DNA from: an uncultured Bacteroidales bacterium
GTDB lineage: Bacteria; Bacteroidota; Bacteroidia; Bacteroidales; JACABE01
Assembly: GCA_903899825.1 (NCBI GenBank)
Contig: CAIUKU010000416.1
Location: forward strand, 1 to 32,967
Direction: 5' to 3'
Length of the DNA: 32,967 bases
The position numbers were made by a program, and so were the translations under genes. Position 1 is the stretch's first letter, and every line of letters begins with the position of its first letter. The notes under the pieces are model-generated. The model was not told the origin of the DNA and did no database searches. It saw nothing but the letters and a program-made list of their open reading frames with translations. This document shows positions 1 to 32,967 of the stretch, piece after piece.

Positions 1-140
1 CAAGATACAGTTTGAAAAACAGCTGACAAATTTGTGTTTTAGGCGGTACAGTTTGCCGCGGAATAGGTGGACCAGTTTACTGCGGAATGTGAGGACCACT
101 TTGCCGCGGAATTAGTGGTACACTTTGCGCGGATTCTCCA
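1..140. mobile_element. Terminal end of an IS21-like insertion sequence (partial, cut by window edge)
   Basis: The stretch contains imperfect direct repeats of roughly GTGGTACAGTTTGCCGCGGAAT. The GCGGAAT core recurs at 58-64, 82-88 and 106-112, an exact 24-bp spacing, with a degenerate fourth copy (GCGGATT) at 129-135. Arrays of repeated transposase-binding sites at the ends are characteristic of IS21-family elements, and this type of repeat is familiar from Bacteroidota IS21 ends (established knowledge, recalled, not searched). The element would end near 140, where CA could be the terminal dinucleotide. Sequence downstream reads as an open protein frame without a start, so the insertion probably disrupted a gene. 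The transposase genes would lie left of the window. Family assignment is inferred from the repeat pattern only. Confidence 0.65.
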
Positions 141-569
141 CCAGTTACACCTCCGACAAATAATCCTTCAGCTGCAATTACCTTCAATGACGGTTTAGCT
201 GTTGCAGTAGATTCTGCCAATGCCGTAATTTATAGTACCAATCCCACAGGAAGCGGAATGCAAAGAGAAATTGATATTTATGCTTTTAAGGGAGGAATGC
301 AGGTGCTGGAATTTCATTTTTTGCCTAAACCAGGTATACAGCCTGTTTCACAGGATTTTAATTCAGCCTGGCTGACCTATATAACCAACAATGGAGCATC
401 TTTTCCTTCTGATTATTATCACTGTGTTTCAGGAAATTTCAATCTCACAACTTGCGATACTATTGCCAATAAAATTATTGGCAGCTTTAATTTTATTGGA
501 AATAATGGAACAAGCAATAAATCGATTACAGCAGGAACCATTAATATAAATACTTTGAAAAGAAATTAA
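141..569 (+). pseudogene. 3' remnant of a secreted or lipoprotein gene truncated by the insertion element
   Basis: The frame that ends at 567-569 stays open leftward through 258 (the first internal ATG) up to the repeat array; an in-frame stop lies at 90-92. It begins with a Pro/Thr/Asn-rich linker (PVTPPTNNPSAA), a typical spacer after a lipoprotein anchor, followed by a beta-strand-rich domain with G-F-F-like strands near the end (GSFNFIGNNG). No signal peptide, start codon or ribosome-binding region remains. I read it as the C-terminal about 142 residues of a Bacteroidota exported protein whose 5' part was displaced by the insertion. The terminal strand pattern resembles DUF6252-type small lipoproteins, but that resemblance is weak. 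Function unknown. Confidence 0.6.
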
Positions 570-621
570 GCAGGCTACAGCCAAGCCCAAAGTAGGCTGT
601 GACTATATTTGCGTTAATCAA

Positions 622-662
622 CAAGCCCAGAAAAAAATTATTTTCCGGGCTTGTAACTTTTA
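622..662 (+). terminator. Rho-independent terminator after the truncated gene
   Basis: Inverted repeat CAAGCCC (622-628) / GGGCTTG (647-653), extended by an imperfect A/T-rich inner stem and followed by a T-rich run. It lies about 50 bp past the stop at 569. A smaller hairpin ACAGCC/GGCTGT lies just upstream (577-600). Confidence 0.65.
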
Positions 663-730
663 TATCATGCTATTGATAATAAAGTAATTACAATATTTTT
701 TTAATAGCAATTCATTTATCATAAAAATTA

Positions 731-1450
731 TTACTCTTTCAGTTTCATATTATGAAACACATTGGTAACATCTTCGTCTTCCTCCAGTTTTTCAAGTAAT
801 TTATCAACTTCTAACTGTTGTTCAGCGCTTACTTCTTTCATTTCTGTGGGTATACGTTCAAATTCAAAAGTTGAAATTGTAAAGGCATTTTCTTCAAGGT
901 ATTTCTGGATAGGACCAAAAGAAGTAAACTCGGCATAAATCATAATGAACTGATCTTCTTCAAATACATCTTCGGCACCAAAATCTATGAGGTCGAATTC
1001 GAGTTCTTCCAGATTGATGCCTTCTTTCTTTTCTACTTTAAAAGAACATTTGCGTTCAAATAAATAATCCAGCATACCAGTTGTTCCTAAGCTTCCGTTG
1101 TATTTATTAAAATAACTACGGACATTGGCAACTGTTCTTACCGGATTGTCAGTGGCAGTTTCTACCAATATGGCCACACCAAAGGCTGCTTTACCTTCGT
1201 AAACCATTTCTTTGTAGTCTTTGGTATCTTTTTCAGTAGCTTTTTTAATGGCTCTTTCAACATTTTCCCTGGGCATATTCTCCGACTTCGCATTCTGAAT
1301 CAACAGTCTTAAACGAGGATTGGTATGAGGATCTCCACCACCGGCTTTGGCAGCCATGGTTATTTCTCTTCCTAATTTAGTGAATACTTTGGCCATATTG
1401 CCCCAGCGTTTAAACTTACGCGCTTTACGAAACTCAAATGCTCTTCCCAT
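731..1450 (-). CDS. yebC: YebC/PmpR-TACO1 family protein
   Basis: 239 residues, the normal length for the family. It opens with the family signature MGRAFEFRKARK followed by a W-G-N-M-A-K-x-F-T-K-L-G-R-E-I stretch, then a glycine-rich turn (AKAGGGDPHTNPRLR) and the conserved NMPRENVERAIKKA helix. Family members bind DNA or assist translation. Recent work on the family links it to relief of ribosome pausing at proline stretches, while older annotations call it a transcriptional regulator. The start is well placed: a TAATTTTG -7 element lies 24-31 bp upstream on the minus strand. The neighbour upstream is a peptidase gene on the same strand but with its own terminator, so yebC is probably monocistronic. 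Nothing unusual in the protein. Confidence 0.95.
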   Translation of the reverse strand: MGRAFEFRKARKFKRWGNMAKVFTKLGREITMAAKAGGGDPHTNPRLRLLIQNAKSENMPRENVERAIKKATEKDTKDYKEMVYEGKAAFGVAILVETATDNPVRTVANVRSYFNKYNGSLGTTGMLDYLFERKCSFKVEKKEGINLEELEFDLIDFGAEDVFEEDQFIMIYAEFTSFGPIQKYLEENAFTISTFEFERIPTEMKEVSAEQQLEVDKLLEKLEEDEDVTNVFHNMKLKE

Positions 1451-1473
1451 AATACTCTGTTTTTTATTTTTTG

Positions 1474-1481
1474 CAAAATTA
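1474..1481 (-). promoter_or_regulatory. Bacteroidota -7 element for yebC
   Basis: Minus-strand TAATTTTG matches TAnnTTTG, 23 bp before the ATG at 1450. No clear -33 TTTG was picked out. Confidence 0.5.
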
Positions 1482-1677
1482 AGAATGATATTATATTTGC
1501 AATGATATTATTTGAATAATTTTTGATTCAACTTTACCAAAATAGATAATCTTAATACTATTAGCATCTTCAGCTTTTTCAACCCACCGGTCTTATATGT
1601 GTAAATTTCAAATTTTAATTAATAAACATCAACCTAATTTCAGTTTATTAATTGGAGTTTTCCGCTTTAAAAAAAAT

Positions 1678-1713
1678 AAAAAGGAGTTGTCAAAAAAATG
1701 ACAACTCCTTTTT
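1678..1713 (-). terminator. Strong hairpin terminator of the S9 peptidase gene
   Basis: Perfect 15-bp inverted repeat (1678-1692 / 1699-1713) around a six-A loop, core AGGAGTTGTCA/TGACAACTCCT. On the minus strand it lies 18 bp past the peptidase stop and runs into a long T tract. Confidence 0.85.
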
Positions 1714-1730
1714 ATTGATTCCTGTGTTTA

Positions 1731-3869
1731 TTACAAATTCTGTTTGTAATAATCGAAAATCTTACGGTACAAATGCGTACGATCCATACCACTTACATTG
1801 TGTTCGTGGGTTGGGTAAACAAAATAATCAAGCTGTTTCCCTAAATCAATACATTTTTTTAAAAAAGAAGAACTATGTTGTGGGACTACAGTATTATCCA
1901 CACCACCCTGTATAATAAGCAATTTGCCTTCTAATTTGTCAACATAATTCAGCAATGATGCATTTTTATAACCTTCAGGGTTTTGCTCAGGTGTATCCAT
2001 GTATCTTTCACCGTACATGATTTCGTACCATTTCCAGTCAATTACAGGTCCACCTGCAGTGGCTACCTTAAATACTCCAGGGTTTTTCAGTTTCATCGAA
2101 ATACTCATAAAACCTCCATAACTCCATCCATCCACACCCATGCGTTCAGTATCAATAAAACTCAATGATTTTAGGTAGGCAACACCTTCCATTTGATCGG
2201 CTAATTCATTGGTTCCGCAATTGCGATGGATGGCACTTTCAAAAGCAAAGCCTCTGTTGGCAGAACCGCGATTGTCCATTGTAAATACTACATAGCCTTG
2301 CTGTGCAAGAAAATTAAAAAACAAATTTCCACCACCTAACCATGAATTGGTAACCAGCTGTGCATGTGGACCGCCATAAACATAAATGATGACAGGGTAT
2401 TTTTTGCCTGCATCAAAATTAGCAGGTTTTATCAAACGACAATACAAATCTGTACCGTCTTTGGCTTTAATCGTCAACATTTGTGTTTCACCTAAGTTAT
2501 ATTCTTTTAACGGATTATTATCTTCTAAAATAGTTTGAATTGTTTTAGCTTCTGCATTAATAACAACTGTTTTACGGCTAATTTCAGTGTTACTGAATAC
2601 ATCCAGGATATAATTGCCGTTTTTATCGATGGTAGGATAGTGAGTACCTTTAATGGTGGTAATTAATTTAATATCCGATGATTTAATGTCAACAACATAA
2701 ATATCGTTGTCCAAAGGGCTTTCTTTGGTAGCCGAAATAAATACTTTATTTCCTTTTGCATCAAAACCTTCAATATCTTTCACCATCCAATTGCCTTTGG
2801 TTAGTTGTTTTATAAGCTTCCCTTCGGTGTTGTATAAATAAATGTGATTGTAACCATCTCTTTCACTCAACCATAAAAACTCATTCGGTTTAGATTTCAG
2901 AAAAAACATACCATTTTCAGGTTCCACATATTTTTCGTTCTTTTCTTCGAACAAAGTACTGATAAATGCTCCACTGATCACATCGTATTTATTTAATTTC
3001 ATGTGATTTTGATCGCGGTTCAATACAGCAATGTAAACATATTTCTCATCAGGGCTCCAGCTGATATTTGTAAGGTATTGTTCGGCTGGTTCTCCTGTTT
3101 TCAGGAAAACGGTTTTCTGAGTAATAGGATCAAAAATACCTACCATTACATGATGGCTTTTCATTCCTGCCATTGGATATTTTATGTTTTTTAATTCAGC
3201 AACACGGGGTTCAATATCTACCAGTGGATAATCAGTTACCATGGTTTCGTCCATGCGGTAATAAGCCAGTAAATTGCCCTTGGAAGACCAGAATGTGCCT
3301 TTCTTGATTCCAAATTCATTGCGATGTACCGTTTGACCATTTACGATCCCTTTGTCTTTGTCTTCAGTAACAGTAAGTTCTGTTCCTCTGTAAGATACAA
3401 ATAGATTGTTATCAATCGTATAAGCGATATTGTAAGTATTGGGTTCAACATCTATATTTTCAGCAATTTCAGGATATTTGTTCAATTCCGAAACTTCTTT
3501 TTTTACAATGTCATAATTAAATAACTTATTGCTGTGCGTAAAAGTAAAATTGGTCTTATTCACCCAGTTGACAGCGGGGAATCGTTTGATTTCCTTTTCG
3601 GTGAAAGCTTTGATGCCCTTATTGATCGCTTCCAAATCGAGTATACTGTCTTTTTGGGTGGTTTTTACATTGCCTTTTACCAGTTTATTGTTGGCAATCC
3701 AGGTATAATTGCCATTTTCGTCCTGCCACTGAAGGTTATTGAGTGAAGTTGGATACAATTTACGATTGCTAATCAGTTCATCCAGTTTTAATTGTTTGGT
3801 TTGTGCGGATAATACGCTGGTAACGAACAATAAAACAGTCAGTAAACATAATTTATTGAATTTTTCCAT
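1731..3869 (-). CDS. S9 family serine peptidase, dipeptidyl peptidase IV-like
   Basis: 712 residues with an N-terminal signal peptide (hydrophobic core about 8-20, ending SAQ), so the protein is exported, most likely to the periplasm. Residues about 100-450 are the DPPIV N-terminal beta-propeller (repeated strands, e.g. ISWSPDEKYVYIA). The C-terminal alpha/beta hydrolase domain carries the S9 nucleophile motif GWSYGGF with Ser583, an Asp in QGGVDNTV (Asp658) and a His in YPTHEHNV (His690), which form a complete triad. DPP4 enzymes remove X-Pro or X-Ala dipeptides from peptide N-termini, consistent with peptide scavenging. Length is typical for the family. The gene stands alone between a 471-bp gene-less region upstream and its own terminator downstream. 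Exact substrate preference cannot be read from the sequence. Confidence 0.93.
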   Translation of the reverse strand: MEKFNKLCLLTVLLFVTSVLSAQTKQLKLDELISNRKLYPTSLNNLQWQDENGNYTWIANNKLVKGNVKTTQKDSILDLEAINKGIKAFTEKEIKRFPAVNWVNKTNFTFTHSNKLFNYDIVKKEVSELNKYPEIAENIDVEPNTYNIAYTIDNNLFVSYRGTELTVTEDKDKGIVNGQTVHRNEFGIKKGTFWSSKGNLLAYYRMDETMVTDYPLVDIEPRVAELKNIKYPMAGMKSHHVMVGIFDPITQKTVFLKTGEPAEQYLTNISWSPDEKYVYIAVLNRDQNHMKLNKYDVISGAFISTLFEEKNEKYVEPENGMFFLKSKPNEFLWLSERDGYNHIYLYNTEGKLIKQLTKGNWMVKDIEGFDAKGNKVFISATKESPLDNDIYVVDIKSSDIKLITTIKGTHYPTIDKNGNYILDVFSNTEISRKTVVINAEAKTIQTILEDNNPLKEYNLGETQMLTIKAKDGTDLYCRLIKPANFDAGKKYPVIIYVYGGPHAQLVTNSWLGGGNLFFNFLAQQGYVVFTMDNRGSANRGFAFESAIHRNCGTNELADQMEGVAYLKSLSFIDTERMGVDGWSYGGFMSISMKLKNPGVFKVATAGGPVIDWKWYEIMYGERYMDTPEQNPEGYKNASLLNYVDKLEGKLLIIQGGVDNTVVPQHSSSFLKKCIDLGKQLDYFVYPTHEHNVSGMDRTHLYRKIFDYYKQNL

Positions 3870-4340
3870 CTGAAGATTATAAATTTAAAATGAGTCTGCT
3901 AAAATAAAGAAATTTCTGCGAAGAGAAATGATAAAAAGGATATATTCGATAAAACTGCTGTTTTGGACGATGAAATTGTACAGGCTGAGAATTCTATTAT
4001 ATTGTTAATCTGCCAATTAACATTAAATCAATACTTATCCATTTGCTTACATAGCTATATATTTATAATATGCTGTTGTATAGTATAATGGGAGATAACT
4101 CTATTATTTTTAAGACAATGAATGGCAACCAGAATGATTAAACAAATAATTCCTTTTAAATACAACAGATTACAATAAAAAACTGTATAAATAGTAAAGA
4201 AAAAAAGAGTAAAAAAAGCAGACCTTAGTTATAAATTATGCACAATACAACATTATTTACTTTAGCTCAATAGCTTTGAGTTTTAACTTCAGGTTCACGA
4301 GCTACTTTACAAACTTTATAGACTTTATGAACTTTACAAA
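3870..4340. other. Gene-less intergenic region between mreB and the S9 peptidase
   Basis: About 470 bp, very AT-rich, with no plausible coding frame. It contains a 9-bp tandem repeat next to the mreB stop (listed separately) and presumably the peptidase promoter, for which no clear TAnnTTTG match was found. There is no strong hairpin terminator for mreB and no mreC/mreD gene. Confidence 0.7.
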
Positions 4341-4348
4341 CTACTTGA
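4304..4348. repeat. 9-bp tandem repeat abutting the mreB stop codon
   Basis: Five consecutive 9-mers: ACTTTACAA, ACTTTATAG, ACTTTATGA, ACTTTACAA and a degenerate ACTACTTGA. The last unit overlaps the mreB stop (4341-4343). The period is a multiple of three, so on the minus strand it would encode a repeated K-V-(H/Y/C)-like tripeptide if translated, but it sits after the stop. Confidence 0.75.
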
Positions 4349-5363
4349 TAAGAAAAGTAAATTTATCAAAGTTTTTCAAAGCGATACCGGTACCACGAGC
4401 CACTGCTCTTAAAGGATCTTCGGCAACATGTACAGTAAGTTTTGTTTTTTGGGCGATACGTTTATCAAGGCCTCTCAGCATAGAGCCTCCGCCGGCAAGG
4501 TAAATACCTGTACAGTAAATATCAGCACATAATTCCGGAGGTGTCATTTCGAGAGCATTTAAAATAGCTGCTTCTATTTTAGAAATAGATTTATCGAGAC
4601 AATGTGCAATTTCTGTATAATTTACAACGACTTCCCTGGGTGTACCTGTAAGCATATCCCTGCCCTGAACCGCGAAATCTTCGGGTGGATTTTCAAGTTC
4701 GGGAATGGCAGAACCCACTTCAATCTTGATTCTTTCAGCTGTACGCTCTCCAATGATGACATTGTGCTGTTTACGCAAATGTTCTTCAATGTCCTGGTTA
4801 AAATCGTCACCTGCAATACGGATAGATTTGTTACAAACTATACCACCCAGGGCAATTACCGCTATTTCACTGGTACCACCTCCGATGTCAATCACCATGT
4901 TTCCGTTTGGTTCCAGTACATCAATACCTATCCCGATAGCAGCAGCCATAGGTTCATGTATTAATTTTACTTCTTTGGCACCTGCTTGTTCTGCAGAATC
5001 TCTTACGGCTCTTTCTTCCACTTCGGTAATACCGGATGGAATACAGATTACCATTTTCAGGGCTGGTGGGAAAAGTGGCTTTTTAGGGCTTATCATTTTG
5101 ATCATTTCCCTGATCATGTATTCAGCAGACTGAAAATCAGCAATTACACCATCTCTCAACGGACGGATGGTTTTGATATTTTCGTGCGTTTTGCCGTGCA
5201 TAAGCATGGCTTTTTTGCCAACTGCTATAATTTTTCCGCTTTGTCTGTCGATAGCTACAATAGAAGGTTCATCCACAACCACTTTGTCGTTATGGATTAT
5301 AATAGTGTTGGCTGTTCCTAAGTCAATTGCTATTTCTTTTGTTAAAAAAGAAAAAAGTCCCAT
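4341..5363 (-). CDS. mreB: Rod shape-determining protein MreB
   Basis: 340 residues, standard length. This bacterial actin homologue polymerises on the inner face of the cytoplasmic membrane and positions the elongation machinery for peptidoglycan synthesis. The actin-type ATPase motifs are all visible: phosphate-1 IDLGTANT (13-20), phosphate-2 DIGGGTSE (159-166) and adenosine motif LAGGGSML (289-296). The hydrophobic N-terminus MGLFSFL fits the membrane-binding amphipathic segment, supporting this start. It lies 75 bp downstream of purH on the same strand, so the two may be cotranscribed. In many Bacteroidota mreB leads an mreBCD-pbp2-rodA cluster; here no mreC follows. No changes in active-site residues seen. 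Confidence 0.97.
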   Translation of the reverse strand: MGLFSFLTKEIAIDLGTANTIIIHNDKVVVDEPSIVAIDRQSGKIIAVGKKAMLMHGKTHENIKTIRPLRDGVIADFQSAEYMIREMIKMISPKKPLFPPALKMVICIPSGITEVEERAVRDSAEQAGAKEVKLIHEPMAAAIGIGIDVLEPNGNMVIDIGGGTSEIAVIALGGIVCNKSIRIAGDDFNQDIEEHLRKQHNVIIGERTAERIKIEVGSAIPELENPPEDFAVQGRDMLTGTPREVVVNYTEIAHCLDKSISKIEAAILNALEMTPPELCADIYCTGIYLAGGGSMLRGLDKRIAQKTKLTVHVAEDPLRAVARGTGIALKNFDKFTFLIK

Positions 5364-5438
5364 ATTTTTTTTATTTATTTCTGATTTAAACGATATACCT
5401 TACGTAAAATCAGAAAATTAGTTACAATAATTAATTGA

Positions 5439-6956
5439 TCAATGTTTAAAATGCCTGTTTCCGGTCAAAACCATTGACAGATGATTTTGATTGCAGAAGT
5501 CAATGCTATCCTGATCTTTCACCGAACCACCCGGCTGTATAACAGCATTAATCCCTTCATTGCTTGCAATTTCAACACAATCAGCAAAAGGGAAAAAAGC
5601 ATCAGAAGCCATTACCGCTCCATTCAACTCAAACCCAAAGTTTTTTGCCTTGGCAATGGCCTGCTTCAATGCATCAACTCTTGAGGTCTGTCCGACCCCA
5701 CTTGCGAGCAATTGTTTATTCTTTACAAGAACGATGGCATTTGATTTTGTATGCTTTACAACTTTGTTGGCAAACAACATATCTGTTATCTGCGCATCAT
5801 TTGGTAATTGCTGTGTTACTGCTTTTAAATCTTCTGCCTTTTCGACTAAAATATCTCTTTTTTGAGCGATAACACCATTTAATATTGTTTTGAATTGCTT
5901 GTCATTCAATACAAAATCTTTTTTTTGCAAAATTATTCTATTTTTCTTAGATTTTAGTATTTCTAAGGCATTATTTTCGTAATCCGCTGCAATTATTATT
6001 TCAAAGAACAATTTATTGATTTCAACTGCGGTTTTTTCGTCTAAAACCTGATTGCATATCAATACTCCTCCAAATGCAGAAACAGGATCTGCAGCAAGAG
6101 CTGCCTTCCATGCATCAATAAGTGCAGGGCGGGATGCTATTCCACAGGCATTGTTGTGTTTGATAACGGCAAATGTAGTTTCATCAAAATCGTTGATCAA
6201 AGCAATGGCAGCATCAATATCCAGCATATTGTTATAAGAAATTTCCTTGCCATGAAGCTGATTGAAATAATCAGCTATATTCCCATGAAAAACTGCCTCT
6301 TGGTGAGGATTTTCACCATACCTCAATGAATTGGTTTGTAAAATACTTTGTTTAAAAACCTGAATTTGAGCATCTTTGTTGAAATAATTAAAAATATGGG
6401 TATCGTAATCCGAAGTGACATTAAAAGCTTTGGCTGCAAATAATTTTCGGTCGGACAACTCAGTATGTCCTTGTTTTTTGTTCAGCAATAATAACAAATC
6501 AGCATATTCAGCTTCGGAAGGAACGATAACAACATCTTTAAAATTTTTGGCAGCGGCACGTATCAGTGAAATACCACCGATATCAATTTTTTCGATAATT
6601 TCAGCTTCAATTGTGGTAGAAGCAACCGTTTTTTCAAAAGGATATAAATCAACAATCACCAGATCAATTTCCGGAATTCCGTATTCTTTTAGCTGTTCTA
6701 AATCTGAAGCCAATTCCCTTCTGCCAAGTATGCCTCCAAATATTTTAGGATGCAGTGTTTTAACCCTTCCACCCAGAATTGAAGGGTAAGAGGTCAACGT
6801 CTCCACTGCTACAGCATCGAAGCCCAATTGTTTAATATAATCAAAAGTACCACCCGTTGAAAATATTTTTACATTTAATTCGTTTAATTTTCTAATAATG
6901 GGCGCTATGCCCTCCTTTGAATATACTGAAATGAGTGCACTGTTTATTTTTTTCAT
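5439..6956 (-). CDS. purH: Bifunctional AICAR transformylase / IMP cyclohydrolase
   Basis: 505 residues, full length. Catalyses the last two steps of de novo purine synthesis: formyl transfer from 10-formyl-THF to AICAR, then ring closure to IMP, in the cytoplasm. The N-terminal MGS-like cyclohydrolase domain (1 to about 190) shows STGGT (33-37) and the GGRVKTLHP loop (62-70). The C-terminal transformylase domain shows RYGENPHQ (212-219), the catalytic Lys-His motif KHNNACG (266-272) and SDAFFPFAD (451-459). The start ATG follows an AT-rich leader. The gene is divergent from the permease gene at 7117 and just upstream of mreB. Complete, with no anomalies. Confidence 0.97.
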   Translation of the reverse strand: MKKINSALISVYSKEGIAPIIRKLNELNVKIFSTGGTFDYIKQLGFDAVAVETLTSYPSILGGRVKTLHPKIFGGILGRRELASDLEQLKEYGIPEIDLVIVDLYPFEKTVASTTIEAEIIEKIDIGGISLIRAAAKNFKDVVIVPSEAEYADLLLLLNKKQGHTELSDRKLFAAKAFNVTSDYDTHIFNYFNKDAQIQVFKQSILQTNSLRYGENPHQEAVFHGNIADYFNQLHGKEISYNNMLDIDAAIALINDFDETTFAVIKHNNACGIASRPALIDAWKAALAADPVSAFGGVLICNQVLDEKTAVEINKLFFEIIIAADYENNALEILKSKKNRIILQKKDFVLNDKQFKTILNGVIAQKRDILVEKAEDLKAVTQQLPNDAQITDMLFANKVVKHTKSNAIVLVKNKQLLASGVGQTSRVDALKQAIAKAKNFGFELNGAVMASDAFFPFADCVEIASNEGINAVIQPGGSVKDQDSIDFCNQNHLSMVLTGNRHFKH

Positions 6957-7116
6957 TTATTAAAACATTTAAAACTGAAAATCAGATATGTATAAAATAA
7001 TTTTTATTTTGCAATTTTATTAAAAAATTAGTTCAAATACCAATTTATTTTCATATAAATGTATAATTTTACAGATTATTAAACGATACCTTATCCTTAC
7101 AATTCAATTTTAAGAA

Positions 7117-8379
7117 ATGAGACAGAAGCTATTTATATTTGTCAGATTATTCAGGGAAAGTTATTTGTTTGCTTTTCAGGCCATCATCGCAAATAAATTA
7201 CGTACTATTCTTACGTTGTCAGGTATTACGATCGGGATTTTTTCAATTATATCCGTTTTTACTGTTTTTGATTCCCTCGAAAGCAAGATCAAAACCAGTA
7301 TTGATTCTTTGGGGGACAATGTTTTATTTGTACAAAAATGGCCCTGGGCTTTCGGGGGTGATTATCCCTGGTGGAAATACCTTAGCCGTCCGGTTGCAAA
7401 AATCAATGAACTTTCAGAAATTGAGAAAAGGAGCGAAGCCTATTATGCAGCAACATTTGTTGTAGGAAACACCAAAACTGTGAAATACAAAAACAATAGT
7501 GTTTCAAATGCTCAAATACTGGCTGTTTCAAAAGATTATGATAAGGTAATTACCATAAATATTGCTCAGGGCAGATATTTCACCATGAGCGAATCTGTAG
7601 GAGGAAGAGCCGTTGCAATTATAGGGAATGACATTGCAGAAAATATATTTTTTAATACCTCTGCTTTGGGTAAAGATATTACCGTTTTTGGCAGAAAAGC
7701 CAATGTAGTAGGTGTCTTTAAAAAGGAAGGTGATGATATGTTCGGGCAAAGCAGTGACAATCAGGTGATGTTGCCTATCAATTTTGCCCGCAATGTAATG
7801 GATATCACCGACGAAAGCAATGATCCTTCAATAATTGTAAGAGCAAAGCCCAATGTCAGCAATGAAGAGTTAAAGGATGAACTTACCGGGATCATGCGCT
7901 CAGTGAGACGATTGAAACCATCTGCAGAAGATAATTTTGCAATTAACGAAATGAGTATGATTACCAAAGGTTTTGAAAGTATATTCAGCACCATTAGTAT
8001 TATAGGCTGGATAATTGGTGCTTTTTCATTAATTGTCGGTGGTTTTGGTATCGCAAATATTATGTTTGTTTCGGTAAAGGAAAGAACTGCAATTATCGGA
8101 ATTCAAAAATCTTTGGGTGCTAAAAATTATTTTATTTTGTTGCAATTTTTGTTCGAAGCTATTTTTCTATCACTCTTAGGTGGTGCTTTAGGCTTAATCA
8201 TTATTTTTGCCGGCACACTCATCGTAACTTATTCTTTTGATTTTACTTTAAGTTTAACTTTTGGAAATATTTTTTTAGGTTTAAGCGTTTCATTAATTAT
8301 TGGTTTAATTGCAGGGTTTATTCCCGCTTTTAGTGCCTCACGTTTAAATCCGGTGGATGCAATACGTTCTTCGAGTTAG
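7117..8379 (+). CDS. MacB/FtsX-like ABC transporter permease
   Basis: 420 residues with MacB-type topology: one N-terminal transmembrane helix (about 28-50, LRTILTLSGITIGIFSII), a large periplasmic domain (about 55-280), then three C-terminal helices (about 283-310, 335-365, 375-405). The end has the characteristic pattern PAFSASRLNPVDAIR. Such permeases pair with a LolD/MacB-like ATPase and work as mechanotransmission exporters or lipoprotein or peptide extractors; many Bacteroidota copies are annotated as efflux permeases. No ATPase or membrane-fusion protein gene is adjacent, so the partner must be elsewhere. The next gene is a lipoprotein 114 bp downstream. Substrate unknown. Confidence 0.88.
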   Translation: MRQKLFIFVRLFRESYLFAFQAIIANKLRTILTLSGITIGIFSIISVFTVFDSLESKIKTSIDSLGDNVLFVQKWPWAFGGDYPWWKYLSRPVAKINELSEIEKRSEAYYAATFVVGNTKTVKYKNNSVSNAQILAVSKDYDKVITINIAQGRYFTMSESVGGRAVAIIGNDIAENIFFNTSALGKDITVFGRKANVVGVFKKEGDDMFGQSSDNQVMLPINFARNVMDITDESNDPSIIVRAKPNVSNEELKDELTGIMRSVRRLKPSAEDNFAINEMSMITKGFESIFSTISIIGWIIGAFSLIVGGFGIANIMFVSVKERTAIIGIQKSLGAKNYFILLQFLFEAIFLSLLGGALGLIIIFAGTLIVTYSFDFTLSLTFGNIFLGLSVSLIIGLIAGFIPAFSASRLNPVDAIRSSS

Positions 8380-8493
8380 TTAATGCTTATTCGTTTTTTG
8401 ATCACTTCTAATTGATGTCCTTTTTTTCTTAAGAAGAAAAAGTTGGAAATAGTAAAATCTGCTTTTATTAAGAAATGTTTAAAATAGAAATTT

Positions 8494-9498
8494 ATGAATA
8501 AAAAAATGTTTAAAACACTGCCCAAAATCGTTACAATATGCGTTTTATTAATCATATTATCAACAGCTTGTGATAAAAAACCAGGAGAAAAGCCTTCTTC
8601 GTCCGGAAAAACCTGTGAGATTCTTTTAGTAGCTGACAAATCTATGGTTGATGGATCAGTTGGCAATGCATTGAAATCTTTTTTTATGCAGGAACAAGTC
8701 GGCTTAAATCAATCAGAGCCTTTGTATACAATGCCATACATTTCTCTTTCTGCCTTCGAAGATGCAGAGATGTTTCAGGCTCACCGCAATATAATCATGA
8801 TAAATATAAATGACAGTTGTAAAGAGAAACTGGAAATAATGAAAGATTATAAAGCCAAACCTCAAATTGTTTTCGTTTTAAATGCACCTACTTCCGAAGC
8901 ATGTATTCATTTATTTAATGAAAAAAAAGAATTGATAAAGGCAACTTTTGACGAAACTGAAAGAATCCGTATAAATATGGCATTTAAAGCTATAGAAGAA
9001 AAAACAGCAGGCATTGAAGTACTTAAAATTTTTAATTTTTCTATGGTATTCCCCAATGGTTTTAAAGTAGCCAAGAAAACCAGAGACTTTGCCTGGATAC
9101 GCCAGGAATCAAAAGAATATACTGAAGCTGTTCTGATATATACTTATCCATACACTGATAAAAAGCAATTAAATCCTCAGCATATCATTGCCTTGCGTGA
9201 TTCGCTTACAAAACAATATATTCCGGGTCCAACAGAAGGTTCTTACATGACTTCCGAAAAAGAATTTGCACCGGTATCCAAGGAAATCAATTTTAATGGA
9301 TTATACGCTGTTGAACTGAGAGGCTTGTGGAAATTAAAAGGAGATTTCATGGGTGGCCCTTTTATCAATTACACATTTGTGGATGAGAAAAACAATCGTA
9401 TAATTATGCTGGATGGATTCTTATATTCACCCAAAAAGCCCAAAAGAGACTTGTTAAAACAAATTGAAGCAATTATTTATACTTATCATCCAAAATAA
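8494..9498 (+). CDS. DUF4837 family lipoprotein
   Basis: 334 residues. The N-terminus is a lipoprotein signal peptide: hydrophobic segment about 10-22 and a lipobox-like LSTAC with Cys26, followed by a Lys/Pro/Ser linker. The remainder fits DUF4837, a Bacteroidota-restricted family of unknown function, with conserved-looking elements such as GSVGNALKSFF, DFAWIR and GLWKLKGDFMGGPF and a C-terminal YSPKKPKRDLLKQIEAI helix. It probably sits in the envelope. It follows the MacB-like permease on the same strand with 114 bp between them and no terminator, so cotranscription is possible. No catalytic motif could be identified. Confidence 0.85.
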   Translation: MNKKMFKTLPKIVTICVLLIILSTACDKKPGEKPSSSGKTCEILLVADKSMVDGSVGNALKSFFMQEQVGLNQSEPLYTMPYISLSAFEDAEMFQAHRNIIMININDSCKEKLEIMKDYKAKPQIVFVLNAPTSEACIHLFNEKKELIKATFDETERIRINMAFKAIEEKTAGIEVLKIFNFSMVFPNGFKVAKKTRDFAWIRQESKEYTEAVLIYTYPYTDKKQLNPQHIIALRDSLTKQYIPGPTEGSYMTSEKEFAPVSKEINFNGLYAVELRGLWKLKGDFMGGPFINYTFVDEKNNRIIMLDGFLYSPKKPKRDLLKQIEAIIYTYHPK

Positions 9499-9537
9499 TT
9501 ATTTTTTTCGAAAATTTCAGTCTTATCTTTCAACAAA

Positions 9538-9617
9538 AAAAAGGATTTGTCAGCCGATACCAGCCGGTTATAATTAGAAAACCAGCAATGTATAAGCTAA
9601 AATGACAAATCCTTTTT
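9538..9617. terminator. Convergent-gene terminator with a long loop
   Basis: Perfect 15-bp arms (9538-9552 / 9603-9617, core GGATTTGTCA/TGACAAATCC) are separated by a 50-nt loop. A-rich and T-rich flanks make it usable from both strands. It sits between the convergent DUF4837 and peroxiredoxin genes. The arm sequence is nearly that of the terminator at 1678-1713, with one compensated base-pair change. Confidence 0.6.
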
Positions 9618-9653
9618 AAAATACGTTGATTCGTATTATAAAAAAACCATCCT

Positions 9654-10379
9654 TTAATCCATTTTCTTAAATATCATATACCAGGCAACCTGATAAAGTT
9701 TTGGATCGTTTTTGCTTACAGCTTTAGAACTACTGTTTTCATCTGATTTAAGATATGGAATCAAAACATCTCCACCCGGCTGCCAGTTAGCAGGTGTAAG
9801 CACTGCATTGCTTTTAACAGTTTGAAGTGCATTAACGGTTCTTTTGATCTCATCCAGGTTTCTTCCCACTTCCATTGGATTGAATGAAATTGCACTGATC
9901 TTATTGTCAGGATCAATGATAAAAACACCTCTGACATCCTTGGTATTATTGGTAGAAGCATGAATCATACCATATTTCCTTGAAATAAGCTTTGAGTCGT
10001 CGTCAATTAGTGGAAATTTAATATTAACCGCTTCCCTGTTTTTGTAGGAAAGTGATTCTAAAGATTTTTTCCAGTTTTTATGACTTTCAATGTTGTCAGT
10101 AGAGATAATTACAATCTGGACTCCCAGTTTTTCAAATTCGCCCTGCATATAAGCCAGTTCAAGTAATTCTGATGAACAAACAGGCGTAAAATCTAAAGGA
10201 TGACTGAAAAGTATTTTCCATTTTTTTCCATAATCATCAGGAAAATGCAGGGTTCCATTTGTAGTTTCTGCTGTAAAAGATGGAGCTTTATCCCCTAGCA
10301 TAGGGATGGTATTTTCCTGCGCAAATATCATTGTTGCAGAAAAAAGTGAAGCAATAATAAAGAATAATGTGTTTTTCAT
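9654..10379 (-). CDS. Exported 1-Cys peroxiredoxin (Prx6-like)
   Basis: 241 residues from the ATG at 10379. A longer frame begins at 10436, but its extra 19 residues precede a clean signal peptide (MKNTLFF...FAQ), so the internal start is preferred. The mature protein has the peroxiredoxin fold with the peroxidatic site PLDFTPVCSSE (Cys68) and the Prx6-class spacing. Cys68 is the only cysteine in the protein; the C-terminal WYMIFKK element has none. It should therefore reduce peroxides by a 1-Cys mechanism with an external thiol donor, in the periplasm or envelope. It is alone, convergent with the DUF4837 gene and divergent from the helicase gene. Most family members are cytosolic, so the signal peptide is notable. 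Confidence 0.88.
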   Translation of the reverse strand: MKNTLFFIIASLFSATMIFAQENTIPMLGDKAPSFTAETTNGTLHFPDDYGKKWKILFSHPLDFTPVCSSELLELAYMQGEFEKLGVQIVIISTDNIESHKNWKKSLESLSYKNREAVNIKFPLIDDDSKLISRKYGMIHASTNNTKDVRGVFIIDPDNKISAISFNPMEVGRNLDEIKRTVNALQTVKSNAVLTPANWQPGGDVLIPYLKSDENSSSKAVSKNDPKLYQVAWYMIFKKMD

Positions 10380-10704
10380 GTTGATTTTATTTAGAATGTT
10401 TATAAATAATATCAAAATAGCACTAAAGTTTAACATAAGTTTCTTTAAGCTTTGTTATAAAATAATTAATTAATAAACTATTTAACATTTTGATAAACAA
10501 TAAACTGCAGATTTTTAATAAAAATAGAATACTAAATAGCTATTCGATAATGATAACATAACATTCTTTATTAAAAAAATTCGTCAGTCAAATCTGTTAT
10601 CTTTTTTGAATTAATCGCTTCCTTTTGTTATTTAAAAAGTATCATTGACAAAAGCAAAGCATTAAAATAGAGCATTCAATAAAATTTCTTATCTTTGCAG
10701 CACT
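10380..10704. other. Divergent intergenic region, peroxiredoxin / RNA helicase
   Basis: 325 bp without a gene, very AT-rich. It holds the promoters of both flanking genes; only the helicase -7 element (10690-10697) is clear. No stable hairpin or repeat was seen. Confidence 0.6.
10690..10697 (+). promoter_or_regulatory. -7 element of the helicase gene, 7 bp from the ATG
   Basis: TATCTTTG, a perfect TAnnTTTG match followed by CAG. The start codon is at 10705, so transcription should begin at or within a few bases of the ATG. No -33 TTG is found 18-21 bp upstream. Confidence 0.6.
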
Positions 10705-11937
10705 ATGAATTTTAAAGAACTCAAACTTGATAAACATCTTTTGGAAGGCATATCATATTTAGGATTTGAAACAGCTACACCTATCCAGGAGAAAGTAATC
10801 CCGCTTATACTCGAAAACAGGGATTTAATAGCTTGTGCCCAAACAGGTACCGGAAAAACCGGAGCTTTTGTATTACCTATTCTTAATAAATTAATCGGAA
10901 AAAAAGACAATACAATTGATACCTTAATCATTGTACCTACCAGAGAATTGGCCATTCAGATTGACCAGCAGATACAGGGATTATCTTATTTCGTTTCTGC
11001 AGGTTCTATTGCTGTTTATGGTGGCGGAGATGGAAAAGACTGGGATTCACAAAAGGAAGCTTTAAAAAACGGAACAGACATTATAGTAGCAACACCCGGA
11101 AAATTGTTGTCTCATATAAAAATGGGCTACGTAAATTTTGACAATCTTAAACATCTGGTGCTGGATGAAGCTGATAGGATGCTAGATATGGGCTTTATCG
11201 ACGATATACAAACCATCATTTCCTATTTGCCTAAGAAACGTCAAAACCTGCTTTTCAGTGCTACCATGCAACATAATATTCGTCAACTTGCACAGAAAAC
11301 CCTACACAATCCGGCTGAAATATCTTTGTCTATGTCGAAACCTGCTGAAGGAGTTGATCAAAAAGCATATTTAATATATGAGGAACAAAAAGTTAAACTC
11401 ATTAAGCATTTATTGCTCGAACGCAAACATTACGATAGCATCCTCATTTTCACTTCTGCTAAAAGCAAAGTAACTGAAATTGTCAGATCATTAAACAAAA
11501 ACGGCTTTCCTTCACAAGGAATATCTTCAAATCTGGATCAGGAAAAACGTGAAGAAGTCCTGAGTGGTTTCAGATCAAAACAAATACGTATTTTAGTGGC
11601 TACAGATGTAATGAGCCGTGGTATTGATGTCAAAGAAATTAACATGGTTATCAACTATGACGTGCCTCATGATGCAGATGATTATGTACACCGGGTTGGA
11701 AGAACAGCCAGGGTAAATGCCAAGGGTGAAGCCATCACACTGGTTACACAGAAAGAAATGTTCAAGCTGAAAAAGATTGAAAAATTAATAGACTCTATCA
11801 TTCCAAAACTTCAGGCACCTGACGACATTGGCGAACTGCCTAAAATGCATGAAAGAGCAAGTGAACCAAATAACAAAAGGAAATTCTACAGCAAGAAAAA
11901 TAATTTTAAAAAGAAAAACCCCAACGAAAAATTATAA
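10705..11937 (+). CDS. DEAD-box ATP-dependent RNA helicase (RhlE-like)
   Basis: 410 residues. All superfamily-2 motifs are present in order: Q motif GFETATPIQ (20-28), motif I AQTGTGKT (45-52), Ia PTRELA (78-83), TPGKL (130-134), II DEAD (154-157), III SAT (185-187), V ATDVMSRGID (299-308) and VI HRVGRTAR (329-336). The C-terminal tail (about 385-410) is short, Lys/Asn-rich and basic, as in RhlE-type helicases that bind RNA nonspecifically. It likely unwinds structured RNA in ribosome assembly, mRNA decay or cold adaptation. The N-terminus MNFKEL is the usual one for the family, which supports a start codon placed almost on top of the promoter element. Followed by a strong terminator. Confidence 0.95.
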   Translation: MNFKELKLDKHLLEGISYLGFETATPIQEKVIPLILENRDLIACAQTGTGKTGAFVLPILNKLIGKKDNTIDTLIIVPTRELAIQIDQQIQGLSYFVSAGSIAVYGGGDGKDWDSQKEALKNGTDIIVATPGKLLSHIKMGYVNFDNLKHLVLDEADRMLDMGFIDDIQTIISYLPKKRQNLLFSATMQHNIRQLAQKTLHNPAEISLSMSKPAEGVDQKAYLIYEEQKVKLIKHLLLERKHYDSILIFTSAKSKVTEIVRSLNKNGFPSQGISSNLDQEKREEVLSGFRSKQIRILVATDVMSRGIDVKEINMVINYDVPHDADDYVHRVGRTARVNAKGEAITLVTQKEMFKLKKIEKLIDSIIPKLQAPDDIGELPKMHERASEPNNKRKFYSKKNNFKKKNPNEKL

Positions 11938-11968
11938 CAGATAAATTACCTTTGTTTTACACTCAAGC

Positions 11969-12010
11969 AAAAGCCCCAAATAAATTTTGAAATTTGTATT
12001 TGGGGCTTTT
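11969..12010 (+). terminator. Rho-independent terminator of the helicase gene
   Basis: Perfect 14-bp inverted repeat (11969-11982 / 11997-12010) with core AGCCCCAAAT/ATTTGGGGCT, 31 bp after the helicase stop and ending in TTTT. Confidence 0.85.
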
Positions 12011-12055
12011 GAAATTAATGCAATAATAAATCCATCAACGACTGACAAATATCAT

Positions 12056-12085
12056 TTTGTGTTTACTTTAGTCTGATTACTTTTG
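12056..12085 (+). promoter_or_regulatory. Promoter of the MFS transporter gene
   Basis: TTTG (12056-12059), 18 bp spacer, TACTTTTG (12078-12085). This is close to the Bacteroidota consensus TTTG-N19-21-TAnnTTTG. The ATG is 33 bp downstream. Confidence 0.6.
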
Positions 12086-12118
12086 CAGGAAATATTACAA
12101 ACTTTTTGATCTGCATAT

Positions 12119-13510
12119 ATGATTACACAGAAGAATAATGGTGTAAATAAATCTATTATATTGGCTGTCACCATGACCTCTAATTTTTTCAATCCATTGA
12201 TGGGAGCTGCAGTAAATATAGCTTTACCCAAAATAAGTATGGAGTATTCATTGAATGCAGTTGCAATGAGTTGGGTAACCATGTCTTTTTTGCTGGCATC
12301 AGCCATTTTTCTGGTCCCTTTTGGTAAAATAGCTGATATGGTCGGTCGAAAAAAAATATTCCTTTACGGAAACATTTTTTTTATGATTGCTACAATTTTA
12401 TGCGCTTTTTCCAATTCAGGCAATTTTTTAATTGTCTCACGTCTGTTACAGGGAATTGGCAGCGCAATGATGTTTAGTACAACCATGGCCATTGTTATTT
12501 CTGCTTTTCCGGTAAATGAAAGAGGCAAAGTAATCGGATTAAATGTTGCTGCAGTTTATGTGGGCTTATCAGCCGCTCCTATTCTGGGCGGTTTTCTCAC
12601 TCAAACACTAGGGTGGCGAAGCTTATTTTATTTAAACGCTGCTGTTTCGTTCATACTCATCATAGCTATCCTTGTAAAAATTAAAGCAGAATGGATAGAA
12701 GCAAAAAACGAAAAATTCGACTGGTTGGGAACACTTATCTATATGCCAGCTATGGCAGCATTAATGTATGGATTTTCGAAATTGACAACATCCTTAGGCC
12801 TTTTATTTGCAATTATCGGTTTAGTTGGTTTAATCATTTTTGTGTTGGCAGAATTTAAAAGCCCGTTTCCTGTTCTGAATATGAAACTCTTTTTTGAGAA
12901 TAAAATATTCGCAACATCTAATTTGTCAGCTTTTATAAACTATGCAGCTACATTTGCTGTAAGTTTTGTGTTGAGTTTGTATTTACAGTATGCCAAACAC
13001 TTATCACCCAAAGAAGCAGGTCTTGTACTTATAACACAACCATTATTAATGGCATTGGTAGCTATATTTTCAGGTCGTTTGTCCGATAAAATAAATCCAC
13101 GATGGCTGGCTTCTTCCGGAATGCTTATAAGTGTAGCAGGATTAATTATGCTGGCTTTTATTGAAAAAGATACCTCCAATGGATTTATTGTAGTTGCATT
13201 GGCAATACTTGGGTTTGGTTTTGGTTTATTTTCTGCTCCCAATACAAATATGATCATGAGCTCTGTTGAAAAGAAATTTTATGGCATTGCATCTGCAACA
13301 GTGAGTACAATGCGCTCAACAGGTATGATGTTCAGTATGGCCATTGCTTCACTTTCTGTACATATTTTTGTTGGAGAACAAAAAATTAGTGATGCAAATA
13401 TCGAAAGCTTTATACATAGCTCAAAAATAATATTTATTGTATTTACCTTGCTTTGCATACTGGGTGTGTTTTCTTCCTTTGTTGGAAAAAAAACAACAAA
13501 ACCCATCTGA
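12119..13510 (+). CDS. MFS transporter, DHA2 (EmrB/QacA)-like drug exporter
   Basis: 463 residues, almost entirely hydrophobic with about 14 predicted membrane spans, the hallmark of the DHA2 drug:H+ antiporter group. The loop between helices 2 and 3 carries motif A (GKIADMVGRKKIF), and the motif C-like region in helix 5 reads GLSAAPILGGFL. N-terminal residues NPLMGAAVNIALP match the D1-like conserved region of helix 1. It likely exports toxic compounds in exchange for protons at the inner membrane; the substrate cannot be predicted. It has its own promoter and no adjacent regulator or membrane-fusion protein, so it is probably a single-component exporter. Confidence 0.92.
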   Translation: MITQKNNGVNKSIILAVTMTSNFFNPLMGAAVNIALPKISMEYSLNAVAMSWVTMSFLLASAIFLVPFGKIADMVGRKKIFLYGNIFFMIATILCAFSNSGNFLIVSRLLQGIGSAMMFSTTMAIVISAFPVNERGKVIGLNVAAVYVGLSAAPILGGFLTQTLGWRSLFYLNAAVSFILIIAILVKIKAEWIEAKNEKFDWLGTLIYMPAMAALMYGFSKLTTSLGLLFAIIGLVGLIIFVLAEFKSPFPVLNMKLFFENKIFATSNLSAFINYAATFAVSFVLSLYLQYAKHLSPKEAGLVLITQPLLMALVAIFSGRLSDKINPRWLASSGMLISVAGLIMLAFIEKDTSNGFIVVALAILGFGFGLFSAPNTNMIMSSVEKKFYGIASATVSTMRSTGMMFSMAIASLSVHIFVGEQKISDANIESFIHSSKIIFIVFTLLCILGVFSSFVGKKTTKPI

Positions 13511-13635
13511 ATTACAAAAAACTAATTCAAAATAAAATTAACTGACAAACTTAGACAGGAATAAAGTGCAACATCGGACTCATATTTAAAAATACATTTA
13601 TTCATTTCAATATTTATCAAATAAAACAATAAAAT

Positions 13636-13842
13636 ATGCCTGTAATAACTTTAGACGGCCCCTTTCTTTCAGCTGAAAAGAAAGAAAAACTGATAAAAGC
13701 ATTTACTGAAATAGCCAGTGAAATTACGAACATTCCCAAAGATGCATTTGTGGTTTTTATTAAAGAAAACCCATATGAAAACATGGGACAGGGAGGTATC
13801 CTTATCTCAGAAAAGCTCAAACTACAAAACCTTAAACATTAA
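13636..13842 (+). CDS. 4-oxalocrotonate tautomerase-like small protein
   Basis: 68 residues, the normal size of a 4-OT monomer. Met1 is followed by Pro2, which after methionine removal would be the catalytic N-terminal proline of the tautomerase superfamily, and the beta-alpha-beta layout (PVITLDG, long helix 12-30, DAFVVFIKE, GQGG turn) matches. The protein contains no arginine at all, whereas canonical 4-OT uses Arg11 and Arg39, so the substrate is probably not oxalocrotonate. Its stop is 2 bp from the start of the HD hydrolase gene, implying translational coupling. Function within the pair is unknown. Confidence 0.82.
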   Translation: MPVITLDGPFLSAEKKEKLIKAFTEIASEITNIPKDAFVVFIKENPYENMGQGGILISEKLKLQNLKH

Positions 13843-13844
13843 AG

Positions 13845-14525
13845 ATGCCAACAGAAACATCCCTGGAAAAAAAATACAAAAAAGGAATCATCGATCAGAC
13901 CGCAACTTATATTAAATCCCGGCTCGAAGGTGAAGGCAGCGGTCATGACTGGTGGCATGTTTATAGGGTTTGGAAAAATGCAGTTCAAATTGCACAACAG
14001 GAGAATGCAGATCTGTTTTTGGTTGAGCTGTCTGCTTTGCTGCATGATATTGCCGACTGGAAATTTCACGATGGCAACGATGAGGTGGGTCCAATGATGG
14101 CAAGAGCATGGCTTGAAAACTTATCCGTTGATGAAGCCGTAATTGCTCATGTATGCCAGATCATAAAAGAGGTCTCCTTCAAAGGTGCCGGCGTTATCAC
14201 TAAAATGCAGACGAAAGAAGGTAAGGTCGTTCAGGATGCTGACCGATTAGATGCTATTGGTGCTGTCGGTATTGCCAGAACATTTGCCTATGGAGGCAGC
14301 AAAGGAAGGGAAATGTATAATCCTGAAATAAAACCAATAATGCATCTATCGTTTGATGAATATAAAAACAGCAAAAGCCCTACACTGAATCATTTTTATG
14401 AAAAATTGCTTCTGCTGAAAGATCTGATGAATACCTCAACTGCAAGAAAAATGGCTGAACACAGGCATCAAATCATGGTAGATTTTCTATCCGAATTCTT
14501 CCGGGAATGGGAAGGGAAAGTTTAA
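13845..14525 (+). CDS. HD-domain metal-dependent phosphohydrolase
   Basis: 226 residues, the size of the YedJ/YpgQ-type HD proteins. The metal ligands of the HD fold are present: His38 in HDWWHVYRV (34-42), the His67-Asp68 doublet in LLHDIADWKF and Asp131 in QDADRLDA. The GSKGREMYNP and HLSFDEY segments are also typical of this subgroup, some members of which hydrolyse nucleotides or pyrophosphate bonds. Predicted cytosolic. It starts 2 bp after the tautomerase stop, forming a two-gene unit. The substrate is not determined by the sequence. Confidence 0.9.
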   Translation: MPTETSLEKKYKKGIIDQTATYIKSRLEGEGSGHDWWHVYRVWKNAVQIAQQENADLFLVELSALLHDIADWKFHDGNDEVGPMMARAWLENLSVDEAVIAHVCQIIKEVSFKGAGVITKMQTKEGKVVQDADRLDAIGAVGIARTFAYGGSKGREMYNPEIKPIMHLSFDEYKNSKSPTLNHFYEKLLLLKDLMNTSTARKMAEHRHQIMVDFLSEFFREWEGKV

Positions 14526-14610
14526 ACCATATCCGGAATGAACTTTATTAAGCATAGGCTACTGTACAAATAAAATCAACTTATTTAATTCGATTTTTAA
14601 AGGATTCCAT

Positions 14611-14618
14611 TATTTTTG
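14611..14618 (+). promoter_or_regulatory. -7 element of the ABC exporter operon
   Basis: TATTTTTG matches TAnnTTTG and lies 15 bp before the ATG at 14634. A TTG start codon proposed at 14616 falls inside this element and is therefore unlikely. Confidence 0.55.
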
Positions 14619-14633
14619 CAAAAAAAACTAACA

Positions 14634-15551
14634 ATGATTATTGAGGCTCGCGATATTTATAAATCTTTTAAAGCTGTACATGCAGTAAATGGCATTAGTT
14701 TAAGTATTGCCGAAGGACAATTCGTTGCCTTACTTGGCCCGAATGGAGCCGGAAAAACGACACTGGTGGAAATGATAGAAGGCATTCAGCAACCCGATAA
14801 AGGGGAAATTCTGATTGCAGGTAAAAAATGGAAAGGCAACGAGGATGCTTTGCATCATATCATAGGTCTTTCGCTCCAGGAAACCTATTTCATCGATAAA
14901 CTGACTGTTCATGAAACACTGTGCTTATTTGCAAGTTTTTACGACGAAAGAAAAACCAGAGTAGCTGAAGTAATTGATTTGATTGGGCTGGAAGAAAAAA
15001 AGAAATCCTATGTAGTGAATCTTTCAGGTGGTCAGCGTCAACGCCTGACACTGGGTATTGCCTTACTGAACCACCCAAAAGTATTGATTCTTGATGAACC
15101 CACTACCGGACTCGACCCCAATGCACGCCGTGAAATCTGGAAAATTTTGCTTGAACTGAAAAAGAAATCCAACACATCGCTATTACTTACTACACATTAT
15201 ATGGAAGAAGCTGAACAGCTCTGCGACTATATTATTATCATGGACAAAGGCAGCATACTAAAAGAAGGCAGTGTTACTCAATTATTGAATAAGGAAAAAG
15301 GGAGTAAAACCATTGAATTTGAATTGGAGGGTATTTACGAAACAATTGCACCCGCTGAAACACTACCCGGGATATTCTGGGACAACAAGACCCAAAAAGG
15401 TTCATTCCAACTCTTTGATATGGGAAAAGATATGCAGGCGTTTTTGCATATACTTGAAGAAAATAACCTTCGCATTAAAAATTTAGAATGCAGGCGGAAA
15501 TCATTGGACGATTTGTTTACCTCATTAACAGGAAGGCATTTACATGAATAA
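14634..15551 (+). CDS. ABC transporter ATP-binding protein (ABC-2 exporter type)
   Basis: 305 residues from the ATG at 14634; an in-frame TTG at 14616 overlaps the promoter. A complete nucleotide-binding domain: Walker A GPNGAGKT (35-42), Q-loop LSLQET (79-84), signature LSGGQ (130-134), Walker B VLILDEPTTGLD (150-161) and H-loop TTHYMEEAEQ (186-195). A C-terminal extension of about 90 residues matches the DUF4162-like tail of CcmA/DrrA-type drug-resistance ATPases. It powers export by the permease encoded immediately downstream; the two genes overlap by 8 bp (ATGAATAA), so they are translationally coupled. The substrate may be a lipid, drug or polysaccharide precursor. Confidence 0.95.
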   Translation: MIIEARDIYKSFKAVHAVNGISLSIAEGQFVALLGPNGAGKTTLVEMIEGIQQPDKGEILIAGKKWKGNEDALHHIIGLSLQETYFIDKLTVHETLCLFASFYDERKTRVAEVIDLIGLEEKKKSYVVNLSGGQRQRLTLGIALLNHPKVLILDEPTTGLDPNARREIWKILLELKKKSNTSLLLTTHYMEEAEQLCDYIIIMDKGSILKEGSVTQLLNKEKGSKTIEFELEGIYETIAPAETLPGIFWDNKTQKGSFQLFDMGKDMQAFLHILEENNLRIKNLECRRKSLDDLFTSLTGRHLHE

Positions 15552-16683
15552 ATTTTTAAAATTCCGCCAGCTTTATCAACTTATTAAAGCCCATTTTCTT
15601 GAATTGATGCGGGAACCCGCTGTACTTTTCTGGGGTATCGTTTTCCCGATACTTATGTCGTTGGGTTTGGGAGTAGCCTTCAGTACCAAACAGGATGTGA
15701 TAAGAAAAATGGGTATCATTAAAACTACCAATAGCATTGTAGCTGATACTTCCACTTTCATTGGTAATTTTTTGGTAAAAAATACATCCAAAGAATACCA
15801 TGCTGGAGATAAAACTACCTATTATTCCTTTAAAATTAAAAATGAAAAACTCGGAAATACTACTTTCTTTTTTCAGGAAACCAACTGGAAAGATGCTATA
15901 GTTGCATTAAAGCGGGGAAAGTTTAATGTTGTGATGGAAGAAAAAAATAAGAAAATTTCGTACTTTTTTGATCCCGGCAATCCTGATGCACAACTTACCT
16001 ATATTAAAATCTCAAAGTTCTTTGAATCAAAAGATTATATTTATCAGGAAAAAACCGATCAGATAAAGATGTTATCTTTGGAAGGAACACGCTACATTGA
16101 TTTTTTAATTCCAGGTCTGATAGCCATGGGTATTATGATGTCGACCATGTGGGGCATCAGTTATACCATCATCGAAAGAAGATCAAAAAAGTTTTTACGA
16201 CGTATGGTTTCAACACCTATGAAAAAATCACATTTATTGATTTCAATCATCATTGTAAGGTTTATGATGAATTTTATTGAAGCCGCTCTCCTTTATATAT
16301 TTGCTTACTTTGTATTTGACATTCATATTCAGGGGAGTATTCCTGCCCTGCTGATGGTATTTATTGCAGGGAATATCGCTTTTGCAGGAATCGCAGTTTT
16401 TATTTCCAGCAATACATCCAAGACTGAAATCGGAAATGGTCTCATCAATGTAGTTGTAATGCCAATGATGGTGCTATCAGGTATATTCTTCAGTTATCAT
16501 AATTTCCCGGAATGGTTTATCCCCATCATTCAAAAATTTCCACTTACTATTATGGCTGATGATATCCGTAGTATTTTTATTGAAGGAGCCGGTTTTGCTG
16601 AAACTGCTTTACATAGTATGATGCTAACTATAACAGGAATAGTGTTTTTTGCAGCAGGTGTGAAGTATTTTAAATGGTATTAA
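15544..16683 (+). CDS. ABC-2 type transporter permease
   Basis: 379 residues. One membrane helix near the N-terminus (about 25-45, after LMREPAVLFWGIVFP) is followed by an extracytoplasmic domain (about 50-175) and five to six C-terminal helices starting at FLIPGLIAMGIMMSTMWG. This is the usual ABC2_membrane_3 architecture. FSYHNFPEW and the terminal FAAGVKYFKW are typical of the family. It forms the membrane half of the exporter with the overlapping ATPase gene. No terminator is seen before the acyltransferase gene about 100 bp downstream, but that gene has its own -7 element. Confidence 0.93.
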   Translation: MNKFLKFRQLYQLIKAHFLELMREPAVLFWGIVFPILMSLGLGVAFSTKQDVIRKMGIIKTTNSIVADTSTFIGNFLVKNTSKEYHAGDKTTYYSFKIKNEKLGNTTFFFQETNWKDAIVALKRGKFNVVMEEKNKKISYFFDPGNPDAQLTYIKISKFFESKDYIYQEKTDQIKMLSLEGTRYIDFLIPGLIAMGIMMSTMWGISYTIIERRSKKFLRRMVSTPMKKSHLLISIIIVRFMMNFIEAALLYIFAYFVFDIHIQGSIPALLMVFIAGNIAFAGIAVFISSNTSKTEIGNGLINVVVMPMMVLSGIFFSYHNFPEWFIPIIQKFPLTIMADDIRSIFIEGAGFAETALHSMMLTITGIVFFAAGVKYFKWY

Positions 16684-16758
16684 ATATTCATTAACCGTCT
16701 TTTGGTAAATGCAAATTGTTAATTAGCTATTGAAATGTACTACAAAAGGCTTTATTTC

Positions 16759-16766
16759 TATCTTTG
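16759..16766 (+). promoter_or_regulatory. -7 element of the acyltransferase gene
   Basis: TATCTTTG, followed by CA, 19 bp before the ATG at 16786. No convincing -33 element. Confidence 0.5.
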
Positions 16767-16785
16767 CAAATATTTTATATTGTAG

Positions 16786-17868
16786 ATGAAAGGATACTTT
16801 AAAGGATTAGATACACTCAGGGCTATTGCAGCTTTAGTGGTTGTAATTGGGCATATCGAACTTCAAAAAAGTGATAATGGCATTCCGAATTTAATCAATC
16901 ATCCATACATAAAACTGGCTAGTGGGCATGTTGGCGTTGTTTTGTTTTTTGTGTTAAGTGGTTTTTTGATTACCTATTTGCTGATGAAAGAGAAAGAAAA
17001 AGCTGGGAGAATTTCTTTTAAAAATTTTTATCTCCGGCGAATATTCAGAATATGGCCACTTTATTATTTGATCATATTAATCTCTTTCCTTTTCTTTAAA
17101 GCTGACTATTCATTGGGATCAGCTGCTCTTTGTTTAACTATTTTCCCAAACATAGCACATGCTTTTAACATGGGTTGGCCTACAAGCCCTCAACTGTGGT
17201 CAATTGGTGTTGAAGAACAATTTTATCTTTTCTGGCCATTGATAATCACACTTATTCCTGACAAAAAAAAGATATTATATTTATCAATCTTTTTTATAGG
17301 ATATTCTTTTATCCCATATTTTATTACATTTATTAATCCCGGAATTTTTAAAATTGAAACCTGGGGTTATTTTATCGGTGATTTCTTTTATGGTTCCAAA
17401 TTTAACAGTATGTGCTTTGGAGGTATACTGGGATTTATGTATGCAACTAACCATAAAAATCTTAAATTTTTATACAACAACTATGTTGCTTATACTTCCT
17501 TTTTTCTGGCTTTTGTACTTTGGTTTTCCGGATTTGATCCAAGGTTTTTCAGGGATGAACTTTATACCTTGCTTTTTGGTATCGTGATTTTAAATATTGC
17601 AACAAACGATAAGCTAAAATTTAATATTGAAACCAGACTATTTAGCTTTTTAGGTAAAATATCTTACGGAATTTATATGTATCACTGGATTATTATTCTT
17701 TTGGCATTGAAGATTATCTCCTCTACTGTATTTGAAAATATTATTATTTACAACGTAATATTATATACAACAGTACTTTTAGGAACCATATTACTTTCCT
17801 GGATTTCATTTATAAGTTTTGAAAAATATTTTCTAAATCTAAAGAAACGTTTCGAAACTATTAAATAA
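16786..17868 (+). CDS. Acyltransferase 3 family membrane protein (OafA-like)
   Basis: 360 residues with about ten membrane helices. The family hallmarks are present: GLDTLRAIAALVVVIGHIEL near the N-terminus with the essential His of the GH motif, FVLSGFLITYLL, the R-R-I-F-R-I-W-P-L-Y-Y motif (about 85-95) and WSIGVEEQFYLFWP. Members transfer acetyl or other acyl groups to cell-surface polysaccharides, lipid A or antibiotics across the inner membrane. It has no SGNH domain, unlike full OafA. The gene is convergent with the polyprenyl synthetase gene. rfbA nearby suggests surface-polysaccharide modification as one role, but this is inference. Confidence 0.92.
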   Translation: MKGYFKGLDTLRAIAALVVVIGHIELQKSDNGIPNLINHPYIKLASGHVGVVLFFVLSGFLITYLLMKEKEKAGRISFKNFYLRRIFRIWPLYYLIILISFLFFKADYSLGSAALCLTIFPNIAHAFNMGWPTSPQLWSIGVEEQFYLFWPLIITLIPDKKKILYLSIFFIGYSFIPYFITFINPGIFKIETWGYFIGDFFYGSKFNSMCFGGILGFMYATNHKNLKFLYNNYVAYTSFFLAFVLWFSGFDPRFFRDELYTLLFGIVILNIATNDKLKFNIETRLFSFLGKISYGIYMYHWIIILLALKIISSTVFENIIIYNVILYTTVLLGTILLSWISFISFEKYFLNLKKRFETIK

Positions 17869-17919
17869 TTAGAAAACACTGATATTGAAACGGTTTACTA
17901 TAAACGTAAGATTTATTGA

Positions 17920-18894
17920 TTATGATTCTCTCCCCATTAACTGCTGAGCAAAATCGAGAAGGTTTTGTTTTTGAGCAGCATCTATCGGAATTTTTTGGAG
18001 ACAATCGAGGGCTTTATCATAATACTCTTGCATTTGATTGATTGTCAATTTATCAATGCTTAATTCATTATAAATAGTTTTTACACCAGAAATTTTTCTT
18101 TCGCTTTCTTTATCTGATAATTTATAAAAATTTATCAGCTGTTGAAGCCTCTCCCCTTTTGCTAATTCAAATGCTTTGAGATACAAATACGTTTTTTTGT
18201 TGGTAAGAATATCCCCTCCTGTAATTTTGCCAAATTTTTCAACTGCTGAATACACATCCAATAAATCGTCTTTTAACTGAAACGCAAGTCCAATGTTAAC
18301 ACCAAAATTATAAATATTATCAGCATTCTTACTATCAGCACCTCCGATTATAGCTCCTATTTTTAGACAGCCACCTAATAATACAGCCGTTTTTAAACGA
18401 ATCATTTCTAAATAATCCGAAATGCATATGTTTTCATCGGTTTCAAAATTCATGTCGAACTGCTGTCCTTCACAAACTTCAATAGCTGTTCTGCTTAAAA
18501 CATGCAAAATATCTGGAATAAACTTTACATCCGTCTTGAGTATATATTCATAGGCCAATGCAAACATTGTATCACCGGAAAGTATTGCAATGTTTGTATT
18601 CCACTTTTTATATACTGTATCTTTACCACGCCTGATAGGTGCTTTATCCATAATATCATCGTGAAGTAAAGTAAAATTATGGAAAATTTCCATCCCAATA
18701 GCCGGATAAATGGCTTTTTCCATATTTCCATCAAACATTTCGCAAGCCAGTAAGGTAAGCAATGGACGTATTCTCTTACCTCCCTGAGATAGTGTATAAC
18801 TTATAGGTTCATAAAGTAAAGGAGGATTTCCTTCAAATTTTTGTTCTAATATAATTTGGTTAACGATATCTTGTAATTCCTCTACGGTGTGCAT
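17920..18894 (-). CDS. Polyprenyl diphosphate synthase (trans-isoprenyl)
   Basis: 324 residues. Condenses isopentenyl diphosphate onto an allylic diphosphate in the cytoplasm. Both aspartate-rich metal sites are intact: DDIMD (79-83) and DDLLD (209-213). GGKRIRP (38-44) is the IPP-binding motif, and RRGKDTVYKKW follows the first Asp site. The residue five before the first Asp motif is Phe74, a bulky residue which in some short-chain synthases limits product length to around C20; this makes a farnesyl or geranylgeranyl product more likely than an octaprenyl one, but it is not decisive. The gene lies on the same strand as rfbA, separated by 167 bp. Confidence 0.93.
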   Translation of the reverse strand: MHTVEELQDIVNQIILEQKFEGNPPLLYEPISYTLSQGGKRIRPLLTLLACEMFDGNMEKAIYPAIGMEIFHNFTLLHDDIMDKAPIRRGKDTVYKKWNTNIAILSGDTMFALAYEYILKTDVKFIPDILHVLSRTAIEVCEGQQFDMNFETDENICISDYLEMIRLKTAVLLGGCLKIGAIIGGADSKNADNIYNFGVNIGLAFQLKDDLLDVYSAVEKFGKITGGDILTNKKTYLYLKAFELAKGERLQQLINFYKLSDKESERKISGVKTIYNELSIDKLTINQMQEYYDKALDCLQKIPIDAAQKQNLLDFAQQLMGRES

Positions 18895-19061
18895 TGTAAA
18901 CTCTTTTTTCCAAATTTCTTTAAATTTTTTTATCAGTATTTATACTATTGCTTAAAGAAATTATATTGTATTTTCTGAAATTTATTAGTTCTGTTCGCTA
19001 ATTGATCAATGGTTGCTGTTTTCTAACTCAATGCTTTCATTGTATAGCTATTTACAAAAAA

Positions 19062-19922
19062 CTATTTAATAAGTTGTAGTAAATAATCACCATACCCGCT
19101 TTTTAGCAGTGGTTTAGCAACTTCTATCAATTGCATTTTGTCAATAAATCCCTGACGATAGGCAATTTCTTCAATACATCCGATTTTCAAACCCTGGCGT
19201 TGTTCAATAACTTCGACAAATTGAGATGCTTGTAACAGTGAATTAAAAGTACCGGTATCTAACCAGGCTGTTCCTCTGCTTAAAATTCCAACTTTCAATT
19301 TTCCCTGTTCAAGATAATATTTATTAACATCGGTTATTTCATATTCACCCCTTTTGCTGGGTTGTATGCCCTTAGCAACTTCAATTACAGAATTGTCATA
19401 GAAATATAAACCGGGAACTGCATAATTTGATTTTGGTTCTAATGGCTTTTCTTCTATAGAAATAGCATTGTTGTTTTTATCAAATTCAACAACACCATAT
19501 TGTTGTGGATTAGATACATGATATGCAAATACCATCCCGCCTACAGGGTCGTTATTTTCTTGTATCAATTTTTGCAAACCAGTGCCATAGAAAATATTAT
19601 CGCCCAAAATTAAAGCTACTTTTTCTTTTCCTACAAATTCTTCTCCCAAAACAAAAGCTTGTGCCAGACCATTGGGAACCTCCTGAACTTTATAGCTAAA
19701 GTTACACCCAATTTTACTTCCATCTCCCAATAATTTTTCAAAATTTGGTAAATCTGTAGGGGTCGAAATAATCAATATTTCACGAATCCCTGCCATCATT
19801 AATACTGACAAAGGATAGTAAATCATTGGTTTATCGTAAATAGGCATTAATTGTTTGCTAACTGCTATTGTAAGAGGATGTAAGCGCGTTCCAGAACCTC
19901 CTGCTAAAATAATTCCTTTCAT
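19062..19922 (-). CDS. rfbA: Glucose-1-phosphate thymidylyltransferase
   Basis: 286 residues, full length. Makes dTDP-glucose from glucose-1-phosphate and dTTP, the first step of dTDP-L-rhamnose synthesis for surface polysaccharides. The nucleotidyltransferase signature [11 protein letters not shown] (6-16) is followed by [26 protein letters not shown] and [19 protein letters not shown], all diagnostic of RmlA. The usual partners rfbB, rfbC and rfbD are not in the window, so this copy is isolated. The upstream side is a 515-bp gene-less region. Confidence 0.96.
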
Positions 19923-20092
19923 ATGTTTATTTTTTAAAATTATTTATTTGTACATATGGAACTCGCCAAAATAATCATCCTCGTGTGTGTGAATATTTTA
20001 ACATGGCTCGTTTCATCTGTTTATATTTTATTAAATTACTGTTATGGTTATGGTTATATTATCAAATTTTATTACTTTTTTTCAAGTTTCGC

Positions 20093-20150
20093 TCTCGCCC
20101 CTAGCGAGACCATGATATATTCATTTCAGTTGGTCCCGATGTTTCGGGAT
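20093..20150. repeat. Pair of short GC-rich hairpins (possible REP-like element)
   Basis: TCTCGC/GCGAGA (20093-20098 / 20104-20109, 5-nt loop) and TCCCGA/TCGGGA (20134-20139 / 20144-20149, 4-nt loop) stand out in otherwise AT-rich DNA. They have no U tract and are not next to a gene end, so they do not look like terminators. A dispersed intergenic palindrome is plausible; no second copy was seen in this window. Confidence 0.5.
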
Positions 20151-20392
20151 GGATATTTCATATGTTTCTTTTTATCATTAATATTTTGCACATATACTAT
20201 ATTCCTGAAATATTAAGGGAAATATACTTTAAAATAATCATCTCATTTGTTGAGAATTTAATTATTCCTAACGTTTTCAATTATCTTTTTAAAGTTTTAG
20301 CCAAAAATAGAATTTATTTTTCATAGAATCATCAAAATATGAAAAAAAATAAAAAATCTTTATTTAAAAAACTTTAATTGCAAAAAAAATTG

Positions 20393-20400
20393 TAGGTTTG
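20393..20400 (+). promoter_or_regulatory. -7 element of the OmpA-like lipoprotein gene
   Basis: TAGGTTTG, 37 bp before the chosen ATG at 20438. It is placed so that an upstream in-frame ATG at 20402 would lie on the transcription start. Confidence 0.45.
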
Positions 20401-20437
20401 TATGCTACTTATACAAAAAAACGAAGGGGGATTATTT

Positions 20438-21307
20438 ATGAATAAATTTATTAATAAGATTGCTTTTGCTTTCATAATTATGCTGATTTTTACAGCCTGT
20501 GTTTCCAAGAAAAAATTTGTTAAATCAGAAAATGATCGTCAAGCCTGTATGGAAAGAGAAATTAACCTTACTGAACAAAAAAATGGCTTAAACAAGCAAA
20601 TCGAATTTTTAAAAAAACAAAATCGTTTATTGGCAGATGATACTACCGGCTTATCAGCCCGAATCAGAGAATATGAACTCAAAATGAATGAATTTAACCA
20701 AATGATTTCATCCAACCTTTCTGAAAAAGAAAAATTAAATCTAATGCTTAAGAAAAAGAATGACGATTTAAAAGAAAGAGAACATAAAATCAATGAATTA
20801 GACTCAATTTCAAAAAAACAAAACGCTCTTCTTACCGACGTAATTGGAAAAATTAACGGTGCGTTGGTTAATTTTAAAAAAGATGAATTAACCGTTGAAA
20901 TGAAAGGTGGAAAAGTTTACATTTCAATGGCAGACAAGCTGTTATTTCCATCAGGAAGTTCTGCTCTTGACGAAAGAGGGAAAACAGCTTTGGGCATGCT
21001 GGCCAGCGTTTTAAAAGAACAACCAGGCTTAGACATTCTCATTATTGGTCATACCGATAGTATTCCAATAAAAACCAACTGTTTTAAAGATAATTGGGAT
21101 TTAAGCGTTTCAAGAGCAAACAACGTTGTAAGAATATTGACTGAAACATACAAAATAAGTCCAATGCAAATTATGGCAGCAGGAAAAAGCGAATATACAC
21201 CGGTTGCTGCAAATGAAACCAAAGAAGGACGTGCACTGAATCGTCGTATTGAAATAGTAATTTTACCCAGACTTGATGAATTGTATAATTTGATACAAAA
21301 GAAATAG
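20438..21307 (+). CDS. OmpA-family peptidoglycan-binding lipoprotein
   Basis: 289 residues from the ATG at 20438. An in-frame ATG at 20402 is rejected because the lipoprotein signal (MNKFINK, hydrophobic core, FTAC with Cys21) starts at 20438 and is preceded by AAGGGGG, a Shine-Dalgarno-like run. Residues about 30-135 are charged heptad-like sequence (coiled coil). The C-terminal OmpA/MotB domain (about 165-280) contains LLFPSGSSALDERG, GHTDSIPI with the peptidoglycan-contacting Asp, the SVSRANNVV helix and the GRALNRRIEI end motif. It probably tethers the outer membrane to peptidoglycan. Monocistronic, with a terminator just after it. Confidence 0.93.
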   Translation: MNKFINKIAFAFIIMLIFTACVSKKKFVKSENDRQACMEREINLTEQKNGLNKQIEFLKKQNRLLADDTTGLSARIREYELKMNEFNQMISSNLSEKEKLNLMLKKKNDDLKEREHKINELDSISKKQNALLTDVIGKINGALVNFKKDELTVEMKGGKVYISMADKLLFPSGSSALDERGKTALGMLASVLKEQPGLDILIIGHTDSIPIKTNCFKDNWDLSVSRANNVVRILTETYKISPMQIMAAGKSEYTPVAANETKEGRALNRRIEIVILPRLDELYNLIQKK

Positions 21308-21327
21308 TTTTTCTTTTTAGCTTTTAC

Positions 21328-21363
21328 AACCCTGATTTATTTTTTAAAAATCAGGGTTTTTGT
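21328..21363 (+). terminator. Terminator of the OmpA-like gene
   Basis: AACCCTGA (21328-21335) / TCAGGGTT (21351-21358) with additional A/T pairing inside, followed by T-rich sequence, 21 bp after the stop. Confidence 0.8.
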
Positions 21364-21484
21364 TTATATTTCTGAATATCTGTTATTTATACACATTATT
21401 TATTTGGCATCATTCTAAACTAACAGAAGTTCAGGCTTTTTTACAAAAAAATTTGTTTAAATTAATATGTTTACAATTCATCTT

Positions 21485-21492
21485 TAAATTTG
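21485..21492 (+). promoter_or_regulatory. Candidate -7 element upstream of the cytochrome/barrel operon
   Basis: TAAATTTG matches TAnnTTTG and is the best match in the 21364-21635 gap. It is about 140 bp before the first ATG, so it would give a long leader; no closer match was found. Weak call. Confidence 0.3.
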
Positions 21493-21635
21493 TAAAATGC
21501 ATTGCTTTATTAAATATTATTGGTCTCATAATTGCTATATAATAATTGAAAAATCAGTATTTTCAAATAATAATATTCACTTAATAAACAACAAACTCAA
21601 AAATACGTATATCAATCTTCAAAAATTATTTTTAC

Positions 21636-22274
21636 ATGAAAAAAAATATCTTATTTGTCTGTTTATCTGCTTTTTATATTTTTGTATTGAGTAGCTGCAA
21701 ACATGATTCAACTCCTCCTGTAATCGATGAAAGTGCTATTAAAGATACAGTCTATTTTTATGATGAAGTGCTTCCGATTATACAATCGAACTGTGCAATA
21801 AGTGATTGCCATACCAATGGAGAAGAGGATCCTGATTTAAGTAATTATAGCAACATCCTTAAATTGGTTAAACCAGGTGATCCGCAAAACAGCAGTTTGT
21901 ATAAATATGCGATCGGTAGTGAAATGCCTCCGGCACCTAAAACACCATTAAACTTAGAACAAGTAACATCTATTTATGGTTGGATAAAACAAGGTGCACT
22001 AGCAAATATTGAACCTTGCAATTCATCTGATTCTTCTTTCAATAATGCCGTTTTTCCTATTATAAAAAGAAATTGTCTGGGTTGTCATAATACAGGGAGT
22101 ACTAATGGAGCTTTAACTAATTTTGACGAAATATCTGCCAAAGCAAATACAATATTAAGCAGAATAACAACTCAAAGCGGTTCAATTATGCCACCTTCTC
22201 CTGCAAATCCTTTGTCTGATTGCAAGAAAACCCAAATAACAAACTGGATAAATAAAGGAAAACATAACGATTAA
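21636..22274 (+). CDS. Lipoprotein with two cytochrome c-like heme motifs (CX4CH and CX2CH)
   Basis: 212 residues. Lipoprotein signal with SSC (Cys21). Two tandem copies of a small domain follow: copy 1 (about 38-125) VLPIIQSNC...MPP...WIKQGA, copy 2 (about 126-209) VFPIIKRNC...MPP...WINKG. Copy 2 has a canonical c-type heme site CLGCH (147-151) and candidate axial Met185. Copy 1 has an expanded site CAISDCH (53-59, CX4CH) and candidate axial Met97. The arrangement resembles the planctomycete-type cytochrome C domain common in Bacteroidota surface lipoproteins. First gene of a five-gene unit, 69 bp before the next. Probably an envelope electron carrier; heme occupancy of the CX4CH site is uncertain. 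Confidence 0.8.
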   Translation: MKKNILFVCLSAFYIFVLSSCKHDSTPPVIDESAIKDTVYFYDEVLPIIQSNCAISDCHTNGEEDPDLSNYSNILKLVKPGDPQNSSLYKYAIGSEMPPAPKTPLNLEQVTSIYGWIKQGALANIEPCNSSDSSFNNAVFPIIKRNCLGCHNTGSTNGALTNFDEISAKANTILSRITTQSGSIMPPSPANPLSDCKKTQITNWINKGKHND

Positions 22275-22343
22275 TAAGTTATAATATACCCTAATACAAC
22301 TTTTACAAAACCAATTTCATCCCAATAAAATTATATAAAAAGT

Positions 22344-22712
22344 ATGAAAAAAATATCAATAATTAGTATAACATTATTTGCGGCTATTCTAATTTTTAAT
22401 AGTTGTTACCGGGATTCTGAAGAAGGTCTTTACCGATTTGTTCCACCAAGTTGCGATACAACAAACGTTAGTTTTACGTCAACAGTCAGCCCTATAATAT
22501 CTGCAAACTGTATAAGTTGTCATACAGGAGCCGGAGCTGGTGGTGGGTATCAACTTGATTCCTATGCAGGTGTTAAAGCTATTGCTGATAATGGAAAACT
22601 GGTAAATTCTGTTACTTATGTTTCAAACGGGATGCCTAAATCCGGAAAAATGGATAACTGTAATGTTAATAAGATTGTTGCATGGGTGAATAAAGGAGCC
22701 CTTAATAATTGA
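22344..22712 (+). CDS. Small c-type cytochrome-like lipoprotein
   Basis: 122 residues. Lipoprotein signal with FNSC (Cys21). A single copy of the domain seen twice in the upstream protein: VSPIISANCISCH (48-60, canonical CX2CH heme site), candidate axial Met97 in NGMPKS and the closing helix VNKIVAWVNKGALNN. Two further cysteines, Cys37 (PPSC) and Cys106 (DNCNVNKI), sit at the same relative places as Cys128 and Cys196 of the upstream protein's second domain and may form a disulfide. It lies 23 bp upstream of the OB-fold gene. Probably a mono-heme envelope protein working with its paralogue. Confidence 0.8.
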   Translation: MKKISIISITLFAAILIFNSCYRDSEEGLYRFVPPSCDTTNVSFTSTVSPIISANCISCHTGAGAGGGYQLDSYAGVKAIADNGKLVNSVTYVSNGMPKSGKMDNCNVNKIVAWVNKGALNN

Positions 22713-22735
22713 TTAATATCTAAAATAACGTTAAG

Positions 22736-23206
22736 ATGAAGAATTGGTTAAAATTTTTAATAGTCGCTGTTGTTGTTGGAATTATTACAGTAATTACAGT
22801 ATTGTGGTATATCAATAAACCCAATAAGGATATTGAAAAAGCAACAGCAGAATACACTTTAAATGCGGATGATCTTTATAAACAATATTCTGACAACAAA
22901 GCTATTGCAGATTCATTGTACAATGGAAAAGTAATTGAAATTAACGGAAAAATTTCTATTATTGAAGCACCTTCTGACACTTTTGTAGTTGCAGTATTTA
23001 CTCAAAAACAAGATACAACTCAATTAAAAACTGATGACCTTTTTGGTGATTTAAATGCAGAGGGTGGAATTAGATGTACCATGCTGCAAAATCATTGTGA
23101 AGGGACTAAAAATACAGCTCCCAATTCAGTTGTAAAAATTAAAGGTCTATGCAAAGGAATGCAAGGCACAGATTTAATTTTTGTAAAATGCTCAATTGTA
23201 AAATAA
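22736..23206 (+). CDS. Membrane-anchored OB-fold protein (tRNA_anti-like family)
   Basis: 156 residues. One N-terminal membrane helix (about 5-25) with no lipobox, then a soluble domain on the far side of the membrane. The alternating-strand region from about 40 (TLNADDLYKQYSDN, ADSLYNGKVIEINGKI, VVKIKGLCKGMQG, FVKCSIVK) fits the tRNA_anti-like OB-fold family found in Bacteroidota envelope proteins; despite the name there is no evidence for tRNA binding. Cysteines at 114, 121, 139 and 152 could form disulfides. Third gene of the unit, with 23 bp before and 26 bp after. Function unknown. Confidence 0.7.
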   Translation: MKNWLKFLIVAVVVGIITVITVLWYINKPNKDIEKATAEYTLNADDLYKQYSDNKAIADSLYNGKVIEINGKISIIEAPSDTFVVAVFTQKQDTTQLKTDDLFGDLNAEGGIRCTMLQNHCEGTKNTAPNSVVKIKGLCKGMQGTDLIFVKCSIVK

Positions 23207-23232
23207 TAAATAATCACTTAATATACAATAAT

Positions 23233-23784
23233 ATGAAAACGATTTTAAGATTTGTTACTGTATTTTTAATGCTAACATCGTGTGTTTTTGCACAAAAATA
23301 CATCACTAAAAACGGGAAAATAAATTTCTATTCTGATGCCCCCATGGAAAAAATTGAAGCAAAAAATAATGAAGTAAAAGCAGCATTGGATGCATCTACC
23401 GGAGACATTGTTTTTCAGGTTTTAATTACATCTTTTGAATTTAAACAAGCTTTGATGCAGGAACATTTCAATGAAAATTACATGGAATCACCAAAGTTTC
23501 CCAATTCAACCTTTAAAGGAAAAATCAACAATCTGAAAGATATTAATTTTTCAAAAAATGGCAAATACAATGCAGTGATTGAAGGTGACCTTACCATACA
23601 TGGAGTAACTAAAAAAGTAAAACAAAATGGTAGTCTAGAAGTTAAAGATGCAAAAGTAATTGCTACCAGCAAATTCAATCTTGCTGTTAAAGATTATAAC
23701 ATTAATATTCCAAGTGCTGTTGCAGGAAAAATAGCAGAAAAAGTTCAGGTTACAGTGGACGTAACAATGGATCAAAAAAAATAA
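23233..23784 (+). CDS. YceI family exported protein
   Basis: 183 residues from the ATG at 23233. A longer frame from 23149 overlaps the previous gene and precedes the signal peptide, so it is rejected. The signal peptide (MKTILRF...CVFAQ) is followed by the YceI lipocalin-like barrel: GKINFYSDAPMEKIEA, FQVLITSFEFKQALMQEHFNENYM, SPKFPNSTFKGKI and GDLTIHGVTKKV, all family landmarks. YceI proteins bind polyisoprenoid or other amphiphilic ligands in the periplasm. Here the protein sits between an anchored OB-fold protein and an outer-membrane barrel, suggesting a shared envelope task. Fourth gene of the unit. Confidence 0.92.
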   Translation: MKTILRFVTVFLMLTSCVFAQKYITKNGKINFYSDAPMEKIEAKNNEVKAALDASTGDIVFQVLITSFEFKQALMQEHFNENYMESPKFPNSTFKGKINNLKDINFSKNGKYNAVIEGDLTIHGVTKKVKQNGSLEVKDAKVIATSKFNLAVKDYNINIPSAVAGKIAEKVQVTVDVTMDQKK

Positions 23785-23854
23785 TTAATTAATATTATCC
23801 TTTAAGTCTCCGGCTTTGCCATTACTATCTGTAGACTTATTAAACATATCTGAT

Positions 23855-24742
23855 ATGAAAAAAATTTATTTTCTTTTAATTGTATTTACTGTTGTTTTTG
23901 TAAAGAATTCTTTTTCTCAGGATTTATTGGATGAATTTGGGCCTGATGTTAAAACCAAAGCATTTACTTATGCAACATTCAAAACCTCTCGTATTATAAT
24001 TGGTCAATCCATAGAAAACCCGGCTAAAGGCAATCTTAACTTCAGCATTTCACACCACTTTGGCGCAATAAACGAAGGTAGTTATGGATTTTTTGGCCTT
24101 GATCAATCTACGATTAGAATTGGTCTTGAATATGGCGTTAACAACAGACTTAGCATTGGTTTAGGGCGTAGTTCTTTACAGAAAACATTTGATGGTTTTG
24201 TAAAATATAAAATCGTACGCCAAACCATTGATAACAGCATGCCTGTTTCTGTGTCTTATTTTTGTGACCTTGCAATCAATGGATTACACTTTCCACATCC
24301 TGAATGGAACAATTATTTTTCCTCAAGAATGTCCTTTGTACATCAATTGCTGATTGCCCGTAAATTCAGTAATTCCTTTTCGTTTCAGATAACACCTTCA
24401 CTGGTTCATAAAAATCTGGTTACATTAAATGCCGACCCTAATGATATTGTTACTTTAGGAGGAGGAGGAAGATATAAATTATCTAAACGTATGTCGGTAA
24501 ATGCTGAATACCATTATATTATGTCCAGTGAAACCAGAAAAAACTATGATAATTCACTTTCATTGGGCTTGGATATCGAAACCGGTGGACACGTATTTCA
24601 GCTTTTTGTAACCAACTCACAACCTTTATTTGAAAGAGGTTTTCTTACCGAAACCCAAGGAAGCTGGGGTAAAGGTTATATCTATTTTGGATTCAATATT
24701 GTAAGAACATTTACTATTGTTAAACCCAAAGGTTTTAAATAG
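23855..24742 (+). CDS. DUF5777 family outer-membrane beta-barrel protein
   Basis: 295 residues from the ATG at 23855 (an upstream in-frame ATG at 23816 precedes the signal peptide and is rejected). Signal peptide ends near SFSQ. The mature part has many alternating amphipathic strands and aromatic girdle residues (ISHHFGAINEG, IRIGLEYGVNNRLSIGLGRS, MSVNAEYHYIMS) and a strand-type C-terminus, as expected for an outer-membrane barrel. TSRIIIGQSIEN and the FQLFVTNSQP segment are typical of DUF5777. It closes the five-gene unit (70 bp after YceI) and is followed by a terminator. The role in the unit is unknown; an outer-membrane conduit or anchor is a guess. Confidence 0.82.
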   Translation: MKKIYFLLIVFTVVFVKNSFSQDLLDEFGPDVKTKAFTYATFKTSRIIIGQSIENPAKGNLNFSISHHFGAINEGSYGFFGLDQSTIRIGLEYGVNNRLSIGLGRSSLQKTFDGFVKYKIVRQTIDNSMPVSVSYFCDLAINGLHFPHPEWNNYFSSRMSFVHQLLIARKFSNSFSFQITPSLVHKNLVTLNADPNDIVTLGGGGRYKLSKRMSVNAEYHYIMSSETRKNYDNSLSLGLDIETGGHVFQLFVTNSQPLFERGFLTETQGSWGKGYIYFGFNIVRTFTIVKPKGFK

Positions 24743-24766
24743 GAATTATTTAAAGTCTTTAAATTA

Positions 24767-24803
24767 AAAAATCCTTGTAACTACAATCGTTACAAGGATT
24801 TTT
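24767..24803. terminator. Bidirectional terminator between the DUF5777 and glnS genes
   Basis: Perfect 15-bp inverted repeat (24767-24781 / 24789-24803, core ATCCTTGTAAC/GTTACAAGGAT) with a 7-nt loop, an A run on one side and a T run on the other. It serves the convergent gene pair. Confidence 0.85.
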
Positions 24804-24843
24804 TTATACAGACATTTAGTTTTTCTTAATTCCGGAATAAAAA

Positions 24844-26541
24844 CTATTTTTCTTCCTTTTTCTCTATTTTAGCCCATGAATCTTTTAAAGAAACAGTACG
24901 GTTAAAAACCATTTTATCTTTGGTAGAATCCTGATCTGCACAAAAATAGCCCAGTCGTTCGAACTGAAAACTTGACAATACAGCAACATCCTTCAAACAA
25001 GGTTCTGCTTTGCAATTTTTAATTACTTTCAGCGAGTCAAGGTTTAGGTTATCTTTATAACTTCCACCTTCAGTATATTCTTCAGGATTATGAGCATTAA
25101 AAAGTCTGTCAAACAGTCGGACTTCAATATCAACCGCAGTATCCGCAGCAACCCAGTGAATCGTTCCTTTTACTTTTCTTCCATCAGGCGAATTACCTCC
25201 ACGTGAAGCAGCATCATAAGAACAATGCAGCTCTATAATCTCACCATTTTCATCTTTCAAAAAGCTTTCGCATCTGATAAAATAAGCATAACGAAGGCGT
25301 ACTTCGCTTCCAGGTGATAAACGGAAGTATTTTTTGCTGGGCTCTTCCATAAAATCATCCCGTTCAATATATAATACCTTTGAAAAAGGAATTTTCCTGC
25401 TTCCCGCATTTACGTCTTCAGGGTTGTTAATAGCATCTAATTCTTCAACTGTATCGGGGTAATTATCTATTATTACTTTTAGAGGGTTTAAAACAGCCAT
25501 TACACGCATGGCTTTTTTATTCAGGTCTTCCCGGATACAATGTTCTAAAAGTGCTACATCAATCACATTATCCCTTTTTGCAACACCTATAATTTCTGCA
25601 AAATTTTGTATTGACTCCGGAGTATATCCTCTTCGGCGTATTCCACAGATAGTAGGCATACGTGGATCGTCCCAACCACTTACATATTTTTCGTTCACCA
25701 ATTCAAGTAATTTACGCTTACTCATCATGGTATAGCTTATGTTTAATCTTGCAAATTCAATCTGTTGAGGAGAATGAATTTCCAACTCTTTGATAAACCA
25801 TTCATATAAAGGACGATGCACTTCAAACTCCAGGGTACATATAGAATGTGTAATGCCTTCAATAGAATCGCTTTGACCATGTGCATAATCATACATTGGA
25901 TAAATACACCATTTATTGCCGGTACGGTGATGCTCGGTATGCAGAATACGATACAGAATAGGATCACGCATGTGCATATTCGGAGAAGCCATATCACCTT
26001 TTGCGCGCAATACACGACAGCCATCCGCAAACTCTCCATTTTTCATCCTTACAAATAAATCAAGATTTTCCTCCATACTGCGATTGCGAAAGGGACTATC
26101 GGTTCCGGGTTTGGTTGGAGTACCGCGATAAGCACTCATTTCCTCCTGCGTAAGATCACATACGTAAGCTTTTCCCTTTTTTATAAGCTGAATCGCCCAT
26201 TCGTAAAGCTGATCAAAATAATCGGATGCATAATACTCACCATCCCAGTTAAATCCAAGCCATTTAACATCTTCACGGATAGAATCGACATATTCAACAT
26301 CTTCTTTAATGGGGTTGGTATCATCAAACCTTAAATTACATTTTCCATTGTATTTTCTTGCCAATCCAAAATTTAAACAAATAGATTTTGCATGTCCAAT
26401 ATGCAGATAACCATTAGGTTCCGGTGGAAAACGAGTATGAACCCGGCTTGAATTTTTACCGTTTTTTATATCCTGTTCAACAATTTCTTCAATAAAATTG
26501 AGTGTTGGTTTGGTGTTGGTGTTGGTAGTATTTTCTTCCAT
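24844..26541 (-). CDS. glnS: Glutaminyl-tRNA synthetase
   Basis: 565 residues, normal for bacterial GlnRS. A class I enzyme charging tRNA-Gln in the cytoplasm. [15 protein letters not shown] contains the HIGH motif (47-50), the KMSKS-type loop reads MMSKR (272-276), and the DGQ/GlnRS-specific stretch SNMHM-like region followed by [12 protein letters not shown] is present. The C-terminal half carries the anticodon-binding beta-barrels. Having GlnRS implies direct glutaminylation of tRNA-Gln. A TAATTTTG -7 element lies 18 bp upstream. The N-terminus has a TNTNT stretch from a short GGTGTT-type repeat. Confidence 0.97.
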
Positions 26542-26559
26542 TTTTAATATTTTAAATTA

Positions 26560-26567
26560 CAAAATTA
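26560..26567 (-). promoter_or_regulatory. -7 element of glnS
   Basis: Minus-strand TAATTTTG, a perfect TAnnTTTG match, 18 bp before the ATG at 26541. Confidence 0.5.
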
Positions 26568-26604
26568 AAGATTTATTGCATAAACTGCGTATTTTTTTAA
26601 GATA

Positions 26605-26637
26605 TTGACAATTATTGATAAAAAAATTGTAGGTTTG
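26605..26637 (+). promoter_or_regulatory. Candidate promoter of folB
   Basis: TTG (26605-26607), 22 bp, TAGGTTTG (26630-26637). The spacer is a little longer than usual. The ATG is 50 bp downstream. Confidence 0.4.
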
Positions 26638-26687
26638 ATGTCTCAAAAAAATATTTAAAATACACTGAATTTCAATAAATAAAAAAA

Positions 26688-27038
26688 ATGTCGCTTATTA
26701 AATTAGAAGGAATGGAATTTTTTTCCTATCATGGTTGTTTTAAAGAAGAACAAGTGATTGGGACAAAATTTATAGTTGATTTAAGCATTGAAGCCGACGT
26801 TGAACAGGCTGCCATCAACGATGATTTACATTTGACCATAAATTATTTAACTGTATATATGATGGTTAAAAAACAGATGGCAATAAAATCCAAATTGCTT
26901 GAAAACGTTGCACAACGGATTTTAGATCGTTTATTCATCGAATTTCCTGCTGTAATCAGAGCAGAAGTAAAAGTATCAAAGCTAAACCCTCCTTTAGGAG
27001 GAAAATTAAATTGTGTAAGTCTTACACTTACAAAATAA
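26688..27038 (+). CDS. folB: Dihydroneopterin aldolase
   Basis: 116 residues, the family's standard size. Converts 7,8-dihydroneopterin to 6-hydroxymethyl-dihydropterin in folate synthesis. Landmarks: FFSYHGCFKEEQVIG near the N-terminus, catalytic Tyr53 in TINYLTVY, the pterin-binding Glu72 in KLLENVAQRI, and Lys98 in VSKLNPPLGG. The gene stands alone between divergent glnS and convergent tyrS. The ATG is preceded by an A-rich leader with no Shine-Dalgarno sequence. Confidence 0.93.
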   Translation: MSLIKLEGMEFFSYHGCFKEEQVIGTKFIVDLSIEADVEQAAINDDLHLTINYLTVYMMVKKQMAIKSKLLENVAQRILDRLFIEFPAVIRAEVKVSKLNPPLGGKLNCVSLTLTK

Positions 27039-27041
27039 AAA

Positions 27042-27061
27042 AGCCCGAAATTATCCGGGCT
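27042..27061 (-). terminator. Terminator of tyrS
   Basis: AGCCCG/CGGGCT stem (27042-27047 / 27056-27061). The T tract is on the minus-strand side, so it mainly ends tyrS transcription, though it also sits just after the folB stop. Confidence 0.75.
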
Positions 27062-27081
27062 CAATAGAGTTAATTAATTGA

Positions 27082-28359
27082 TTAACTAAATCTTACAAGA
27101 TAATAGTTTTTCTTTCCTTTCTGAACCAACAAATATTTCAAATTCAATAAATTCGTTTTATATAATATTGTAGATTCATTTACTTTTTCTTTATTAATGG
27201 ATACACCATTGTCTTTCAGCATTCTGCGGGCTTCGCCTTTTGAAGGGAAAATACCCGTTTTTTCACTTAAAAAATCGACAATATTTAAATTGTTTTCTAT
27301 TTCTGAAATAGCGATATCACATTGTGGTACGCCATCAAAAACGGATAATAAAGTTTCTTCTGACATGCGTTGTAAAGTCTCTGTAGTTCCTTTTCCAAAA
27401 AGTATTTCAGAAGCTTCAATGGCTGCATTGTAATCCGCTTCAGAATGCACCCGTATCGTCAGATCTTTTGCAAGTTCTTTTTGTAAAATTCTCAAATGAG
27501 GTGCTTCATTATGCTGTAATTCCAGCATTTCTATTTCAGTCTTGCTAAACATGGTGAATATACGAATATACTTTGAAGAATCATCATCAGAACAGTTGAG
27601 CCAGAATTGATAAAATTTATAGGGAGATGTTTTTTGAGGATCCAGCCAAATATTCCCTTGTTCGGTTTTTCCGAACTTTCCGCCATCAGCTTTGGTAATC
27701 AAAGGGCAAGTGAGTGCAAAAGCCTCTCCTCCATTCTTACGGCGAATTAATTCTGTACCCGTTGTAATATTGCCCCATTGATCTGAACCACCCATTTGCA
27801 ATTTACAATTTTTATGTTCATTCAACCACAGGAAATCATAGCCTTGTACCAATTGATAAGAAAATTCAGTAAACGAAAGTCCGGTTTCCAGTCTTTTCTT
27901 AACAGAATCTTTTGCCATCATGTAGTTAACCGTTAAATGTTTGCCTACATCCCGCAAAAAACCTAAAAAAGAAAATCCTTTCATCCAATCATAATTATTG
28001 ACAATCTCAGCATGATTAGGTTTTGAAATATCAAAATCCAAAAACTTTAACAATTGGACGTTAATGCAATCCTGATTATGTCGCAAAATATTTTCGTCCA
28101 GTAAATTACGTTCTTCCGATTTTCCTGATGGATCACCTATCATTCCTGTTGCACCACCAATCAATGCCAAAGGTTTGTGTCCGGCCTGTTGCAGATGTTT
28201 AAGCATCATAATAGATACCAAATGCCCTATATGTAGTGAATCAGCGGTAGGATCTATCCCTACATAAGCTGTTGTCATTTCTTTTTTTAATTGTTCTTCC
28301 GTTCCGGGCATCATATCGTGAATCATGCCACGCCATCTCAGTTCTTCTGTAAAATTCAT
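27082..28359 (-). CDS. tyrS: Tyrosyl-tRNA synthetase
   Basis: 425 residues, full-length bacterial TyrRS. Class I enzyme: HIGH motif 43-46 (SLHIGHLVS), tyrosine-binding GGSDQWGN (190-197), KMSKS-type loop KFGKT (228-232). The C-terminal S4 RNA-binding domain (about 355-425) contains the typical [17 protein letters not shown]. The promoter (28374-28403) is the best match in the window. Convergent with folB and divergent from deoC. No anomaly. Confidence 0.97.
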
Positions 28360-28373
28360 TTTCTATTTTTTTG

Positions 28374-28403
28374 CAAAGATAAAATTTATTTTACAGACTT
28401 CAA
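28374..28403 (-). promoter_or_regulatory. Promoter of tyrS
   Basis: On the minus strand TTG (28403-28401), 19 bp, TATCTTTG (28381-28374). Matches both Bacteroidota sigma-A boxes with ideal spacing; the ATG is 14 bp further. Confidence 0.7.
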
Positions 28404-28449
28404 TTTTTGTTAAAGTCAAAATAAATACGGTTTGCTTTTATCAATTTTG

Positions 28450-28457
28450 TAATTTTG
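28450..28457 (+). promoter_or_regulatory. -7 element of deoC
   Basis: TAATTTTG, 19 bp before the ATG at 28477. An overlapping CAATTTTG lies 8-9 bp upstream. The -33 box is not clear. Confidence 0.45.
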
Positions 28458-28476
28458 TAAAAAAACTTATTAACTT

Positions 28477-29319
28477 ATGTTTGATTTTCATAAAAATATT
28501 ATCATCGACGAATCTCAGATTACTTTAGAGGTTAAAAATATTCTGGAAAAAGGGCTGTACAATTACACCGAAAAAGAAGCTTTGCAGATCATTCTTAATT
28601 GCATAGACCTAACCACACTGGAAGGTGCTGACAACCGTGAAAAAGTGAATGCATTATGTGAAAAAGGCTTAAACTATCATAAAAGAGGAAATAATATTCC
28701 CAATGTAGCAGCAATTTGTGTTTATCCTAGTTTTGCACGGCAAGTTTCTGAAAAACTTAAAGGGAGTAACATAAAAACAGCATGCGTAGCCGGTGCATTT
28801 CCATCAGGACAATCACCGCTTTTTGTAAAGTTAATTGAGGTGAAATATGCAGTAGATGAAGGTGCTGAGGAGGTTGACATGGTGATTTCACGTGGAACCT
28901 TTTTAGAAGGAAATTATCAGGTAATTTTTGATGAAATTGCAGCCATAAAACAGGCTTGTGGTAACGCTCATTTAAAGGTTATTCTGGAAACCGGAGAATT
29001 ACAGAATTTAACAAATATTCGATTAGCCAGTGATATTTCAATTGCAGCCGGAGCTGATTTTATTAAAACTTCAACCGGTAAAATTCTACCGGCAGCAACT
29101 GAAGAAGCTTTTTATGTAATGCTTCAATCCATTAAAACACATTATGAAGCTACAGGAAAAATGATTGGTATCAAACCAGCCGGTGGAATTTCAGAACCCA
29201 ATCAGGCCTTGAATTATTTTATACTGTTGCATCATGTTTTAGGTGATAATTGGCTCAATAATAAATATTTCAGAGTAGGTGCAAGCCGATTGGCTGATAA
29301 AATTGCAGAAAAAATCTAA
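28477..29319 (+). CDS. deoC: Deoxyribose-phosphate aldolase
   Basis: 280 residues, of the longer DeoC subtype. Cleaves 2-deoxyribose-5-phosphate to glyceraldehyde-3-phosphate and acetaldehyde in deoxynucleoside catabolism. The Schiff-base Lys197 lies in FIKTSTGK, the second catalytic Lys233 in GIKPAGGI and the Asp134 partner in EEVDMVISRG; VAGAFPSGQ (104-112) is the usual phosphate-proximal loop. The gene is divergent from tyrS, with no other nucleoside-catabolism gene nearby. The 188-bp gap before the next gene makes linkage to the sphingolipid genes unlikely. Confidence 0.95.
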   Translation: MFDFHKNIIIDESQITLEVKNILEKGLYNYTEKEALQIILNCIDLTTLEGADNREKVNALCEKGLNYHKRGNNIPNVAAICVYPSFARQVSEKLKGSNIKTACVAGAFPSGQSPLFVKLIEVKYAVDEGAEEVDMVISRGTFLEGNYQVIFDEIAAIKQACGNAHLKVILETGELQNLTNIRLASDISIAAGADFIKTSTGKILPAATEEAFYVMLQSIKTHYEATGKMIGIKPAGGISEPNQALNYFILLHHVLGDNWLNNKYFRVGASRLADKIAEKI

Positions 29320-29451
29320 TAAAGCTGCATTCCTAAAAATGAAGATAGATTTCTCTTCATTTTCTATACTTTGGGATATACTTCTTCTATGTTATGAATT
29401 CCATATTCTAAATTTAAGTATTTTTATAAGAAAAGTTTGGGAAAATTAATG

Positions 29452-29459
29452 TAGATTTG
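29452..29459 (+). promoter_or_regulatory. -7 element of the spt gene
   Basis: TAGATTTG followed by CA, 47 bp before the ATG at 29507. No well-spaced -33 box. Confidence 0.5.
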
Positions 29460-29494
29460 CAGGTTTTTTAGTACAACTATTTATAGTTTAATAG

Positions 29495-30694
<1,200 letters not shown>

Positions 30695-30741
30695 TGATTT
30701 TACAATCATAATTTTAAAATAGCAGACTTTTCATAAATTAT

Positions 30742-30748
30742 TAGGAGG
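30742..30748 (+). promoter_or_regulatory. Strong Shine-Dalgarno site of the GNAT-like gene
   Basis: AGGAGGA, 9 bp before the ATG at 30758. Most genes in this window lack any such site, as is usual in Bacteroidota. Confidence 0.6.
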
Positions 30749-30757
30749 AATCAAATA

Positions 30758-31918
30758 ATGTCAATTCAAATAAAGGAAGTTACCAACAATAAGGATTTAA
30801 AAGCTTTCGTTTGCTTTCCAAATGAATTATACAAAGATTGCAAATACTTTGTTCCTACAATTATCAAGCAGGAAATGCTTACCCTAAATCCGGAAAAAAA
30901 TCCATCTTTCGAAGTTTGCGATACTAAATTATGGTTAGCTTATATTGATGGAAAAATTGTGGGTCGTATAGCAGGAATTATTCACAAACCATTTGTTGAA
31001 AAATGGGGCAATCGTTATGCTCGTTTTGGATGGTTTGATTTCATTGATAATGAAAAAGTGGCAACAGCTTTACTGCAAACAGCTGAAAACTGGGCAGGCG
31101 AAAATGGAATGGAAGCCATACATGGTCCACTTGGATTTACTGATTTTGATCCTGAAGGAATTTTAATAGAAGGATTCAGTGAGCTTTCAACTATCATTGA
31201 ACGTTACAACTACCCTTATTACGCTAACTATATAGAAAAATGCGGTTATCATAAAGATGCCGATTGGGTAGAATACGAAGTAGAAATTCCAGCTAAATTA
31301 CCTGATAAGTTCTTGAAAATATCTGATTTTGTGCAACGTAAAAATAATTTAAAGATTGCAAAACTTAAAACCTTACGGGATATTTTACCATATGTTGACG
31401 AAATCTTTTCAATTATCAACGATATTTATGGCTTGATGTATGGTTTTACGCCAGTAAGCGAAAAACAAACTGAATTTTATCTGAAACGTTACATGAAACT
31501 GGTGAATCCTGAATTTGTTTCTATCGTTTTAGATAAAAACAATAAAGTTGTAGCTTTTGGAGTAACTATGCCATCTTATTCAAAAGCTATGCAAAAAGCA
31601 AAAGGAACAATGTTTCCGCTTGGTTTTTATTATATGCACAATGCCATGAAAAAGAACGATGTGATTGATATGTACTTTGTTGGAATCAGACCCGATTTTC
31701 AGAATAAAGGTGTGCTGGCTGTAATGTTTAATGATTTGGCAAATAAAATTATAGCAAAAGGTTATAAAAAAGCCGAAACCAATGTTGAATTCGAAAGCAA
31801 CGAAAAAGTACAACAATTATGGAGTTATTTCGAAAAGAGACAACATAAACGCAGAAGAAGCTATTTTAAATATTTAGTAAGTAAACCACGTGGCGAAGAT
31901 GACGCTATGTTCAGATAA
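30758..31918 (+). CDS. Large GNAT-fold acyltransferase-like protein (candidate ceramide N-acyltransferase)
   Basis: 386 residues with two GNAT-like segments: an N-terminal half (about 60-130, LAYIDGKIVGRIAGIIH) and a C-terminal half (about 250-370, KNNKVVAFGVTMP then YFVGIRPDFQNKGVLAVMF, the acyl-CoA pyrophosphate-binding motif A). GPLGFTDFDPEGILIEGF (about 127-145) is a striking conserved-looking loop. It ends in a basic run (KRQHKRRRSYFKYL). Placed 63 bp behind spt. In Caulobacter a GNAT-type enzyme acts as bacterial ceramide synthase in the same pathway, so an N-acyl transfer role is proposed by inference. It has an unusually strong AGGAGGA ribosome site 9 bp before the ATG. Confidence 0.75.
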   Translation: MSIQIKEVTNNKDLKAFVCFPNELYKDCKYFVPTIIKQEMLTLNPEKNPSFEVCDTKLWLAYIDGKIVGRIAGIIHKPFVEKWGNRYARFGWFDFIDNEKVATALLQTAENWAGENGMEAIHGPLGFTDFDPEGILIEGFSELSTIIERYNYPYYANYIEKCGYHKDADWVEYEVEIPAKLPDKFLKISDFVQRKNNLKIAKLKTLRDILPYVDEIFSIINDIYGLMYGFTPVSEKQTEFYLKRYMKLVNPEFVSIVLDKNNKVVAFGVTMPSYSKAMQKAKGTMFPLGFYYMHNAMKKNDVIDMYFVGIRPDFQNKGVLAVMFNDLANKIIAKGYKKAETNVEFESNEKVQQLWSYFEKRQHKRRRSYFKYLVSKPRGEDDAMFR

Positions 31919-31929
31919 ATATGAAAATT

Positions 31930-31960
31930 AGGGCATTTGTTTTTTGCGAAGCCCTTTTTT
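31930..31960 (+). terminator. Short-stem terminator between the GNAT-like and SDR genes
   Basis: AGGGC (31930-31934) / GCCCT (31951-31955) followed by TTTTT, 11 bp after the stop. The stem is short, so it may be leaky and let some transcription reach the SDR gene. Confidence 0.55.
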
Positions 31961-31994
31961 GTTATTATCAAAATTTAAACCTAATTAGTTGTAA

Positions 31995-32967
31995 ATGAAG
32001 AAAATACTCATCACCGGTGCAAGCGGATTTATTGGAAGTTTCATTGTAGAAGAAGCTTTAAAAAAAGGAATGGATGTTTATGCAGGAATTAGAAATTCAA
32101 GCAGTAAAAAATATTTACAGGATCAGAGAATCAACTTTTTAAACCTTGATTTTTCTGATAAAGAAACCATGAAAACGCAATTATCAGAACAACGGTTTGA
32201 CTATATTGTACATGCAGCAGGTTTAACAAAAGCTCAGAAAAAAGAAGATTTCGAGATTGTAAATTTTGATTACACCAAAAACTTTGTAGATGCTTTAATA
32301 GAAGCTAATTGCGTTCCTGAACGCTTTATTTTCATCAGCAGCATGGCAGCTCATGGTCCGGGCAACGACAACAACAGCATTCCAATAAAATGTAACGATG
32401 ATGCACATCCTGATACTTTGTATGGAATCAGCAAGTTAAATGCCGAAAAATATATAAATTCACTGAAAAATTTTCCTGTAATCACCTTACGCCCTACTGG
32501 CGTTTTTGGTCCACGCGAAAAAGATTATTTCATCTTTTTTAAAACGATTAACGGTGGTATAGAACCTTACATTGGTTTAAAAGAACAACATCTTACATTT
32601 ATATATGTTAAAGATTTAGTGAATGTGGTATTTAAAGCAATCGATTCCAGTATTTGCGGGAAAACATATTTTGTAAGTGATGGAAAGGCATATACTGCTC
32701 GTGAATTCTCGGAAATTACAAAACGAATCCTCAATAAAAAAACATTCAAATTATTTGTCCCTTTATGGATTGTAAAAATAATTGCCATTTCACTTGAAAC
32801 CACTTACGGATGGTTTAAAAAAGTACCCACATTAAATCAGGATAAATACAATGTATTGAAAGCCAGAAATTGGCTCTGCGATATGAGCGATTTGGAAAAA
32901 GATTTTGGATTTAAACCCGCTTATTACCTCGAAGATGGTGTAAAAGAATCCATTGAATGGTACAAAA
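31995..32967 (+). CDS. NAD-dependent epimerase/dehydratase family protein (extended SDR), 3' end cut
   Basis: Open from the ATG at 31995 to the window edge (324 codons, no stop). Extended SDR fold: the Rossmann nucleotide-binding motif GASGFIG (8-14), Asp52 after the second strand in NLDFSD, the HAAG motif (73-76), Ser115/116 in FISSMAAHG, and the catalytic YGISK (Tyr143, Lys147). LRPTGVFGPRE is typical of the family. The C-terminal end FKPAYYLEDGVKESIEWYK suggests only a few residues are missing. In Caulobacter an epimerase-like enzyme (CerR) reduces the 3-keto group in ceramide synthesis; the spt and GNAT neighbours make that role plausible here, though many extended SDRs act on sugars. Confidence 0.88.
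   Translation, partial: MKKILITGASGFIGSFIVEEALKKGMDVYAGIRNSSSKKYLQDQRINFLNLDFSDKETMKTQLSEQRFDYIVHAAGLTKAQKKEDFEIVNFDYTKNFVDALIEANCVPERFIFISSMAAHGPGNDNNSIPIKCNDDAHPDTLYGISKLNAEKYINSLKNFPVITLRPTGVFGPREKDYFIFFKTINGGIEPYIGLKEQHLTFIYVKDLVNVVFKAIDSSICGKTYFVSDGKAYTAREFSEITKRILNKKTFKLFVPLWIVKIIAISLETTYGWFKKVPTLNQDKYNVLKARNWLCDMSDLEKDFGFKPAYYLEDGVKESIEWYK

Follow-up and report, generated by a model that had tools for sequence, protein, structure and literature searches.

A widespread, so far undescribed Bacteroidota gene module with a probable role in electron transfer at the outer membrane

Introduction

What joint task do five adjacent genes carry out when they encode two heme-motif lipoproteins, an anchored OB-fold protein, a YceI protein and a DUF5777 protein? 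The genes lie in a window of 32,967 nucleotides (the whole stretch of DNA that was analysed) from an uncultured Bacteroidales bacterium. DUF5777 is unmentioned, and the gene combination undescribed, in the open-access literature that we searched, with subscription journals and preprints being outside that search. Our analysis indicates that the genes represent a widespread and so far undescribed Bacteroidota module, the most likely task of which is electron transfer at the outer membrane.

Results

Layout and boundaries of the gene unit

An open reading frame check confirmed five plus-strand genes at 21636-24742 in the order CytA, CytB, OB, YceI and DUF5777, with products of 212, 122, 156, 183 and 295 amino acids, respectively. 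The features of the unit are:

21328..21358, no strand: terminator-like hairpin with 11-nt perfect arms, between the upstream OmpA-family gene and the unit (inverted-repeat search)
21636..22274, plus strand: CytA, predicted diheme c-type cytochrome lipoprotein with CX4CH and CxxCH motifs and lipobox Cys21 (Pfam, alignment)
22344..22712, plus strand: CytB, predicted monoheme c-type cytochrome lipoprotein with lipobox Cys21, CxxCH at 56-60, Met97 and Cys37/Cys106 (Pfam, alignment)
22736..23206, plus strand: OB, OB-fold tRNA_anti-like protein (PF12869) with one N-terminal membrane helix and no lipobox (Pfam)
23233..23784, plus strand: YceI, exported lipocalin-like protein with a predicted 8-stranded fold, pLDDT 90.6 (Pfam, model)
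23855..24742, plus strand: DUF5777 (PF19089), predicted 12-stranded outer-membrane barrel, pLDDT 89.5 (Pfam, model)
24763..24807, no strand: hairpin with 19-nt arms and a T-run 3' of DUF5777, shared terminator (inverted-repeat search)

A preliminary description of this DNA had claimed five consecutive plus-strand genes at these positions, with gaps of 23-70 bp and a shared terminator, and all of this holds. Specifically, the intergenic gaps measure 69, 23, 26 and 70 nt (taking the ATG at 23233 for YceI and the ATG at 23855 for DUF5777), and the hairpin at 24763-24807 runs into T's. The hairpin at 21328-21358 sets the five-gene unit apart from the upstream OmpA-family gene. Neither hairpin was reported by a consensus terminator scan, the loop and stem rules of which differ, and the inverted repeats found between the five genes are AT-only or overlap as palindromes.

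The module is conserved across Bacteroidota

DUF5777 was present in 19 of the 40 relatives searched and in 153 (~39%) of the 395 Bacteroidota genomes sampled, and it was absent from all 14 control genomes. Gene neighbourhoods were compared at 190 loci, comprising 109 neighbourhoods from the relatives and phylum searches, 80 named loci and the window itself, with neighbourhood genes labelled by profiles built from the window proteins. The 80 named loci were drawn with a YceI-type alignment and thus lean towards close relatives of the window. The sample of 395 genomes is less biased, with high scorers and one or a few representatives of each genus being favoured among the neighbourhoods that were fetched from it.

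The preliminary description had left room for these genes being rarely adjacent in other genomes. This is contradicted by the 190 loci, where Cyt, YceI or OB genes make up 490 of 1385 genes located within four genes of DUF5777 versus 18 of 704 genes further out, which shows that the adjacency of DUF5777, YceI and CxxCH lipoproteins is conserved phylum-wide. All but five of the 490 clustered genes (485) are on the same strand as DUF5777. The commonest single order is that of the window (diheme, monoheme, OB, YceI, DUF5777), which occurs at 30 loci, and many reshuffled orders stay linked. All three of Cyt, YceI and OB are present at 48 of the 80 named loci, and Cyt at 74 of them; the remaining 110 loci contain Cyt in 89 cases, YceI in 75 and OB in 33. 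These counts indicate that the core is a redox lipoprotein plus DUF5777, usually with YceI. OB and CytA are frequent extras to this core, and the anchored OB protein is common in the module yet dispensable. The YceI-type module is found in genera including Hymenobacter, Pontibacter and Rufibacter, which are aerobes. Fusions joining Cyt, YceI and DUF5777 were not found among the labelled open reading frames of these loci, and the long open frames that we inspected as possible fusions proved to be in-frame upstream sequence.

The electron-carrier position is swappable

Where a locus has no cytochrome, a different small electron carrier with a lipoprotein-like signal is often encoded next to YceI or DUF5777. 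Pfam analysis identified a Rieske [2Fe-2S] protein in this position at six loci (L104, L116, L122, L131, L152 and L159) and a plastocyanin-type copper protein (cupredoxin) at L151 and L164. A profile comparison added L130 and L235, where a Rieske protein accompanies a cytochrome-family protein. Farther out at these loci, no such Rieske protein was found; this absence is the only informative part of the profile comparison because the Rieske and cupredoxin profiles were built from these same proteins. The Rieske tips are spread over several separate places of the DUF5777 tree, so the carrier swap seems to have been repeated. This exchange of heme, Rieske and copper proteins is the strongest argument for electron transfer as the conserved job of the module. 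In addition, T9SS-tailed cupredoxins flank the unit at L111 and L115, as do T9SS-tailed DOMON proteins at L090 and L140, an arrangement suggestive of a surface-located redox partner.

Predicted properties of the five proteins

OB, YceI and DUF5777 have clear Pfam matches, whereas those of CytA and CytB are modest yet above cut-off. CytA matches Cytochrome_CBB3 and PSCyt1 and has its CX4CH motif at residues 53-59 and its CxxCH motif at 147-151; all 57 aligned relatives, which were chosen for having two motifs, keep this pair. The earlier reading of CytA and CytB as CxxCH heme lipoproteins is thus correct for both but incomplete for CytA, the second motif of which makes it a predicted diheme protein. 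Across the unit, three hemes are predicted (two in CytA and one in CytB).

CytB matches Cytochrome_CBB3 with 29 bits (cut-off 27), and C21, C56, C59, H60, M97 and the Cys37/Cys106 pair are invariant in 34 CytB sequences. With its CxxCH, distal Met and lipobox Cys, it is classed as a Class I-type c-type cytochrome lipoprotein with a predicted heme. The CxxCH and the conserved Met ligand point to covalent heme, in a pattern that is typical of electron carriers. The peptide that follows the lipid Cys of CytB is acidic and non-canonical (CYRDSEEGLY in the window and CYYDNEEDLYP in many relatives). A canonical Bacteroidota surface-export signal, either K-(D/E)2 near position +3 or SDDDD/SDDFE after the lipid Cys, was not found in CytB, so this lipoprotein may face the periplasm only. 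One gene for cytochrome c assembly and four matches to heme-copper oxidases are present in the host genome, which makes c-type cytochromes and aerobic or facultative respiration plausible.

OB matches the tRNA_anti-like family (1.5e-15). YceI matches PF04264 with 62.6 bits versus a cut-off of 23.7 (7.1e-17), and both this profile and the predicted lipocalin-like fold place it in the YceI family. The 14 best structural matches of the YceI model are all YceI proteins, and comparisons with BcnA (5IXH), BcnB (5IXG), TT1927b (1WUB) and E. coli YceI (1Y0G) gave Z scores of 16.7-18.1. The predicted fold that is common to these solved lipocalins covers the whole mature window YceI. In contrast, the window protein is only 11-20% identical to solved YceI proteins and belongs to a distinct, divergent Bacteroidota subfamily with a conserved EHFNENYMES-type motif. 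YceI-family proteins are usually crystallised with an isoprenoid, with isoprenoid or ubiquinone-8 often being found (PMC9113575), and by its model the window YceI is predicted to keep this isoprenoid-binding fold. As a separate observation, a Riemerella iron-limitation RNA-seq table lists an induced YceI-like gene, which was not placed in a DUF5777 module.

DUF5777 matches PF19089 with 317 bits versus a cut-off of 23.1 over profile positions 1-247 of 247 (9.4e-95), and this match and the predicted membrane beta barrel together assign it to the family. The model (pLDDT 89.5) is porin-like with 12 strands and resembles KdgM (Z 18.0, 2.1 A over 167 residues), FapF, NanC and a COG4313 channel (Z 16.3), with weaker matches to LpxR, OMPLA, FadL and TodX. 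The fold that the model shares with known barrels says nothing of function. Strand-phase analysis, which deduces lumen and lipid faces from sequence alternation along the strands rather than from coordinates, places conserved charges including Lys117, Arg206, Glu218, Asp240 and Glu242 on the lumen side. The three most conserved histidines (67, 185 and 246) are on the lipid-facing phase, as are the invariant phenylalanines. The lumen, lined by its conserved charges, may be closed.

A DUF5777 clade without YceI

The DUF5777 tree contains a 26-member clade without YceI (support 1.0), with a few other YceI-less loci elsewhere on the tree. One DUF5777 copy of this clade is present in the window's own genome, on another contig. 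Loci of this clade have a monoheme lipoprotein of CytB's kind alongside DUF5777, and their further partners are either 7-, 14-, 16- or 19-heme cytochromes, some with C-terminal membrane segments, or, at locus L112, an FeS protein, NrfD, an EB_dh lipoprotein, a hexaheme protein and a cytochrome c. Since DUF5777 accompanies a monoheme lipoprotein in either setting and the remainder of the chain varies, the barrel looks like a common outer-membrane end piece. In the multiheme clade, the company of DUF5777 favours a respiratory or an extracellular function for the barrel; as a separate clade, this one may do another job.

Comparison with known redox systems

The Burkholderia cenocepacia BcnA-LcoA pair, a YceI lipocalin plus a cytochrome b561, detoxifies peroxyl radicals and protects membranes (PMC9113575). 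The window module is similar in that a YceI gene is beside an envelope redox gene, and the YceI ligand is probably an isoprenoid quinone. However, the BcnA-LcoA redox partner is an inner-membrane cytochrome b561 whereas that of the module is a c-type, Rieske or copper lipoprotein, and the module, unlike BcnA-LcoA, always has an outer-membrane barrel. Neither the unit's five genes nor their annotated neighbours include a cytochrome b561, which places the unit outside this system.

Cyc2 of iron oxidisers is one protein in which an N-terminal monoheme cytochrome domain is fused to a 16-stranded porin, and porins of the MtrB type are built of 26 strands around a multiheme cytochrome (PMC8406198). 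As in Cyc2, the module teams one monoheme c-type cytochrome with one outer-membrane barrel. In the window, however, these are separate genes for a lipid-anchored cytochrome and a predicted 12-stranded barrel, and the assignment to Cyc2 fails on both gene fusion and strand number. The likeness to MtrCAB lies in the barrel with c-type cytochromes at the outer membrane and in the sister DUF5777 clade that is beside multiheme cytochromes, but 12 predicted strands and at most two predicted hemes per window protein do not fit an MtrCAB-type conduit. By gene content, the module is a new variant of outer-membrane redox systems, outside Cyc2, MtrCAB and BcnA-LcoA.

Discussion

A proposed outer-membrane redox relay

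We propose, with a probability of roughly 0.5, that the five genes specify a redox relay at the outer membrane: a swappable electron-carrier lipoprotein would work with the DUF5777 barrel and, in the window's version, be fed by a YceI-bound quinone. The observed basis for this proposal is gene content, phylum-wide linkage, the cofactor swap, predicted folds and conserved heme ligand motifs, from which we infer a physical complex, quinone as the YceI ligand, and electron flow across the outer membrane with its direction and acceptor. At the core of the relay, CytB would work with the 12-stranded DUF5777 barrel. The YceI lipocalin would probably ferry isoprenoid quinone across the periplasm, and menaquinone is the quinone expected in Bacteroidota. 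Electrons would be exchanged between the YceI-bound quinone and the lipid-anchored hemes, with the periplasmic side also being served by the extra diheme lipoprotein CytA and the membrane-anchored OB protein. DUF5777 would hold, insert or expose the carrier in or at the outer membrane, and electrons would pass onward to or from a partner at or beyond this membrane.

The preliminary description had raised the idea of an outer-envelope redox or quinone/heme-handling module. Its redox and quinone part is supported by the linkage, the YceI fold and the multiheme/NrfD clade, while its heme-handling part is weakened by the Rieske and copper replacements. If the relay is correct, a gene module that is very common but has no name can be tested as an electron-transfer system of the outer membrane, and a large YceI subfamily of debated role would gain a function. 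Several points speak against the relay. The one heme of CytB is too little to bridge a membrane, and a barrel of 12 strands is a small one for a cytochrome to be inserted in, the more so as its charge-lined lumen may be closed. CytB may face only the periplasm, the window YceI is divergent from the solved ones, and the multiheme cytochromes accompany a DUF5777 clade other than that of the window.

A broader and rather tentative extension is that DUF5777 plus a swappable heme, Fe-S or copper lipoprotein could be a general Bacteroidota electron outlet at the outer membrane, built unlike MtrCAB or Cyc2. Its donors would be YceI-carried quinone in the window and multiheme or FeS/NrfD chains in the sister clade, with the invariant lipid-facing histidines, on strands 1 and 11, forming a docking or quinone site.

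Alternative explanations

The main rival to the relay is an antioxidant role, which we consider possible although somewhat unlikely. Here the heme, Rieske or copper lipoproteins would re-reduce a YceI-held quinol that quenches lipid peroxyl radicals of the outer membrane, a mechanism put forward for BcnA and LcoA, with DUF5777 as a lipid-facing platform or an oxidised-lipid channel. The occurrence of the YceI version in Hymenobacter, Pontibacter and Rufibacter, held to be aerobes, is in line with such a role, as are the invariant DUF5777 His and Phe residues on the lipid-facing phase and the lipid enzymes OMPLA and LpxR among its fold matches. It ranks as the main rival because the pairing of YceI and a redox protein finds its best precedent in BcnA-LcoA, which protects membranes from peroxyl radicals, and mutants of that system have lipid peroxidation phenotypes (PMC9113575). 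However, the unit lacks cytochrome b561, catalase or peroxidase partners were not seen among recurrent neighbour clusters, and the multiheme/NrfD clade and the T9SS-tailed redox proteins are left unexplained.

Transport of hydrophobic compounds is less probable. DUF5777 would then be a channel for lipid-like or aromatic compounds, YceI the periplasmic carrier, and the redox lipoproteins would modify or sense the cargo. This is congruent with isoprenoid binding by YceI proteins (PMC9113575) and with the resemblance of DUF5777 to small-molecule channels, namely COG4313 (Z 16.3) and, with lower similarity, FadL and TodX. Yet porin-like fold matches are common to many barrels, YceI is missing from the multiheme clade, and no recurrent catabolic gene is located beside the unit.

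Heme or porphyrin handling, in which the CxxCH lipoproteins would receive or pass heme and DUF5777 would act as an outer-membrane gate, is very improbable. Although two of the five genes have heme-attachment motifs, CxxCH predicts covalent heme and the conserved Met ligand is of the electron-carrier type. Furthermore, Rieske or copper proteins replace the heme lipoprotein in several lineages, which fits an electron carrier and not heme trafficking, and the unit has no recurrent TonB-dependent receptor. Finally, a chance run of envelope genes without joint function, as might be supposed since every product is exported or anchored and such clusters are many in Bacteroidota, is hardly credible given phylum-wide linkage despite reshuffled order and near-perfect strand agreement.

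A link to ankyrin and catalase seen at some Flavobacteriia loci is noted here as a lead only.

Histidines of DUF5777 and the CytB peptide

Three histidines of the predicted barrel protein DUF5777 are retained in both of its clades at 25-33% identity, two of them being invariant and the third at least 92% conserved. Judged from the alternation of residues along the predicted strands, His 67 would lie on strand 1, His 185 on strand 7 and His 246 on strand 11, each in the lipid-facing phase. Alignment of the monoheme lipoprotein CytB with its relatives also revealed a conserved acidic peptide after the lipidated cysteine, which reads CYYDNEEDLYP in many of them. This peptide does not match the canonical lipoprotein export signal, and it may be a docking peptide.

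24053-24055 (+), DUF5777 His 67
24407-24409 (+), DUF5777 His 185
24590-24592 (+), DUF5777 His 246
22404-22445 (+), CytB segment downstream of the lipidated cysteine

Other DUF5777 loci

The genome that contains the window has an additional DUF5777 gene (L031, G000:C365:1-5309), flanked by a monoheme lipoprotein gene on one side and, on the other, by a gene whose 927-aa product contains 19 CxxCH motifs as well as C-terminal membrane segments; a response regulator gene comes next. This is a candidate outer-membrane electron-transfer cluster in the same organism. At L112:2619-10592, DUF5777 and a monoheme lipoprotein adjoin FeS (Fer4_11), NrfD and cytochrome c genes, an arrangement resembled by L094, L110, L118, L124, L137, L143 and L157. 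Such loci often include a further lipoprotein as well, either one of the EB_dh type or a hexaheme protein bearing collagen-like repeats. These loci apparently encode an undescribed chain from quinol to the outer membrane.

Neighboring secreted proteins and regulators

At some loci the unit is flanked by cupredoxin or DOMON proteins that carry type IX secretion sorting tails, suggesting redox proteins bound for the cell surface.

L111:5322-5897, L115:6907-7494, L090:8143-8898 and L140:3763-4512, sorting-tailed cupredoxin or DOMON proteins

L090 and L140 also contain an ankyrin-repeat protein. In some lineages, LytTR-type response regulators, frequently accompanied by a histidine kinase (16 loci, e.g. 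L117, L196, L211, L232), and ECF-type sigma factors (14 loci, e.g. L101, L128, L142, L151) recur near the unit. Crp/Fnr-type regulators recur near the multiheme version of the DUF5777 locus.
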